Shown here piece after piece: positions 1-64,000 of a stretch of 64,000 nt of DNA (positions within the stretch are counted from its first letter, which is position 1; each line of letters opens with the position of its first letter). The stretch covers positions 62,001 through 126,000 of the forward strand of contig JAGCJX010000029.1 of NCBI GenBank assembly GCA_017647795.1, read 5' to 3'. A program made the position numbers and the translations under genes. The DNA is from Bacteroidales bacterium (GTDB taxonomy: Bacteria; Bacteroidota; Bacteroidia; Bacteroidales; UBA932). The notes beneath the pieces were generated by a model, which was not told the DNA's origin, searched no databases, and saw only the letters and a program-made list of their open reading frames with translations.

Positions 1-2
1 GC

Positions 3-353
3 CTCCAACGCGACCTGACGGACTCCACCGTGCTCCGCAACGTAGGTATGCCCTTGGCACACAGCATCATTGCCTTCCGTTCCATCGCGAAAGGTCTGGA
101 CAAACTCATCCTCAACCAAGTTGCTTTGGAAGCTGACTTGGAAGACAACTGGGCCGTTGTAGCCGAAGGTATCCAAACCATCCTCCGCCGCGAAGCCTAT
201 CCGAATCCGTACGAAACATTGAAAGCCCTGACCCGTACCGGTGGCCACATTTCTCCCGAATCCATCCGCGAATTTGTGGAAAGCCTGGACTTGGCAGAAA
301 GCGTAAAAGAAGAATTGAGAAGCATCACTCCTCACAACTATACCGGCCGTTAG
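3..353 (+). CDS. purB: adenylosuccinate lyase, C-terminal part (partial)
   Basis: Partial gene running in from the left edge; about 116 codons are visible, ending at TAG. Adenylosuccinate lyase cleaves succinyl-AMP and SAICAR in purine synthesis in the cytoplasm. The visible start, RDLTDSTVLRNVGMPLAHS, matches the conserved helical core near the C-terminus of the E. coli-like PurB subgroup, and the tail (GGHISPESIREFVESLDL) is typical of that enzyme's C-terminal domain. The catalytic residues lie outside the window. The next gene starts 4 nt after the stop, so the two may be cotranscribed. Confidence 0.85.
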   Translation, partial: LQRDLTDSTVLRNVGMPLAHSIIAFRSIAKGLDKLILNQVALEADLEDNWAVVAEGIQTILRREAYPNPYETLKALTRTGGHISPESIREFVESLDLAESVKEELRSITPHNYTGR

Positions 354-357
354 TCCT

Positions 358-1647
358 ATGAAGAAAGTATTGGCGTGCATCGGAGTGGCCCTGGCGTCCT
401 TGCTGACCCTGGGCCAACTCCAGGCAAAAGAATATACCTACGACGAACTCTTTACTCCGGATCGTTTGCGCATCGACTTGATTTTCGGAGGCAACGACCG
501 TGCAGAGTACGTATACCTGTCCGGCTACCACCACGAAACTACGTGGAGCGGCCCGAAGAAGAAATTGGTGGAACCCTTCGGATACGGAGACTATGTGTAC
601 GAACTCCGCTACCAAGACGAAGTCGTTTTCTCCAAAGGTTTTAACTCGTTGTTCCGCGAGTGGACCACAACGACCGAGGCCCAAGCCATGGACAAGGCCA
701 TGACCACCTCGTTGTGGGTTCCGTTCCCGAAAGAAAAGATGGAACTGCTCGTGTACCGTCGCAGCAGCGAAACCGGTCTGTTGGTCCAATTGTACGAAAC
801 GACGATTGATCCGCAGTCCAAAATCATCCGCCACGGACGTCAGAATGACTGGAACGTGTACACCGTCCAAGAAATGGGGGATCCGGAAAACCACGTGGAC
901 CTGGTCTTCGTCGCAGAAGGATACACCGCAGAAGAAATGGACAAGTTCCGGGCTGACTGCCACCGTTTTGCAGAGAATTTGTTTGCCATGGACCCGTACA
1001 GCCAACACCGCCAGGACTTCAACATCTGGGCAGTAGAATCCATCTCCGAAGAAACCGGCACCGATCTGCCCCACAAAGACATCTGGAAACAGACCGTGTT
1101 GAACACGCATTTCTACACCTTCTACTCCGACCGTTACCTCACCGTTCCTGACCAGACCCTGGCCGCATCGTTGGTTTCCAACACCCCGTGCGACGCGCTC
1201 TACGTCATTGTGAACACCGATGTGTACGGAGGCGGAGGTATCTACAACTACTACGGTCTGAGTATGTCCGACGGCAAATACAATGCAGAAGTGTTTGTGC
1301 ACGAGTTCGGCCACAGTTTTGCCAACTTGGGGGATGAATACTACGACAACTCGACCAGCTACGATGAGTTCTTCAACCTCTCGATCGAACCCCACGTGCC
1401 GAACGTAACTTCGTTGGTGAACTTCGAAAGCAAGTGGAAAGACATGTTGCCGGAAGACTGCCCGATCCCGACTCCTGAAACCGAGGAGAACAAAAACAAA
1501 TTGGGGGTTTATGAAGGGGGCGGTTACATGGCCCGCGGCCTCTACCGTCCTTGGATCAACTGCCGGATGAAGACCAACTACGCCGAGCAATACTGTCCGG
1601 TGTGCCAACGTGCCATCGTCCGCATGATCGAACATTACACCCGCTAA
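358..1647 (+). CDS. IgA-type metallopeptidase, M64 family, secreted
   Basis: 429-aa exported protein. Residues 1-23 form a signal peptide (MKKVLACIGV... LQAKE). The zinc-peptidase motif HEFGH is at residues 315-319, followed by NLGDEYY, whose Glu327 fits the third ligand; this HEFGHxFxNLGDEY pattern is characteristic of peptidase family M64 (IgA peptidase family). The N-terminal ~150 residues look like the M64 N-terminal beta domain. Expected to act in the periplasm or outside the cell on host or dietary proteins; the substrate is not shown by the sequence. It lies directly behind purB. Confidence 0.85.
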   Translation: MKKVLACIGVALASLLTLGQLQAKEYTYDELFTPDRLRIDLIFGGNDRAEYVYLSGYHHETTWSGPKKKLVEPFGYGDYVYELRYQDEVVFSKGFNSLFREWTTTTEAQAMDKAMTTSLWVPFPKEKMELLVYRRSSETGLLVQLYETTIDPQSKIIRHGRQNDWNVYTVQEMGDPENHVDLVFVAEGYTAEEMDKFRADCHRFAENLFAMDPYSQHRQDFNIWAVESISEETGTDLPHKDIWKQTVLNTHFYTFYSDRYLTVPDQTLAASLVSNTPCDALYVIVNTDVYGGGGIYNYYGLSMSDGKYNAEVFVHEFGHSFANLGDEYYDNSTSYDEFFNLSIEPHVPNVTSLVNFESKWKDMLPEDCPIPTPETEENKNKLGVYEGGGYMARGLYRPWINCRMKTNYAEQYCPVCQRAIVRMIEHYTR

Positions 1648-1657
1648 CCCCCCTCCC

Positions 1658-2386
1658 GTGAAGGCTTACCGATACTACTTGTTTGACATCGACCGGACCC
1701 TGTGGGATTTTGACACAAACGCCGATGCTGCACTCCGGAGAATGATTGCCGACCATCCGTTGCTCGCACCGTTCTCCGGACAGCCGGATGTTTTCATCGC
1801 CACGTACGAACGAAACAACCACCGTTTGTGGGACGAATACGAAGCTGGCCGCCTGAGCAAGGACGACCTGCGTTGGCGTCGGTTTGCTGACACGCTGAAA
1901 GAATTGGGATCGCCCAACGAAGCCCTGGGCCGAGAAATGGGCGAGCGTTACCTGAACGAGATGATTCAAGGCACGGCCTTGATGCCCTACGCCCGCCAGG
2001 TGCTGGAACACCTGCACCAACAAGGAGCCCGCATCGGTGCCTTGACCAATGGTTTTCGGGAAGTGCAATACCAGAAACTGGAACGTTCCGGCATCCGCCA
2101 GTATTTTGATGCCGTGGTCATCTCCGAGGAAGTGGGCTACCTCAAGCCCCACCCCGAAATTTTCCGCATTGCCTTGGAACAGACGGCCGGCATCACCGCA
2201 GCAGACGATCCGCAGGCCTGGAAAGCCCTCAAAGAAGAGACCCTCATGGTTGGAGACGATGCCCGCAACGACATCATCGGGGCTCAGATCTTTGGCATCC
2301 ACCAATGGTTTGTGAAAAAAAATGCCGCATCCTACGGGGTAGGTGCGACCTATGAATCCGACGACTTGGGATTGCTGTTCCAATAA
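1658..2386 (+). CDS. HAD-family hydrolase, YjjG/nucleotidase type
   Basis: 242-aa cytoplasmic phosphatase of the haloacid dehalogenase superfamily. Motif I is FDIDRTLWDFD with Asp10 (nucleophile) and Asp12; motif II is LTNGF near residue 129; motif III/IV is the VGDDARNDIIGA segment near residue 200, after a Lys (LKPHPEIF). The long helical cap between motifs I and II resembles YjjG-type pyrimidine 5'-nucleotidases. The start is a GTG; no nearby ATG gives motif I. It converges with ftsB, only 3 nt between the stops. Confidence 0.85.
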   Translation: MKAYRYYLFDIDRTLWDFDTNADAALRRMIADHPLLAPFSGQPDVFIATYERNNHRLWDEYEAGRLSKDDLRWRRFADTLKELGSPNEALGREMGERYLNEMIQGTALMPYARQVLEHLHQQGARIGALTNGFREVQYQKLERSGIRQYFDAVVISEEVGYLKPHPEIFRIALEQTAGITAADDPQAWKALKEETLMVGDDARNDIIGAQIFGIHQWFVKKNAASYGVGATYESDDLGLLFQ

Positions 2387-2389
2387 GGA

Positions 2390-2716
2390 CTACTCTTCGT
2401 CCACGACCACATAAATCACCTCATCCTTCTCGTGGAAGAGGTACTGTTCCCGGGCATACCGTTCAATCGAATCTTTTTCCTGCGTCAACTCTTCCAGACG
2501 ACGGTCCAAGCGGTTTATTTCCGCATCGTACCATTGGATGGCTTCGCGTTGTTGGCGGAGATCCGCCTTTTTCTGGATCAGGAAGAGCAAACCATTGTCT
2601 GCAAAGAACAACGAAATCACAACAAAAGCCAAGGTGGCCAACGTGTATTTGTTGGTCAGAATCCGGAACCAGCGGCTCTGTTCTCGCTTTTGTTTGAGTT
2701 GTTGCTTCAGTTTCAA
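2390..2716 (-). CDS. ftsB: septum formation initiator, FtsB/DivIC family
   Basis: 108-aa bitopic membrane protein: a basic cytoplasmic N-terminus (KLKQQLKQKREQ), one transmembrane helix about residues 27-48, then a periplasmic coiled coil (LRQQREAIQWYDAEINRLD) and a short C-terminal domain. This is the layout of FtsB/DivIC, which links FtsL and FtsQ in the divisome. The start codon is TTG; the choice is supported by a strong AGGAGG Shine-Dalgarno at 2725-2730 and the absence of an ATG further in that keeps the helix. Confidence 0.85.
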   Translation of the reverse strand: MKLKQQLKQKREQSRWFRILTNKYTLATLAFVVISLFFADNGLLFLIQKKADLRQQREAIQWYDAEINRLDRRLEELTQEKDSIERYAREQYLFHEKDEVIYVVVDEE

Positions 2717-2724
2717 GGAAATAC

Positions 2725-2730
2725 CCTCCT
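2725..2730 (-). promoter_or_regulatory. Shine-Dalgarno of ftsB
   Basis: AGGAGG on the minus strand, 8 nt upstream of the TTG start of ftsB. It decides this start codon and is notable because strong Shine-Dalgarno sequences are uncommon in Bacteroidota. Confidence 0.7.
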
Positions 2731-2738
2731 ATTTTGAA

Positions 2739-2769
2739 CAAAGGTATTCCATTTTGCCTAATTAAACAA
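2739..2769 (-). promoter_or_regulatory. Bacteroides-type promoter of ftsB
   Basis: Minus-strand -7 box TACCTTTG at 2739-2746 with TTG at 2767-2769, 20 nt apart. Fits the sigma-ABfr consensus TTTG-N19-21-TANNTTTG. It would drive ftsB. Confidence 0.6.
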
Positions 2770-2810
2770 TATTTTGACTATTTTTACCTGCTAATTAGAA
2801 CGTCCGTCGC

Positions 2811-3668
2811 ATGAAAGACAGAATACAAAACTACCTGCCGAACCTCAAGGAATCGTGGATGCTCGTCCTGGTCCTGCTGTTCGGCGGTTTTGTTTGCCAA
2901 GGCCTCTTCCTGTGGGTGGTCCGGACCTGTTGTCCCGACCAGGAATGGCTGACCAAGGCGGTTTCCTACGTGATGTTGTTCCTCCCGTTGCTGGCCGTTG
3001 TCAACTACCGCTGCCGCAATTTGGACACCTTCCCGCAGACCCATCCCTCGTTTGGGATTCCACTCTCCGTACCCCTACAAAGCCGTCTGCCCAAGTGGGT
3101 TGTGTACCTACTGTTGTTGCTCTCCGTTCCCTGCCTGGCCTTGTTGTCCGAAGGCCTGATTGCCTGGCTGCCGGCACCGGAGTGGTTCAACCAACTCATG
3201 CAAGAACTGACCGGCGGCAACTTGTGGATCAACCTGCTGAGCGTCGCCGTTCTGGCACCGCTCTTGGAAGAGTTTTTCTGCCGGGGCCTGGTCCTGCGCG
3301 GTTTGCTCCGACACGCCACCCCGACCCGAGCCATCCTCTGGTCCGCATTCATCTTTGCCATCATTCACCTCAACCCGTGGCAAGCCCTCCCGGCCTTCCT
3401 GATGGGGATCTTTTTTGGATGGGTGTACTACCGGACCGGCTCTTTGTGGACCGCCATCTTCCTGCATGCGACCAACAACGGTCTCTGCGTACTCATTCCG
3501 AACCTCTTCCCGCAACTGGGAAGCGACTACCGCTTGACAGACCTCTGCTCGGAAACCCTGCCCGTCTGGGTTTGCTATGCCGCAGCCACGGTTCTTCTGC
3601 TTGTCATCATCCGAATCCTTCATCAAAATACACAACCTCTAGTAATCCAATCCCATGAGTCAAAATAA
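2811..3668 (+). CDS. CPBP-family intramembrane glutamic/metallo-protease
   Basis: 285-aa polytopic membrane protein with about 7-8 hydrophobic segments. The three conserved motifs of the CAAX-protease/bacteriocin-processing (CPBP, Abi) family are present: EExxxR as E153-E154...R158 (EEFFCR), FxxxH ending at His186 (FIFAIIH), and HATNN with His219. Residues 115-280 make up the conserved domain. In bacteria such proteins process or protect against peptides; the role here is unknown. The stop overlaps manA by 14 nt, so the genes form one transcript. Confidence 0.85.
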   Translation: MKDRIQNYLPNLKESWMLVLVLLFGGFVCQGLFLWVVRTCCPDQEWLTKAVSYVMLFLPLLAVVNYRCRNLDTFPQTHPSFGIPLSVPLQSRLPKWVVYLLLLLSVPCLALLSEGLIAWLPAPEWFNQLMQELTGGNLWINLLSVAVLAPLLEEFFCRGLVLRGLLRHATPTRAILWSAFIFAIIHLNPWQALPAFLMGIFFGWVYYRTGSLWTAIFLHATNNGLCVLIPNLFPQLGSDYRLTDLCSETLPVWVCYAAATVLLLVIIRILHQNTQPLVIQSHESK

Positions 3669-4710
3669 CAAACACCTCCACCCTTTGAAATTTGTCCCCG
3701 TAGCGGCAAAACGCCCGTGGGGCCAACACCGTTTGGCACAAGACTGGAACAAACCCTTTGACCCGAAAGAAACCTTGGGCGAAAGTTGGGAAATCTCCGG
3801 ATTTGCCGACGACAGCAGCATCGTTGCGGAGGGTTACCTGGCCGAAAACGCCTTGTACGACATCATTGAAACCTACATGGGTGACATCGTCGGAGAAGAC
3901 CTATACAAATTCTTCGGCAATGAATTCCCCTTGTTGATCAAACTCCTGGATGTACAGGAAAAGCTTTCGTTGCAGGTCCATCCGGACGACGAAACAGCCT
4001 TTGACCGCCACGATAGCTACGGCAAGACCGAAGCCTGGTACGTGTTGCACGCTGAACCGGGAGCCAAGATCTACATGGGCTTTAACCGGGACATGGACCC
4101 GAACGAGTTCTACCAACGCTGCAAAGAAGGCCGCGTGTTGGATGTGCTGAACGTCGTAGAACCCAAAGCCGGAGACTTCTTCTACATCGAAGCTGGTACC
4201 GTTCACTCGGCAGAAGGTGGTATTGTCATTGCGGAAGTGCAACAACTCTCGGACGTCACCTACCGCCTCTACGACTGGGGCCGCGAACTCAACCCGGCCA
4301 CCCGCCGCGAGACCCACTTGGAACTGGCCTTTGACTGCATCAACTACAAAGCCTACGACCCGGAAAAAGCCTTTGTGCCGGCAGAACAAGAAAGTCCGTT
4401 GTTGACCCAAAATCGCTACTTCACCATCAACCGACTGGACTTGCAGAACAGCTACCACATTTACACCGACCAATACCAAAGTTTCATCCTCTACTTTGCC
4501 ATCGATGGTGAAGCCGTGCTCTCGGCTCCCGGTGGAAAAGTGGGGCCGGAATACCGCATCCGTCGCGGGGAATGGATCCTCGTGCCTGCGGCCTACCCGG
4601 ACTTTGTCTTATCCGGAGCAACTCCGGGCACCCGTGTACTGGAAGTCTGCATCCGTCCCGAAGAAGAACACGACCATCACGATCACGACCACCACAAACA
4701 TGGAAACTAG
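3655..4710 (+). CDS. manA: mannose-6-phosphate isomerase, class I
   Basis: 351-aa cytosolic zinc enzyme interconverting mannose-6-phosphate and fructose-6-phosphate. The type I cupin motifs are present: FPLLIKLLD, QVHPDDE at 107-113 (zinc ligands), and GTVHSAEGG with His184, followed by QLSDVTYRLYDWGR with the catalytic Arg region. An odd feature is the C-terminal tail EEEHDHHDHDHHKHGN, rich in His and Asp. It overlaps the upstream protease gene by 14 nt and the downstream S4 gene by 11 nt. It can feed mannose from the GH92 enzyme in this window into glycolysis. Confidence 0.92.
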   Translation: MSQNNKHLHPLKFVPVAAKRPWGQHRLAQDWNKPFDPKETLGESWEISGFADDSSIVAEGYLAENALYDIIETYMGDIVGEDLYKFFGNEFPLLIKLLDVQEKLSLQVHPDDETAFDRHDSYGKTEAWYVLHAEPGAKIYMGFNRDMDPNEFYQRCKEGRVLDVLNVVEPKAGDFFYIEAGTVHSAEGGIVIAEVQQLSDVTYRLYDWGRELNPATRRETHLELAFDCINYKAYDPEKAFVPAEQESPLLTQNRYFTINRLDLQNSYHIYTDQYQSFILYFAIDGEAVLSAPGGKVGPEYRIRRGEWILVPAAYPDFVLSGATPGTRVLEVCIRPEEEHDHHDHDHHKHGN

Positions 4711-5083
4711 GATTGACAAATACCTCTGGGCCATTCGTGTTTTCAAGACCCGCTCAGAAGCAGCAGACGCCTGCAAGAGCGGAAAAGTCAAGGTCAACGA
4801 AGTAGAAGCCAAGCCCTCGAGGGATGTAAAAGAAAACGATATGATCACCGTACGTAAAGGAAGCATTTACTTTACGTACCGGGTGATTGTGCCGATCGAC
4901 AAGCGCGTCGGTGCTGCACTGGTCCCGCAATACGCCGAGGACCTGACCCCGGACGAAGAACGCGAAAAGTTGAACGCGCCTTTTGAGACCATCTTCATGC
5001 GACGCGACCGTGGAACAGGACGCCCCACAAAAAAAGAACGCCGGACGTTAGACCGGCTGTTGGATGATTTGACTGTAGAATAA
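4700..5083 (+). CDS. hslR: RNA-binding S4 domain protein, Hsp15-like
   Basis: 127-aa basic protein starting METRIDKYLW, with an S4 RNA-binding domain at residues 3-65 (RIDKYLWAIRVFKTRSEA, then KSGKVKVN). Size and domain match Hsp15 (HslR), which in E. coli binds 50S subunits carrying stalled nascent chains. The ATG at 4700 lies inside the 3' end of manA in another frame; a longer reading frame upstream of it has no family similarity. The basic tail RRDRGTGRPTKKERR is also typical. The gene symbol is by homology only. Confidence 0.8.
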   Translation: METRIDKYLWAIRVFKTRSEAADACKSGKVKVNEVEAKPSRDVKENDMITVRKGSIYFTYRVIVPIDKRVGAALVPQYAEDLTPDEEREKLNAPFETIFMRRDRGTGRPTKKERRTLDRLLDDLTVE

Positions 5084-5086
5084 CGG

Positions 5087-5647
5087 CTATCCGTTGTACT
5101 GGTTCATGGTACGGTCGATGCCGATGGTACCGAACGATTTGACCGCTTGTATTGCCTTGTCACAAATTTCAGGCAATGCGGCGGTTTCTTCGTCTGTCCA
5201 TTTTCCCAGTACGAAATCCACTTGTGAACCAAAACCCAAATGGCTTCCGATACCGATGCGCATCCGGGGATAAGCCTGAGTACCCAAGCACTCAGCAATG
5301 TTGGCCAAACCGTTGTGTCCGCCATCACTGCCTTTCTTGCGGATGCGGATGCTTCCGAAAGGCAAGGCCATGTCATCGACAATGACCAGGATGTTTTCCA
5401 AAGGAATTTTGAGGGACTGTGCCCAGTAATTCACCGCTTTCCCACTGAGGTTCATGTAGGTAGAGGGCTTGAGCAAATGAAAGGTTCTGCCTTTGAAACG
5501 GACCACTGCGGTACTTCCATAACGGCCGGATTCAAAAAGAATGTTGGATGCTTGAGCCCAAGCATCCAACACACTGAATCCAATGTTGTGCCGTGTATGA
5601 ACGTATTCGTAACCGATGTTTCCTAAACCAACGATCAAATAATTCAT
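5087..5647 (-). CDS. pth: peptidyl-tRNA hydrolase
   Basis: 186-aa cytosolic enzyme releasing tRNA from peptidyl-tRNA that has dropped off the ribosome. It opens MNYLIVGLGNIGYEY, with the catalytic His20 in TRHNIGF; the signatures KPSTYMNLSG and VDDMALPFGSIRIRKKGSDGGHNGL are complete. It lies 24 nt downstream of rplY on the same strand, a common pairing in bacteria. It converges with the S4 gene. Confidence 0.95.
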   Translation of the reverse strand: MNYLIVGLGNIGYEYVHTRHNIGFSVLDAWAQASNILFESGRYGSTAVVRFKGRTFHLLKPSTYMNLSGKAVNYWAQSLKIPLENILVIVDDMALPFGSIRIRKKGSDGGHNGLANIAECLGTQAYPRMRIGIGSHLGFGSQVDFVLGKWTDEETAALPEICDKAIQAVKSFGTIGIDRTMNQYNG

Positions 5648-5671
5648 ACGTGAATCGACAAAACGTTACGA

Positions 5672-6265
5672 TTAACCTTTTCTTGCAGCAGCGGCAGCAG
5701 CAGCAGCAGCACCCAATGCAGCACGGGTCATCTTCACTGCACAAACGATGGTACCTTTCGGAGAAACGATTTGGATACCTTCGTAAGACAAGTCACCAGC
5801 AGAAATTTGTTTACCCAATTTGAGTTCGGTGATGTCAACCGGCAAGGTGTCAGGCAAGTTTTCCAAGCTACCGCAAACACGGAGTTTACGAGCAGAAACC
5901 ATCAATTTACCACCTTGTTTAACACCTTCTGAGTTACCGAAGATGTCAACCGGGATGTCGATCACTACCGGACGATCAGCAGAAACTGCCAAGAAGTCAA
6001 CGTGCAAAGCTTCATCGGTTACCGGGTGGTATTGGATTTGGTGGAAAGTTGCTTTGTAAGCAGCACCTTCGATATCCAAGTTGATGATGTAGCTAGCAGG
6101 AGTGTGGGTAATGAGTTTCAAATCTTTGTCTTCGATTGAGAACATTACGTTTTCAACACCTTGTCCGTAGAGGATGCAAGGTACTTTACCTTCTGCACGG
6201 AGTTTTTTGATGTCCGATTTTCTGTTGGTTGTACGGAGACAACCGGTCAAGTTCAATTCTTTCAT
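5672..6265 (-). CDS. rplY: 50S ribosomal protein L25 (Ctc type)
   Basis: 197-aa protein binding 5S rRNA in the large subunit. It begins MKELNLTGCLRTTNRKSDIKK, the usual L25 N-terminal domain (about 1-92), followed by the C-terminal TL5/Ctc beta domain (about 98-180; VDFLAVSADRPVVIDIPV). The extreme C-terminus is a run of alanines (AALG then nine Ala) before RKG, encoded by a GCA/GCT-rich repeat. Transcribed with pth. Confidence 0.93.
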   Translation of the reverse strand: MKELNLTGCLRTTNRKSDIKKLRAEGKVPCILYGQGVENVMFSIEDKDLKLITHTPASYIINLDIEGAAYKATFHQIQYHPVTDEALHVDFLAVSADRPVVIDIPVDIFGNSEGVKQGGKLMVSARKLRVCGSLENLPDTLPVDITELKLGKQISAGDLSYEGIQIVSPKGTIVCAVKMTRAALGAAAAAAAAARKG

Positions 6266-6346
6266 TTTGAATAAATTAAAAATGTGTTACTCAGTCCGGG
6301 CTTTCCGGACCCCATTGCACCAAAAACCGAGGTTTTTAAGCGGCCG

Positions 6347-6374
6347 CAAAGATAAATAAATATCTGAGATTCAA
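6347..6374 (-). promoter_or_regulatory. promoter of rplY-pth
   Basis: Minus-strand TATCTTTG at 6347-6354 fits the -7 consensus TANNTTTG; TTG at 6372-6374 lies 17 nt upstream, slightly short. The leader of ~75 nt contains a small inverted repeat (AAAAACC...GGTTTTT). Confidence 0.5.
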
Positions 6375-6383
6375 AAAATAAAT

Positions 6384-7625
6384 CTATTCGTTTTCAGAAA
6401 CGACGAGTTGGACCCGGTCGTTCCAGTCCAGGGTCCGGTAAAAATCCTGGAGGTAGTTTTCACCGGCAGCCGGAATGTAAGTGCTCAACCCACAATGGGT
6501 GCGGATTTCAAAACCGTAGCTATAGTCCATCAGGAAGCTCTCGGTGGCAGCTTCGTACAGCACACAATCGGCCAGGGCTGTTTCAAAGGCAGCGTACTCG
6601 GCATCCGTAGCCAACTGACGGATGAAGTCTTCCAGATCAAAGAAGAAGGAGCGTTTGTTCCGGTAAAAACCTTGCACCCTGCGGCGGTCAAAATTCGCCA
6701 ATTCTTCCCGGTGGTTCGCAAAGACGGTCTTGACCGCATCGGCCAAGGCTTCCAGAGGAGCGGTTTGTACCAATGCGATGGTCGCGGCCCGGTAACTGCC
6801 GGTCTGGCTGTCGTAATGGTCAAAGAAAATGGAGGCCACGCGTTCCAGGTCGGCGCTTCCGCTCGCCAACAAGGGAGACACGATCTTGCGGTACGGGAAA
6901 CCTTGTGCCAAGATTTCAGCCACCGAAGCAATGATGTAGTCGGCTTTGTTGCGCAATTGGTAGGCCACCTCCACGCCTCCCATCAGGCAAGCATCGAAGA
7001 TGATGTAGTCGTAGTGGATGGGCAAGGCCTGCTCAAGATCTTGGATATCGACTTCGATCTTGGAATCTGGTCCCATGCTCTTGAACCAGTCCCGGTACGG
7101 GTCTTCGGACAAGGGAGGGAAGGCCTCGGCTGTGCTTGCACAAGAAGCACCGGCCTGGGATTCAAAGTCACTCGGATCGTCGTAATAACCCCGGGGCAAC
7201 CAACCGCTACCGTGGGACCACAAAATCAGCCCGTTTTCCTGAGCCGGATAACTTTCGGCAGCCTCGGTCAGAACCTGTTTCATCACCTTCGGATCCAAGG
7301 AATTCTGATCGGGGTACTCCCGAATCAGTTCGGAAGACACGTGGCCCTTGTTGTTCTCAAACAGACGGACCAGGCGCGGCAAGGTATCGGCTGTGTGCAT
7401 GTACACCAACAGTACATCTCCTTTGCCCGGTTGGCACCACTTCGGAATGTAACCTCCGTTCAAATCGGAGTAATTCATATAAGCATAGGAAGAGAGGTTG
7501 TTGTTGCCGGCCATGTAGATCAACAAGGTCTGCGGGTTGTCGGTTTCTCCCTGCCAACCGCTTTCGCAACCGGAGAGAAGGGACACCAGCACCAACACTC
7601 GAAAATAATATCTTAATTTCTTCAT
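6384..7625 (-). CDS. clostripain-family (C11) cysteine peptidase, lipoprotein
   Basis: 413-aa protein with a lipoprotein signal peptide ending LLSGC (Cys near residue 20), so likely exported and lipidated. The C11 fold is shown by LLIYMAGNNNLS near the N-terminus, the catalytic His138 in LWSHGSGW and the catalytic Cys213 in FDACLMGG. C11 peptidases such as clostripain and PmC11 cleave after Arg/Lys. The reading frame extends 21 nt upstream (TTG, then ATGs at 7637 and 7631); the ATG at 7625 gives the cleanest signal peptide (MKKLRYYF). Confidence 0.83.
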   Translation of the reverse strand: MKKLRYYFRVLVLVSLLSGCESGWQGETDNPQTLLIYMAGNNNLSSYAYMNYSDLNGGYIPKWCQPGKGDVLLVYMHTADTLPRLVRLFENNKGHVSSELIREYPDQNSLDPKVMKQVLTEAAESYPAQENGLILWSHGSGWLPRGYYDDPSDFESQAGASCASTAEAFPPLSEDPYRDWFKSMGPDSKIEVDIQDLEQALPIHYDYIIFDACLMGGVEVAYQLRNKADYIIASVAEILAQGFPYRKIVSPLLASGSADLERVASIFFDHYDSQTGSYRAATIALVQTAPLEALADAVKTVFANHREELANFDRRRVQGFYRNKRSFFFDLEDFIRQLATDAEYAAFETALADCVLYEAATESFLMDYSYGFEIRTHCGLSTYIPAAGENYLQDFYRTLDWNDRVQLVVSENE

Positions 7626-7663
7626 AGACATCTGCATATCGCGCAAAATTGAGTAAAATAACT

Positions 7664-7671
7664 TACATTTG
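7664..7671 (+). promoter_or_regulatory. -7 promoter box of DPP III-like gene
   Basis: TACATTTG matches TANNTTTG and lies 15 nt before the chosen ATG. No clear -33 TTG at the ideal distance. Its position argues against translation starting at the TTG inside the box. Confidence 0.45.
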
Positions 7672-7686
7672 CCAAATAAATTCTAT

Positions 7687-9690
7687 ATGATGAAGAAATA
7701 CACCATGATTTTACTCGTTTCCGGCCTGGGTTTGCTGGCCGGTTCCTGCAAAGAGTCCGTTCAAAAAGAACCGGATTTCAAGTACCTGATTGATGAATTT
7801 GCAGACTTGAAGGTAATGCGTTACCAAATCCCGGAATGGGAAAACCTGAGTTTGCAACAACAAACCTTCCTCTACCATTTGGGAGAAGCTGCCAAATCCG
7901 GCCGCGACATCATCTGGGACCAACACTTCAAATACAACCTGGAAATCCGCAAAGTCCTTGAAAACATCCTGATCAACTACAAGGGCGACCGCACCTGTGA
8001 CGAATACAAAGCGTTTGAAGTTTACGCCAAACGTGTATTCTTCAGCAACGGGATCCACCACCACTACGGCGAAGAAAAATTCTTGCCGGGTTGCAGCCAA
8101 GACTACTTCGCATCGTTGATGGATGCCTGCGGTCTGGAAGCACAAAAAGAAAAGTTGTTGCCCATCCTCTTTGATGCCGACTTGTATGCTCACCGCCGCT
8201 ACACCGGTACCGACAAAGACATCGTGGAAGCTTCTGCAGTAAACTTCTACGAAGGTGTGAACCGCAAAGAAGCCCTTGCCTTCTACGGCAAAATGGAAGA
8301 TCCGAAAGACAAAACCCCGATTTCCTACGGTTTGAACAGCAAACTCGTGAAGAAAAACGGCAAGGTTCAAGAAGAAGTTTGGAAAGTAGGAGGTTTGTAC
8401 GGTCCGGCCCTGGAACGCATCGTGGCACACTTGGACACCGCAAGTACCTATGCTGAAAACGAAACCCAACGTGCTTACATCCAACAACTCATCGAATACT
8501 ACAAAACCGGTGACCTGGTGATCTGGGATGAATTCAACGTGGCTTGGGTACAAGACAACGAATCCCAAGTGGACTTTGTGAACGGTTTCGTGGAAAACTA
8601 CTCCGATCCCCTCGGTATGAAAGCGTCTTGGGAAGCCCTCGTCAACATCAAAGACATGCAGGCTTCTGAAAGAACCCGCTTGATCTCTGACAACGCACAA
8701 TGGTTTGAAGACAACTCCCCGATTGATCCGCAATTCAAGAAAAAAGAAGTGAAAGGTGTAACCGCCAAAGTCATCAACGCAACTACGTTGGGTGGCGACT
8801 GCTTCCCGACCCCGCCGATTGGTATCAACTTGCCGAACGCTGACTGGATTCGCAAAGACTACGGCTCAAAATCCGTTACCATCGCAAACATTTCAGACGC
8901 TTACAACAAAGCGGCAGAAGAGTCTCCCCGCAGTTTGCTGAAAGAATTTGCTTGGGACGAAGCTGAACTCCAACGTGCGAAAGAATTCGGTGCCTTGACG
9001 GGTAACCTCCACACCGACTTGCACGAATGCTTGGGCCACGGTTCCGGCCAATTGTTGCCGACCACTTCTCCCAACGCTTTGGCAGAATACAGCTCAACCT
9101 TGGAAGAAGCCCGTGCTGACCTCTTCGCATTGTATTACATCGCAGACCCGAAATTGGTTGAATTGGGCATCCTCCCCAACGAAGATGCGTACAAAGCTGA
9201 ATTCGACAGCTTCATCCGCAACGGTATCTTCACCCAATTTACCCGCATCGAATTGGGCAAACAAAACATCGAAGCCCACATGCAAGACCGCAAGCTCATC
9301 GCAGACTGGTGCTTTGAAAAAGGTGCTGCTGAAAACGTGATTGAAAAACGCGTTCGCGACGGCAAGACTTACTTCGTGATCAACGATTACAACAAGTTGC
9401 GCACCCTCTTCGGTGAATTGTTGAAAGAAATCCAACGCATCAAATCCGAAGGAGACTACGCTGCCGGTAAAGCCCTCGTGGAAACCTACGCAGTGAACAT
9501 CGATCCGGATTTGCACCGCGAAGTGAAAGAACGTTACGAAGCCCTCGAACTCAAAGCCTTCGGTGGTTTCGTGAACCCGGAAATCATCCCGGTTCGTGAA
9601 AACGGCAACATCACTTCCTTCCGTATCGAATACCCGACCGACTACTTGAAACAAATGTTGGAATACGGCGAAAAATACGCAACACTCTAA
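7687..9690 (+). CDS. dipeptidyl peptidase III-like metallopeptidase (M49), lipoprotein
   Basis: 667-aa zinc exopeptidase with an N-terminal lipoprotein signal (MMKKYTM... LLAGSC). The M49 hallmark HExxGH is HECLGH at residues 446-451, and the second motif EExxAD is EEARAD at 473-478 (third zinc ligand Glu). M49 enzymes remove dipeptides from short peptides. A lipid anchor implies a periplasmic or surface position, as is frequent in Bacteroidota. Start taken at the first of two adjacent ATGs; an upstream TTG is in frame but coincides with a promoter box. Codon use is strongly biased, suggesting high expression. Confidence 0.88.
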   Translation: MMKKYTMILLVSGLGLLAGSCKESVQKEPDFKYLIDEFADLKVMRYQIPEWENLSLQQQTFLYHLGEAAKSGRDIIWDQHFKYNLEIRKVLENILINYKGDRTCDEYKAFEVYAKRVFFSNGIHHHYGEEKFLPGCSQDYFASLMDACGLEAQKEKLLPILFDADLYAHRRYTGTDKDIVEASAVNFYEGVNRKEALAFYGKMEDPKDKTPISYGLNSKLVKKNGKVQEEVWKVGGLYGPALERIVAHLDTASTYAENETQRAYIQQLIEYYKTGDLVIWDEFNVAWVQDNESQVDFVNGFVENYSDPLGMKASWEALVNIKDMQASERTRLISDNAQWFEDNSPIDPQFKKKEVKGVTAKVINATTLGGDCFPTPPIGINLPNADWIRKDYGSKSVTIANISDAYNKAAEESPRSLLKEFAWDEAELQRAKEFGALTGNLHTDLHECLGHGSGQLLPTTSPNALAEYSSTLEEARADLFALYYIADPKLVELGILPNEDAYKAEFDSFIRNGIFTQFTRIELGKQNIEAHMQDRKLIADWCFEKGAAENVIEKRVRDGKTYFVINDYNKLRTLFGELLKEIQRIKSEGDYAAGKALVETYAVNIDPDLHREVKERYEALELKAFGGFVNPEIIPVRENGNITSFRIEYPTDYLKQMLEYGEKYATL

Positions 9691-9711
9691 TCCGGTGTTT
9701 GGCTACCAATG

Positions 9712-9739
9712 AAAAAGCTCGGTGATTACCGAGCTTTTT
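9712..9739. terminator. bidirectional terminator
   Basis: Perfect hairpin: AAAAAGCTCGGT, loop GATT, ACCGAGCTTTTT. T tracts on both strands let it end the DPP III-like gene and the convergent luxR-type gene. Confidence 0.85.
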
Positions 9740-10342
9740 CTATTTTATCTCATCAATGTCCACCAACTTATTGACAATCGCATAGATGGTCAAACCGGCA
9801 GGACTGTGGATCTGAAGTTTGGAGGCAATGTTCTTGCGATGGGTCATCACCGTGTGTGTCGAAAGGAAAAGCTGGTCTGCAATCTGTTTGTTGGTCATTC
9901 CCTTGACGACGCAAACCACGATCTCCTTCTCGCGGGCAGTCAGTTTCTGACGCAGGTCCGTCGGATCCTCCTCGGAGCGCTCTTCCTGGATAAAACGCAA
10001 CAGAATCTCACGCAAGGTCTCCAGGGAATCGTATACCGAAAAGACTGCATCGTATTCCCGCAGGATGGCTGCCGGTGTCTGCGTGTGCTGCAAGGCGACC
10101 ACCTTCATGGCCGTCAACCCCGACTGCTCCCGCAACCAATCAGGCGTTTGGGTTCCCAATTCGGCCGGATTGACCACCAGCACATCGGGCCGGTAACGCA
10201 CCAACTGTTGGGCCAGGTCCGAAACTTCCCAGATCTCGGCCACCTCGATCGGGAGGTTGGCCAAGCGGCGCAGGATCGCCATCATTCCTCCACGCAGGAC
10301 TTGTGACGATTCTGCAACCAGGATGTGTATTCTAGTTGCCAT
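9740..10342 (-). CDS. LuxR-family regulator with atypical receiver domain
   Basis: 200-aa DNA-binding protein. Residues 134-198 form a LuxR/GerE helix-turn-helix (LTAREKEIVVCVVKGMTNKQIA...THTVMTHRKNI). Residues 5-120 look like a receiver domain, but the phospho-acceptor Asp position is Asn58 (VLVVNPAEL) and the acidic pair is reduced to A-E at 10-11, so it may not be phosphorylated. The gene overlaps the upstream hemerythrin-like gene by 11 nt, implying translational coupling and a joint role in sensing oxygen, nitric oxide or iron (inference). Confidence 0.82.
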   Translation of the reverse strand: MATRIHILVAESSQVLRGGMMAILRRLANLPIEVAEIWEVSDLAQQLVRYRPDVLVVNPAELGTQTPDWLREQSGLTAMKVVALQHTQTPAAILREYDAVFSVYDSLETLREILLRFIQEERSEEDPTDLRQKLTAREKEIVVCVVKGMTNKQIADQLFLSTHTVMTHRKNIASKLQIHSPAGLTIYAIVNKLVDIDEIK

Positions 10343-11039
10343 AACTGCTGCGTCGTTTTTCGTGGTAACGGATCACCGGCACAAAGAGATGATCCTCAAT
10401 CAGGTTGTGGTCCGCCAGGTCCACGGAACAGGTGAACATATCCACCAGAACGGAGTTGAGTTCGTTGTGACTCGGAATGGCCAGGTACTTGAGGATGATG
10501 TCCTTCAACTCAACCAGTTTCTCCTCCACATGGTCGTGACGGGAACTGAAGATCCCAATGTTGTACTGAGGATCCGCCGCCTCTCCGTTCAAGAGGTGCT
10601 CCACATAGGTAAACACTTGATGGTCCTCGTAGTCCATGTGACGATGGACCTCCTCGACGTATTCGTCAAAATACGAAAGGACCAGGTCCGTCATGCGTTC
10701 TTCGGGCTGCGCCTTGACCAAGGCCTGCGCCAGCCGCTCCCGCAACTGCGGCAAACGGTAACCCAAGAAAAACTGGTGGGACGATTGCAGGTAGTGAATC
10801 AAGGTCGGCAAGGAAATCTGCTCGGGACGGAGTTGGAAATTTTCCTCATCCGACAGCAGGTTCACCACTGCCAGGAAGGTCGACACATCCACTCCATTTT
10901 CCTGACACACTTCTCCGATGGTCCGATCGCCCACCCCCAAGGGGATACCAAAACGCACCATCACCAACAACATGGAATAACGACGACCAATCAAATCTTC
11001 CACGCGATCGTCTGCGTGGTAACAAGTTATCTTATACAT
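10332..11039 (-). CDS. hemerythrin-like protein of the ScdA/YtfE (RIC) type
   Basis: 235-aa cytoplasmic protein. An N-terminal DUF542/ScdA_N-like part is seen around residues 40-65 (TIGEVCQENGVDVSTF). The C-terminal helical bundle has hemerythrin-type ligands: HQFF near 88, HRHMDYEDH near 137, RHDHVEE near 169 and HNLIEDH near 213. Members repair damaged iron-sulfur clusters or bind O2/NO at a di-iron site. Overlaps the LuxR-type gene by 11 nt, suggesting it modulates that regulator or is a co-regulated effector. Confidence 0.8.
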   Translation of the reverse strand: MYKITCYHADDRVEDLIGRRYSMLLVMVRFGIPLGVGDRTIGEVCQENGVDVSTFLAVVNLLSDEENFQLRPEQISLPTLIHYLQSSHQFFLGYRLPQLRERLAQALVKAQPEERMTDLVLSYFDEYVEEVHRHMDYEDHQVFTYVEHLLNGEAADPQYNIGIFSSRHDHVEEKLVELKDIILKYLAIPSHNELNSVLVDMFTCSVDLADHNLIEDHLFVPVIRYHEKRRSSYGN

Positions 11040-11055
11040 AAAAAACTATTCTTCT

Positions 11056-13350
11056 CTAAAACATCAGGCGCAAACCCAAATAGAAGTTGCGGGGAAGTGA
11101 CGGACCGTACATATAGCCAGAGTCACGGTCAGCTCCCTCATCAAAATCTTGTTGGTAGGCATTGAAGATGTTCTGTACCCCCAAGTTGAATTGGAGGTTC
11201 ATGGTCTCCCAGAACTTCAAATCGTAGGACACCTTGGCTCCCAAATCAAAGAAATCCGGGGTCACTTCTGCCACATCTTCGGGAATAGCTCCCGCCATGT
11301 GTTGCACCAACATAGAACCGGTATAGGTTCCGTTCAAGGCTACTTGCCAAGCCTCCGTCAACTGAGCCGATGCAGTGAAATAACCGTACCAATCTGGCGT
11401 CCGGAACATTTCCCAAACGGCAGGAGCGGTCTCACTCCATTCGTACAACTCATCGTAGCGGCTTTGTTGCCAAGTCAGACCCGCTTGCAATTGGAACCAG
11501 TCGCGGTAAGCCACCTTGGTCTCCAAGGTCACGCCAGCCACCCAAGCGCCGGGGCCATTCAAACGTTCCTGAACCAAGACCCCGTTTTCTACAACGGCCG
11601 GTCCCAATTCAAACACATCCACCAAGTGGGTGTAAAAGCCCTCCAACAAGAGGTTGGCTTGCCAATCGCCGAACTGGTGGTAGAGATCTCCGGACAAGGT
11701 AAAGCTGTGGGAGCGTTCCTCTCTCAGGTCGGCACTGTTGCGAATCATCAGGACCGTACCCCCTACGTTGGCCACGTGCAAGTCTTCGTCAAATACCTGC
11801 GGTGCGCGGTAGCCGGACGAATAGCTGGCGCGCAGGTTGACTTTTTCGCTCGGGTTGAAACGCACGTTCAGACGCGGGCTGAAGATCGGGTTGCGCAACA
11901 AGGAGTTCTTGTCCAACCGACCACCAATCAGGAAGCTCCAGCGACGGTTCTTCCACTCGTTTTGTGCAAAAATACTTTCGGTAAACACCTCTTGCTCGGT
12001 GTATCGGTTGTAACCCCACATCGTATCGTTGAGGTAGTCTCCGATGATCTCGGTACCCACGGTCAGGTCGGCCGGCATAAAAAGGCAATCGTCCATCTTG
12101 TAGATGTATTGTGCACCTCCCACCCAGGTCATACCACGGGTCGAGCCATAGGCATTGAGGTCCTGGCCTCCACCGTAATAGCTCTCACGGGCAATGTGTT
12201 GCGCCGATCCGAACACAGAAAGACGGTGCTTGGTGTTCGGGCTGAAGTAATCAAACTTCACACTTCCGGCATTGATGTTATGACGGATCTGCTCCGCAAT
12301 GTTCGCTTCGTGCGGAGGACGGCCCAAGCTGTCACCGCCACGACGGTATTCGTTCATGTGGTGGTATTCGAAACTCAATTTGGAATACACGCCGGTTTTC
12401 ACATACGAGCGCAAGCCCAAGGTTTGGCCTTGCAATTCAGCCAATTCTGTAAAGCCATCGCCGTTCGCATCGTAACCACCGCGGTCGCGACTTTGTCCGA
12501 ACAAGAACAAACCCGCTTTGTTGTCATCGGTCACAAAGGAAGCATTCAACGACGTATTGTGGTCCATTGTTCCATTGCCCAACACCGTCATGCCGTGGCC
12601 GACTTCCCCGAAGTTCCGTACGGGCTCCTTGGTGATGATGTTGATCGTCCCTGCGATGGCCGAAGAGCCGAACAAAGCGGATCCACCCCCACGCATCACC
12701 TCCACACGTTCCACCATGCTGGCCGGAATCTGCTCAATGCCATAAACCCCAGCCAATGCGCTGAAGACCGGACGGGAGTCGATGAGGATTTGGGTATAGG
12801 GACCGTCAAGACCGTTGATCCGGATCTGTTGAAAACCGCAGTTCTGACAGTTGGTTTCCACACGAATCCCCGGTTGAAAGGCAATCCCTTGCGCCAGGTT
12901 CACAGAGTTGGTTTGGCTGAACACCTTGGCATCCACCACGTTCACCAAGGTCGGGGCCAATTGTCGGAGGGTTTCGCTACGGCTGGCCGTTACGACCACG
13001 CCCCCCAAGGCAATGGCCTCTTCTTCCAGGTGAAAGTTCAACTCCAGGGTCCGTCCCTTCTTCAAGGTAATGGGGCGAGCAATGGTCTTGTATCCGATGG
13101 CCGAAATCTCCAAAATGAATTCGCCTTCAGGCAGGTTCTTCAAGTAAAAGTGACCCGAAGCATCGGAAGTGGTTCCCAGCATCGTACCTTGCAAGACTAC
13201 GGAAATAAAAGGAAGGTGTTCGCCAGTATTTTTATCCAGGATGTGGCCCACAAGGTTGGCGTCGGTACCATCGGGCTCTGAAATTTCTGCAAACGCAGGA
13301 AACGCTGCAGCGCACAACAGGGCTACAACGAAAAATATTTTTCGAAACAT
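11056..13350 (-). CDS. TonB-dependent outer membrane receptor
   Basis: 764-aa receptor. Signal peptide about 1-21; residues 30-115 form a carboxypeptidase-regulatory-like domain (GHILDKNTGEHLPFISVVLQ); a plug follows at about 120-240 (VVVTASRSETLRQLAPT, VERVEVMRGGGSALFGSSAIAGTINI), then a 22-strand barrel ending in aromatic NFYLGLRLMF. The motif NCQNCGFQQIRINGL in the plug carries two Cys. The neighbouring His-rich small protein suggests a metal or metal-complex ligand rather than a glycan, and no SusD partner is present. Substrate is inference. Confidence 0.88.
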   Translation of the reverse strand: MFRKIFFVVALLCAAAFPAFAEISEPDGTDANLVGHILDKNTGEHLPFISVVLQGTMLGTTSDASGHFYLKNLPEGEFILEISAIGYKTIARPITLKKGRTLELNFHLEEEAIALGGVVVTASRSETLRQLAPTLVNVVDAKVFSQTNSVNLAQGIAFQPGIRVETNCQNCGFQQIRINGLDGPYTQILIDSRPVFSALAGVYGIEQIPASMVERVEVMRGGGSALFGSSAIAGTINIITKEPVRNFGEVGHGMTVLGNGTMDHNTSLNASFVTDDNKAGLFLFGQSRDRGGYDANGDGFTELAELQGQTLGLRSYVKTGVYSKLSFEYHHMNEYRRGGDSLGRPPHEANIAEQIRHNINAGSVKFDYFSPNTKHRLSVFGSAQHIARESYYGGGQDLNAYGSTRGMTWVGGAQYIYKMDDCLFMPADLTVGTEIIGDYLNDTMWGYNRYTEQEVFTESIFAQNEWKNRRWSFLIGGRLDKNSLLRNPIFSPRLNVRFNPSEKVNLRASYSSGYRAPQVFDEDLHVANVGGTVLMIRNSADLREERSHSFTLSGDLYHQFGDWQANLLLEGFYTHLVDVFELGPAVVENGVLVQERLNGPGAWVAGVTLETKVAYRDWFQLQAGLTWQQSRYDELYEWSETAPAVWEMFRTPDWYGYFTASAQLTEAWQVALNGTYTGSMLVQHMAGAIPEDVAEVTPDFFDLGAKVSYDLKFWETMNLQFNLGVQNIFNAYQQDFDEGADRDSGYMYGPSLPRNFYLGLRLMF

Positions 13351-13443
13351 GTTATGTTAAGGTTGCGACGAATGACTCGTCCGGTTTTTGGTAAGTTTTA
13401 TAAAAGGGTAAGCATCAGAATTCTCACCCGGGCAGTCGAGGAC

Positions 13444-13776
13444 TTAACCCAGGCAAGGCTTCCCTACCGGAGGAGCACGCAACGAAGGAATGGCCTGCAG
13501 ACCGGTCTCGTCGGCCAGCAGACATTGGGTCTGGATCGTCTCACAATGATCCCAAAAAAATGCAGGAATTGCCAGCATTTCTGCGGCAATCCCTGTATTG
13601 TGATTGACGAGGTCAATAGCGACAAAGCCTTGACTCGTGTGGTTGTGATGGGCGGCATACGGGTGCTGGTGAACCACTCTTTGTCCGTCAACCACGTGGA
13701 TGTGGGAGAAGAACGGAGAGAGAAAGAACTGGTAAACAACCAGTAGGAATAGGAAAGCTACCCGCCAGCGACGCAT
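13444..13776 (-). CDS. small His-rich exported protein
   Basis: 110-aa protein starting MRRWRVAFLFLLVVYQFFLSPFFSH: a signal peptide or N-terminal membrane anchor, then a His-rich stretch (SHIHVVDGQRVVHQHPYAAHHNHT). The H-x-H and HQHPYAAHHNH pattern resembles small periplasmic proteins next to TonB receptors in Bacteroidota, thought to bind metals; no named domain is recognised. Start is the ATG at 13776, which overlaps the fabZ stop as TGATG, implying translational coupling. The TonB receptor follows 93 nt downstream on the same strand. Confidence 0.6.
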   Translation of the reverse strand: MRRWRVAFLFLLVVYQFFLSPFFSHIHVVDGQRVVHQHPYAAHHNHTSQGFVAIDLVNHNTGIAAEMLAIPAFFWDHCETIQTQCLLADETGLQAIPSLRAPPVGKPCLG

Positions 13777-14207
13777 CAAACTTTCAAATTGTCGTTTTTA
13801 ACCAAGGCTACGGAAAGGGTGGCTTGTACACACAAGCGGCCTTCTACGTGAGCTTCGGCATCGATGAAGAAAATCGGACCGCGTTTGGCCGTGACTTTGG
13901 CCGTCACTTCTACGGTGTCACCGGGTACAACAGAACCTTTGAAACGGGTCTTGTCAATACCGGTAAACATCGGGGTACAACCTTCCATTTCTTTCATCAC
14001 GAGGATGGAACTGGACTGACCCATGATTTCACACAAGATCACACCGGGAACAACCGGGTGACCGGGGAAGTGACCTTGAAGGAAAAACTCATCGCCACGA
14101 ACGGTGTATTTACCGTGGCAGATGCCGTTTTCATCAATTTCCATCTCATCCACGAGCAACATCGGCTCACGGTGAGGCAAAAAGTTTTTAATTTCTTCGC
14201 GTTTCAT
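13776..14207 (-). CDS. fabZ: 3-hydroxyacyl-ACP dehydratase
   Basis: 143-aa hotdog-fold enzyme. It starts MKREEIKNFLPHREPMLLVDE and has the active-site motif GHFPGHPVVPGV with His46 and the catalytic Glu60 (ILCEIMGQ). It removes water from 3-hydroxyacyl-ACP in fatty acid elongation. It lies 5 nt behind fabF in a fabH-fabF-fabZ unit. The stop codon overlaps the ATG of the His-rich protein gene. Confidence 0.9.
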   Translation of the reverse strand: MKREEIKNFLPHREPMLLVDEMEIDENGICHGKYTVRGDEFFLQGHFPGHPVVPGVILCEIMGQSSSILVMKEMEGCTPMFTGIDKTRFKGSVVPGDTVEVTAKVTAKRGPIFFIDAEAHVEGRLCVQATLSVALVKNDNLKV

Positions 14208-14212
14208 AACTA

Positions 14213-15454
14213 TTACTCTACTCTTCTCAATGCAATACTTCCGTTGTGACCACCGAAGCCCAATGAGTTGGACAATGCAATGGTGAAGTCACATTTGCGG
14301 GCTTTCAACGGAGTGTAATCCAAGTCACAATCCGGGTCTGCTTCGGTCAAGCCAATGGTCGGAGGCACGATGCCGTCGCGGATGGCCAAAGCAGCCGCAG
14401 CCAATTCCACACCACCGGCAGCACCCAACATGTGACCGGTCATGGATTTGGTGGAGCAAATCACGGCACGACGTGCATCTTCTTCGCCCAAAGCCAATTT
14501 GATTGCAGCAGTTTCTGATTTATCGTTCAACGGAGTACCGGTACCGTGTGCGTTGAAGTGAGCCACTTCACCCGGACGGTAACCTGCTTCGTTCAAGGCT
14601 TGACGGATTGCCGCAGCGGGGGTCGTACCATCCGGACGGGGTGCGGTGTAGTGGTAAGCATCGCAGGAGTTACCGTAACCGCAAACTTCCGCGTAGATTT
14701 TTGCACCACGGGCTTTTGCATGTTCGTATTCTTCCAAAACTACGATACCAGCCCCTTCTGCCATTACGAAACCTTGGCGGCGGGCATCAAAAGGAAGGGA
14801 GCCTTGGAGGGGATCTTCAGAACGGGACAACGCCTTGCTGTTGGCAAAACCACCGATGGACAAGGGGCTGATTGAAGCTTCAGCACCACCGGCAATGATG
14901 GCATCGGCATAACCGTGTTTGATGGCACGGAAAGCTTCACCAATCGCGTGTGTACCGGTTGCACAAGCGGTTACCACCGGCAAGCAGGGTCCTTGTGCGT
15001 TGTGTTTGATGGCGATGTTTCCAGATGCGATGTTGGAAATCATCATCGGGATGAACAACGGAGAGATGCGGTTTGCACCTTCGCGGTCCATTTTGCGGGT
15101 TTCTTCGATGAAGGTGTCCATACCTCCAATACCGGAACCTACATACACACCAAAACGGCCTGCTTCGATGTTTTCTTGAGCAACCAAACCACTGTCTTCC
15201 ACTGCTTGGTTCGCAGCTGACAATGCATACAAACAGAAACGGTCACTCTTACGGATGGTTTGCGGATCCACTCCGAATTCTTTCGCATTGAATCCTCTGA
15301 TTTCGCCAGCTATATGTACAGGCAGTTCGTCTGTCGGGAAATAAGTAATGCGATCAATGCCGCAGACGCCGTTTACCAAATTGTTCCAGAACGTCTCCAC
15401 ATTGTTTCCGACGGGAGTAATCACTCCCATACCGGTAATTACTACTCTTCTCAT
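14213..15454 (-). CDS. fabF: beta-ketoacyl-ACP synthase II
   Basis: 413-aa thiolase-fold condensing enzyme. The Cys-His-His triad is complete: Cys164 in VTACATGTHAIGEA, His303 in NAHGTGTPLND and His341 in KSMTGHMLGAAG. The N-terminus MRRVVITGMGVITPVGNN is typical FabF. Adds malonyl-ACP to growing acyl chains. It sits 25 nt after fabH and 5 nt before fabZ. No acpP or rnc is adjacent, unlike the common acpP-fabF-rnc order, so it could be a second copy. Confidence 0.92.
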   Translation of the reverse strand: MRRVVITGMGVITPVGNNVETFWNNLVNGVCGIDRITYFPTDELPVHIAGEIRGFNAKEFGVDPQTIRKSDRFCLYALSAANQAVEDSGLVAQENIEAGRFGVYVGSGIGGMDTFIEETRKMDREGANRISPLFIPMMISNIASGNIAIKHNAQGPCLPVVTACATGTHAIGEAFRAIKHGYADAIIAGGAEASISPLSIGGFANSKALSRSEDPLQGSLPFDARRQGFVMAEGAGIVVLEEYEHAKARGAKIYAEVCGYGNSCDAYHYTAPRPDGTTPAAAIRQALNEAGYRPGEVAHFNAHGTGTPLNDKSETAAIKLALGEEDARRAVICSTKSMTGHMLGAAGGVELAAAALAIRDGIVPPTIGLTEADPDCDLDYTPLKARKCDFTIALSNSLGFGGHNGSIALRRVE

Positions 15455-15479
15455 AGATAGTCGGTTATAGATTTTAGAT

Positions 15480-16445
15480 TTATTCGTATTTAATTTCTGA
15501 CCACTTCAACAAACAAGCGGCGGTGGTGAATCCAGCTCCAAAGGCACTCATGGCGATGCGGTCGCCGTCTTTGATCTTGCCTTCACGAGCCATTTCATCC
15601 AAGAGCATCGGGATGCTGGATGAAGAGGTATTTCCATATTTCTCAATGAAATGCGGGAATTTTTCCCAGCCTTGTTTCATGTATTCTCGAATGGTATCGA
15701 TGATACGGATATTGGCTTGGTGCAACAGATAATGGTCCACTTGGTCGGGGGTCACGCCAGCCGCCTGCATCACACGGTTCAAATCGCGGATGGAGCCACG
15801 TACCGCCATTTTGAACACATCCTGACCGTTCATGATTACGGCGTGGTCGTGTTCTTCTTTGTTCACGTACGGGGTGTATTGCAGTTTGTGACGTTGGTAG
15901 AGTGCTTCCGGCATGCTGGTGTTGGTCAAGGAGAAACTTTCGAAGTTATCCCCTTCGGTCAGGACCACCGCACCGGCACCGTCTCCGAAGAGCACGCAGG
16001 TACCACGATCGGTCCAGTCCATCATGCGGGACGGTTCTTCGGCCGCTACGACCAAAACATTTTTCACACGACCTGACTTAAAGAAAGCATCGGCAATGTC
16101 CAGGCCATACAAGAAGCCGGCACATGCCCCATTGACATCAATGGTCGGGCAGGTGGCGCCAATCATTCCTTGCAGCACACAACCCAAACCAGGGGTGATG
16201 TATTCATTGACTACATTAGAGCAGATGATATAATCAATGTCCCGAGCCGTCAGTTTTGCGCTAGCCAAAGCTTTGTTCATCGCTTCGGCAGCCAAGTCTT
16301 CCAATTTTTCGCTGGAAATCACACGTCTTTCTTGAATTCCAGTTCTTGAACGAATCCACTCATCGTTTGTCTCCAAGAAGGTGGACAACATCTCGTTAGT
16401 CACCACTTGTTTCGGATGAGCACTTCCGGTTCCAATGATTTTCAT
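15480..16445 (-). CDS. fabH: beta-ketoacyl-ACP synthase III
   Basis: 321-aa enzyme starting fatty acid synthesis by condensing acetyl-CoA with malonyl-ACP. Triad: Cys108 in NGACAGFLYG, His242 in LLHQANIRI and Asn272 in KYGNTSSSS. It starts MKIIGTGSAHP. A second in-frame ATG 6 nt upstream (16451) is an equally possible start. A TATTTTTG box at 16465-16472 is a likely promoter for fabH-fabF-fabZ. Confidence 0.92.
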   Translation of the reverse strand: MKIIGTGSAHPKQVVTNEMLSTFLETNDEWIRSRTGIQERRVISSEKLEDLAAEAMNKALASAKLTARDIDYIICSNVVNEYITPGLGCVLQGMIGATCPTIDVNGACAGFLYGLDIADAFFKSGRVKNVLVVAAEEPSRMMDWTDRGTCVLFGDGAGAVVLTEGDNFESFSLTNTSMPEALYQRHKLQYTPYVNKEEHDHAVIMNGQDVFKMAVRGSIRDLNRVMQAAGVTPDQVDHYLLHQANIRIIDTIREYMKQGWEKFPHFIEKYGNTSSSSIPMLLDEMAREGKIKDGDRIAMSAFGAGFTTAACLLKWSEIKYE

Positions 16446-16529
16446 ACACATAAATATTAAGCCCGCAAAAATAATCGTTTTGCGAGAAAAATCTACAATT
16501 ATTTCAGAAAATGTGACGAATTCGTCATC

Positions 16530-17774
16530 TTACATTCCCATATATTGCTGTTGTTCAGCACTTAAGCAATCTATCTCAATGCCCCAGAATGCCAAACGAC
16601 GGGATGCCACGGCAAGATCCACCTCTCTGGGCACCGGAATTACCTTTCTATCAGCATTTTTCAGCTCATCCTTGTGGGCAACCAGGTAGGCAGCGCTCAA
16701 AGCTTGAATTGCAAAGCTCATGTCCATGATTTCGGCCGGGTGACCGTCTCCACAAGCCAGGTTCACCAATTTTCCTTCGCCCAAAATGTAAATGGTACGA
16801 CCGTCTGCCAAACGGAAACCTTCAATGTTCTTGCGGGCTTCGAACACCGATGCTGCGATCTTGCGCAAACCAGCCACATCCACTTCCACATCAAAGTGAC
16901 CAGCGTTGCAGCAGATGGCTCCGTCTTTCATCTTCTCGAAATGGCGTACGCCCACCACGTCGTTGCAACCGGTTACAGTCACAAACACATCGCCCAGGGG
17001 GGCCGCTTGGTCCATTGTCATCACAGCGAAACCGTCCATCACCGCTTCCATGGCACGCACCGGATCCACTTCGGTCACGATGACAGAAGCACCGAGGCCT
17101 TTCGCACGCATGGCCACACCTTTGCCACACCAGCCATAACCGGCTACGACCACGGTCTTGCCGGCCACAATGAGATTGGTGGTGCGGTTGATGCCATCCC
17201 AAACCGATTGACCGGTACCGTAACGGTTGTCAAACAAGTGTTTGCAATCCGCATCGTTCACGGTAATCATCGGGAAACGGAGGGTACCCAGGCGTTCCAT
17301 CGTATGCAAACGGTGGATACCGGTCGTTGTTTCTTCGCAACCGCCAATCACTCGGTCCAGCAATTCAGGGTAACGGGTGTGGATGAGGTTCACCAAGTCG
17401 CCACCGTCATCGATGATGAGGTCCGGTCCGATTTCGATTACGCGGGTCAAATGGCGATCGTATTCTTCGGGGGTTGCATTGTACCAGGCAAAGACGTTCA
17501 GACCGTCGTGAACCAATGCTGCCGCCACGTCATCTTGGGTCGACAGGGCATTGCTACCCGTCACATACATTTCCGCACCCCCGGCCGCCAAAACCTTGCA
17601 CAAATACGCAGTTTTTGCTTCCAAGTGTACCGACAAGGCAATTTTCAAACCTTGGAACGGCAATTCACGACGGAAATTTTCTTCGATGCCACGCAAGATG
17701 TCCATGTGACCGATTACCCAATCGATCTTCATTTTTCCACTTTCCCACAATTCGGGATTTCTAATTTCACTCAT
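16530..17774 (-). CDS. ahcY: adenosylhomocysteinase
   Basis: 414-aa NAD-dependent enzyme hydrolysing S-adenosylhomocysteine to adenosine and homocysteine. Signatures: DDGGDLVNLIHTRYP, GCEETTTGIHRL, NDADCKHLFDNRYGTGQS, the Rossmann motif VAGYGWCGKGVAMRAKGLGA, and HFDVEVDV. At about 414 aa it lacks the ~40-residue insertion of most bacterial enzymes and so resembles the shorter archaeal/Thermotoga subgroup. It ends MGM instead of the usual KxxxYRY C-terminus, which also fits that subgroup. Divergent from the GH109-like gene. Confidence 0.92.
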   Translation of the reverse strand: MSEIRNPELWESGKMKIDWVIGHMDILRGIEENFRRELPFQGLKIALSVHLEAKTAYLCKVLAAGGAEMYVTGSNALSTQDDVAAALVHDGLNVFAWYNATPEEYDRHLTRVIEIGPDLIIDDGGDLVNLIHTRYPELLDRVIGGCEETTTGIHRLHTMERLGTLRFPMITVNDADCKHLFDNRYGTGQSVWDGINRTTNLIVAGKTVVVAGYGWCGKGVAMRAKGLGASVIVTEVDPVRAMEAVMDGFAVMTMDQAAPLGDVFVTVTGCNDVVGVRHFEKMKDGAICCNAGHFDVEVDVAGLRKIAASVFEARKNIEGFRLADGRTIYILGEGKLVNLACGDGHPAEIMDMSFAIQALSAAYLVAHKDELKNADRKVIPVPREVDLAVASRRLAFWGIEIDCLSAEQQQYMGM

Positions 17775-17811
17775 GTTATATCGTTTTTTACTCTATTTCA
17801 GAATTTTGTCG

Positions 17812-17819
17812 CAAAATTA
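17812..17819 (-). promoter_or_regulatory. -7 promoter box of ahcY
   Basis: Minus-strand TAATTTTG (TANNTTTG) 37 nt upstream of the ahcY ATG. No good -33 TTG. It shares the intergenic region with the divergent promoter at 17827-17857. Confidence 0.4.
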
Positions 17820-17826
17820 ACTATTC

Positions 17827-17857
17827 TTTGCGAAAACGAAACACTTTCCTAACTTTG
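17827..17857 (+). promoter_or_regulatory. promoter of the glycan cluster
   Basis: TTTG at 17827-17830, exactly 19 nt, then TAACTTTG at 17850-17857: a full match to the Bacteroides promoter consensus. It lies 34 nt before the ATG at 17892. Confidence 0.75.
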
Positions 17858-17891
17858 TGTGTTCAACACGACAATAAATTTACAAGATACT

Positions 17892-19286
17892 ATGAAAAGA
17901 CTGAACCGAATCATTACTGTTTTTTGTGCAGCCATCCTCCTGTTTACCGCCTGCACCACCCAAAAATCTTACATGATTGAAGTTCCCGTTCCGGAACGCG
18001 AACCCGGCCAAACCGATGTGGTCGGCCTCGTGACCGAAAAACTGGAAACCGTCCGCGTCGGCTTCATCGGCCTGGGTATGCGTGGACCGGGTGCTGTGGA
18101 ACGTTTCACCTACATCCCGGGGACCGAAGTTGTAGCCCTCTGCGACATCGTTCCGGAACGTGTGGAAGCCTGCCAAGAAATTCTCCGTCGCCGGAATTTG
18201 CCCGAGGCAGCTGCCTACAGCGGTAGCGAAGATGCATGGAAAGCCCTCTGCGAACGCGATGACATTGATTTGGTGTACATCGTCACCGACTGGAAAAATC
18301 ACGCTCAAATGGGCGTTTATGCCATGGAACACGGCAAACACGTGGCCATTGAAGTACCGGCAGCCATGACAATGGACGAAATCTGGGCCTTGATCAATAC
18401 CGCTGAAAAGACCCGCAAACACTGCATGCAACTCGAAAACTGTGTCTATGACTTCTTTGAATTGACCACGTTGAACATGGCACAACAAGGTCTCTTTGGA
18501 GAAGTGCTCCACGTGGAAGGTTCGTACATCCACAACCTCGAAGATTTCTGGCCTTATTACTACAACAACTGGCGCATGGACTACAACCGCACCCATCGCG
18601 GTGACGTCTATCCGACCCACGGCATGGGCCCGGCTTGCCAACTGCTCGACATCCACCGCGGCGACCGCATGAAATACCTGGTTGCAATGGACACCAAGGC
18701 GGTGAACGGACCGGCCTACATTGAGCGCACTACCGGTGAAAAGGTTACCGACTTCAAAAATGGAGACCACACCCTCACCCTCATCCGCACCGAAAAAGAA
18801 AAAACCATCCACATCCAACACAACGTCATGACCCCGCGTCCCTACAGCCGGATGTACCAATTGACCGGAACCGATGGTTTTGCAAACAAATACCCGGTAC
18901 AACAATACTGCCTGCGTCCGACCCAAGTAGCCGCAGATGAAGTTCCGGACCACGAAAACCTCAACGCCCACGGAGCCGTTTCCAAAGAAGTACGGGAAGC
19001 GTTGATGTTGAAATACAAACACCCCATCCACCAAGAATTGGAAGAAATCGCCAAGAAAGTGGGCGGACACGGTGGTATGGACTTCATCATGGACTACCGT
19101 TTGGTCTACTGCTTGCAAAACGGTCTGCCGTTGGATATGGACGTGTACGACTTGGCAGAATGGTGCTGCCTGCCCGAACTGACAGCCCTCTCCATTGAAA
19201 ACAATTCTGCACCGGTAGCCATTCCGGACTTCACCCGCGGCGCTTGGAACAAGATCCAAGGTTATCGCCACGCTTTTGCAGAATAA
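17892..19286 (+). CDS. Gfo/Idh/MocA-family oxidoreductase, GH109-like lipoprotein
   Basis: 464-aa protein with a lipoprotein signal (MKRLNRIITV... LLFTAC). A Rossmann NAD-binding domain begins at GFIGLGMRGPGAVERF (residues 57-72) and the second domain carries EVPAAMTMDEIW, ENCVYDFFE and PTHGMGPACQLLDIHRGDR. These signatures match GH109, NAD-dependent alpha-N-acetylgalactosaminidases. Start is the ATG after the promoter; an upstream in-frame start would add residues before the signal peptide. It is followed by an N-acetylhexosamine kinase-like gene and GH92, suiting host O- and N-glycan use. GH109 activity is inferred. Confidence 0.82.
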   Translation: MKRLNRIITVFCAAILLFTACTTQKSYMIEVPVPEREPGQTDVVGLVTEKLETVRVGFIGLGMRGPGAVERFTYIPGTEVVALCDIVPERVEACQEILRRRNLPEAAAYSGSEDAWKALCERDDIDLVYIVTDWKNHAQMGVYAMEHGKHVAIEVPAAMTMDEIWALINTAEKTRKHCMQLENCVYDFFELTTLNMAQQGLFGEVLHVEGSYIHNLEDFWPYYYNNWRMDYNRTHRGDVYPTHGMGPACQLLDIHRGDRMKYLVAMDTKAVNGPAYIERTTGEKVTDFKNGDHTLTLIRTEKEKTIHIQHNVMTPRPYSRMYQLTGTDGFANKYPVQQYCLRPTQVAADEVPDHENLNAHGAVSKEVREALMLKYKHPIHQELEEIAKKVGGHGGMDFIMDYRLVYCLQNGLPLDMDVYDLAEWCCLPELTALSIENNSAPVAIPDFTRGAWNKIQGYRHAFAE

Positions 19287-19313
19287 CCCCAGGCCCATTT
19301 CAGACCCAGACGT

Positions 19314-20405
19314 ATGAAAGCACTGCACAACCTGGTTTCGCACTTCCAACTGCAAGGAACCCCTCAACAGCCGGAGCCGCTTGGCTCCGGTCTGATCAAC
19401 GATAGTTACCTCGTCCGTACCGTGGAGGCCGATGCTCCGGATTACGTCCTGCAACGCATCAACCACGCTATCTTTCAGGACGTGGATTTGTTGCAACACA
19501 ACATCCGCTGCGTGACCGAACACATCCGCCGCCAATTGAAAGCGGCCGGCACGCCGGACCTGGACCGTCGCGTACTGCGCTTCATCCCCGCTGAGACCGG
19601 CAAAGACTACTGGTTCGACGGGACCTCTTACTGGCGCATGATGGTCTTTGTCAAAGACTCCTTTACCCACCAGGCGGTGACCCCCACCTCCTCCCGCAAC
19701 GCCGGTCTGGCCTTTGGCCAATTCCAGGCTCAGCTCGCAGACCTGCCGGAGACCTTGGGAGAAACCATCCCTAACTTCCACAACATGGAATTCCGTCTCC
19801 AACAACTCGACGAAGCGGTGGCGGCCGATGCCGTAGGACGGGTTGCCGGAGTACAAGACCTGTTGGAAGCGGTGGCCCAACGCCGAGAAACCATGTGCCA
19901 AGCCGAACGGCTTTACCGAGAAGGAAAATTGCCCAAACGCATCTGTCACTGCGATACGAAAGTCAACAACATGCTCTTTGACGCAGATGACAACATCCTT
20001 TGCGTCATCGACCTGGACACCGTGATGCCGAGTTTCATCTTCTCGGACTTCGGGGACTTCCTGCGCACCGGTGCGAACCCCGTCGCAGAAGACGAACCGG
20101 ATCTCAACCGGATTGACTTTGACTTGGCCATTTTTGAGGCCTTTACCGAAGGCTATCTGCAAAGTGCCCGTTCGTTCCTCACCCCGCTGGAGATCGAATT
20201 GCTCCCCTATGCTGCCGAACTCTTCCCGTACATGCAGTTTGTCCGTTTCTTGACAGACTGGATCAACGGAGACACGTACTACAAAATCCAATACCCCGAA
20301 CACAACCTCGTGCGCTCCCGGGCTCAGTTGCAACTGCTCACCCGCGTCGAGGCATGTGGAGACAAGATGAAGAGCATCATCCGAACCCTACTTTCGAAAC
20401 AATAA
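19314..20405 (+). CDS. aminoglycoside-phosphotransferase-fold sugar kinase, NahK-like
   Basis: 363-aa cytoplasmic kinase. The phosphotransferase catalytic loop is HCDTKVNNMLF (His212, Asp214, Asn218) and the metal-binding motif is VIDLDT with Asp233 and Asp235. N-terminal GSGLINDSYLV and YVLQRIN are typical of N-acetylhexosamine 1-kinase (NahK), which phosphorylates GlcNAc/GalNAc at C1 in the lacto-N-biose/galacto-N-biose pathway. No GNB phosphorylase is nearby. Its place between a GH109-like enzyme and GH92 supports a role in salvaging hexosamines from host glycans. Confidence 0.78.
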   Translation: MKALHNLVSHFQLQGTPQQPEPLGSGLINDSYLVRTVEADAPDYVLQRINHAIFQDVDLLQHNIRCVTEHIRRQLKAAGTPDLDRRVLRFIPAETGKDYWFDGTSYWRMMVFVKDSFTHQAVTPTSSRNAGLAFGQFQAQLADLPETLGETIPNFHNMEFRLQQLDEAVAADAVGRVAGVQDLLEAVAQRRETMCQAERLYREGKLPKRICHCDTKVNNMLFDADDNILCVIDLDTVMPSFIFSDFGDFLRTGANPVAEDEPDLNRIDFDLAIFEAFTEGYLQSARSFLTPLEIELLPYAAELFPYMQFVRFLTDWINGDTYYKIQYPEHNLVRSRAQLQLLTRVEACGDKMKSIIRTLLSKQ

Positions 20406-20417
20406 CCCTTACTACGC

Positions 20418-23384
20418 ATGAAATACACCCGCTTCGCCGTTATTTTGACCGCCCTGTGTCTGTCCATCGGTCTCTTTGCCCAAAAGAAAACCGATTATGC
20501 AAAATACGTCAACCCCTTGGTCGGTACTGACTTCCACGGCCACACCTATCCGGGAGCCGTCGCTCCCTTCGGCATGGTCCAACTCAGCCCCGATACCCGT
20601 TTGACCGGCTGGGACGGCTGCTCGGCCTACCACTATTCCGACACCTTGGTTTATGGATTCAGCCACACCCACCTCAGCGGTACCGGCTGCTCCGACTACG
20701 GCGACATCCTGTTGATGCCCGTGACAGGCTACCAAGAGGCTGAAATCCGCAACGACCGTTACCGTTCGGCCTTCCGCCACGAGACAGAAACGGCCTCTCC
20801 GGGGTATTACAGCGTCTTTTTGGACGACTACCAAATTCTGGTGGAACTCACTGCCGGTCCCCGCACCGGTCTGCACCGCTATACTTTTGAAAAAGGTGCC
20901 ACCCCGCAAGTGGTGTTGGACCTGATCCACCGCGACGAACTCCTGGATAGCGAGTTGAAGGTCCTCGACGACCACACAGTCCAAGGTATGCGCCGCTCCA
21001 AAGCCTGGTCCGAAGACCAACCGATCTACTTCCACTTGGAATTCTCCCGTCCGATTGTCGCACAACGCTACAATGCAGACAGTACCCAAGTCATCTTTGA
21101 ATTTGCACCCCTCAAACGCAAAAACATCCTCGTTGCGAAAGTCGGCATCTCCAACCACACCTGCGAGAATGCCCGTACCAACTTGTATGCAGAACTTCCT
21201 AAGGCCAAGTCCTTTGACTTTGACGGTATCCACAAAAAGACCCGCACAGCCTGGAACGAATACCTCGGTAAGATTGAAGTCGGCTACCATCCGCAAGCCA
21301 CCGCCTCGGCCGAGCGCGACTCCCTGGAACAAGAATACCTGCGTACGTTCTATACCGCTTTGTACCATACCGCGGTGAGTCCGAACCTCTACTCCGATGC
21401 CGGCACCCCGGACGAATACACGGTATTCTCTCTTTGGGACACCTTCCGCGCCCTGCACCCGCTCTTCGCCTTGATCGAACGCGAACGTACCGAGGATTTC
21501 ATGGATACCTTCCTAATCGTGTACGACCAACTTGGAAAACTCCCGATGTGGGAACTTTCCCGCTACGAAACCGACTGTATGATTGGTTACAACTCCGTCT
21601 CTGTCATTGCAGATGCTTTGGCCAAAGGCATCACCGACTTTGATGTGGAACGGATGTTCGAGGCCATGATTGCCAACTCCCACGAGAAAGAGTACGGCAT
21701 CGATGTCTTCCACCAAAACGGCCTTGTGCTGGGTGAGTTGGAACACGAATCGGTTTCCAAAACCTTGGAATACGCCTACGATGACTGGTGCATCGCCCAA
21801 ACTGCCTTGTACCTGTACAACACCACCGGCGATGAAAAATACCAAGACTACTACCGGGAATACATGGGTTATGCCCAATTCTACCAAAACGTCTTTGATC
21901 CGAGTACCGGTTTCATGCGTGCCCGCCAGGATGGACGTTGGATGACCCCGTTCCGCCCGGCCGAAGTTAACAACCACTACACCGAGGCTAACTCGTGGCA
22001 ATACAGTTTCTTTGTCCCGCACGATATGAGCGGACACATCCGTTTGCTGGGAGGAGACCAAGCCTATTGTGAAAAGTTGGACCAACTCTTCACAGCCAAC
22101 AGCCGCACCGTCGGACGGACACAGGTGGACATCACCGGCCTCATCGGCCAGTATGCACACGGTAACGAACCGAGCCACAACTATGCTTACTTGTACACCT
22201 TTGCCGGCCAACCCTGGAAAACCCAAGCCCGCGTGCGTGAAATCCTGACAACCTTGTATGACTCGTCACCGGACGGACTCTGTGGCAACGAAGACTGTGG
22301 TCAAATGTCTGCCTGGTATGTGTTCAGTGCCATGGGCTTCTACCCCGTAACCCCGGGCTACAACCAATTTGTCTTGGGTGCTCCCCTGTTTGATTACGTG
22401 GTACTCCACCTGGAAAACGGCCGGGAATTCCGCATTGAAGCCAACCAAGCGGTCCAAGCTCCCTACGTACAAGGACTGAGCTTGAACGGCCAACCCCACA
22501 ACCGGATGTACCTGACCACCCAAGAGATTCTGAACGGTGGTGTATTCCGCTTTGAACTGGGAGAAACCCCGAACTACGAATTCGGCACCCGCACAGAGGA
22601 ACGTCCCCACACCGCCCTTGAAAGCAACCTCGTGGGCAACCCGTGGTTTGAAGTGGAGGTTCCGATGTTCGATGACCAAACCAACGTGTCCATCGGTTCG
22701 TACGATGCGGCCAACGAAATCTGGTATGCCATCATCGAAAACCGCGGTGCAGAACCGAAATACCAACGCTACACCGGACCGTTTGTGGTGAACCAAACCT
22801 GCATCCTTCGCGCCTATGCGGTGTCTCCGGGAGGAAAACGCAGTTTTGTTTCTGAAACCACGGTAACCAAACTCCGCAGCGACCGCAGCATCAACATCCT
22901 CTCGGAATACAACCCGCAGTACAACGCAGGGGGCGACCGGGGCTTGGTGGACGGCGTTCGTGGCCGGATCAACTGGCGCACCGGCGGTTGGCAAGGTTTC
23001 CAACGCACCGACTTCGAAGCCATTGTGGACATCGGTAGCGTACAACCCATCACGGCAATCACGGCTGGCTTCCTGCAAGACGTCCGTTCGTGGATATGGA
23101 TGCCGACCTACGTAGAATTTTACATTTCAGAAGATGGAGAACACTTTACCCCGCTGGGACGTTTCACCCACGAAGTATCCATCAAGGACTACGAAATCCA
23201 AGTGATGGACATCCATTGGGAAGCAACTTCGACCTGCGATGCTGCCACCCAAACCTGCAGCGAAGCCCCGAAAGGCCGCTACGTGAAGGTCTTTGCAAAG
23301 AACTACGGGGTGATTCCTGAATGGCACTTGGGTGCAGGCGGTCAGACCTTCATCTTCATCGACGAGATTGACATAAAAAATTAA
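20418..23384 (+). CDS. GH92 alpha-mannosidase with C-terminal F5/8-type domain
   Basis: 988-aa secreted enzyme. Signal peptide 1-21 (MKYTRFAVIL... GLFAQ). The GH92 N-terminal domain starts YVNPLVGTDFHGHTYPGA; the catalytic (alpha/alpha)6 part has the signature GNEDCGQMSAWYVFSAMGFYP near residue 625 with the Glu-Asp pair. The C-terminal ~150 residues (DFEAIVDIGSVQPITAITA, YVEFYISEDGEHFTPL) form a discoidin/F5-8 type C carbohydrate-binding domain. GH92 enzymes trim alpha-mannose from N-glycans with calcium and inversion. It ends the three-gene plus-strand cluster. Confidence 0.92.
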   Translation: MKYTRFAVILTALCLSIGLFAQKKTDYAKYVNPLVGTDFHGHTYPGAVAPFGMVQLSPDTRLTGWDGCSAYHYSDTLVYGFSHTHLSGTGCSDYGDILLMPVTGYQEAEIRNDRYRSAFRHETETASPGYYSVFLDDYQILVELTAGPRTGLHRYTFEKGATPQVVLDLIHRDELLDSELKVLDDHTVQGMRRSKAWSEDQPIYFHLEFSRPIVAQRYNADSTQVIFEFAPLKRKNILVAKVGISNHTCENARTNLYAELPKAKSFDFDGIHKKTRTAWNEYLGKIEVGYHPQATASAERDSLEQEYLRTFYTALYHTAVSPNLYSDAGTPDEYTVFSLWDTFRALHPLFALIERERTEDFMDTFLIVYDQLGKLPMWELSRYETDCMIGYNSVSVIADALAKGITDFDVERMFEAMIANSHEKEYGIDVFHQNGLVLGELEHESVSKTLEYAYDDWCIAQTALYLYNTTGDEKYQDYYREYMGYAQFYQNVFDPSTGFMRARQDGRWMTPFRPAEVNNHYTEANSWQYSFFVPHDMSGHIRLLGGDQAYCEKLDQLFTANSRTVGRTQVDITGLIGQYAHGNEPSHNYAYLYTFAGQPWKTQARVREILTTLYDSSPDGLCGNEDCGQMSAWYVFSAMGFYPVTPGYNQFVLGAPLFDYVVLHLENGREFRIEANQAVQAPYVQGLSLNGQPHNRMYLTTQEILNGGVFRFELGETPNYEFGTRTEERPHTALESNLVGNPWFEVEVPMFDDQTNVSIGSYDAANEIWYAIIENRGAEPKYQRYTGPFVVNQTCILRAYAVSPGGKRSFVSETTVTKLRSDRSINILSEYNPQYNAGGDRGLVDGVRGRINWRTGGWQGFQRTDFEAIVDIGSVQPITAITAGFLQDVRSWIWMPTYVEFYISEDGEHFTPLGRFTHEVSIKDYEIQVMDIHWEATSTCDAATQTCSEAPKGRYVKVFAKNYGVIPEWHLGAGGQTFIFIDEIDIKN

Positions 23385-23391
23385 AAAAATA

Positions 23392-23422
23392 TTTGCGATT
23401 TCAGCGAAAGACTGTACCTTTG
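23392..23422 (+). promoter_or_regulatory. promoter of tRNA-Lys
   Basis: TTTG at 23392-23395, 19 nt, TACCTTTG at 23415-23422. A near-ideal consensus, 17 nt before the mature tRNA. Confidence 0.75.
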
Positions 23423-23439
23423 TCGTCTCAAATAAGGAT

Positions 23440-23512
23440 GCTTCCTTAGCTCAGCTGGTAGAGCACGACACTCTTACTGTTGGGGTCCAGGGTTCGAGCC
23501 CCTGAGGGAGCA
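23440..23512 (+). tRNA. tRNA-Lys (anticodon CTT)
   Basis: 73-nt cloverleaf: acceptor GCTTCCT/AGGGAGC (one G-T pair), D stem GCTC/GAGC with loop AGCTGGTA, anticodon stem CGACA/TGTTG with loop CTCTTAC (anticodon CTT at 23473-23475), T arm CAGGG-TTCGAGC-CCCTG, discriminator A. The CCA end is not encoded. It has its own promoter and terminator. Confidence 0.95.
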
Positions 23513-23517
23513 CAGAA

Positions 23518-23550
23518 AACGGCTTCACAGACACCTGTGAGGCCGTTTTT
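23518..23550 (+). terminator. terminator of tRNA-Lys
   Basis: Stem AACGGCTTCACAG / CTGTGAGGCCGTT with loop ACAC and one G-T pair, followed by a T run. The palindrome array begins only 5 nt further on. Confidence 0.9.
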
Positions 23551-23554
23551 ATTG

Positions 23555-24554
23555 TTTTCTGTGGACAGGGGCCTTGTTAGGCGGCGGCTATCCATGGATC
23601 TGGCGGTTTACGTGGACGGTGGTCTCGTTAGGCGGCCGGTATCCATAAATCAGGCGATTTTCGTGGATGGGGCCCATGTTAGGCGGCCGGTATCCATAAA
23701 ACACCCGCCTTTCGTGGACAGAAGCATTGTTTGGCCGCGGCTATCCATAAATCAGGCGGTTTTCGTGGACATGAGCCTCGTTAGGCGGCCGATATCCATA
23801 AATCAGGCGATTTTTGTGGACGGTGGCCTCGTCAGGCGGCCGGTATCCATAAAACACCCGCCTTTTGTGGACAGGAGCCTTGTCTGGCGGCCGGCATCCA
23901 TAAATCAGGCTGTTTTTGTGGATAGAAGCCTCGTCTGGCGGCCGGTATCCATAAAACACCCGCCTTTCGTGGATAGGACTCGCAAATGACGGCGGCAATC
24001 CATAAATCAGGCCGTTTTCGTGGACGCAGGCCTCGGCAGGCGGTCGCTATCCATAAAACACCCGCCTTTCGTGGATGGGACTCGCAAATGACGGCGGCTA
24101 TCCATGGATCTGGCGGTTTACGTGGACGGTGGTCTCGTTAGGCGGTGGCTATCCATAAAACACCCGCCTTTCGTGGATGGACTCGCAAATGACGGCGGCA
24201 ATCCATGAATCAGGCGGTTTGCATGGATGAAAGCTTCGGAAGGCGGTCGCTATCCATAAAACACCCGCCTTTCGTGGACAGGACTCGCAAATGGCGGTGG
24301 CAATCCATGGATCTGGCGGTTTACGTGGACGAAGGCCTCGGCAGGCGGTCGCTATCCATAAAACACCCGCCTTTCGTGGATAGGACTCGCAAATGGCGGC
24401 CGCAATCCATGGATCTGGCGGTTTACGTGGACGAAGGCTTCGGTAGGCGGACGCTATCCATCAAACACCCGCCCTTCGTGGATAGGACTTGCAAATGGCG
24501 GCGGCAATCCATGAATCAGGAGGTTTGCGTGGACGAAGGCTTCGGTAGGCGGAC
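23555..24554. repeat. palindrome array 1: 19.5 units, 51-bp period, alternating orientation
   Basis: Each 26-nt unit runs from TCCAT to GTGGA. Unit starts are 23591, 23642, 23693, 23744, 23795, 23846, 23897, 23948, 23999, 24050, 24101, 24152, 24202, 24253, 24304, 24355, 24406, 24457 and 24508; only 24152-24202 is 50 bp, all other steps are 51. A right half-unit ends at 23565, where its left half would fall inside the tRNA terminator. Two core types occur: A (CACCCGCCT) and B (CAGGCGGT or CTGGCGGT). B is close to the reverse complement of A. From 23846 on they alternate strictly A-B. The 25-nt linkers nearly all contain a GGCGG-like block just before TCCAT. No cas gene and no unique spacers. 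Confidence 0.9.
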
Positions 24555-24564
24555 ACGGCGGGCT

Positions 24565-24715
24565 AGTGGTGATGACGGAGGAGGACTTTGTTCGCTTCGC
24601 TCTCTCCGGCCCCTCCCACCGTATCCTGCGTGGTCTAATCGACCACTTGTCTGCGGCGGGCCCCTCCCCCTACACGAGTCCGGGGGTGGACACGCCTCCT
24701 CCTGTCATCACCACT
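24565..24715. repeat. ~150-bp structured palindromic element
   Basis: Terminal inverted arms 24565-24584 (AGTGGTGATGACGGAGGAGG) and 24695-24715 pair along 20 bases with one bulged nucleotide. Inside is a further perfect hairpin GTGGTC-TAATC-GACCAC at 24630-24646 and GC-rich CCCCTCCC/GGGGGTGG blocks that can pair. A 28-nt stretch at its left end (24566-24593) recurs exactly at 26164-26191. It could be a miniature element end or encode a structured RNA; no coding function is supported. Confidence 0.75.
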
Positions 24716-24748
24716 GTCCCATGAATCAACCTCGCCAAGCGGCGACTA

Positions 24749-24774
24749 TCCATGAGATCGGATTCTTTTATGGA
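24749..24774. repeat. divergent single palindrome unit
   Basis: TCCATGAG...TTTTATGGA, again exactly 26 nt with TCCAT/ATGGA ends, but with a core unlike types A and B. It lies just past the 3' end of the transposase gene, preceded by a GGCGAC block as in the array linkers. Its stem is a perfect Watson-Crick match at the outer five bases. Confidence 0.7.
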
Positions 24775-24791
24775 TAAGTACCGATGCTTTT

Positions 24792-25727
24792 CTATTGCGG
24801 GAACAGTTCCTCCAGAATTGCAAGATCCATTCGCAGCATTCTTCTGAGCTGCTGATTGGAGGCGTTGTAGTTGAAATGCATGTGGCGGGCCGTATCAATC
24901 TTTTGTTGGGCCGTGAGTTCTGTGGTCGATTTGAGGGCATACTCCTTATGAACGAAAGTGTTGAGTACGACATAGAGTTCGTCATCCGTTAAAAATACGG
25001 AGTCCTTTATTCTGGCAGCAATCTGGCTGAAGGCTTCCGCATTGCGGGTTAGGGAATTGAAATAGCTTCTGGCATCCCTAAAAAAACTTTCACCAAGTTT
25101 GATGTCGCAGAAAGAGGGGATGAAGGGCATACTCCCGATTTCGAGTAGACTGGAGAATGGTGCAACATCCCTTGTGTGAAGCAGCTTGCGTTGGGTGTTG
25201 ACGGTGAGTTTTCCTAGTGGAGAGGCACTTATGAATTTGATCCAAGAGCTGAAATAAGCACAGCCACCTCCCCAGGGGTAAGAGTCCGGAGTATGAGAGG
25301 GATTTGCCACGAACGCGTTTCGATTGACATAGATGATTTCATTCCGCAAAGCTTGGAGGGTTTCTATGGGCAGTATGTTCATCCTGAACGGCTTCCAGTC
25401 AATTGCACGTTCCGATCTTGCGAAAAGAGTCCTTATTCTAGTGCGAAATAAATCGAAAAGTTCAAGGCATTTTTCCTCCGGTCCTGATAGAATAAGGTGA
25501 ATGTGGTTGGACATCAATTCGAATGTGAGTAACCTTACCTCGCTTTGTAGGTGAAGAGCGCTAGCAAGGCTCCACATCCCGTCCTTGAATTCCTCGTCAT
25601 TTCGAAAAATATTTTGCATTTGCGTGCCATCCGTAAACAAATGCCAATAGGGTCCATTGTTGATAAATGCGTTCTCACAAATTCGCTCCTTCTCTGAATA
25701 ACTCAGAGCACAAAAATCCTTCATCAT
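24792..25727 (-). CDS. Y1/HUH transposase, REP-associated (RAYT-like)
   Basis: 311-aa protein from the ATG at 25727; counting from an upstream in-frame TTG at 25805 it would be 337 aa. In the 337-aa numbering the HUH motif is His101-x-His103 in MSNHIHLILSG, preceded by the strand YWHLFTDG, and the likely catalytic Tyr159 is in IIYVNRN, followed by SYPWGG: the order and spacing of Y1_Tnp/REP-associated tyrosine transposases. The C-terminus (residues 295-335, TAQQKIDTARHM... QQLRRMLRMD) looks like a DNA-binding helix-turn-helix. The gene sits between two arrays of palindromes, its probable substrates. The catalytic residues look intact. It appears more AT-rich than the core genes. Confidence 0.85.
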   Translation of the reverse strand: MMKDFCALSYSEKERICENAFINNGPYWHLFTDGTQMQNIFRNDEEFKDGMWSLASALHLQSEVRLLTFELMSNHIHLILSGPEEKCLELFDLFRTRIRTLFARSERAIDWKPFRMNILPIETLQALRNEIIYVNRNAFVANPSHTPDSYPWGGGCAYFSSWIKFISASPLGKLTVNTQRKLLHTRDVAPFSSLLEIGSMPFIPSFCDIKLGESFFRDARSYFNSLTRNAEAFSQIAARIKDSVFLTDDELYVVLNTFVHKEYALKSTTELTAQQKIDTARHMHFNYNASNQQLRRMLRMDLAILEELFPQ

Positions 25728-25802
25728 ACATTTACTTATTATACTTTCCCACAATGCCCCCTGTTTCGTCTTCCTGTTGTACAGAGGCGTAGCGTGACGA
25801 TT

Positions 25803-25810
25803 CAAATTTA
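25803..25810 (-). promoter_or_regulatory. -7 promoter box of the transposase gene
   Basis: Minus-strand TAAATTTG, a full match to TANNTTTG. Its last three bases are the TTG that could be read as a start, so transcription would begin downstream and translation would have to use the ATG at 25727, leaving a leader of about 70 nt. No clear -33 TTG. Confidence 0.45.
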
Positions 25811-25859
25811 CAGGCTTTGTTTCTAAGTTCAGAACATTATTTGCAAAAGTCGTCGTCTA

Positions 25860-26140
25860 TCCACAAAACCAGGTCCTTTCGTGGACGCAGGCTTCGACAG
25901 GCGACGGAAATCCATAAAACACCCGCCCTTTGTGGACAGGACTCGCAAAAGACGACGGCAATCCACAGATCAGGCCGTTTTCGTGGACGCAGGCCCTGGC
26001 AGGCGGCGGCAATCCATAAAACACACGCCTTTCGTGGACAGAAGCCTCATCTAGCAGCCGGTATCCATAAAACACCCGCATTTCGTGGACAGAAGCCTCA
26101 TCTAGCAGCCGGTATCCATAAAACACGCGCCTTTCGTGGA
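25860..26140. repeat. palindrome array 2: six units, 51-bp period
   Basis: Units start at 25860, 25911, 25962, 26013, 26064 and 26115, each 26 nt, all steps exactly 51. Order of cores: B-like, A, B, A, A, A. Two units begin TCCAC rather than TCCAT, making a perfect TCCAC/GTGGA stem. The last two 51-bp blocks (26040-26090 and 26091-26141) are near-identical, a recent tandem duplication. The array lies upstream of the transposase gene. Confidence 0.9.
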
Positions 26141-26163
26141 TGGACAATTTGAAAGGTGGGCCT

Positions 26164-26191
26164 GTGGTGATGACGGAGGAGGACTTTGTTC
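26164..26191. repeat. 28-nt copy of the palindromic element end
   Basis: Identical to 24566-24593 (starts GTGGTGATGACGG, ends GGACTTTGTTC). Here the rest of the ~150-bp element is absent. It lies 23 nt beyond array 2, just as the full element lies about 30 nt beyond array 1, so the pair looks like an array-flanking landmark. The remaining 35 nt before the next gene hold nothing recognisable. Confidence 0.75.
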
Positions 26192-26226
26192 TGAGCTAAA
26201 TGGCTGGAACATTAAATGGGGACCTT

Positions 26227-27195
26227 TTAATCCGACAAACTGAAATCAATTTCATGGACCAATTTGTTGAATTCGAGGATTTCGGGATAGACTTGATCTA
26301 TTTCTGATCGGCGGTTGAGGGAGAGGGCGAGTTTGTGATGGGCCTTTTTGAGGGACTGGAGAGCGGATTTTCCTTTGCGAAGGATGGTCTCGCAGTCTTT
26401 GAGGCGACGACGCATTTCCAAATAAGAACGATCTTCTTCACGGCCTCGGCCTGCTAAGGGCTCACACAATTGTAGATACATTTCGTATTCCGCGGCCAGT
26501 TCCGCCTTTTCGTGTTCTATCCAGCTGCGCATCGGGGCACCGGCCAGCAAGTGCGCCAAGGTATCGCAATAAATTCCGACAAGGGTATCGGCCATCTGAA
26601 CATAGTCCCGCACGACCTCGCCTTGCTTGCGGCGGGCGATGGCTTCTGCACTTTGACCCAACAGCTTGCCCGACCATTTTGCATAACCTTCCGGAATGGT
26701 CATACCCATACCCAACGCGTTGTAATGATGAATCAGAGAATCTGTCTGTCGGCCCAATCCCCGGAGCTGGACTCCGTACTGCTCGTAGCGCGTGGGACTA
26801 CAAAGACTCTTGAGGTTGCGGAAGTAACTTTCCAGCACATCAGAGTAGGCCAAGAATTTTTGAACGGCCTTCTCCTCTTTGATCTGGAAATCCACCACCT
26901 CGTTCAACTGCTGTACCCGTAATTCGGGCGTAATCAGGGTCGCTGTAAAATAAAGGCTGCGTTCGCGACGGCTGTCCGAGAGAGTTTCCAAGACTTGATC
27001 GGGAAACTGACTGAGCGTATCCACGCGTTCACACAACTGACTGACGGTCTCAATCTGCGTCTTGTGCAATACTGAGCAAGCCGCCGCCGTCCACAACAAG
27101 CTCCAAAAGGCTATAAACTGATAAAGGAATGATTTTTTCATGCCCCACAAATCGCCCGCGAAAGGAATTTGTGACAGGGAGTTAGAGTTCTCCAT
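26227..27195 (-). CDS. lipoprotein of unknown function, end of fimbrial operon
   Basis: 322 aa. No domain recognised. An internal MKKSFLYQFIAFWSLLWTAAAC at residues 19-40 looks like a lipoprotein signal with Cys40; the rest is mostly helical and charged (AELAAEYEMYLQLCEP, EEDRSYLEMRRRLKDCET), with coiled-coil character. The ATG at 27195 overlaps the stop of the beta-helix gene as TAATG, so the longer start may be used through coupling; the ATG at 27141 gives a normal signal peptide. It could anchor or assist export of the adhesin encoded upstream (inference). Confidence 0.7.
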   Translation of the reverse strand: MENSNSLSQIPFAGDLWGMKKSFLYQFIAFWSLLWTAAACSVLHKTQIETVSQLCERVDTLSQFPDQVLETLSDSRRERSLYFTATLITPELRVQQLNEVVDFQIKEEKAVQKFLAYSDVLESYFRNLKSLCSPTRYEQYGVQLRGLGRQTDSLIHHYNALGMGMTIPEGYAKWSGKLLGQSAEAIARRKQGEVVRDYVQMADTLVGIYCDTLAHLLAGAPMRSWIEHEKAELAAEYEMYLQLCEPLAGRGREEDRSYLEMRRRLKDCETILRKGKSALQSLKKAHHKLALSLNRRSEIDQVYPEILEFNKLVHEIDFSLSD

Positions 27196-30100
27196 TACCC
27201 ATTTTTAGGCCGTAGGATGTTGACCTTTCGAGTACCGAAGTCTTTTATATTGCTCTTTGACCCCGACTTAAAGGTAATCGTAACCTCTCTTGTACCGCCT
27301 CGGGAGATGGGAATGATTTTATCATTTTCATCATCGGGTGAGCACGTTATCTCGTCATATTTGTATGACCAGTCCGTGATATCGAATTTCCAGTTGTGTG
27401 AGGGCAATCCAACAATTCTTCTCACCTCATTTTCTTTTCCCGTTCCCGTGAACAAGACATTCCGGTATTCCTGATAGATGCCATTATCCGGATACGACAA
27501 GACAACCGATGCATCGTGAGATATATCCAAACCCATGACAATGATGGTTACAAGCACATAGTCATATCCCAAATCCAGACAAATTTCATCCCGGACTTCC
27601 TTCGTTGCTTCTGAAAATGTAAGAAGATTCAGCTCCTTGCTCACATCCAAAAGTGCATCCTCGTACCGGTTGCCATGTTCATCTACGACCCAATACAAGT
27701 CATTACCAGGCACATCAAAGCCAGTCAGATTCATACCTGACACATTGGGCAAGTTTGCCAAACTCTCATTTCCACTGGAATAGATATCAGCCGCTTCATA
27801 CGTTGCCACATTGTTGTAAATCCCTAGGTTTTTCTGGTCCCCGAACGATAGTACCCCCTTTGCCATATAAATACCACCACCAACACCTTCTTCCGCACTT
27901 GTACCGATTGCCTTATTCCCAACAATCAGACCCAGACCAGAAATATTCTTATTTCCAAACGTCATGTTCACACCTCCGTCCAGATACAATCCGCCACCAT
28001 TCTTCGCAATATTATTACGCACATCAGCGGTCACTTTGAGAAGGATGTCCCCAGAAGCATAAATGGCCCCACCATCCCCCGAAGCGGTATTCCCTACATA
28101 GGATCCTCCTTCGCAAGAAATTGATTTTTGCGTTCCTGCATTCTTAATGTACAACGCACCCCCATTGCCTGTGGCCATATTGTTTTTAATTTCACTGCCA
28201 TCGGCAAATGTAAAGACGCCGTCATAAAGAGCGATTGCCCCCCCATTGACAGTATGGACTACAGAAGATGGATCCTTTCCGTTTCCGGAAAGTTCAGTAA
28301 GACCCATAGTGATGTCTCCGTTATTGACATAAAAGGCTCCACCCTCACCGGCAGAATAATTACCGACAATAGTGGCCATAATGCTACTACTGCTGCCGTT
28401 GATATTGATGTTACCACGTTTAATGTCTGTTCCTGTAACATATACGGCTCCACCATTGGCGGTCGCAGTGTTTCCAGTGATTTCAGTAGTGCCTTCTGCT
28501 GTAAAGTCTCCTCCGTTTACAAAAACAGCACCTCCATTTGCAGCATTGTTATTGCTTATTATATTTTCATCAAGACTAATGTTACCTCCTGAGACATACA
28601 CTGCTCCACCGTCACCACCAGCGGAATTCGACTTTAGCGTGATAGTAGAAGATGCCGAGAACTGGCCTCCATCCACATATACCGCTCCACCATCTTTTAT
28701 GGATCTGTTGTTCTGTATCGAAGTTTCTCCATTTGCGATGAATGAGCCCCCACAGTAAACGCCACCGCCATGATTGCCGGCAGTATTTCCATCATTTGAT
28801 GTATTTCCTCCTAATAACAATCTGCCATTATTACCGACAGTAAATACAGAAGGACTGTCCGAGGTTCCTACGCCAAGATAAATTGCTCCGCCGTCACCAT
28901 TATCCGCCTTATTTCCAATGATAGATGCGGTACCATTTACTGTAAAATTACCCTTTGCAATAAATACGGCTCCACCGGATTCTTTTGCTCTATTGCCGGA
29001 CAGAATGGCATTCATGCCAGCAGAGACAACGAATTCGGTTTTCTGCTCCTGATACGCACCACCGCCATGACTTTGTGCAATATTATTTGAAAATGATCCG
29101 CCGTTCAATATGATTTTAGGTGTCCAGTCTCTACCGGCAACCAGTTGGACATACTTGTCTTTCTCAGTCTGACTCAAATAATTCAAGATATTCTCCATCA
29201 GATACACTCCAGCACCATTTCCATCTGTAGTATTGCCTGAAACATTGCCGGAATTCAATGTAAATGTTGCCAGACGGACATAATGTGCATAATTACTACT
29301 TTCTGTCATAATCAATCCGATACCACCACCTAATGTCTCTGCATGATTATTGGAAATATTACCTTTATTCATGGTACAACTGCCGGAGTTGACAAGAAGT
29401 CCGCCACCATATCCCGGGTACTCGTCATTTGGATCGCCGACAGGCTTCGTCCATGAATATTTACCGTCTGATCCCTTGATCACTTCCGATGTCAAAAGAT
29501 TAATTCCGTCAAAAGCTTTGTTCCCGGTTATATCTGTGCCATTAAGAACCAGATCACCGCCAGTGTTAACATGTACACCACCACCTCTGCCATAAACGAC
29601 ATTACCATGTATCTTTCCACCATCCAGATGGATGAAACACTCGTAACTGCTGTGAATTCCACCGCCGACACCACCCAAGGCAGTATTATTTGATATCTGG
29701 GTGCCAGGGTTCATGTAGAAGTAGACACCTCCGGTAAGATGAAGACCGGCAGCACCTTTCAATACTGAAGTATTGCTGTTTATCTCACTGTTATTCTGAA
29801 GAGTCAGCCTGCCTTTGCTCTGCAGCTGTCCGCCGCCGCCATAATACATTGCAGCATTGCCTGTTACTTTCGTATTATCCAGAATAAACGGAACGGCATC
29901 TTTTTCATCAGTTATTTTATCGTCGCCTGCAAAGAGAAATCCGCCACCTCGTCCCTTATTTACAAGGCCGTCTGCTGTTTCCGTCGCCATTGCACGGTTG
30001 TCACGTATGTATGAATCTGTTATTGTCGTTGCTCCCGAAGCATAGATACCTCCTCCACCAGTAGTTGCATAATTATGTTCAATGACAGTATCATCGATCG

Positions 30101-31115
30101 TGCATTCTCCGCTGACTCTTATACCGCCGCCATTTACTCCGCTGTTAAAGCTGATTGTGGAATTGGTTATATTCAACTCACCTGTAGCATTGATACCGCC
30201 ACCACTTACAACCGACGAATTATAGGAGATATCACTGTTTTCAATAGTGCATGGAGCAGAATTTGCAACGTATATGGCACCACCTTCACCTGTTGCTGCA
30301 TTATTTTTTATAGTGCATCCGTCGATTGACAGAGATCCGGTTTGACCTCGCGAATAAATTGCGCCGCCTTGAAGTCCTGCAACATTGTCTTCAAAGATAC
30401 AATCAGTCAGCTCAACACGATAGCCACATATAGCGCCGCCTTGACCTTCAGTCTTATTATGGGATAAAGTAACGTTAGACAGATTTATGAAAGAACCATT
30501 GTTTTTATTAGGAGCCTCACCATATATCACGCCAGCTAAACCTCCATCAGATAACTTACTTCTGTTATACATGATTTTACCACCTGTCATTATCAATGTT
30601 CCTGATGATGAGCAGGTGACAGCTGCACCGATTCTCGGATCAAAGCATCCTGCAATCGTACCACCTTGGATCGTACAAGTACCCGCAACAGAAATTCCTT
30701 TTCTTCCAGTGGATTCATTTTTGTACGGATTATAGATAATACCACCTGGTAGCGCGTACTGTTCTTTACCACTTTGAAGTGGCCATCGGAAAAGTCCATT
30801 TTCATCAATATATCCGGCATGTCCTAAACCTGGATTGGAATCCTTGATAATAAGAGACGCACCTGCCGGCACATCTATCACTTGTGAAGCTCCATCAGTA
30901 TCAGCCAGATACAGCACATAACCGTTCAGGTCAATGGTAAGGGTACCTGAAACTATTATCGGACTTTTCAGCTGAGTATTATCCGTCAGAGTAAAGGTGC
31001 CCGTCATCGTTCCTCCATCATGAGTGGCCGCATACAACTCCGACTTTGTCCACAGAAATGCAGTGATAAAAACAAATATATGGTATAAATATCTTTTCAT
31101 ATTCCAACAAATCAT
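27195..31115 (-). CDS. large beta-helix protein with Pmp-like GGA(I/V) repeats, putative fimbrial adhesin
   Basis: 1306-aa secreted protein. After MKRYLYHIFVFITAFLWTKS and a cleavage region near LYAATH, residues ~150-1090 are built of some 35-40 repeats with GGA(I/V/L)Y and xI.xN elements (GGAIYVANSAPCTIENSDIS), as in chlamydial polymorphic membrane proteins and other right-handed beta-helices. There is no autotransporter barrel; the last ~170 residues are a separate non-repetitive domain. It is read from a TAATG overlap with the fimbrillin-like gene and overlaps the lipoprotein gene the same way, so it belongs to the fimbrial operon. A tip or accessory adhesin is the best guess. Confidence 0.8.
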   Translation of the reverse strand: MICWNMKRYLYHIFVFITAFLWTKSELYAATHDGGTMTGTFTLTDNTQLKSPIIVSGTLTIDLNGYVLYLADTDGASQVIDVPAGASLIIKDSNPGLGHAGYIDENGLFRWPLQSGKEQYALPGGIIYNPYKNESTGRKGISVAGTCTIQGGTIAGCFDPRIGAAVTCSSSGTLIMTGGKIMYNRSKLSDGGLAGVIYGEAPNKNNGSFINLSNVTLSHNKTEGQGGAICGYRVELTDCIFEDNVAGLQGGAIYSRGQTGSLSIDGCTIKNNAATGEGGAIYVANSAPCTIENSDISYNSSVVSGGGINATGELNITNSTISFNSGVNGGGIRVSGECTIDDTVIEHNYATTGGGGIYASGATTITDSYIRDNRAMATETADGLVNKGRGGGFLFAGDDKITDEKDAVPFILDNTKVTGNAAMYYGGGGQLQSKGRLTLQNNSEINSNTSVLKGAAGLHLTGGVYFYMNPGTQISNNTALGGVGGGIHSSYECFIHLDGGKIHGNVVYGRGGGVHVNTGGDLVLNGTDITGNKAFDGINLLTSEVIKGSDGKYSWTKPVGDPNDEYPGYGGGLLVNSGSCTMNKGNISNNHAETLGGGIGLIMTESSNYAHYVRLATFTLNSGNVSGNTTDGNGAGVYLMENILNYLSQTEKDKYVQLVAGRDWTPKIILNGGSFSNNIAQSHGGGAYQEQKTEFVVSAGMNAILSGNRAKESGGAVFIAKGNFTVNGTASIIGNKADNGDGGAIYLGVGTSDSPSVFTVGNNGRLLLGGNTSNDGNTAGNHGGGVYCGGSFIANGETSIQNNRSIKDGGAVYVDGGQFSASSTITLKSNSAGGDGGAVYVSGGNISLDENIISNNNAANGGAVFVNGGDFTAEGTTEITGNTATANGGAVYVTGTDIKRGNININGSSSSIMATIVGNYSAGEGGAFYVNNGDITMGLTELSGNGKDPSSVVHTVNGGAIALYDGVFTFADGSEIKNNMATGNGGALYIKNAGTQKSISCEGGSYVGNTASGDGGAIYASGDILLKVTADVRNNIAKNGGGLYLDGGVNMTFGNKNISGLGLIVGNKAIGTSAEEGVGGGIYMAKGVLSFGDQKNLGIYNNVATYEAADIYSSGNESLANLPNVSGMNLTGFDVPGNDLYWVVDEHGNRYEDALLDVSKELNLLTFSEATKEVRDEICLDLGYDYVLVTIIVMGLDISHDASVVLSYPDNGIYQEYRNVLFTGTGKENEVRRIVGLPSHNWKFDITDWSYKYDEITCSPDDENDKIIPISRGGTREVTITFKSGSKSNIKDFGTRKVNILRPKNG

Positions 31116-32674
31116 TAATTATTCTTACCAAGCACACTTAAAATGTCGTCGGGGAAAACATCTTTTAGATCCTCACTAAAGAGAACACCTTGAGCAACAA
31201 CAGCCAATTCCAGATAAGAATCTGGCATAGAACCACTTGATGTCAATGTGTATTTTTCAAACAATTTGGGCAATTCATCACCGGGTTTTACAATGCCTTT
31301 GGGATACTCTGATTTCAGAGTTCCCACGTAATAGTAATATCCGTCTGAACCGAGTTGCCATCCCAGGGAGTTTGCAGAACCTATTTGAGGTTTTTCCGCA
31401 CCCCAATCGAAAATACCGTCGTTCTCTTTATCCCAACTATCTACAGTAGCCTGTACCTCCTTCCCCCCGATTATCTTATCAACCAGCCAGGAACCCGTGA
31501 GAGCAACACGGATGTAGATATCCCCCAATCCCATATTCTTGATTGACAAATTTTGCTTGACCGGATAATTCCCTTCGTATACGACCTCGTCTTCAATCTC
31601 CACTTTTACCTCTTCCGGCGTAGAGATGACGAAAGTATATTGCTTACCCTCCTGCCAACTGGCTTTATCCCCCAAAATTGCTTTGATGCTTTTACTCAAA
31701 GGATAGCTTCTTCCATCGACATTGATATCAATGCATATTTCCGAATCCTCTGCAAATGCTTGCGGCAGCAAATAAAATGTGTCTCCGATCTGATTTTCAG
31801 CACTTGCTACAAAACCATCTTCATCCAATTGCGAAAAGTCTGTCTTGGAAACCTCCAAATTCCAATCCTTCTCGTTGATTCTACGACTGCCTTGGTCCTG
31901 GATGTTGGAGAATTTGAGTTGTGTCACTTTTCCTTCAGCGATATTCCCCACCTTCACCTTGACAGCACTCAAGATGTGGTTCATAGTGAATACAATCGTC
32001 TGCTTGTTGTCTCCAGGCAGAAGCGCCGGATTGCTCCACGTAATATCGAATTGCTTGGACACATCTGTCGGAACCTTGTAATTTTTGATTGTTAGGAAGT
32101 TGTCTTCTTGTGACACATCATATGCTGCTTGACCGACGGTCGGGTGAACATTGTCTATATGGGGACTATAGGCAAAGAATTTAAGACTGTAGTCCGGACC
32201 CGGCCAATATTTTTGGGGACTGTAGCTGTAATTATCACTTACATCCACGTGGGTGTTGTTCATAAAAAGATCCAGACCTGAATTGGCTCCGGTATAAGGA
32301 TCACTGGTTTTGTTCATCACATAAGCATAGACACCCAGATCATATTTATCCGGAATATCCGCTTTTGTTTTGGGTATCGAATCCAGAGAAACCGTATCTC
32401 TTTTGGAAAGAATATCCTCTACAATGGCATAGATGATCAATGTATCACCATCGACCGTTTGATCGAAGGCGACCGGGTTTGTGACGTAGGATGGAGAAAC
32501 ATTGCCTTTGCTCTTGACCATCTCATTCCAATCTTCGGGCAACCTGACCCCGAACGACAATTGGTCGGTGAGCATGGGAGGTTCGTTTTCGTGCAGCAAT
32601 TCATCGGCGCAAGAGGTAATGAAACCAATTACTGCCACACAAACAAGCAATGTATTTAAGTATTTTCGAATCAT
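31115..32674 (-). CDS. fimbrillin-family lipoprotein, 519 aa
   Basis: Start at ATG 32674 (MIRKYLNTLLV), giving a lipobox VIGFITSC; upstream codons in frame overlap the hairpin and are unlikely to be used. The sequence shows fimbrillin (Mfa-like, FimA superfamily) features: DLGVYAYVMN, SPQKYWPGPDYSLKFFAYSP, ITWSNPALLPGDN, TMNHILSAVKVKV. The C-terminal ~150 residues (ATVDSWDKENDGIFDWG...) form an extra part beyond a normal fimbrillin. Larger than the upstream pilin, it may be an anchor or shaft/tip accessory subunit. Codon use is AT-rich. Confidence 0.8.
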   Translation of the reverse strand: MIRKYLNTLLVCVAVIGFITSCADELLHENEPPMLTDQLSFGVRLPEDWNEMVKSKGNVSPSYVTNPVAFDQTVDGDTLIIYAIVEDILSKRDTVSLDSIPKTKADIPDKYDLGVYAYVMNKTSDPYTGANSGLDLFMNNTHVDVSDNYSYSPQKYWPGPDYSLKFFAYSPHIDNVHPTVGQAAYDVSQEDNFLTIKNYKVPTDVSKQFDITWSNPALLPGDNKQTIVFTMNHILSAVKVKVGNIAEGKVTQLKFSNIQDQGSRRINEKDWNLEVSKTDFSQLDEDGFVASAENQIGDTFYLLPQAFAEDSEICIDINVDGRSYPLSKSIKAILGDKASWQEGKQYTFVISTPEEVKVEIEDEVVYEGNYPVKQNLSIKNMGLGDIYIRVALTGSWLVDKIIGGKEVQATVDSWDKENDGIFDWGAEKPQIGSANSLGWQLGSDGYYYYVGTLKSEYPKGIVKPGDELPKLFEKYTLTSSGSMPDSYLELAVVAQGVLFSEDLKDVFPDDILSVLGKNN

Positions 32675-32709
32675 ACGTTCACAAAGGTCGAATGAATTTT
32701 GTTTAGTAA

Positions 32710-32735
32710 CCGGGAGGGCGGTCAGGCCCGCCCGG
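32710..32735 (-). promoter_or_regulatory. GC-rich intercistronic hairpin
   Basis: Arms 32710-32719 and 32726-32735 pair over 5 + 4 G-C pairs with one A-G mismatch and a 6-nt loop. It lies between the two fimbrillin genes in an AT-rich stretch. There is no T run on the coding side, so it is more likely an mRNA-stability or attenuation element than a full terminator; it could raise the level of the upstream pilin mRNA relative to the genes downstream. Confidence 0.6.
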
Positions 32736-32757
32736 CTGAAAAGTCTAGAGATTGAGA

Positions 32758-33897
32758 CTATGCGTCTTGGTCGTTGCAACCAACATTATCGTTAATTTCT
32801 TCGGTTGCCCACTTGTCAACTGTTGCATCAAATACTACCTCATTCAAATAGAAGGTCAAGTTGAACTTGTAAGCAACACCTTGTTTCAAGTAGTCTTTAG
32901 GAACGGTAATCACCTTAGTCGCTTCGGTCACGGAGTAGTTACCATCCAGGCTAGTATCCAAGGTTACAATGTCATAGACGATAGTAAAAGTCACATTGTG
33001 GCTATCAATACCAGACTCGCCGTTCATCGGAATCAAGAACAAATAGTCATTGGCTCCGAACAAACTTACTTCACTTTCATTTTTCAAGCGAACACCAGCA
33101 GTATTGTAATCACCCAATTCATTCACATCGGGAGTGGTTGCATCGAGCAATTTCGCCATGTCCAAGGTTCCGATTGTGGGATTGCTCCATGCGCCTCTTG
33201 CATGATCCGTAACACCAAATGTATAATCAGCTTCAGTTATCAAGTTAGTACCTCCAAAGGTTATTTCCTTGATGTTGATTTGAGTTTTATTGTCTTTTGT
33301 ATTATCCCAAGCAGTGCGATCCAATTTCGCGCCGAAAGCAATGCGGGTCAATTCGTGTCTGAATTCGAAAGAAACAGTTCTGTCTGCGTCATCCGGATCA
33401 TCAGTAGCGCTGACGGTTTGGGTTTCATCCACCAATACGTCTGTAACAAAATCTTGAGCTACATCCAAGTTGGCAGAGGTCAAGGTATAGCGGAGTACCG
33501 GACAACCTGTGTCATCATTAGTTGACACAACTGAAATATTATTTGAAGTTGCATAGGGAGCATATGCGAAGAAAGTAATCATTTCATCTTTGTCGGTCGG
33601 CCAATATTTCAACGGAGAGTACACCCAAGAGCTGCTAGATTTTTCTACACGTTGGTTGAACATGTAGTTGAAAGGTGAGCTAAGAGAGAAACCTGCTTCC
33701 GCAGTATAAGAAGCGAATACACCGAAGTTATTCAAATTATCATTGGTCAACTCCACAGATTTGGATTGTACTCCACGACCCGTGTAGGTCCCAAAGTTGA
33801 TCGCGTTGTCTTGTTGACGAACGACGTCGTTCATTGAGCAGCTGGTCATTGCCAAGGCTGCCAGGGCGAACATACCCATCATGAAATTCTTTTTCAT
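32758..33897 (-). CDS. fimbrillin-family protein, likely major pilin
   Basis: 379-aa lipoprotein precursor: MKKNFMMGMFALAALAMTSC. Fimbrillin-type features are NFGVFASYTAE, SPLKYWPTDKDEMITFFAYAP and FEFRHELTRIAFGAKLD. The Arg in TYTGRGVQSKS, about 20 residues after the lipid Cys, is a candidate site for the Arg-specific cleavage that triggers type V pilus assembly. The C-terminus FDATVDKWATEE would be the exchanged strand. Third gene of the operon and followed by a hairpin, as expected for an abundant subunit. Confidence 0.8.
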   Translation of the reverse strand: MKKNFMMGMFALAALAMTSCSMNDVVRQQDNAINFGTYTGRGVQSKSVELTNDNLNNFGVFASYTAEAGFSLSSPFNYMFNQRVEKSSSSWVYSPLKYWPTDKDEMITFFAYAPYATSNNISVVSTNDDTGCPVLRYTLTSANLDVAQDFVTDVLVDETQTVSATDDPDDADRTVSFEFRHELTRIAFGAKLDRTAWDNTKDNKTQINIKEITFGGTNLITEADYTFGVTDHARGAWSNPTIGTLDMAKLLDATTPDVNELGDYNTAGVRLKNESEVSLFGANDYLFLIPMNGESGIDSHNVTFTIVYDIVTLDTSLDGNYSVTEATKVITVPKDYLKQGVAYKFNLTFYLNEVVFDATVDKWATEEINDNVGCNDQDA

Positions 33898-33957
33898 AAG
33901 GTTTTTGATTAAAGTTTTTAATTAGTTGTTAGTTATTGTTTTATCTGTTTTTTATTT

Positions 33958-34986
33958 CTATAAGTCTACATTGTGTTCTATTTCATCTCCCCAATCGTCG
34001 ACCGTAGCATCGAAGCCACCGCCGCCCCCTTCAACGGGCTCTACATCCGGTAGGGTGATGTTGAGGTCTAGTTTGAGGTGGAGGCTCATCGAAAGTGTAT
34101 GTTCGTCTTGATGGACCTCAAATTGGTCTCCGATATGAACACGGTGTTCCACGACGGTCTCGTTGTCCACCAACAGCAGGTGCAGGCAGAGTTCGTTTTC
34201 TTCCGCAGTACCTTGGTGGTTACCGGGCAGACCAAAGCAGGTAAAAGTGGTGGTGAGATAACCTTTGGAAGCATCCTCTTCGTATGTGTAGGATTGCCAG
34301 TTCTCCATTAGGTGGGTGACGTGATTGTCGTTGGCATGGCCCAACCCCAACAGGTAACCTTCAGCCATCTGGTCAATAGAGGCCCGTGCTGCCCGCAGGT
34401 TGTAAATGTTGTTGATGTTGTATACTTCAACATAGATGGTGTACACGACATTGTGGGGCATCAAGGTCGTAATGGCCCCAGCGAGCTCAGGCCCACGAAC
34501 GTTGAGCTGCATCGCCTTGGCATGGAGTTCGATCATCTCGTCCGTCACCACAAAGGGGCCTGAACGATCCACACCCAACCATTCGGGTTCGACGGCGACC
34601 AATTCTTCCTCGGATTTGGTCTTGTACCAAGGAGATTTGTACGTAGCAGTCACAACCTCAGCAGTTTCGAAACAGTCCATATTTCTGAACGAGAACGAAC
34701 CAAATTCAGATTCACTTTGGTTGAAGGCAAGAAAGAAGTATTCGCCACGCGGCAAGTCAAAGGTCACTTGATTTAAGTCGTGGGTGGTTTTCCGGTAAGG
34801 GGGCGGCCATTGGGTGTTGAAGGCCATGACCGTCATCCCGGTCGGTTGTTCAACGACGAACTCACTCCAATCCACATCCACTTGCACCGGCAACGTATGG
34901 GGATGCAAATAACACAAGTCTTTGTGCTGGCAAGAAGCGACAAAGACCACCATCATCCCAATCAACCACGGACGGAGGGTTCTCAT
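33958..34986 (-). CDS. DUF5119 lipoprotein of fimbrial operon
   Basis: 342-aa lipoprotein (MRTLRPWLIGMMVVFVASC) continuing QHKDLCYLHPH, the typical start of DUF5119 proteins, which are found with fimbrillin genes in Bacteroidales. The C-terminus has a five-glycine linker followed by FDATVDDWGDE, nearly the same as the C-terminal strand of the major pilin. It overlaps the DUF3575 gene by 4 nt. A pilus anchor or accessory subunit is inferred. Confidence 0.78.
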   Translation of the reverse strand: MRTLRPWLIGMMVVFVASCQHKDLCYLHPHTLPVQVDVDWSEFVVEQPTGMTVMAFNTQWPPPYRKTTHDLNQVTFDLPRGEYFFLAFNQSESEFGSFSFRNMDCFETAEVVTATYKSPWYKTKSEEELVAVEPEWLGVDRSGPFVVTDEMIELHAKAMQLNVRGPELAGAITTLMPHNVVYTIYVEVYNINNIYNLRAARASIDQMAEGYLLGLGHANDNHVTHLMENWQSYTYEEDASKGYLTTTFTCFGLPGNHQGTAEENELCLHLLLVDNETVVEHRVHIGDQFEVHQDEHTLSMSLHLKLDLNITLPDVEPVEGGGGGFDATVDDWGDEIEHNVDL

Positions 34987-36248
34987 CGTCTACCTCCTTT
35001 CCGGTAAGCTTGTTTACCGATGACCCAGGTCAACGACACCTCTGCCTTCGTCGGCCCGATGTAGCGACGGTTGAGGGTTGCCTGCCAAACATAACAGTCG
35101 TCGATGGGAAGGTATTCGTAAAATTCCCCGGTCATGTAGCCGAAACCGATGACAAAGTCGAGGTTCAAACAGTCAGACAGCGGAATCGCATAACCATATT
35201 CCAAACCACCGGCCCAGGTCCAGCGATCGCCAAGATAGCCTCGACCACCCAGTTCAAAGTCATAGGTCAGCATCTGGCCATACAGGCCGACGTGGTGACC
35301 GGTCAACGGACGCAGCTTGCTGTTTTCACCGAACCACTTCCGAACGCCCACCTCTCCTCCGTAGGTCCGCCAATACCAGTTCAACGGATCCGACTTCCAC
35401 CAAGCATACATCCAATTCGCAGAAACAGACCAGTTCTGACCCAAATACACCTCTGCTCCCACGTTCGGAATGAGGGCTACATCACACAACAAGTTCGTCT
35501 TCAATGCAACAAATGGCTCGGCAGAGGCCTGCAACTTCGGTGCTTCCACCACCTCCGGACCTTGCGGCAGGTAGACTACCAACTCCTCAACCTGCGAGGC
35601 TACAGCCTTGTCTGAAGTCAGAACGGAGCCCTCCAACGTCGCCAGTACCGGTTGCTTTCGGACAATTACCATGGAGGAGACACGGAGCTTCGGAAAAAAG
35701 TGTTTATACATCCACCGATAAGGCAGACCTCCGTGCAAATGTTCCATCGCAAGTTTTCGTGCATAGACATTTTTGCCGGAATGAACTTGGATTTCGGGCG
35801 TATACCTCAAGATGTCCAACATCTCTTCGCGGTGGGGCATGATTTCCGAGGCGGCAACCAACTCGATCAAACCCTCCCAGTTGATACCACGGGATTCCAC
35901 CACAAACGAATCATCAGGCAGTTCCAGACCATAGCGCAAGAAGAACCCCTGAATTTGCTTCCGCATCGTTGCGGCACGACGTTCTGACAAGCGTTGGTTG
36001 GTATGATATTTGCCCTCCGGAGAGGCATAAGAAATGATTCGAATGGAACGGATGGCATAAGTAGAATCCTGATGGACGGACTTCATCAACGAGTCCAGAC
36101 CCGCCAACTCCGCGTCGTTGTTACGAAATGCCGGATCTACCGTTGCGAGTCCCTGACGGAAATACACACGCACTGTGTCACATCTGTCTTGAGCATCGAT
36201 GAACACAGCGCAAAAAAGGAAGAATATAACCAAGAGACTTCGCTTCAT
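34983..36248 (-). CDS. DUF3575 protein with OmpA-like N-terminal domain
   Basis: 421-aa outer-membrane protein. Signal peptide 1-19 (MKRSLLVIFFLFCAVFIDAQ). Residues ~25-120 resemble an OmpA/peptidoglycan-binding domain (SYASPEG, then NQRLSERRAATMRKQI). Residues ~250-421 form the DUF3575 barrel (FVALKTNLLCDVALIPNVGAE, WMYAWWKSDPLNWYWRTYGGE). DUF3575 genes commonly lead fimbrillin operons. First gene of the operon, with a -7 box 20 nt upstream. Confidence 0.82.
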   Translation of the reverse strand: MKRSLLVIFFLFCAVFIDAQDRCDTVRVYFRQGLATVDPAFRNNDAELAGLDSLMKSVHQDSTYAIRSIRIISYASPEGKYHTNQRLSERRAATMRKQIQGFFLRYGLELPDDSFVVESRGINWEGLIELVAASEIMPHREEMLDILRYTPEIQVHSGKNVYARKLAMEHLHGGLPYRWMYKHFFPKLRVSSMVIVRKQPVLATLEGSVLTSDKAVASQVEELVVYLPQGPEVVEAPKLQASAEPFVALKTNLLCDVALIPNVGAEVYLGQNWSVSANWMYAWWKSDPLNWYWRTYGGEVGVRKWFGENSKLRPLTGHHVGLYGQMLTYDFELGGRGYLGDRWTWAGGLEYGYAIPLSDCLNLDFVIGFGYMTGEFYEYLPIDDCYVWQATLNRRYIGPTKAEVSLTWVIGKQAYRKGGRR

Positions 36249-36268
36249 TGTTCCGTAGCATTACAGGG

Positions 36269-36276
36269 CAAATTTA
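36269..36276 (-). promoter_or_regulatory. -7 promoter box of the fimbrial operon
   Basis: Minus-strand TAAATTTG, matching TANNTTTG, 20 nt before the first ATG. The -33 position has no TTG, as expected for an activator-dependent promoter. Confidence 0.5.
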
Positions 36277-36333
36277 CCGGCAAAAAGAAGCGTAGAGAAA
36301 TTATCAGCGAAGCATTGTTACAACACGATTGAT

Positions 36334-36398
36334 GCAATTCTACAATCCAATCTACAATCCAATGTGCAATTCTACAAAACGGGTGTGCAAATCAACAA
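36334..36398. promoter_or_regulatory. phased direct repeats, candidate regulator sites
   Basis: GCAATTCTACAA at 36334-36345 and again at 36366-36377 (32 bp apart), a degenerate GCAAATCAACAA at 36387-36398 (21 bp further), and a CCAATCTACAA in between. The spacings are about three and two helical turns. They lie 60-130 bp upstream of the fimbrial -7 box and just after the AraC-type gene: a likely binding region for that or a similar regulator. Confidence 0.5.
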
Positions 36399-36428
36399 AT
36401 ACCCGTTCCAAGGGGTTCTGAAGGGGGG

Positions 36429-37475
36429 CTAGTGCTTGATCCGATCAAGAAATTCAGCAGGGGTTGTTCCGGTCACTTTCTGGAAATTCCGAACTGCGGT
36501 GGAACGTTGGGTGTATCCCACAAAGTGGAATAACTGGGAAATATTTTCCTTTGGATGCTGTTTCAAATGCTCCACAACATAGTTTATCCGGCGACGGTTG
36601 ATGTATTCATTGAACGTCATACCCGTATTTGATTTTACGGCATCTCCCACATAGGTTCGATTGGAGTGCAAGTAATATGACAGGGTGTTCAGGTCCAATT
36701 CGGGATCCCGCCATTTTTCTTCCTCATCCAAGGCTGTGATGATCCGATTCCAGAGTCCTTTCTCTTTCGTTTCCGGCTTTACTTTGACATCTCCCACGGT
36801 CAATGAATTCGAAGGGAGCAGGCGTTCCTTCAATTCAAAGTAAGTGATGAGGACGAAGAAAAACAGCCACACCACTTGATGCACGAGAGTAATCCAATAG
36901 ATATGGGTTATCTGTTCTGCAAAATGCAAGAAACCCATCAAACAAAACATCGATGCATAAATTAAGATGTGTTTCTTGCTCGCACTGCTCTTGCGCCAGT
37001 CATAAGGCAGCAGAAGAAGAGCATAACAGTAGAACAACATCAACGTGAGAGCGAACAAGCGGAACCACACATTGAACTCCCCTAGATGGATCCAAAGATC
37101 GGAATAAGTGTGTATCACCGTGTACTCAATCCCACCACACACTCCGATGAATAACAACAAAAACAAGATCGCATGCACCTTAGCACGACTGATGCGGAAT
37201 TGTACCACTTCCAGGGGATAGAAGAAATAGCACATCTGAATAAAAATAGGAACAAATGTATGCTCCGGCTCAAGAAAAGCTCCATCAGCCGTCATAGTCC
37301 CGGCCCAAGTACGGAAACTGAACATCAGAGTGAAGAATGCCGAGAACCAACTGAACAACGCCTGAAAGGTGCGGGAATTGTCTTCCGGTTCTTTGCGACG
37401 CTTCCACAAAAGAGTGCCACAAATGAAAAAAGTCACCGTCATCAAGATATGTAGAACAATGGCTAAGTATCGCAT
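36429..37475 (-). CDS. membrane-bound AraC-family regulator
   Basis: 348 aa from the ATG at 37475 (MRYLAIVLHI); the reading frame further upstream begins with TTG and lacks support. Residues 1-225 contain about six or seven transmembrane helices; residues ~245-348 form an AraC-type double helix-turn-helix (LDLNTLSYYLHSNRTYVGDAV, FHFVGYTQRSTAVRNFQKVTG). Such membrane AraC proteins resemble regulators found with fimbrial genes in Bacteroidales. It lies upstream of, and in the same direction as, the fimbrial operon and probably controls it (inference). Confidence 0.8.
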   Translation of the reverse strand: MRYLAIVLHILMTVTFFICGTLLWKRRKEPEDNSRTFQALFSWFSAFFTLMFSFRTWAGTMTADGAFLEPEHTFVPIFIQMCYFFYPLEVVQFRISRAKVHAILFLLLFIGVCGGIEYTVIHTYSDLWIHLGEFNVWFRLFALTLMLFYCYALLLLPYDWRKSSASKKHILIYASMFCLMGFLHFAEQITHIYWITLVHQVVWLFFFVLITYFELKERLLPSNSLTVGDVKVKPETKEKGLWNRIITALDEEEKWRDPELDLNTLSYYLHSNRTYVGDAVKSNTGMTFNEYINRRRINYVVEHLKQHPKENISQLFHFVGYTQRSTAVRNFQKVTGTTPAEFLDRIKH

Positions 37476-37665
37476 AGTTTGTATTGAAGATTTGGGAATA
37501 CAATCGCACAGCAAAAGATGCAATCCGGTGCATCCAGTTGCTCACGAAACAATTCCTAAATTATTATTAAAAGCCCACAAATAATTCCGAAACCTCTTGG
37601 ACAAGAGATTTGGGGAGGCAAAGATAAAAAGAATCCCATTGGCAGCAAAGGCCACGCATAGAAAA

Positions 37666-37694
37666 CCCCCAAACCTATCGGCTTGGGGGCTTCT
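37666..37694. terminator. terminator of galM
   Basis: Stem CCCCCAAACC / GGCTTGGGGG (one mismatch), loop TATC. On the minus strand it is followed by TTTTCT, suiting galM; on the plus strand by TTCTTT. The remaining sequence 37476-37665 shows nothing recognisable. Confidence 0.75.
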
Positions 37695-37709
37695 TTATAA
37701 TCTACTTCC

Positions 37710-38792
37710 TTACTTGGTAAAGCGGAAAATGGTAAGACTGCGGTACGGACGCTCGGGAGAGAGTTCAGCACTCGGCCATTCGGGATGGTTGGGCGTGTCC
37801 GGGTATTTTTGGGTTTCCAGGCAGATGGCCGTGTTGGGGCCGTAGGAGATGCCGTTTTTGCCCACGGCAGAGTGATCCAGGAAATTGCCGGTATAGATTT
37901 GCACACCCGGCTCGGTGGTCAGAATTTCCAGGCCAATGCCGGTCGCCGGACATACCACACAGGCAGCAACTCGGGTCGCATCGCCAGCGGTGTTGAGGCA
38001 CCAGTTGTGGTCAAAGCCATTGCCATTCTTAATTTGCTGTTCTTCGAAGTTCTTCAAATCCTTTCCAACCTCCTTCGGTTGACGGAAGTCCATCGGCGTG
38101 CCTTCGACCGGGTGGATTTCTCCAATCGGCAGGAAGGTGGTTCCGGTGGGCGTGTAACGGTCGGCATCGATGCGGAGCACATGGTCCGCAATCGTGCGGG
38201 TCGGATCACCCGAAAGGTTGAAGTAGGAATGGTTGGTGAGGTTGATGACGGTTTTTGCGTCACTCTCAGCCGCATAATGAATTTCCAGGGCGTTGTCTTC
38301 TGTCAGGTGGTAAGTGACTTGGACGTTGACTTTGCCCGGGAAATTGGCGTCGCCATCCGGTGATTCCAGGGTCAGAATCAAATGCTGGCTGTCGGGCTGC
38401 TGGGCTTTGAAAACGCGGTAGTGCCAGCCGTCCGGGCCACCGTGCAAACAGTGGGTAAAGTTGTTTTGCGGAAGCTGGTAGGTCTTGCCGTCAATTTGCA
38501 AATGTCCATCACCAATCCGGTTGGCATAACGGCCAATCACAGCACCAAAGTCCGAGGCATGGTGTTCCTTGTCGGAGAAAGTGTCAATGTTGTCATAGGC
38601 CAGAACCACATCGCGAAACTTTCCGTCACGGTCAGGCACCCAAATGGACACAATGCGTGCGCCATAGTTGGTGATGCACACCTCCATGCCTTGTTGGTTT
38701 TGAAGGACGTACAATGCTGTTTCTTCTCCTTGGAGTTGTTTGCAGAAGCGATGGGGATCCAAGCCCGAACGAGTGATTGCCGTAGTTGCCAT
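37710..38792 (-). CDS. galM: aldose 1-epimerase (mutarotase)
   Basis: 360 aa from the ATG at 38792 (MATTAITRSG). It interconverts alpha- and beta-anomers of aldoses. Signatures: YGARIVSIWVPDRDG, GRYANRIGDG, NFTHCLHGGPDGWHYRVF (His), NLTNHSYFNLSG (catalytic His), VYTGNFLD as VQIYTGNFL, and the late acid region CLETQKYPDTPNHPEWP with the catalytic Glu. No signal peptide, hence cytoplasmic. It would serve galactose use from host glycans. Confidence 0.9.
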   Translation of the reverse strand: MATTAITRSGLDPHRFCKQLQGEETALYVLQNQQGMEVCITNYGARIVSIWVPDRDGKFRDVVLAYDNIDTFSDKEHHASDFGAVIGRYANRIGDGHLQIDGKTYQLPQNNFTHCLHGGPDGWHYRVFKAQQPDSQHLILTLESPDGDANFPGKVNVQVTYHLTEDNALEIHYAAESDAKTVINLTNHSYFNLSGDPTRTIADHVLRIDADRYTPTGTTFLPIGEIHPVEGTPMDFRQPKEVGKDLKNFEEQQIKNGNGFDHNWCLNTAGDATRVAACVVCPATGIGLEILTTEPGVQIYTGNFLDHSAVGKNGISYGPNTAICLETQKYPDTPNHPEWPSAELSPERPYRSLTIFRFTK

Positions 38793-38814
38793 AGTCGAAT
38801 TGTTTATATTGAGC

Positions 38815-38822
38815 AAATGTAA
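38815..38822 (-). promoter_or_regulatory. -7 promoter box of galM
   Basis: Minus-strand TACATTTG, 22 nt before the galM ATG. No clear -33 element. Confidence 0.45.
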
Positions 38823-38867
38823 GCATTTTCTTTGGAATGCCGCCAGGAGGACTGGCGGCATCACATG

Positions 38868-39479
38868 CTAAAAAGCGACACCCAGCTTGAATCCCCAGTT
38901 ATTCAGCCCATGGGGATGAAAATCTGCGTCCGTATTGGTTGAATAGCTGTAATACACGGCCAGGTGCAGACCTGCATCGGAATCCGGATCAGGATAGTAC
39001 GTCACACCTATCTCCGGTGAGACATAGAATCCCCAACTGGTAGCCCGAAGCACATAACTAGAGAAATAGGTGCTTGCAACCGCATATTCTGCACCCATTT
39101 TTACCTCGATGTACGGCTGTACCTCCAGGGGCCACAGTCGCAAACGCAAAGAGGGACCGAAGGCATTCTGGTATAGGTTCCGCTGCGTATCGGTGGTCAG
39201 GGCTGCACTGTTTTCCAAAGGATAGGTTTGTTTCTCAAGGTATTGTTCGTTGTTGCTGAAGTGGCTGAACGAACCGATGGCCAACAAAGGTGTCAGGTAA
39301 TAGCCATTCTGTAGATATGCACCGTAGCCTTGTACATTTTGCACAAAGTCGTTGTGGAAGGCTCCGTTGAATTGCCAGCCTATGTTCATGTAGGCTCGCT
39401 TGCCTACTTGGGCATGGGTTTCCCCGGCTGCGAACAGAAGAAGCATCGCAACCACGAGGAGGTATGTATATTTTTTCAT
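38868..39479 (-). CDS. outer membrane beta-barrel protein, unknown function
   Basis: 203 aa. Signal peptide ending THAQ (residues 1-24). The rest alternates aromatic and polar residues in amphipathic strands (AYMNIGWQFNGAF, PYIEVKMGAEYAVAS, WGFYVSPEIGVTYYP) and ends in NNWGFKLGVAF, a terminal-Phe barrel signature. Predicted 8-stranded barrel. It follows the DUF4136 lipoprotein gene by 19 nt and is probably cotranscribed with it. Confidence 0.75.
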   Translation of the reverse strand: MKKYTYLLVVAMLLLFAAGETHAQVGKRAYMNIGWQFNGAFHNDFVQNVQGYGAYLQNGYYLTPLLAIGSFSHFSNNEQYLEKQTYPLENSAALTTDTQRNLYQNAFGPSLRLRLWPLEVQPYIEVKMGAEYAVASTYFSSYVLRATSWGFYVSPEIGVTYYPDPDSDAGLHLAVYYSYSTNTDADFHPHGLNNWGFKLGVAF

Positions 39480-39498
39480 GACAGTCGTTTTTAAACGT

Positions 39499-40119
39499 TT
39501 ATTTTTTCAGATACGGGGATTGGACAAAGGCCTGATCGATGGCATCCTGCATCCGGAGCACATCGTAATAAAGGCTTGTGCTGGCAGGTCCTCCTAGGTA
39601 GGCCATCCAGACAACCGAGTACAAGGACTGGCTGAACGGAACCGGTTGGCTGGGTTCTCCAACCATATCCAGCAGTTCCACTACCAGGGCACTGCCAGTC
39701 CGCAGGTAATCCGGGGACCAGTCTGCAGGATAGCCCGGACAACCCCACCACCAAAAGGGGTTGACGTAATAATGGTAGTAGCGATCCAACCGCTCAAGGT
39801 AGATCAAACGAGCCCCCAGGTCGGCATCAGCAGGGTCCGTCACTTGGGTGTAACCAAAGCCTTTCAGGTTGTCACGAACCTGGCCCAGCAACGCGGTCGC
39901 ATAATAAGAAGTGGAATAATAGGGTTCCCGGGCATTGCTCATCACCAGGATGCTGTCCGGCAAGTAAAAGGATGTATAGGCTGTGCTATCAAAATTGGGA
40001 GACGGCTCCGTGTAAACCAGGAACTCACGATCCGGATCCATTATGGCGGGCTCTTTCTCGCAGGCCACTGCCAGCACCAGCCCCAATGTGAAATAAAATA
40101 TCTTCTTCATCGTTTTCAT
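39499..40119 (-). CDS. DUF4136 lipoprotein
   Basis: 206-aa lipoprotein; MKKIFYFTLGLVLAVAC carries the lipid Cys. An alternative ATG 9 nt further in (40110) begins exactly there. The body (FDSTAYTSFYLPD, DNLKGFGYTQVTDPADADLGARLIY) matches the DUF4136 family. Function unknown; it pairs with the barrel protein downstream. The 247 nt between it and fucI contain no clear consensus promoter or operator. Confidence 0.75.
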   Translation of the reverse strand: MKTMKKIFYFTLGLVLAVACEKEPAIMDPDREFLVYTEPSPNFDSTAYTSFYLPDSILVMSNAREPYYSTSYYATALLGQVRDNLKGFGYTQVTDPADADLGARLIYLERLDRYYHYYVNPFWWWGCPGYPADWSPDYLRTGSALVVELLDMVGEPSQPVPFSQSLYSVVWMAYLGGPASTSLYYDVLRMQDAIDQAFVQSPYLKK

Positions 40120-40366
40120 TTTAAAGAGGTTTTATAAATTACCACCCACCGTGATCTTGACAAAGTTTGTACCAAGACCCGTGCGCTTCCCATGGTTTTT
40201 CCGATTGGGGCAAAGGTTCCATGAAATTAAAAAGAATGGAGAACGAGATTCGGAAAGCGGCGAATGTGGCATAATTTCAACCCGTTTTTTAGGGCTGTTT
40301 TCCAAAATATATTAACTTGCGATGTTTTACCAAACCGATATTGTATTACTATAAATAACATTCATC

Positions 40367-42142
40367 ATGAGCAAATATCCCAAAATTGGTATCCGTCCTA
40401 CCATTGACGGCCGTCAAGGTGGTGTGCGTGAAAGCCTTGAAGAAAAGACCATGAATCTGGCAAAAGCTGTTGCCGAATTGATTTCAACCCACGTCAAACA
40501 TGCCGACGGAACACCGGTCGAATGTGTCATCGCCGACAGCACCATCGGACGGGTAGCAGAAACCGCTGCATGTCAAGCCAAATTTGAACGGGAAGGCGTA
40601 GGTGCTACCATTTCGGTCACCTCCTGCTGGTGCTATGGTTCTGAAACCATGGACATGCACCCGCACTGGCCCAAAGCCGTATGGGGATTCAATGGAACCG
40701 AACGTCCCGGAGCCGTGTACTTGGCGGCTGTTCTGGCGGGCCATGCTCAAAAGGGTCTTCCTGCCTTTGGCATCTACGGTCACGATGTTCAGGATCTGAC
40801 CGACAACAGCATTCCCGAAGATGTTGCAGAAAAAATCCTCCGCTGGGCCAGAGCTGCTTTGGCCGTAGCCACCATGCGGGGCGAAAGCTATCTGTCCATC
40901 GGTAGCCAATGCATGGGAATCGCAGGCAGTATCGTTGATCAGGACTTCTTCCAGGAATACCTCGGCATGCGCAACGAAAGCGTCGATGAAACCGAAATCC
41001 TCCGCCGGATGGACGAAGGCATCTACGATCACGAAGAATACGAAAAAGCCATGGCCTGGACCGAAACCTACTGCAAAGTCAACGAAGGTTGGGACAAGAA
41101 CCGTCCTGAAAAACAAAAGGACCGCAAAGGCAAAGATGCCGATTGGGAATTTGTTGTAAAAATGACCCTGATTGTACGCGATCTGATGACCGGTAACCCG
41201 CGCCTGCGCGAAATGGGATTCAAAGAAGAAGCCATTGGCCACAACGCCATTGCTGCCGGATTCCAAGGACAACGCCAATGGACCGACTGGAAACCGAACG
41301 GAGACTTTACCGAAGCCTTGTTGTGCAGCACCTTTGACTGGAACGGTATCCGGGAAGCGTATGTATTGGCTACTGAAAACGATGCCTGCAACGGTGTCGC
41401 CATGCTTTTCGGAAAACTGCTCACCGGTTGCGGACAGATGTTCTCGGATGTACGCACCTATTGGAGCCCCGAAGCGGTAAAACGGGTAACCGGCAAAGAA
41501 CTCAGCGGCCTGGCTGCTGGCGGAATGATTCACTTGATCAATTCAGGAGCCACAACCCTGGATGCAACTGGAGCCAGCACCAATGCAGCCGGCGAACCTT
41601 GCATGAAACCGGCATGGGAGATGACCCCCGCCGATGTGGAAGGATGTTTGAAAAACACAAACTGGATGCCGGCAGACCGCGACTACTTCCGCGGCGGCGG
41701 GTTCTCCAGCAACTTCCTCTCCAAAGGAGGCATGCCCGTGACCATGAGCCGGTTGAATCTGATCAAAGGACTGGGACCGGTGCTGCAGATTGCCGAAGGT
41801 TGGACTGCAGACATTGATCCGGAAATCCACCAGGTTCTCAACATGCGTACCGACCCTACCTGGCCGACGACTTGGTTTGTACCCCGTCTTGATGCGACCA
41901 AAGCACCCTTCAAAGACGTGTATTCAGTCATGAACAACTGGGGTGCCAACCACGGTGCCATCAGTTACGGCCACATCGGAGCCGACCTGATTACCCTGGC
42001 CTCCATGCTCCGTATCCCGGTTTGCATGCACAACGTTCCGGAAGAAAAGATCTTCCGTCCGGCAGCATGGAATGCATTCGGTATGGACAAAGAAGGTGCC
42101 GACTTCCGTGCCTGCCAAAATTATGGACCCATCTACAAATAG
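40367..42142 (+). CDS. fucI: L-fucose isomerase
   Basis: 591-aa Mn-dependent cytosolic isomerase turning L-fucose into L-fuculose. It opens [26 protein letters not shown], diagnostic for FucI, and has [14 protein letters not shown] with metal-ligand Glu, and the late [11 protein letters not shown] block. Full length matches E. coli FucI. First gene of a four-gene fucose operon; no FucR-type regulator is seen nearby. Confidence 0.95.
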
Positions 42143-42148
42143 CACCCT

Positions 42149-42793
42149 ATGATCACCCATCTGCATTTTGAAGAATTCATCCGCCAGGCACACCGTGTCG
42201 GGGATGCCGGATTGACCGTCTGCAGCAGTGGCAATCTGTCATGGCGAATCGGAGAGGAGGCGCTGATTTCCGGTACCGGTTCGTGGGTTCCGACCATCCA
42301 AAAAGAGAAGATCTCCCGTTGCCTTGTCGCTACGGGAGAAGTCCTCAACGGGGTAAAGCCCTCTATGGAAAGTGGTTTTCACCTGGGCGTGCTGCGCAAC
42401 CGTCCCGATGTAAACGTTGTACTTCATTTCCAATCTCCCTATGCCACAGCGGTTTCCTGCATGAAAGAGAAGCCTGGGAACTTCAATGTAACGGCAGAGG
42501 TTCCTTGTCATGTAGGACGCGAAATTCCGGTGATTCCCTACCTCCGTCCGGGATCTGCGGAATTGGCTTCCGCCGTCGTCGAAGCCATGCAGGAACACAA
42601 CTCGATTCTGCTGACCAACCACGGCCAGGTAGTCTGCGGAAAAGATTTTGACCAGGCCTTTGAACGGGCCATGTTCTTTGAGATGGCTTGCAGAATCATC
42701 ATCCAAAGCGGTGGAAATTATACCGTCCTCACCCCAAAAGAGATTGAAGAGTTGGACATCTACGTCCTTGGCAAGAAAACACCCCTCAAGTAA
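42149..42793 (+). CDS. fucA: L-fuculose-1-phosphate aldolase
   Basis: 214-aa class II aldolase splitting fuculose-1-phosphate into lactaldehyde and DHAP. N-terminal SSGNLSWRIGE matches the phosphate-binding loop, Glu74 (PSMESGFH) the catalytic acid, His93 and His158 (LLTNHGQVV) zinc ligands. The second His of the E. coli HxH pair is Gln95 here (VLHFQSPYAT), a variation in zinc coordination. Six nt after fucI. Confidence 0.88.
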   Translation: MITHLHFEEFIRQAHRVGDAGLTVCSSGNLSWRIGEEALISGTGSWVPTIQKEKISRCLVATGEVLNGVKPSMESGFHLGVLRNRPDVNVVLHFQSPYATAVSCMKEKPGNFNVTAEVPCHVGREIPVIPYLRPGSAELASAVVEAMQEHNSILLTNHGQVVCGKDFDQAFERAMFFEMACRIIIQSGGNYTVLTPKEIEELDIYVLGKKTPLK

Positions 42794-42810
42794 ATTGATC
42801 AAGAAGCCCT

Positions 42811-44238
42811 ATGGACAAAGTATATCTTGCCGCCGATTTTGGCGGTGGTAGCGGACGCATCATGGCGGGGTGGCTGGAAAACGGCCACCTCCACATGAAA
42901 GAAATTCACCGTTTCGGTAACCGGCAGATCCGACTGGGAGACACCCTCTACTGGGATTTCCCGGCACTCTTTGATGAATTGGTCAACGGACTCAAGAAGG
43001 CCAAAGCCCTAGGCTACCCCGTAGCCAGTCTGGCAGTGGATACATGGGGGGTTGATTTCGGACTCATCGACCGGGACGGCAAGTTGTTGGGCAATCCCGT
43101 ATGCTACCGGGACAACCGGACTGCCGGAATTCCAGAGAAAGTGGCCACGATCCTCGATCCGCAGGCCCACTACGCCACGACCGGCATCCAAGTCATGGAA
43201 ATCAACACCTTGTCTCAGTTGTTCAGCATGAAAGGGAGCGCCCAGTTGGAAGCGGCCCATCGGCTGCTGTTCATGCCGGACCTGTTCAGCTACTTCCTCA
43301 CCGGTAACGCAAACAACGAATACAGCATCGCCTCCACCTCCGAGCTCCTGGATGCCCGCAAACGGAACTGGTCCTGGGAAACCATCCGGACCCTGGAACT
43401 GCCGGAGCACCTCTTTGGAGAGATTGTTATGCCCGGAACTGTACGAGGATTCCTGCGACCGGAAATCGCCGAAGAAACAGGACTGGGTCCCATCCCCGTG
43501 ATTGCCGTAGGTTCTCACGATACCGCCTCTGCCCTGGCAGCCGTCCCTGCTACGACAGAAGACGGTCCCGTTACCTTCCTCAGTTCCGGAACCTGGTCCC
43601 TTTTGGGGGTTGAATTACCCGAGCCGATCCTTACCGAAGAGGCCCGTCAGGCAGGATTCACCAACGAAGGGGCCGTGGGAGGAGGCATCCGTTTCTTGCA
43701 AAACATCACCGGATTGTGGATTTTACAACGCCTGATGGAAGAATGGAAAGAACGCGGGGAAGAACAACATTTCGACACCTTGATTCCCGCAGCTGCAGCG
43801 GCCGAAGTCCGTTGCAGAATTCCCGTAACGGACCCGGCTTTCATGAATCCGACATCCATGGAAACAGCCATCCGGGATTACTGCCAGCAATCCGGACAAC
43901 CGGAACCGAATACCCCTGCCGAGATGACCCGATGTGTCCTGGAATCTCTGGCCAGCCAATACAAAGAAGCCGTTGAGGGGTTAAAATCCATTCTACCCGA
44001 TCCTCCCCGCCGGTTGCACATCATCGGAGGCGGTTCACAAAACACCCTGCTCAACCAACTCACCGCAGATGCCCTGAACCTCCCGGTTTCGGCCGGCCCT
44101 GTTGAGGCAACCGCCATGGGCAACATCCTGGTACAAGCCATGGCCGCCGGCGAAGTGACCGATTTGAAGGACCTGCGGAACGTGGTAAGAAACAGCGTCA
44201 ATCCCCTACTATTTACTCCCAAAACCGCCCAATCATGA
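42811..44238 (+). CDS. rhamnulokinase-family sugar kinase, likely L-fuculokinase
   Basis: 475-aa FGGY kinase. It begins AADFGGGSGRIMAGWL, and has AVDTWGVDFGLIDRDG and the ATP-site FLSSGTWSLLGVE and HIIGGGSQNTLLNQ; these resemble RhaB more than E. coli FucK. Its place between fucA and fucP shows it should phosphorylate L-fuculose. It overlaps fucP by 4 nt. Confidence 0.85.
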   Translation: MDKVYLAADFGGGSGRIMAGWLENGHLHMKEIHRFGNRQIRLGDTLYWDFPALFDELVNGLKKAKALGYPVASLAVDTWGVDFGLIDRDGKLLGNPVCYRDNRTAGIPEKVATILDPQAHYATTGIQVMEINTLSQLFSMKGSAQLEAAHRLLFMPDLFSYFLTGNANNEYSIASTSELLDARKRNWSWETIRTLELPEHLFGEIVMPGTVRGFLRPEIAEETGLGPIPVIAVGSHDTASALAAVPATTEDGPVTFLSSGTWSLLGVELPEPILTEEARQAGFTNEGAVGGGIRFLQNITGLWILQRLMEEWKERGEEQHFDTLIPAAAAAEVRCRIPVTDPAFMNPTSMETAIRDYCQQSGQPEPNTPAEMTRCVLESLASQYKEAVEGLKSILPDPPRRLHIIGGGSQNTLLNQLTADALNLPVSAGPVEATAMGNILVQAMAAGEVTDLKDLRNVVRNSVNPLLFTPKTAQS

Positions 44239-45530
44239 AAAACAGACTGGTTGAAAAGAAATACCTGATTACCTTCATCCTCATCACCTCGTTGTTTGCA
44301 CTTTGGGGCTTTGCCAACGACATCACCAACCCGATGGTGGCGGCCTTCCAAACCATCATGGAACTGTCCACCTTCGAGGCCTCGTGGGTACAATTCGCTT
44401 TCTACGGAGGCTACGCCACCATGGCCATTCCCGCCGCGATGTTTATACGGCGATTCAATTATAAAAGCGGCATCCTCCTGGGGCTGGGTTTGTATGCCAT
44501 CGGGGCATTTCTGTTCATTCCTGCAGCCTTGATGCAGAATTTCCTGTTTTTCTGCCTGTCTTTGTACATCCTCACCTTTGGACTGGCATTTCTGGAAACC
44601 ACGGCAAACCCGTTCATTCTCTCGTTGGGCTCCAAAGAAACGGCTACCCAACGCCTCAACCTGGCGCAAGCCTTCAACCCGTTGGGTTCCCTGCTCGGTA
44701 TGGGGGTAGCCTCCACCATTGTTCTTCCTTCGCTCTGGTCGGACCGGCGGAACGCTGCGGGAGAAACCTTCTTCCACACGCTCAGTGAGGCAGAAAAAGC
44801 CGACATCCGCCTGCACGACCTCGCGGTCATCCGGGATCCCTATGTGATTCTGGGCATCGTTGTCCTGATCATTCTCCTGGTCATTGCTTTGAAAAAAATG
44901 CCTGCCGCCACCGATACGAACCGGCAAGACAGGGCAAGAAATACGTTAAAACGCCTGTGGAACAACAGCGTTTACCGCGAGGGCGTTGTGACGCAAGTAT
45001 TCTACGTTGCAGCACAAATCATGGTCTGGACTTACATCATCCACTACGCCGACAACCTGGGTATCAACAAAGCCACCGCCCAGAATTTCAACATCATCGC
45101 CATGTGCCTGTTTTTAGGAGGACGCTTCGTTTGTACCTTCCTGATGCGGTTCTTCAACACGCGGTTGCTTTTGACCCTCTTTGGCTTGGGGGCCATGCTC
45201 TGCTCGTTGGGAACGATTGCCCTTGTCGGCCGCATGGGACTGTATTGCCTGGTGGGCATTTCAGCTTTCATGTCCCTGATGTTTCCGACCATCTACGGCA
45301 TCGCTTTGGAAAATGTGGAGCAGCAAGATACCTCCTTGGGAGCCGCTTTCCTGGTGATGGCCATCGTGGGCGGCGCGGTCATGCCTCCCCTGCAAGGACT
45401 GATTATTGACAAGCAAGAAATCCTGCACCACCCGGCCGTCAATGTTTCCTTTGTCCTGCCCTTGCTCTGTTTTGCCATCGTGACCCTCTACGGTTTCCGA
45501 TCACACCGCAAACTACGGGGACGGGCATAA
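44235..45530 (+). CDS. fucP: L-fucose:H+ symporter
   Basis: 431-aa major facilitator with 12 predicted helices. The N-terminus reads KKYLITFILITSLFALWGFANDITNPMV, typical of FucP, with the functionally important Asp in GFANDITNP. GLAFLETTANPFIL carries the family Glu. Last gene of the operon, followed by a terminator. Confidence 0.93.
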   Translation: MKNRLVEKKYLITFILITSLFALWGFANDITNPMVAAFQTIMELSTFEASWVQFAFYGGYATMAIPAAMFIRRFNYKSGILLGLGLYAIGAFLFIPAALMQNFLFFCLSLYILTFGLAFLETTANPFILSLGSKETATQRLNLAQAFNPLGSLLGMGVASTIVLPSLWSDRRNAAGETFFHTLSEAEKADIRLHDLAVIRDPYVILGIVVLIILLVIALKKMPAATDTNRQDRARNTLKRLWNNSVYREGVVTQVFYVAAQIMVWTYIIHYADNLGINKATAQNFNIIAMCLFLGGRFVCTFLMRFFNTRLLLTLFGLGAMLCSLGTIALVGRMGLYCLVGISAFMSLMFPTIYGIALENVEQQDTSLGAAFLVMAIVGGAVMPPLQGLIIDKQEILHHPAVNVSFVLPLLCFAIVTLYGFRSHRKLRGRA

Positions 45531-45535
45531 ATACA

Positions 45536-45565
45536 ACAAGGGCGATCCGGTTGGGTCGCCCTTGT
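45536..45565 (+). terminator. terminator of the fucose operon
   Basis: Perfect 10-bp stem ACAAGGGCGA / TCGCCCTTGT with a 10-nt loop. The following bases are CTTGTATATC, only moderately T-rich. Confidence 0.8.
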
Positions 45566-45602
45566 CTTGTATATCTATATTAAAATCCAAGCAGTACCGC
45601 TA

Positions 45603-45824
45603 CTAGTACTCTTCTTCGTTAAAGAAAAAGTCCTCTTTGCTGGGATAGTCCGGCCAAATTTCTTCAATGCTTTCGTAAACTTCACCGTCATCTTCCAGGT
45701 CTTCCAAGTTCTCAATGACTTCAAGAGGTGCCCCGGAGCGGGTTGCATAGTCAATCAATTCTTCTTTGGTAGCAGGCCAAGGAGCATCCTCCAGGCGGGA
45801 TGCCAATTCAAGTGTCCAATACAT
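45603..45824 (-). CDS. DUF2795 protein
   Basis: 73-aa acidic protein. MYWTLELASRLEDAPWPATKEELIDYATRSGAPLEV is the DUF2795 signature; the C-terminus is Glu/Asp-rich. Conserved across Bacteroidota, function unknown. It has its own promoter within the end of the cobalamin gene. Confidence 0.85.
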   Translation of the reverse strand: MYWTLELASRLEDAPWPATKEELIDYATRSGAPLEVIENLEDLEDDGEVYESIEEIWPDYPSKEDFFFNEEEY

Positions 45825-45862
45825 AATATCTTACTATCAATTATTTATTTAACAAAGGGCCG

Positions 45863-45891
45863 CAAAGGTATATAAAAATCAGTTACGGCAA
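45863..45891 (-). promoter_or_regulatory. promoter of the DUF2795 gene
   Basis: Minus-strand TACCTTTG at 45863-45870 and TTG at 45889-45891, 18 nt apart, 39 nt before the ATG. The -33 element lies in the 3' end of the upstream gene. Confidence 0.6.
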
Positions 45892-46416
45892 CCAAAAATC
45901 TTCAGAAATATTTAACTCAACGTGTTGATAACGTGCCAATGTGAACAAATAATCCGAAAGACGGTTCAAATATCGCGCGGCACGTACCACTTCGTCACGC
46001 TCGTCGTTCAGGGCAATGACACTGCGTTCGGCACGGCGACAGATGGTCCGGACCAAGTGGCATTCGGCCGCTTCGCGCGGTTGGCCGGGCAATACAAAGG
46101 AACGCATCGGCGGCAGCTGGGCCGTCATCCGGTCAATTTCCTTTTCCAAGGCCACGATCTCCTCATCCGAGAAGGATTTCAGTTTGTCCACGGGTTTCTC
46201 GGTTGCCACGTGTGCCGAAGCCCACATCAAGTTTTCCTGAATTTTACGCAGCAGCGGCTGGTGTTGTTCGGAAAGTGAACAACGCAAGACGGCCAACATG
46301 GAAATGAGTTCGTCCATGTCTCCATAGGCGCAGACGCGGGGATCTGCCTTCGAAATTCGAGTACCACTGACCAAGGCGGTTGTTCCACGGTCTCCGGTTT
46401 TGGTATAAATTGCCAT
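45883..46416 (-). CDS. ATP:cob(I)alamin adenosyltransferase, PduO type
   Basis: 177-aa enzyme making adenosylcobalamin. It starts MAIYTKTGDRGTTALVSGTRISK, the ATP-binding N-terminus; also ACGD-like AYGDMDEL and the C-terminal RRAERSVIAL and YLNRLSDYLFTLAR signatures. It lies downstream of the ABC ATPase gene by 19 nt. No cobalamin riboswitch was noticed. Confidence 0.9.
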   Translation of the reverse strand: MAIYTKTGDRGTTALVSGTRISKADPRVCAYGDMDELISMLAVLRCSLSEQHQPLLRKIQENLMWASAHVATEKPVDKLKSFSDEEIVALEKEIDRMTAQLPPMRSFVLPGQPREAAECHLVRTICRRAERSVIALNDERDEVVRAARYLNRLSDYLFTLARYQHVELNISEDFWLP

Positions 46417-46435
46417 TTATCAAGTATTTATTTGT

Positions 46436-47137
46436 TTATCCTATCGTTGTATCCTGTTCAATCCTTCCGTCACGCAAACGGATGATGCGCCGGGCATAAG
46501 CGGCAATGTCGTCTTCGTGGGTGACCAACAGCAGGGTATTTCCCTGTTCTTGTACGGCCTGAAAAAGTTCCATCACTTCGTGCGATGTCCTGGAATCCAA
46601 ATTGCCCGTCGGCTCGTCGGCCAAGATTATCGAGGGGTTGTTTATCAAAGCTCGTGCCAAAGCGACCCGCTGACACTGTCCTCCAGACAACTGCTGGGGC
46701 TTGTGGTGCATACGCTCCCGCAGACCCACTCGCAGCAAAGCCTGCTCCGCCAGAGCCAGCCGCTGGGAACGTCCTACACCCGCATAAAAGAGCGGAAGCG
46801 CCACATTTTCCAAGGCGGTATAGGCCGGCAACAGGTTGAAAGACTGAAACACGAAACCGATCTCCCGGTTACGGACCCGTGCCAATGCCCGCGGATCCAA
46901 ACCACCGACATCCTGCCCGTGCAGGACATACCTGCCGGACGTCGGGGTATCCAAACAACCGAGGATGTTCATCAGGGTTGATTTTCCAGAGCCGGACGGC
47001 CCCATGATTGCGACAAATTCATTTTTTCGGATGGACAAAGAAAGGTTGTCCAACGCACGGATCTGCTGCTCGCCAACACGATAATACTTACAAAGATCCG
47101 TTAATTCCACTTCACTACCACACTGCACCTGTTTCAT
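46436..47137 (-). CDS. ABC transporter ATP-binding protein, MacB/LolD type
   Basis: 233 aa from the ATG at 47137 (MKQVQCGSE). Walker [10 protein letters not shown], signature LSGGQ, Walker [14 protein letters not shown] and His-loop VTHE are all present. The sequence [19 protein letters not shown] and VGRSQR-type region place it with MacB/LolD-like exporters or lipoprotein releasers. The membrane partner is not adjacent. Confidence 0.85.
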
Positions 47138-47241
47138 ATCAGAACATATAACTCCCAAAAATAAGAATAATTTGGCGGCTGTCAAGGATATTTCGTAATA
47201 TTGTCGCCGTTTTAAACATTGGACCTCAACCCCATACTACT

Positions 47242-47844
47242 ATGGCATACCGAAAAATCGACCAATACGACGAAGCAACCACCTTGGCCATGGCCGAACA
47301 CTACCGCGCCATCCTCGAACTCCTCGGAGAAGACCCCGAGCGCGAAGGCCTCCTGAAAACCCCTTTGCGCGTGGCAAAATCCATCCAGTTCCTGACCCAA
47401 GGTTATGAAATGGACGGCAGCGAAATCCTTCGCTCAGCCATGTTCAAAGAAGACTACCGCCAAATGGTGCTGGTCAAAGACATTGAGTTGTACTCTACTT
47501 GCGAACACCACATGCTCCCGTTCTACGGCAAAGCACACGTAGCCTACATTCCGAACGGCTACATCACCGGCTTGAGCAAGATAGCACGCGTGGTAGAATG
47601 TTTTGCCCGCCGCCTGCAAGTGCAAGAACGTCTAACCGTTCAAATCCGGGACTGCATCCAAGAGACCCTCAACCCACTGGGCGTGGCCGTGGTCATCGAA
47701 GCCTCCCACATGTGTATGCAAATCCGGGGCGTCCAAAAACAACACTCGGTGACAACCACCTCCGCATTTACCGGAGCTTTCTTGAAAGACGTACGTACCC
47801 GCGCCGAATTCATGAACCTGATCGGCGTGAACTTGCACCAATAA
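47242..47844 (+). CDS. folE: GTP cyclohydrolase I
   Basis: 200-aa zinc enzyme making dihydroneopterin triphosphate for folate. [40 protein letters not shown] (Cys-His-His zinc/catalytic site) and [12 protein letters not shown] (second zinc Cys) are all intact. A TTG-21-TAATATTG pair about 30-60 nt upstream may be its promoter. Convergent with holA. Confidence 0.95.
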
Positions 47845-47856
47845 TGCGGTGCCCGG

Positions 47857-48648
47857 TTACGCATCCAATATTTGAGCAATCAATTCAACCAACAACTCTG
47901 CATCAGTAGCCTCCCCTCCGAGGTTACTTTTGCTTTTGTGGTCCGCGTTCCGGATGAAATAGAGGATCCGGAAACATTGTTTCAACGAATAACGGCGAGC
48001 AGCTGCCAGAAAAGGCTTGGCATAACGGATCCCCGCCTGCATAGCCGCCTCTTCGATGGAACAATTCTTCTGTTGGCGAATGGCCTGAATCAGTTCCAAC
48101 CGATAAAAGAAATAAAAGAGGTAGCCGGTAATCGGAGCCAGAGGCATCTTGGTTGAATCCATCAGGTAATGCCCGATCCGGAAGGCCCGTTCGGCATGAC
48201 CCTGGCCCAAGGCATCGCCCAACTCAATGGGATTGAACTCCCGGCTGACACCGGTGTTTTTCTCAACAATTTCCGGAGTAATCAGGACTTCGTCCGGCTG
48301 CATGGCCCGGGTGTATTTGTCCAACTCCAGGGTCAGTTTCCGCAGGTCATTCCCGGCATAATCTCCCAACAACATAGCAGCCTTCGGGTCGATGCGCTTT
48401 CCCACAGAAACGGCATATTGCTCAATCCACTGCGGCAGGTTCCACTCGGTCACCTTGTTGGACTCCAACACTTCGCTGTGGGCCACCAGGGTCTTGGAAA
48501 ATTTGGAGCGTTTGTCAATGGATTTCCCAGAAAAAGCCAACACCAGGACCGTTGTCGGACAAGGGCTCAAGACATAGGGTTCCAAATCCTCAATCTTCTT
48601 CAACTGCTGCGCCTCCCGCACCAAGACCAACTGCCGTTCGGCCATCAT
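47857..48648 (-). CDS. holA: DNA polymerase III delta subunit, C-terminal part after an in-frame stop
   Basis: 263 codons from MMAERQLVLVREAQQLKKIEDL. It contains domains II and III of HolA, the clamp-loader delta subunit (TTVLVLAFSGKSIDKRSKF, DLRKLTLELDKY, ANIRK-like end replaced by MQAGIRYAKPFLAAARRYS). It is in the same frame as the 76-codon N-terminal piece at 48664-48891, separated only by a TAG at 48664-48666 and five codons (CNRFP). Together they make a ~345-aa normal-length HolA. Either a sequencing error, a real nonsense mutation, or readthrough. Confidence 0.8.
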   Translation of the reverse strand: MMAERQLVLVREAQQLKKIEDLEPYVLSPCPTTVLVLAFSGKSIDKRSKFSKTLVAHSEVLESNKVTEWNLPQWIEQYAVSVGKRIDPKAAMLLGDYAGNDLRKLTLELDKYTRAMQPDEVLITPEIVEKNTGVSREFNPIELGDALGQGHAERAFRIGHYLMDSTKMPLAPITGYLFYFFYRLELIQAIRQQKNCSIEEAAMQAGIRYAKPFLAAARRYSLKQCFRILYFIRNADHKSKSNLGGEATDAELLVELIAQILDA

Positions 48649-48663
48649 CGGAAAACGGTTGCA

Positions 48664-48891
48664 CTAAGCCTCGATGTTCAGGGCCGTCGTCTCGTTCCCA
48701 TAGACAATGGTTTGGTTGAAGTCGCGTTCGTACGGCTGCAGAGCATGTTCCTGGATGAGATCACACATCAAATCCACGTAATAAGACTCCTCTCCCATCA
48801 ACAAATAAATGGGAGCAAACTTACCCGCCAACACATCGGACTTCAAGCGGTTGAAAACGGAAATGGTATCTGCTTTTGTCTGTTTTGCCAT
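48664..48891 (-). CDS. holA: DNA polymerase III delta subunit, N-terminal part ending at TAG
   Basis: 75 residues from MAKQTKADTISVFNRL, including FAPIYLLMGEESYYVDLMCDLI, the usual start of HolA domain I. It ends NIEA then TAG (48664-48666); reading through gives CNRFPMMAERQ, the conserved continuation. TAG is used as a normal stop elsewhere in the window (manA, fucI, cca), so recoding is not the organism's general code. Confidence 0.75.
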   Translation of the reverse strand: MAKQTKADTISVFNRLKSDVLAGKFAPIYLLMGEESYYVDLMCDLIQEHALQPYERDFNQTIVYGNETTALNIEA

Positions 48892-48915
48892 AGGACAAAT
48901 GTACAAACTAATTTC

Positions 48916-48923
48916 TATCTTTG
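48916..48923 (+). promoter_or_regulatory. -7 promoter box of the HsdR-N-like gene
   Basis: TATCTTTG matches TANNTTTG, 16 nt before the ATG at 48940. No clear -33 TTG. The divergent holA start is within 50 bp. Confidence 0.5.
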
Positions 48924-48939
48924 CACGAAAGATTCACGC

Positions 48940-49347
48940 ATGAACGACAAATTGTACGATCCCCTCCGTCGCAAAGACGTGGCACGGACTCCCGAAGAAG
49001 AAGTCCGCCAGGGATTGATACAATGGCTGAACAAAGCCAAGGGTGTTTCCTTGAATTGGATGATGTCGGAATACGGTTTCAAATGCGGACCGATGGCCTA
49101 CCGGGCCGACCTGGTCATCTTCGACAAACACCTGAACCCCGTCTTGCTGGCCGAATGCAAAGCCCCGACGGTCCCCATTGACCGGTCGGTCATCGAACAA
49201 GGACTTCGATACAACCAGCAGCTCCGGGTCAAATACATGTTGTTCACCAACGGTCAGGGCTACCGCATCGCAAAACTGGACGCAGCAGAAAACCGCTTCA
49301 TTTTTATCGACGCCTGCCCAACCTACGAAGAAATGCTACAAGAATAG
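48940..49347 (+). CDS. HsdR N-terminal-like (PD-(D/E)XK) small protein
   Basis: 135 aa from ATG 48940 (MNDKLYDPLRRKDV). The nuclease-fold motif is RADLVIFDKHLNPVLLAECKAP (Asp, then E-x-K), followed by a Gln/Tyr motif (YNQQLRVKYMLFTNG). It corresponds to the HSDR_N_2 family: the nuclease-like N-terminal domain of type I restriction subunits, standing alone. It is a common neighbour of holA in Bacteroidota and need not be a restriction enzyme; no helicase, HsdM or HsdS gene is here. Confidence 0.8.
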   Translation: MNDKLYDPLRRKDVARTPEEEVRQGLIQWLNKAKGVSLNWMMSEYGFKCGPMAYRADLVIFDKHLNPVLLAECKAPTVPIDRSVIEQGLRYNQQLRVKYMLFTNGQGYRIAKLDAAENRFIFIDACPTYEEMLQE

Positions 49348-49350
49348 AGA

Positions 49351-50802
49351 ATGGATGCTATGAAGACAATGGATAGAAAAGAAGACAACCAGATATTTCA
49401 GATTGTTTCAGAAGAAGCCCAGAAGTTGGGAGTCCGTGCGTTCGTCATTGGAGGCTACGTCCGGGACTGCCTTTTGGGACGTCCTTGCAAGGACATCGAC
49501 GTGGTAGTGGAAGGCAGTGGCATCGCCCTTGCCGAACAAGTGGCCCACCGTCTCAAAACCAAAGTATCCGTTTTCAAACGTTTCGGAACAGCGATGCTGA
49601 AAAAATGGGGCATCGAAGTTGAGTTCGTCGGCGCCCGCAAAGAATCCTACCGATCCGACTCCCGGAACCCCATCGTCGAAACAGGCACCCTGGAAGAAGA
49701 CCAGAAACGGCGTGACTTTACGATCAACGCCATGTCTTTCAGCCTCCAACCCGAAGACTTTGGCAAACTCATTGACCCGTTTGGCGGCGAAAGCGACCTG
49801 GAAGCAAAAGCCATCCGCACCCCGCTGGATCCGGACATCACCTACAGCGACGATCCGCTGCGCATGATTCGCGCCATCCGTTTTGCCAGCCAACTCCAAT
49901 TCCAGATTGTTCCCGAATCCTTTGAGGCCATCCAACGCAATGCGGAGCGCCTGCACATTCTATCCAAAGAGCGCATCTGCGACGAATTAAACAAGATCAT
50001 GCTGTCCCCCAAGCCCTCGTACGGTTTCCAACTGCTGTACGACAGTGGTCTGTTGGAGCACATCCTTCCGCAACTCTGCCTCCTCAAAGGGGTCGAGACC
50101 CAAGAAGGCAAGGGCCACAAAGACAACTTTGCCCACTCGTTACAAGTGCTGGACAACGTTGCCGAACAATCCGACGACCTTTGGCTGCGCTGGGCCGCCC
50201 TGCTCCACGATATTGGAAAACCGCGGACAAAGAAGTTTGAACCGGGCATTGGCTGGACATTCCACAGCCACGAGTTCATCGGTGCGAAGATGATTCCGGA
50301 CCTGTTCAAACAGTTGAAACTGCCCCTCAACGAAAAGATGAAATACGTCCAAAAACTGGTGGGCCTTCACCTCCGTCCCATTGCCTTGGTGCAGGACACG
50401 GTCACCGATTCGGCCATCCGCCGGCTGTTGTTTGACGCCGGGGACGACATTGACGACTTGATGTTGCTCTGCGGAGCGGACATCACCTCCAAGAACGAAA
50501 TGACCGTTCGCAAACACAAACGAAACTTCGAACTGGTGCGGGAGAAACTCGTTGAGGTGGAAGAGAAAGATGCCATCCGGAACTTCAAACCGCCGGTGGA
50601 CGGTGCTCTCGTCATGCGAGTATTCAACATCCAACCCTGCCATGCCATCGGCACCATCAAAGAATACATCAAGAACGCCATCTTGGATGACGGTGTGGAA
50701 AACAGTCTCCAGGCAACCTTGCCCCTGATGCTAAAAAAAGGTGAGGAACTGGGATTGACCCCGACCCTCACCTTAGAACAACTCTTGGACGAACTGAATT
50801 AG
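49351..50802 (+). CDS. cca: CCA tRNA nucleotidyltransferase with HD domain
   Basis: 483-aa class II enzyme adding or repairing the tRNA 3' CCA end (the tRNA-Lys here lacks an encoded CCA). GG34-35 (VIGGYVRDCLLG) and Asp48/Asp50 (DIDVVV) are the catalytic motifs; RRDFTINAMSF and DDPLRMIRAIRFASQL follow. An HD phosphohydrolase domain has His286-Asp287 (LLHDIGKP). Start may also be the ATG at 49360. Its stop overlaps the end of ettA by 4 nt, convergently. Confidence 0.9.
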   Translation: MDAMKTMDRKEDNQIFQIVSEEAQKLGVRAFVIGGYVRDCLLGRPCKDIDVVVEGSGIALAEQVAHRLKTKVSVFKRFGTAMLKKWGIEVEFVGARKESYRSDSRNPIVETGTLEEDQKRRDFTINAMSFSLQPEDFGKLIDPFGGESDLEAKAIRTPLDPDITYSDDPLRMIRAIRFASQLQFQIVPESFEAIQRNAERLHILSKERICDELNKIMLSPKPSYGFQLLYDSGLLEHILPQLCLLKGVETQEGKGHKDNFAHSLQVLDNVAEQSDDLWLRWAALLHDIGKPRTKKFEPGIGWTFHSHEFIGAKMIPDLFKQLKLPLNEKMKYVQKLVGLHLRPIALVQDTVTDSAIRRLLFDAGDDIDDLMLLCGADITSKNEMTVRKHKRNFELVREKLVEVEEKDAIRNFKPPVDGALVMRVFNIQPCHAIGTIKEYIKNAILDDGVENSLQATLPLMLKKGEELGLTPTLTLEQLLDELN

Positions 50803-52475
50803 TCTTTGAGTTTCTTGTATTTGAAGCGCTTGGGTTCTACGTTGCCTAAGCGCATTTTTTTGTTCTCTTCGTACTCTGAGTAAGAACCTTCAAAGAAGTA
50901 AACTTTGGATTCTCCTTCGAACGCCAGGATGTGCGTTGCGATACGGTCCAAGAACCAACGGTCGTGGGAAATCACCACGGCACAACCTGCAAAGTTTTCC
51001 AAACCTTCTTCCAACGCACGGATGGTGTTTACGTCCACGTCGTTGGTCGGCTCGTCCAACAAAAGGACGTTGGCTTCTTCTTTCAAGGTCAGGGCCAAGT
51101 GCAAACGGTTGCGTTCACCACCACTCAAGATACCACATTTCTTTTCTTGGTCTGCACCAGAGAAGTTGAAACGGGATACATAAGCACGGGCATTCACTTC
51201 TTTGTTGCCCAAACGCACGAAGTCCGAATCATCCGCGATGGTTTGGTAAACCGTCTTGTCCGGATCGATGGACTTGTGTTGTTGGTCCACGTACGCAATC
51301 TTCACGGTTTCACCCACCGTAAATTCACCCCGGTCTGCTTGTTCAATGCCCATGATGAGGCGGAACAACGTGGTCTTACCGGCTCCGTTGGGACCGATCA
51401 CACCGACAATCCCCCCTTGCGGCAGTTTGAAGTCAAGTCCCTCAAACAAGATACGGTCGCCGAAGCCCTTGGTCACATCCTTGGCCTCGATGACATGGGT
51501 ACCCAAACGGGGACCGTTCGGAATGAAGATTTCCAAACGTTCTTCCTTTTGACGTCCGTCTTCGTTCAACATCTTTTCGTAGGCAGACAAACGGGCTTTG
51601 GACTTCGCATGACGAGCCTTCGGAGCCATACGAACCCATTCCAACTCGCGTTCCAAGGTCTTGCGACGTTTGCTTTCTTGTTTTTCTTCTTGCGCCAGGC
51701 GTTTGCTCTTTTGGTCCAACCAAGAAGAATAGTTGCCCTTCCAAGGAATACCTTCACCACGGTCCAATTCCAAAATCCAACCTGCGACGTTGTCCAAGAA
51801 ATAACGGTCGTGGGTTACCGCAATCACGGTACCCTTGTATTGTTGCAAGTGCGCTTCCAACCATTGGATACTTTCGGTATCGAGGTGGTTGGTCGGCTCG
51901 TCCAACAACAACACATCCGGTTCACGCAACAACAAGCGGCACAAAGCCACACGACGGCGTTCCCCTCCACTCAAATGCTTGATCAAAGCATCCGGCTCGG
52001 GACATTGCAAAGCATCCATCGCACGTTCCAACTTGGAATCAATATCCCAACCGCCCACGTGGTCGATCTTTTCGGTCAATTCGCCTTGGTATGCAATGAG
52101 TTTGTTCATTTCATCGTCGTCAAGGGGTTCGCAGAATTTCAGATTCACGGCTTCGTATTCTTTCAACAAATCCACGACTTCTTGGACCCCTTCTTCCACC
52201 ACTTCGCGCACGGTCTTTTCTTCGTCCAACTGCGGCTCTTGTTCCAGGTAGCCCACGGTGTAACCGGGTGCCCACACCACTTCGCCTTGGTAAGATTTTT
52301 CCAAACCTGCGATGATCTTCATCAACGTAGATTTACCGGAACCGTTCAAACCGATGATACCGATTTTGGCACCGTAGAAGAACGACAAATAAATATCTTT
52401 AAGAATGACTCTGTTGTTATGGGGTAAGATCTTTCCAACCCCATTCATAGAAAAAATAATCTTTTCGTCTGCCAT
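50799..52475 (-). CDS. ettA: energy-dependent translational throttle protein EttA (ABC-F)
   Basis: 558 aa from ATG 52475 (MADEKIIFSM). Two ABC modules with Walker A GLNGSGKST and GPNGAGKTT, signatures LSGGERRRVALC and LSGGERNRLHLA and Walker B LLLDEPTNHLD and LLLDEPTNDVD. Between them is the ABC-F linker (ESKRRKTLERELEWVRMAPKA). The EttA-type arm TVREVVEEGVQEVVDLL is present. It acts at the ribosomal E site to gate early elongation according to ATP level. Confidence 0.93.
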   Translation of the reverse strand: MADEKIIFSMNGVGKILPHNNRVILKDIYLSFFYGAKIGIIGLNGSGKSTLMKIIAGLEKSYQGEVVWAPGYTVGYLEQEPQLDEEKTVREVVEEGVQEVVDLLKEYEAVNLKFCEPLDDDEMNKLIAYQGELTEKIDHVGGWDIDSKLERAMDALQCPEPDALIKHLSGGERRRVALCRLLLREPDVLLLDEPTNHLDTESIQWLEAHLQQYKGTVIAVTHDRYFLDNVAGWILELDRGEGIPWKGNYSSWLDQKSKRLAQEEKQESKRRKTLERELEWVRMAPKARHAKSKARLSAYEKMLNEDGRQKEERLEIFIPNGPRLGTHVIEAKDVTKGFGDRILFEGLDFKLPQGGIVGVIGPNGAGKTTLFRLIMGIEQADRGEFTVGETVKIAYVDQQHKSIDPDKTVYQTIADDSDFVRLGNKEVNARAYVSRFNFSGADQEKKCGILSGGERNRLHLALTLKEEANVLLLDEPTNDVDVNTIRALEEGLENFAGCAVVISHDRWFLDRIATHILAFEGESKVYFFEGSYSEYEENKKMRLGNVEPKRFKYKKLKD

Positions 52476-52492
52476 AATACACAATTTGCTGG

Positions 52493-52500
52493 CAAAAATA
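52493..52500 (-). promoter_or_regulatory. -7 promoter box of ettA
   Basis: Minus-strand TATTTTTG, 17 nt before the ATG. No good -33 element. Confidence 0.4.
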
Positions 52501-52508
52501 GTCAATAA

Positions 52509-53021
52509 TCACGAATTGTCCTCGCCTTTGTTGTCGGGTTTGTTACCATTGTCCACTGCCTCCCCGCCACGGACCAGTTGGGCATAGGTCACACCCCGTT
52601 CCTGCAGCAACCGACGGCTCAAGGTCCGCGTGTCGTGAAAGCCAGCAACGGCATAAAAATCAATGTCCTGCCGTTGCAATTCCTCCCGGAGTCCCTCGTT
52701 GCAAAGCACCTTGTCCAGCTCCTGCAGCCGCAACCGGAAAAGGTAGTCCCGGAAATTCACTCCCGCAATTGCCATTGCCCGCGAGAGATAGGTCCGATTC
52801 GTCCCAACTTTCCGGGCCATTTTCTCCAAATTCATGTGCGGAATCAGATACAACCGCTCGGACCGGACCTGCTGGTCCACGCGCTCAAACAACTGCTGCA
52901 TCCGCTCGTACTCCCGACGACTAGCCTCCTGCTCCGCAGCAGACGGTCCCCACTCCCACAGAAAATTCCACCAATAGTCAACTCCACCCTTCTTTCCTTT
53001 CTTTTCCTCATACTTTTTCAT
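52509..53021 (-). CDS. AraC-type helix-turn-helix protein, soluble
   Basis: 170-aa protein. Residues ~65-150 form an AraC-like DNA-binding domain (MNLEKMARKVGTNRTYLSRAM, FRDYLFRLRLQELDKVL, FHDTRTLSRRLLQERG). The N-terminal 60 residues are basic then charged helix, with no membrane segment or ligand domain. It overlaps the membrane AraC gene upstream by 14 nt; the two share the KVGTNRTYLS/EVGTNRAYLS motif and probably arose by duplication. Confidence 0.72.
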   Translation of the reverse strand: MKKYEEKKGKKGGVDYWWNFLWEWGPSAAEQEASRREYERMQQLFERVDQQVRSERLYLIPHMNLEKMARKVGTNRTYLSRAMAIAGVNFRDYLFRLRLQELDKVLCNEGLREELQRQDIDFYAVAGFHDTRTLSRRLLQERGVTYAQLVRGGEAVDNGNKPDNKGEDNS

Positions 53022-53934
53022 GCCGTTTTCGCTGCTTCACTTCCCTACACCACTCGCTCGGACTCTGCCCGGTATTCAACTTGAACGCAAAGGTAAACGA
53101 AGAATAATTCTTAAATCCACATTGCTGACACAGCCTCGCCAGCGGAATGTGGGGATCTTCCTCAAACAACTGCATCGCCTCCCGGATCCGGAAAGCATTG
53201 ACCAACTCCCGGAAATTCACCTGCAGCTCAATGTTGACACATTTGGACAGGTAAGCCCGGTTGGTTCCCACCTCCAGGGCCACTTCATCAATGGTCAGGT
53301 TCGGCTTCAAATACAGTTTGCGGTCGCGAAGCAAGCGCAGGAGTTTGCCAGGAATCGTCCCCGCTTCAAAATCATCGGGCGGGAAACGAAAGGTCAAGGG
53401 CTCGGCCGGCTCCTCAGCAACGGACGAAACCGCACCCTCTGTATCCACCATCCCGACGACCATCGACGTCGCGGAATCTCGTACCCGATACAACGCACCC
53501 AACCGTTCTCGCCATTGCAAAACGAGTTGTATATGCAACAGAAGCACACTCAGAAACGACAGCACGTTGCCCAACGGGCCGAACACCAGGAGCAGACAAG
53601 CCAGCAAGTAGATCCCTGCCCCTCCCATCAAGACCCGCTGCGTCTTTTCCTCCTCGCCACAGAGCGCCACGTACCAGACCCGGGCCTGGTACACCAGAAA
53701 AAGCAGAGCCTGTTGAAAGAAACGGCTCCAAAAAGCAGTTTCCGAGACACTTTCGAGCAGAAAACATTCCATCAAAAACACAAACACCATTGACAAACAG
53801 CCCATCAGGTAACTCATTGGAAAGACCGATGAAATCTGTCGGTAACGGTAGTACGAAAAAAGGGCAGCAGTCCCATAGACTACTACCCAAATCAAATGCG
53901 GCAATCCCGCCTCTATAATCCAATGTCGCATCAT
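53008..53934 (-). CDS. AraC-family regulator with N-terminal membrane domain
   Basis: 308 aa from ATG 53934. Residues 1-145 carry four to five hydrophobic helices; residues ~205-305 form an AraC DNA-binding domain (LTIDEVALEVGTNRAYLSKCV, LCQQCGFKNYSSFTFAFKLNTGQSP). The reading frame extends to an ATG at 53976, but that codon lies in an 18-nt palindrome next to the promoter and would leave almost no leader. Overlaps the next AraC gene by 14 nt. Target unknown. Confidence 0.75.
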   Translation of the reverse strand: MMRHWIIEAGLPHLIWVVVYGTAALFSYYRYRQISSVFPMSYLMGCLSMVFVFLMECFLLESVSETAFWSRFFQQALLFLVYQARVWYVALCGEEEKTQRVLMGGAGIYLLACLLLVFGPLGNVLSFLSVLLLHIQLVLQWRERLGALYRVRDSATSMVVGMVDTEGAVSSVAEEPAEPLTFRFPPDDFEAGTIPGKLLRLLRDRKLYLKPNLTIDEVALEVGTNRAYLSKCVNIELQVNFRELVNAFRIREAMQLFEEDPHIPLARLCQQCGFKNYSSFTFAFKLNTGQSPSEWCREVKQRKRHEKV

Positions 53935-53958
53935 TGATAGTTCCTCCAACGATTTGGG

Positions 53959-53976
53959 ATGTGTAAAATTACACAT
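53959..53976. promoter_or_regulatory. 18-nt perfect palindrome, candidate operator
   Basis: ATGTGTAA-AA-TTACACAT: two perfect 8-nt arms. It lies 11 nt downstream of the -7 box at 53987-53994 and 24 nt before the chosen ATG, where a bound dimer would block transcription. Confidence 0.5.
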
Positions 53977-53986
53977 TCTGAACTAC

Positions 53987-53994
53987 CAAAAGTA
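53987..53994 (-). promoter_or_regulatory. -7 promoter box of the AraC pair
   Basis: Minus-strand TACTTTTG, matching TANNTTTG, followed downstream by the palindrome. No clear -33 TTG. Confidence 0.45.
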
Positions 53995-54071
53995 CGATAA
54001 AGGCCTAAGTAAGAAAGATTTTGCGCTTTTAAGAAATTTAAAAAAATATAGATTTCTCAAAAATTCTCAAA

Positions 54072-54971
54072 CTATTGACGGTTTTGGTCGAAACCTTGTC
54101 CGTACACACCGGAAACCGCGCCAGTAGACAGGAACGCATCGCGGTCCACTTCGCGCACAATGCGCATCGCAAAGTTAATTTCCGTCTTGCGAGCAATCAC
54201 CAAAAGGATCTTGCCTTCTTTTTTGGTAAACCAGCCGGTACCGTCCAACACGGTCACACCGCGGTGCAACTCGTTGGTGATTCGGTCTGCGATCTCTTCG
54301 TATTTCTTGGAGAAGATGAACATTTGCACCGATTGTTTGCTACCGGACAAGAACATATCCAAAGCGGTTCCGCAGACAAAAATCAGGATGTAACCGTATA
54401 CCAAGGTTGCCATACGGTCTCCAAAACCTTGTTCGCTCGGCACCAAAAGGGACGAAGCCACGATAAAGATATCCAAGAGCAGCAGCAGACGGCCCGGAGA
54501 AATGTTGTAGAATTTGTTGATCATCAAGACCACAATATCGGTACCTCCGGTACTTCCTCCTTGGTTGAAGGTAATACCAATACCGACACCGGACATCACA
54601 CCCCCGATGATGGTACACAACAAATCACCGTTGCTGGACATTTGGTCAATGAATTCTTGCGGAATGACCTGCGGCCAGACCTCGTACGCAAGGGAAGCGA
54701 CAATGATGGCAAAAACCGTCTTGACACCAAAGCCCTTGCCCAGGATCTTCAAAGCGATCAAGAGCAGAATCAAGTTGATAAGGAAGAAGGAGTAGGCTAC
54801 CGGAAAGCCAGTAATGTATTGGATCACAGCACCAATACCCGATACACCACCCCCTACCAGGTTGTTCGGAATCAAAAAGATAGACCAACCACCGGTGTAA
54901 CACAACAAACCGAGGGTAATGATCACATACGCTTTGACTTCCTGCAGGATTTTTTTAGTAACAGGATTCAT
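54072..54971 (-). CDS. YitT family membrane protein (DUF161-DUF2179)
   Basis: 299 aa. Five or so transmembrane helices at residues ~15-205 (LGLLCYTGGWSIFLIPNNLVGGG, ITFNQGGSTGGTDIVVLMINKF) then a soluble DUF2179 domain (QSVQMFIFSKKYEEIADRI, AVSGVYGQGFD). YitT-type proteins have no settled function, though transport is suspected. It follows leuS by 19 nt on the same strand. Confidence 0.87.
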   Translation of the reverse strand: MNPVTKKILQEVKAYVIITLGLLCYTGGWSIFLIPNNLVGGGVSGIGAVIQYITGFPVAYSFFLINLILLLIALKILGKGFGVKTVFAIIVASLAYEVWPQVIPQEFIDQMSSNGDLLCTIIGGVMSGVGIGITFNQGGSTGGTDIVVLMINKFYNISPGRLLLLLDIFIVASSLLVPSEQGFGDRMATLVYGYILIFVCGTALDMFLSGSKQSVQMFIFSKKYEEIADRITNELHRGVTVLDGTGWFTKKEGKILLVIARKTEINFAMRIVREVDRDAFLSTGAVSGVYGQGFDQNRQ

Positions 54972-54990
54972 AGTATTCGTTTAGTAATGA

Positions 54991-57753
54991 TTAGTAAACA
55001 ATGTTGATGATTTTTCCCGGCACCACGATGATTTTCTTGATGGGTGCACCGGCCAAATATTTTTCACAGTTCGGATCTGCCAACGCAGCGGCTTCCACTT
55101 CTTTCGGAGACAACGATTTTGACAACGAAATCTTGAAACGCATCTTGCCGTTGAAAGAAACCGGATACTCGCAGGTATCTTCAACGGTGTATGCTTCTAC
55201 ATACGTCGGGAAGGTTGCTCCTGAAATGCTTTCCTCGTGACCCAAGGCTTCCCAAAGTTCTTCGGCCAAGTGGGGTGCAAAAGGAGAAAGCAAAATGGTC
55301 AAGGCTTCCAGGATCTCACGGTTGTGGCATTTCAAATCGGTCAACTCATTCACCGCAATCATGAAGGCACTCACTGAAGTGTTGAAAGAGAATCCTTCGA
55401 TGTCGGTTTCGACCTTGTGGATCAACTTGTGCAACACCTTCAAGGCGGCTTTGTCCGCCGGTGCATCGGTTACGATGTTTTCACCTTCGCGGAAATAGAG
55501 TTTCCATACCTTGCGCAAGAAGCGGTGTACCCCGTCAATACCCTTGGTATCCCAAGGTTTCGATTGTTCGAGGGGGCCCAAGAACATTTCGTACATACGT
55601 AATGTGTCAGCACCGTATTCTTCGCAGATGCGGTCCGGATTCACCACGTTGAACATGGACTTGCTCATCTTCTCAACCGCCCAACCGCAGATGTACTCGC
55701 CGTTTTCCAGAATAAATTCTGCGTTCGCATAGTCCGGCATCCAGTTGCGGAATGCTTCGGTGTCCAAACGGTCGTTCGTCACCAGATTCACGTCCACGTG
55801 GATTTCGGTAGTTTCGTATTGGTCTTTCAAGCCCAAAGAAACGAAGGTATTGGTGTTCTTGATGCGGTAAACAAAATTGGAACGACCTTGGATCATACCT
55901 TGGTTCACCAGCTTGCGGAACGGTTCTTTTTCACAGATATAGCCCAAGTCATAAAGGAATTTGTTCCAGAAACGGGCATAGATCAAGTGGCCGGTCGCGT
56001 GTTCGGTACCTCCGATGTACAAATCGACGCTGCGCCAGTACTCGTTGGCTTCGCGGCTCACCAAAGCCTCGTCGTTGTGCGGATCCATGTAGCGCAAGTA
56101 GTAGGCGCTGGAACCGGCGAAACCGGGCATGGTACTCTTTTCAATCGGATAGCCGTTGTAGGTCCAGTCCTTAGCACGTCCCAACGGAGGTTCACCCGTT
56201 TCGGTCGGCAAGAATTTGTCTACTTCCGGCAAGGTCAACGGCAATTCCGATTCCGGAATCGGACAAGGAACGCCTTCTTTGAAATACACCGGGAAAGGTT
56301 CTCCCCAATAACGTTGGCGGGAGAAGATGGCGTCACGCAAACGGAAATTCACTTTGCGACGGCCGATTCCCAACTCTTCCACACGGTTGATGGCGGCCGG
56401 GATAGCATCCTTCACCGACATACCGTTCAAGAAACCGGAGTTGCACATGATACCTTCTTTTGCATCAAAGCTTTCGTTGGAAACATCGGCCCCTTCGATC
56501 AACGGAATGATGGGCAAATTGAATTGACGGGCAAAGGCATAGTCACGGCTATCGTGAGCCGGTACCGCCATGATGGCACCGGTACCATAACCGGACAACA
56601 CGTATTCAGACACCCAAATCGGAACTTCCTCGCCCGTAAACGGGTTCTTCGCGTACGAACCGGTGAAGACCCCTGTTACCTTGCGGGTTTCTGCCATCCG
56701 TTCGCGTTCGGTTTTCTTGCGGGCTGCCACCAAATATGCCTCAACGGCTTCTTTTTGTTCCGGACGGGTCAACTTTTCAACCCATTCGCTCTCGGGTGCC
56801 AAGACCATGAATGTCACACCGAATACGGTATCCGCACGGGTGGTAAAGATGGTCATGTCGTATTCTTCGGTTCCGTTGGAAACCCGGAAAATCATTTCCG
56901 CTCCTTGGGAACGTCCGATCCAGTTGCGTTGCATGTCTTTCAACGAATCGGTCCACTCCAAATCTTCCAAATCGTTCAACAGACGTTCTGCATAGGCAGA
57001 CACACGCAACTGCCATTGTTTCATTTTCTTTTGCTCTACGGGGTGACCACCGCGGATGGAAATACCTTCCTTCACTTCGTCGTTGGCCAACACCGTTCCC
57101 AAAGCCGGACACCAGTTTACAGCGGTCTCCCCTTGGTAAGCAATGCGGTAATTCATCAGGATTTCTGCCCGTTTGGCTTCGTCGTAACCAGCCCATTCTT
57201 CGGCAGTAAACACGGGTACTTCTGAGCAAGCAGCATGCACACCGGCATTACCGGATGCAGCAAAAATGGCCTCCAGGGCTGCAATCGGTTCCGCACGTTG
57301 GGTATCGTAGTTGTACCAGTGACCGAACATTTGCAGGAACGCCCATTGGGTCCATTTGTAATAACCCGGATCGCAGGTCTTCACCTCACGGGACCAGTCA
57401 TACGAGAAACCGATACGGTCCAATTGCTCGCGGTAACGGGCGATGTTTTGGGTCGTCGTCGCCTCGGGATGTTTACCCGTTTGGATCGCATATTGTTCCG
57501 CCGGCAAACCGAAGGCATCGTATCCCATCGGATGGAGCACGTTGAAGCCTTTCAAACGTTTGTAACGGCTAAAAATATCACTCGCAATGTATCCCAGCGG
57601 GTGACCTACGTGCAAACCCGCTCCCGAAGGATAGGGAAACATGTCCAACACATAATACTTCGGCTTGCTCGGGTCAGCTTCTACGCGAAAAGTTCCACGT
57701 TCCGCCCAATTGCGCTGCCATTTCTTTTCAATCTCAGAAAAATTATACTCCAT
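54991..57753 (-). CDS. leuS: leucyl-tRNA synthetase
   Basis: 920-aa class Ia synthetase. The HIGH motif is HVGHPLGY near residue 48, the KMSKS motif is intact (EKMSKSMFN near 695), and an editing domain with TTRADTVFG and the long bacterial insertion are present. Some extra residues at ~150-190 ([27 protein letters not shown]) and 605-650 make it longer than the E. coli enzyme (860 aa), as usual in Bacteroidota. Start [16 protein letters not shown]. Confidence 0.95.
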
Positions 57754-57794
57754 TGTTTATCAATAACTTAATGAATTATCGTGCAATCAACCCA

Positions 57795-57823
57795 CAAAGG
57801 TATAAAAACTATCTTTTTTCCAA
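57795..57823 (-). promoter_or_regulatory. promoter of leuS
   Basis: Minus-strand TACCTTTG at 57795-57802 with TTG at 57821-57823, 18 nt apart, 41 nt before the leuS ATG. The -33 element lies in the 3' end of the M28-like gene. Confidence 0.6.
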
Positions 57824-59122
57824 TCTAAATTCGACCGGAATTGTGTATTTCACCCGCACTTTTCGTCCACTGAGCTGACCGGGTTTCCATTTCGGAGAAG
57901 CCGACACAACCCGAATTACTTCCTGGTCCAATGTCTCGTGTACGCTGCGTGCAATCTCGACATGGGTCACTTCCCCATTCGCCTCAACCACAAAGGACAC
58001 CATCACCGTTCCGGAAATTCCCTTGCTCACCGCATAATCGGGATAACGGAGATAATTGTACACCCATTGTTCCAAGAAACGACGTTCGTCTCCATGGAAG
58101 AATTGCGGTGCCTTGTCCACATCCTTCGGTCCGTACAAGTCCTCCTCTCCAGCCATCTTTCCGGCTTCCTGCTCCATCACAGCCTGTTCCATCTGCATCG
58201 GCTCTTCCATCCGGGAAGCCTCGACCACCAAACTCGTCGCATAGCCGCACAAGCCTTCCATGGCAACATAGTCCAGGGTCTTGGGCAGGTCCCGCATCGT
58301 ACCCGTTTCCAAAGTACGTCCCGAGGTCAGGACCAACGAAGGCACCCGACGCTCGTAGAAAGCCAAATAGTCCGAAGTCAGGGCCAAGCCCCCTTCCCAG
58401 ACCGGAGCCGGAAATCCGAAATCATCCCCCACACGCGTCAGCAGCGCTTCCATCTCTTGAAAAGGCCCCCCGGTGTAGTAGGCGTACTGATACCCTTGCT
58501 GCGGCCGGCCGACCTGGTGCAAATCCAACATCAAGGCCACCGAATCAATCTGCGAAAAAGCCCGGTTGGCAAAATACCAAGCCCCGGCCTGTCCTTGTTC
58601 GGACGCCCCAAAGGCCACAAAAATAACGGACCTACGTAGCAACAATTTCGCTTGAGACAGCTGTTGCGCCATCTCCAGCAACACAGAGAGCCCGGAAGCA
58701 TTGTTATCCGCACCCGGGAAGACCTGCTTTTCCTCCCGGCCGTTGCGTCGCAGCACATTTACACCCAAATGGTCCAAATTGGCACCGACCACCACATATT
58801 GGTTCCGCAATGCCGGATCACTTCCTTCCAGAATCCCCACGATATTTTGGGAATACAACGTATCTCCCGGCAAGGCAATGGAGAAATCCTGCCCCGTCCG
58901 CGGTGTAAGCATTTCCACGCCATACGAATGCAGGCAATCGAACACATACTCCGCCGCCAGACGTTCTCCTTCAGAACCCGCCTTACGACCTTGCAGGTGT
59001 TCGGCCGCCAAGGCCTCCACGTGTTTTTTCAAACGGTCTTCAACCGACTCCTGTGCGAAGCCCGACGGCATCGCCAGCAAAAGCAGCAATAAGCTGCAAA
59101 ACAAGAACTTCCTATTTTTCAT
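57809..59122 (-). CDS. M28-like (probably inactive) domain fused to TonB C-terminal domain
   Basis: 437-aa exported protein; signal peptide 1-23. Residues ~25-300 follow the M28 zinc-aminopeptidase fold (VVVGANLDHLG, PGADNNASGLSVLLEMA, VAFGASEQGQAG, LDLHQVGR). Key residues are changed: the first zinc His is Asn115, the catalytic Glu is Ser174, and the last zinc His in the segment after residue 268 is missing; Asp139, Glu175 and Asp200 remain. Residues ~340-437 form a TonB C-terminal domain (YPDYAVSKGISGTVMVSFVVE, SPKWKPGQLSGRKVRVKYTIPV). No transmembrane anchor other than the signal. Possibly a binding protein at the periplasmic face. Confidence 0.82.
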   Translation of the reverse strand: MKNRKFLFCSLLLLLLAMPSGFAQESVEDRLKKHVEALAAEHLQGRKAGSEGERLAAEYVFDCLHSYGVEMLTPRTGQDFSIALPGDTLYSQNIVGILEGSDPALRNQYVVVGANLDHLGVNVLRRNGREEKQVFPGADNNASGLSVLLEMAQQLSQAKLLLRRSVIFVAFGASEQGQAGAWYFANRAFSQIDSVALMLDLHQVGRPQQGYQYAYYTGGPFQEMEALLTRVGDDFGFPAPVWEGGLALTSDYLAFYERRVPSLVLTSGRTLETGTMRDLPKTLDYVAMEGLCGYATSLVVEASRMEEPMQMEQAVMEQEAGKMAGEEDLYGPKDVDKAPQFFHGDERRFLEQWVYNYLRYPDYAVSKGISGTVMVSFVVEANGEVTHVEIARSVHETLDQEVIRVVSASPKWKPGQLSGRKVRVKYTIPVEFRLEKR

Positions 59123-59205
59123 ACGCGCCGGTAAGTTAACAAGAATTAAGCCAAAAGAGGCCGGATGACGAAAGTCACCGGCCCCCAGATCATATCAGCA
59201 GGAGA

Positions 59206-60312
59206 TTACGCTTTGTAGAAAGGGGTCTTTACAACCACGGCTTTCAACAGACGGTCACGAACCTTGATGTAGATTTCGCTACCCAATTTGAAGAGCGGAG
59301 CCGCTACATAAGCCATACCCACAGCTTTCTTCACAGACGGGCCCATGGTACCAGAAGTCACGAAACCGATTTCGTTGCCTTCTGCATCGCATACGGGATA
59401 ACCGTGACGCGGAATACCACGATCCACCAATTCAAAACCAACCAATTTGCGTTTCAAACCTTCTGCTTTTTGGTTCAACATGTATTCTTTGTCCACGAAG
59501 TCACCTTTTTCTTCGCTGAATTTGGTCAACCAGTTCAAACCTGCTTCAAGGGGAGAAGTGGTGTCGTCGATATCGTTGCCATACAAGCAGAAGCCCATTT
59601 CCAAACGCAAGGTGTCACGAGCACCCAAACCGATGGGACGAATGCCTTCTTCCTTACCGGCTTCGAACACAGCAGCCCACAATTGTTCTGCATCTTCGTT
59701 GGCTACGTACACTTCGCATCCGCCTGAACCGGTGTAACCGGTGGTTGAGAGGATGGCGTTTTTGATACCGCCTACGGTCAATTTCTTGAAAGTGTAGTAT
59801 TCCATATCCACCACGTTTTCGTCGCAGATTTTTTGCATCACTTGCAAAGCTTTCGGACCTTGGATTGCCAATTGGCAGATTTCATCGGAAGCATTGTACA
59901 ATTCTTTACCCGGAGTGATGTTGAATTTAGGAGCGATGGCGCAGAGGTGGTTCCAGTCTTTTTCAATGTTAGCTGCGTTGGGAACCAACAAATAAGTTTC
60001 TGCATCGATGCAGTAAACCAACAAATCGTCTACGATACCGCCTTTTCCGTTCGGCATGCAAGAGTATTGTACTTTACCCGGATACAAAGCCGCTACGTCG
60101 TTGGTGGTTACGTATTGGAGGAACGCCAATGCGTTGGGACCTTTCACCCAAAATTCACCCATGTGTGACACGTCGAATACGCCAACTGCTTGACGAACCC
60201 AGTTGTGCTCGTCGTTGATACCTACGTATTCTACCGGCATGTTGTAACCAGCGAAGGGAACCATTTTGGCACCCAAAGCAATGTGTTTCTCAGTAAATGC
60301 TGTTGTTTTCAT
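59206..60312 (-). CDS. gcvT: aminomethyltransferase (glycine cleavage T protein)
   Basis: 368 aa from ATG 60312 ([10 protein letters not shown]). The T protein takes the aminomethyl group from lipoyl-H protein, giving methylene-THF and ammonia. Signatures: [30 protein letters not shown] in the N-terminal folate-binding region, [28 protein letters not shown] with the catalytic Asp region, and [20 protein letters not shown]. gcvH and gcvP are not in the window. An in-frame extension upstream has no family similarity. Confidence 0.93.
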
Positions 60313-60335
60313 TTGATTATCGATTTGATTATTGA

Positions 60336-60812
60336 TTATTCGTGCAAGTTTTGTTGAATGTCGTAAATCCAAATGTCTTCCGGAGCGAAATCCATTCCGT
60401 ACATTTCGTCCATTTCGTAATAGGCAGCGCGGAATGTATCGTGTGCCGAAACAGCCACCGCATCAAATCCGTTTTTGAAGTGGATGGTTTGCGGACGGTA
60501 ACCTTCTTTTGTCAAAAGTTCCACCATCCGTTCCGCATTGGCTTGGGTCATAAAACTTCCCACAACCACGAAATAGCGACCTTCCAATTTCGGTTTCAAG
60601 GCTTCTTGGGCTTGAGCAAAAGCGATGGAATCTGCTTTTGCTTGTTGGATGGAGTCTCTCACAAAACGTGCACGGGCCTCCATTTCCGCTTCGATGCGCA
60701 TCCGTTCCAGGTCTTCAGAAGTCGGTTTTCCCAACATAGACCGAAAGAAATCACAGCTGCTGACCAGCATTGCCGTCGCCAAAAGCGCCATCAAGAATTT
60801 GGAAGTTCTCAT
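60336..60812 (-). CDS. SPOR-domain lipoprotein
   Basis: 158 aa. Lipoprotein signal ending MLVSSC (Cys20); a charged helix (residues 30-70); then a SPOR domain at ~78-150 ([23 protein letters not shown]) that binds denuded peptidoglycan at division sites. Common as a small lipoprotein in Bacteroidota. It precedes gcvT by 23 nt, so readthrough is possible though functions are unrelated. Confidence 0.85.
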
Positions 60813-60903
60813 ACAAAAGGGTATTAAAGTTAATCGAACAAATTTAGGGATTTATCATACAACGACAAAAAAAATGTATATTTACAAATTAAAAGTAGAT
60901 TCT

Positions 60904-62262
60904 ATGAATTCCAATACAAAAAACTTACTCCGACGCTTCCTAACAACGTTCCGCGACATCACCCGCCTGGTTGATGACCTCGACCTGGAAGGTGCTACCG
61001 CCAACATAACCCGCAACATTTCCTTCAAAGGCCCCAACGTCTACATTTTGGTAGCGGCCATTGTCATCGCTTCCGTCGGTCTGAATGTCAACTCCATTCC
61101 AGTCATCATCGGTGCCATGTTGATTTCACCGCTGATGGGCCCGATCATCGGAGTCGGTTATGCGATGGGAGTCAATGACATGCAGACCCTCCGCAAAGCA
61201 GCAAAGAACCTGTTGATCATGGTCCTTTTCAGCCTTTGTGCCTCGTGTTTCTACTTCCTCGTGACACCGTTGTCCCTGGAAAACCCTTCCGAACTCCTGG
61301 CCCGGACCAATCCGACCATCTTCGACGTACTCATTGCTCTGTTCGGTGGTTTTGCCGGCATCATTGAAATCAGCCGCAAAGAGAAAGGTTCCGTATTCTC
61401 CGGCGTGGCCATTGCAACTGCCTTGATGCCGCCTCTCTGCACCTGCGGCTATGCCATTTCAACCGGCCAATGGTCCTACCTGATCGGCGCCCTGTACCTC
61501 TTTTTCATCAACAGCGTTTTCATTGCCCTGGCTACCTTCATCACCGTCAAACACCTACATTTCCCGGAGACCAGCTTCTCCGATCCCCTGCGCCAACGCA
61601 AGGTACACCGGACCATCTCCATCCTGACCGTCATCCTCATCATCCCGAGCATCTACTCGGCCATTGTCGTGACGAAGGAAAACCGCATCAGCCTGCGGGT
61701 CAACGAATTCATCAAAGAGAACAAAACCCTGTCCCACAGCTACATCTACGACCACACAATCAACTTCCACGAAAAACCGGCCCAGGTTCGCATCGCCATT
61801 GCCGGAGACGCCCTCACCGAGACCGAAAAGGAAGTCTTGTACCAAAGTTTTGAGAAACACGGTCTGCTCCGCGACCAACTCATCATCCAACAAAACGTAG
61901 CGGACATGGAAAATCAAGGGGCCGACAAAGAACTCTTCATGAGTCTGTTCGAACGCAACGATCAAGAAATTTCCAAACGAGAGGAGCACATTGCCCGCCT
62001 CGAAAAAGAATTGAAGGCCTACCGCGAACAGACCCTGCCCTACGAACAGATCCTCCGCGAAATCCTGGCCCAACAACCGAACATCGAGAACTTCTCCATT
62101 GCCCGGGGAGCAACCGTCAATCCGCAGACCTTCCTCACCGAAGAGACCATCGTCGCCATCATCCATTGGAAGGAACCGCTGGCCGCTGAGGAATCACAAA
62201 AGATCGAGCACTGGCTCAAAGTACGCCTGGGCTTCAACAACTTGAAACTCGTACAATACTAA
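60904..62262 (+). CDS. DUF389 membrane protein
   Basis: 452 aa from ATG 60904 (MNSNTKNLLRRF). Five to six transmembrane helices at residues ~40-245 with the DUF389 signatures NVYILVAAIVIASVGLNVNS, GAMLISPLMGPIIGVGYAMG and GVAIATALMPPLCTCGYA. The C-terminal 200 residues are soluble, with a coiled coil (REEHIARLEKELKAYREQ). Function unknown. An upstream ATG at 60874 overlaps a TATATTTA promoter-like box and was not chosen. Confidence 0.87.
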   Translation: MNSNTKNLLRRFLTTFRDITRLVDDLDLEGATANITRNISFKGPNVYILVAAIVIASVGLNVNSIPVIIGAMLISPLMGPIIGVGYAMGVNDMQTLRKAAKNLLIMVLFSLCASCFYFLVTPLSLENPSELLARTNPTIFDVLIALFGGFAGIIEISRKEKGSVFSGVAIATALMPPLCTCGYAISTGQWSYLIGALYLFFINSVFIALATFITVKHLHFPETSFSDPLRQRKVHRTISILTVILIIPSIYSAIVVTKENRISLRVNEFIKENKTLSHSYIYDHTINFHEKPAQVRIAIAGDALTETEKEVLYQSFEKHGLLRDQLIIQQNVADMENQGADKELFMSLFERNDQEISKREEHIARLEKELKAYREQTLPYEQILREILAQQPNIENFSIARGATVNPQTFLTEETIVAIIHWKEPLAAEESQKIEHWLKVRLGFNNLKLVQY

Positions 62263-62283
62263 CCGGTCCGGCTACTACAGCGA

Positions 62284-63438
62284 ATGAAATCTCCGTTCCT
62301 CCTCCTCGCCTTGGTTGGGTCCCTGCTCCTGTCAGGAACCCGGATCCTGTCTGCACAGGAAGAAGCGGTTGCAGTACAGGCTCATTCGTCAACACCCGAC
62401 ACCCTACGGATCGTCTTTTTGGGAGACATAATGATGCACCGGGCTCAACTGCGGGCAGCCCTGCGTCCGGGAGCCGACTCCCTGCGTTCAGATTCCTACG
62501 ACCTTGCTTCGTACTTCCGGCACATCCAGCCCTACCTCGAAGCTGCCGACATTGCCGTTGCTAACCTGGAATGCCCCATCGGCGTAGCTCCCTACACCGG
62601 TTACCCCGGGTTCTCCGCCCCAGAAGCCCTGGCGATTGCCGCCCAAGAAGCAGGCATCGACGTCTTGCTCAACGCCAACAACCACATCTGTGACAAACGG
62701 AGCCGTGGTCTGTATCATACGCACCGCCTGCTTGATAGTTTGGGCATCCACCATACCGGCAGCTTCCGGAACAAAGAAGCACAACTTGCACAAAGTCCTC
62801 TGATCCTGGACTGCAAGGGCCTACGCATCGCCCTGGTCAATTTTACATACGGCACCAACGGCATCCCCATACCCTCTCCCTGGGTCGTCAACACCCTTGA
62901 CCGCAACGAGGTCCTGGCAGACCTGCACCGTGCACAGCAAAAAGATGCCGACTGGATCATCGCCCTGCCGCATTGGGGCGAAGAATACCGCCTACAACCC
63001 AATGCTGTCCAAACGGAATGGCAAGAATTCCTATACGACCAAGGTGTCCGCATCATCGTCGGATCCCACCCCCACGTCGTACAACCTGTGCAAACAGATT
63101 GGGACGGATATCGCCGCGAACGCATCACGTGGTTCTCCCTCGGCAACGCCATCTCCAACATGAGCATCGAAAATGCACGCACGGGCTTTCTGGCAGAGGT
63201 TTGCCTGGTGCGCGACCCCTTGGGCCGACTCCAGATTGCCAAACACCGCACCGTCTGGCTCTGGTGCTCCCGTGCCGGAGGCTTTGAGAAGAATTATACC
63301 ATCCTCCCGGTCGAGGACTTCAAAAACCGCAGGAACGACTTTTGTAATCCGGCTGACTATGACCGGATGATGCAGGAGTACCGCCGGCTAAAGACTTATT
63401 TTGAACAACAACAATCCATCGTGTATGAAACTCGATAA
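62284..63438 (+). CDS. CapA-family (poly-gamma-glutamate-type) phosphoesterase
   Basis: 384-aa exported protein; signal peptide 1-25 (MKSPFLLLALVGSLLL... ILSAQ). Metallophosphatase-like motifs of the PGA_cap/CapA family: VFLGDIMMH, VANLECPIG, NANNHICDK, LPHWGEEY and GSHPHVVQP, with SLGNAISN near the end. CapA homologues act in capsule polymer synthesis or anchoring, but the stand-alone Bacteroidota members have no known substrate. The stop overlaps phoH by 14 nt. Confidence 0.87.
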   Translation: MKSPFLLLALVGSLLLSGTRILSAQEEAVAVQAHSSTPDTLRIVFLGDIMMHRAQLRAALRPGADSLRSDSYDLASYFRHIQPYLEAADIAVANLECPIGVAPYTGYPGFSAPEALAIAAQEAGIDVLLNANNHICDKRSRGLYHTHRLLDSLGIHHTGSFRNKEAQLAQSPLILDCKGLRIALVNFTYGTNGIPIPSPWVVNTLDRNEVLADLHRAQQKDADWIIALPHWGEEYRLQPNAVQTEWQEFLYDQGVRIIVGSHPHVVQPVQTDWDGYRRERITWFSLGNAISNMSIENARTGFLAEVCLVRDPLGRLQIAKHRTVWLWCSRAGGFEKNYTILPVEDFKNRRNDFCNPADYDRMMQEYRRLKTYFEQQQSIVYETR

Positions 63439-64000
63439 AACGATAGAACTGAAAGAAATTGACCCGATCGCCATCTACGGCGTAAACAACCGCAACCTGG
63501 AACGGTTGCAAAGCTATTTCCCCAAACTCAAGGTCATCGCGCGCGGCAACGAACTCCGTTTGCACGGTTCTGCCGCAGACCTGCAACGTTTTGAAGAGAG
63601 CCTGGGAGCCCTCATCCAACTGCGCCACCGCAAAACCTACCTCACGCCGGCCGACGTAGACCAGCTCTTCGAAGAAAACGACCTGCACTCAGAGGAAAGC
63701 AACACAGACCCTTATACCATCGTATACGGCAACGAAGGACGCGTCATTACCGCCCGCACGCCCAACCAGAAAAAGCTCGTGGACCTGTATGCAAAAAATG
63801 ACCTGCTCTTCGCCATCGGTCCTGCCGGATCCGGCAAAACCTACACGGCCATTGCCCTTGCTGTCAAAGCCTTGAAAAACCGGGAAGTCAAGAAACTCAT
63901 CCTCACCCGCCCTGCGGTAGAAGCAGGCGAGCGTCTCGGTTTCTTACCGGGCGACATGAAAGAAAAACTGGATCCGTATTTGCAACCCCTCTACGATGCC
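63425..64000 (+). CDS. phoH: PhoH-like ATPase, N-terminal part (partial)
   Basis: 192 codons from ATG 63425, cut by the right edge. An N-terminal KH-like region (residues ~10-75, HGSAADLQRFEESL) precedes the P-loop at G132-PAGSGKT (Lys138) and the LTRPAVEAGERLGFLPGDMKEKLDPYLQPL block diagnostic for PhoH. PhoH/YbeZ ATPases are linked to RNA and ribosome maturation with YbeY. Overlaps the CapA-type gene by 14 nt. Confidence 0.92.
   Translation, partial: MKLDKTIELKEIDPIAIYGVNNRNLERLQSYFPKLKVIARGNELRLHGSAADLQRFEESLGALIQLRHRKTYLTPADVDQLFEENDLHSEESNTDPYTIVYGNEGRVITARTPNQKKLVDLYAKNDLLFAIGPAGSGKTYTAIALAVKALKNREVKKLILTRPAVEAGERLGFLPGDMKEKLDPYLQPLYDA

Follow-up and report, generated by a model that had tools for sequence, protein, structure and literature searches.

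The window analysed here, a stretch of 64,000 nucleotides from a gut Bacteroidales genome, raises the question of how two regular arrays of short palindromes are related to the transposase gene that lies between them. The left array contains 19 palindromic units of 26 nt (23591-24533, TCCAY-N16-RTGGA) separated by 25-nt spacers, with all steps of 51 bp except a single one of 50 bp, and a half unit at its left edge (23555-23565). The right array (25860-26140) consists of six palindromic units, all with a period of 51 and in the same orientation as those on the left, and a divergent lone unit is found just downstream of the transposase stop codon (24749-24774). An earlier note on this DNA had counted 25 full units plus a half and a divergent one, nearly all on a 51-bp period, and both the count and the period were confirmed. 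The left array reaches a Tandem Repeats Finder score of 1015 at period 102 which, together with the counts of the unit in the genome against a control pattern (see below), indicates that the arrays are not due to chance. Folded as single-stranded DNA, the whole array is only weakly better than its shuffled versions (z of -1.3 and -1.4). Directly upstream of the left array there is a tRNA-Lys (CTT) gene (23440-23513) followed by a terminator-like hairpin; the tRNA alone reached the gathering score in Rfam.

The arrays had also been described as an alternation of two core types that are near reverse complements of each other. In the left array, the final 15 units do alternate between cores of type CCGCC(T) and (A)GGCGG, but neighbouring units are not inverted copies: their spacers match better directly (0.51) than as reverse complements (0.35), as do the 12-nt cores (0.56 versus 0.39), while next-but-one 51-mers match at 0.80. 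The arrays of the window are therefore head-to-tail, and what looks like alternation is the direct repetition of a two-unit, 102-bp block on top of the 51-bp period, not a switch of orientation. The same higher-order repeat, with the next-but-one unit as the best match (0.80 to 0.91 in the three arrays), was found in contigs C4 and C9 of the same genome. Over the eight arrays tested, direct matches exceeded reverse-complement matches in all eight for the spacers and in seven for the cores, the exception being the C4 core (0.56 direct, 0.61 reverse complement), and we rejected BIME-type alternation on these grounds.

The units are not restricted to the window. In the genome (1.8 Mb in 33 contigs, 86% complete), the unit pattern has 110 matches versus 6 for the reversed control pattern, and two units linked at 51 bp have 78 and 77 matches (forward and reverse) versus none for the control. 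These matches form about a dozen arrays, located in contigs C3 (two), C4, C6, C9, C10, C14, C17, C18, C19, C22, and C26, so that the genome-wide dispersal proposed as a check in the earlier note was found. Many of them sit at contig ends, which suggests that the arrays break the assembly. In the stretches examined the arrays fall between long ORFs; over the C4 array an ORF continues across the repeats, 51 being a multiple of three. Cores and spacers are homogenised inside each array and differ from one array to another.

Other elements accompany the arrays. A 149-bp long-hairpin element with the ends GTGGTGATGACGGAGGAGG...CCTCCTCCTGTCATCACCAC occupies the spacer next to the left array (24566-24714), and an exact 28-bp fragment of it lies at the end of the right array (26164-26191). 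It has eight matches in the genome (C6, C14, C22, C26, and C33), most in or beside arrays of the same kind, and its arms vary between copies with both sides changing in match (GTGGTGATGAC / GTGGAGATGAC). The genome also has a second, distant HUH gene (C22:77100-77975, 26% identity) with different flanking palindromes (CCTTCGTGAAC) and a 74-bp repeat, and near more distant HUH genes we found tandem repeats of short period (L057:3126-3391, 15 bp; L065:2857-3083, 27 bp; L075:2598-2740, 11 bp). Elsewhere in the window, a 1,306-aa ORF (27195-31115, minus strand) is rich in GGAxY-type repeats and looks like a beta-helix surface protein.

The gene between the arrays (24792-25727, minus strand) codes for a RAYT-like HUH/Y1 transposase of 311 aa from its ATG, the frame being open to 25805 from a TTG (337 aa). 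Its description as one intact-looking Y1 gene with HxH and tyrosine motifs stands, as both H75/H77 (about 25497-25505, NHIH) and Tyr133 (about 25329-25331, YVNRN) are intact. H75 and Y133 are invariant among 53 sequences and H77 is conserved in at least 90% of them, and the NHxH motif is kept in nearly all intact relatives. The AlphaFold2 model built from 53 relatives (pLDDT of 91) has as its best solved match 4ER8, the complex of Escherichia coli TnpA-REP with a REP hairpin (Z of 10.2 over 151 residues). The match covers residues 22 to 245 of the model; residues 246 to 311, which include C-terminal helices beyond the 4ER8-like part, fall outside, and a Pfam search of 10 family members found no Bac_DnaA_C/HTH-like C-terminal domain. 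The TnpA proteins of IS608 and ISDra2 rank below 4ER8, and since these IS transposases have scores comparable to those of Thg1 enzymes, the 4ER8 match alone stands clear. At the sequence level, the protein did not reach Pfam Y1_Tnp (17.5 bits, cutoff 23) or NCBIfam NF047646, REP_Tyr_transpos (16.8 bits, cutoff 80), and phmmer gave weak matches at best against PDB sequences. The dN/dS values of 0.07 to 0.19, obtained from pairs among relatives given that dS is saturated for pairs that include the window gene, show purifying selection on the family.

A scan of named genomes recovered 121 relatives of the transposase, 80 of which were kept (33 to 71% identity). They belong mostly to Bacteroidales MAGs from gut, rumen, and caecum, including Cryptobacteroides and Egerieousia, and a few are labelled Bacteroidia, Bacteroidaceae, or Rikenellaceae. 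Direct repeats no farther than 1.2 kb from the gene occur at lag 51 in 48 of the 80 loci and at lag 52 in 14, compared with a mean of 1.07 for other lags; beyond 1.5 kb, lag 51 appears in only 8 of the 80. A repeat of 50 to 53 bp is found in 57 loci, about a quarter being without one, and these period counts are not independent, the loci being related. The distances between hairpin centres are 51.0 (34 cases), 102 (17), and 52 (11), with nearly all other values seen once or twice, and shuffled sequences gave no such distances. Pairing in the listed hairpins is not evidence in itself, since they were chosen by complementarity; the unbiased test compares arrays picked by lag alone with their own shuffles, and 24 of 57 arrays were palindromic beyond these at p<0.05. 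The 51- or 52-bp state of a locus showed no significant association with the gene tree (P=0.079).

The units follow a common layout, [stem]-AAAA-[GC core]-TTTT-[complementary stem], in which the stem is the variable part. TCCAY is shared by the window and three of its relatives at 71% identity and recurs in several clades, and elsewhere the stems are TCCGT, TCCGG, TCCTC, AGMAC, GGCAC, GCCAT, CGAAC, and others. When stem states, assigned by eye for 46 rows of the tree, were mapped on the gene tree, 21 changes were required, versus a mean of 34.3 and a minimum of 30 in 2000 shuffles (P=0.0005). Stems thus differ between clades and follow the gene tree. A change in one arm is matched on the other, so what is kept is the pairing and not one sequence. 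Length stays the same although stem sequences are almost entirely different, which points to a constraint on unit length. The tracking of the gene by stem differences while the 51/52-bp spacing stays suggests that enzyme and repeats evolve together, and the constancy of the spacing despite differing array sequences suggests that something measures it.

Known RAYTs have been described with inverted flanking REPs (PMC2817692). Among the 49 loci with similar flanks, the similarity is direct in 39 and inverted in 9, and the flanks of the window score 212 directly and 35 inverted. Where relatives are otherwise collinear, arrays differ by indels of 51, 51, and 52 bp, that is, one unit, and other indels in array regions (27, 72, 76, and 86 bp) are not multiples of 51. 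Between two related species, a 3.6-kb segment is inverted (L152:4929-8921 versus L145:1495-5400) with its ends at inverted palindrome arrays, and this pair of sequences suggests that such arrays act as substrates for inversion. We also observed a partial gene-plus-array duplicate upstream of an intact gene (L116:1292-1794), a second copy of the gene region (L105:4999-6149), and a decayed transposase copy with four stop codons (L124:978-1906). No empty site was found when the C10 locus was compared with the same-genus genome G001, in which the locus is not collinear.

Across 150 genomes of the same family, TCCAY arrays with the 51-bp period are present in 9 and the gene has a close relative in 19, with 5 genomes having both (hypergeometric P=0.0018, without phylogenetic correction); in one of these genomes, G138, TCCAT arrays flank its gene on both sides. 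The expectation that arrays would occur only where the transposase is present is therefore borne out as an enrichment and not as a rule, because four of the nine array-bearing genomes have no close relative of the gene. In those four, the stretches read contained no HUH ORF beside the arrays. Either arrays can persist without the gene or another enzyme serves them.

These four genomes are among the observations favouring the strongest rival explanation, according to which the tandem repeats are passive, being maintained by homologous recombination and by slippage during replication, with the gene nearby by chance or merely as a past seed. The homogenisation of units in each array while arrays differ is also as expected from such processes, and recombination or slippage alone could produce it; the 3.6-kb inversion between inverted arrays implies that recombination does act. 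However, slippage gives a constant period in each array, not the same 51 or 52 bp across unrelated stems, and it accounts neither for the enrichment of the repeat beside the gene (48 of 80 loci near it versus 8 of 80 beyond 1.5 kb) nor for stems that follow the gene tree. We consider this explanation unlikely, although it deserves to be kept in mind.

A second rival places the cause of the period in helical phasing for a double-stranded DNA-binding or nucleoid protein, the arrays being chromosome-organising or regulatory and the enzyme only maintaining them. The fixed period, the extragenic position of the arrays, and the equivalence of 51 to 52 bp to about five turns fit this proposal, and the additional C-terminal part of the model (residues 246 to 311) might bind DNA. 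On the other hand, stem changes are compensated on the other arm, so that pairing is kept, and no other binding protein was identified, which leaves phasing as a distinctly improbable cause. We give still less weight to an ordinary IS200/IS605-type insertion sequence with hairpin ends whose stacked end fragments would form the arrays. The HUH/Y1 fold is common to the TnpA of ISDra2 and IS608, and the partial duplication at L116 and the second copy at L105 would suit a mobile element, but dispersed copies of near identity are lacking (the gene has a single close copy in its own genome and divergent ones in relatives), selection is strongly purifying, each gene is accompanied by tens to hundreds of repeats, and tblastn found no match to the transposase in phage and plasmid collections. 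Finally, a CRISPR array (26-nt repeats and 25-nt spacers), a coding repeat (51 bp being 17 codons, with open frames running through), or a DnaA-box cluster (TATCCAC being similar) is scarcely credible, as the spacers are copies of one another, 52-bp arrays exist that would break any frame, and stems vary in sequence from clade to clade.

The closest known system is that of RAYT/TnpA-REP (PMC2817692, PMC6006769, PMC8266576), with which the family shares a low-copy HUH/Y1 gene under purifying selection, dispersed extragenic palindromes that flank the gene and coevolve with it, and the nearest solved fold. It differs in the size of the protein (about 310 aa versus 150 to 240), in a tyrosine motif YxNRN without NP, in flanks that are mostly direct instead of inverted, in arrays that run head-to-tail at a constant period of 51/52 bp, and in falling far below the NCBIfam RAYT cutoff. 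Nor is a GT[AG]G tetranucleotide at the 5' hairpin foot shared by the whole family; RTGG belongs to the stem in units of the TCCAY type, and other clades use AGMAC, GGCAC, GCCAT, CGAAC, etc. BIME-2 and REPIN arrays are likewise made of multiple, regularly spaced palindromic units between genes; unlike them, the units described here are head-to-tail and keep the same spacing across clades with unrelated stems.

Within the published TnpAY1 classification, subclass 2.6 is mostly from Bacteroidetes, has a median of 179 aa, and is flanked by "atypical secondary structures" (PMC6006769). It resembles our family in phylum and in the non-canonical structures that flank the gene and are dispersed in the genome, and is set apart, by its published description, by its length (179 versus about 310 aa) and its signature (YIH[QN]NP versus Y-x-N-R-N). 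Subclass 2.1/TIRYT proteins are also long, with an additional HTH-like C-terminal tail, but were reported without REP-like sequences and carry the signatures YIELNP or Y[IV]HLNP (PMC6006769). Y-x-N-R-N is absent from the signatures of that classification (PMC6006769). The TnpA of IS200/IS605 elements (IS608, ISDra2) has the HUH/Y1 fold and, in known members, recognises hairpin DNA, whereas our family has a larger protein, no multi-copy mobile IS, and arrays of hairpins where IS elements have one left and one right end.

Taking all this into account, it seems likely that the locus is a REP/RAYT-like system, in which an HUH/Y1 protein of an apparently undescribed long RAYT-like subclass is associated with its own REP-like arrays of 51/52-bp units. 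The earlier note had proposed a REP/BIME-RAYT-like system: the TnpA-REP-like fold, the extragenic dispersal, and the tracking of the gene tree by the stems support the RAYT side of that proposal. The BIME alternation is not supported, and neither is the inverted arrangement of flanking REPs known from RAYT loci. It had also placed such systems mainly in Gammaproteobacteria; the phylum is not new, since RAYT-like proteins accompanied by atypical repeats had previously been reported from Bacteroidetes (PMC6006769). In the system that we favour, a nuclease-ligase of about 310 aa would recognise its own short hairpins, defined by a clade-specific stem of 5 to 7 bp, AAAA, a GC-rich core, and TTTT, and would cut and rejoin the repeat DNA in single-stranded form, most likely on the lagging-strand template. 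The window protein would accordingly be expected to cleave its cognate hairpins. Each array unit would correspond to one hairpin and a linker of constant length, together 51 or 52 nt, and this length might be that of the DNA excised or pasted by the enzyme, probably as a dimer gripping two neighbouring hairpins, so that the period would have a geometric cause. Driven by the enzyme, arrays would grow or shrink unit by unit and spread to intergenic sites.

A more specific proposal, which we advance tentatively and with somewhat less than even confidence, is that of a distinct, undescribed class of domesticated HUH transposases in gut Bacteroidales, the geometry of which measures a unit of 51 or 52 nt and builds head-to-tail hairpin arrays unit by unit, with stems that coevolve and a length that stays fixed. 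We found no description of the family or of its 51-bp arrays in the open-access literature searched, which is an incomplete set. To a specialist, the surprise would be the conservation of unit length. How RAYTs propagate and maintain REP sequences has yet to be explained (PMC8266576), and here an explicit repeat grammar, with a nearly invariant length and a free stem, would make both the recognition code, which relates stem to protein clade, and the 51/52-nt step size of array change directly testable, with dozens of natural enzyme-repeat pairs catalogued here in the bacteria of herbivore guts.
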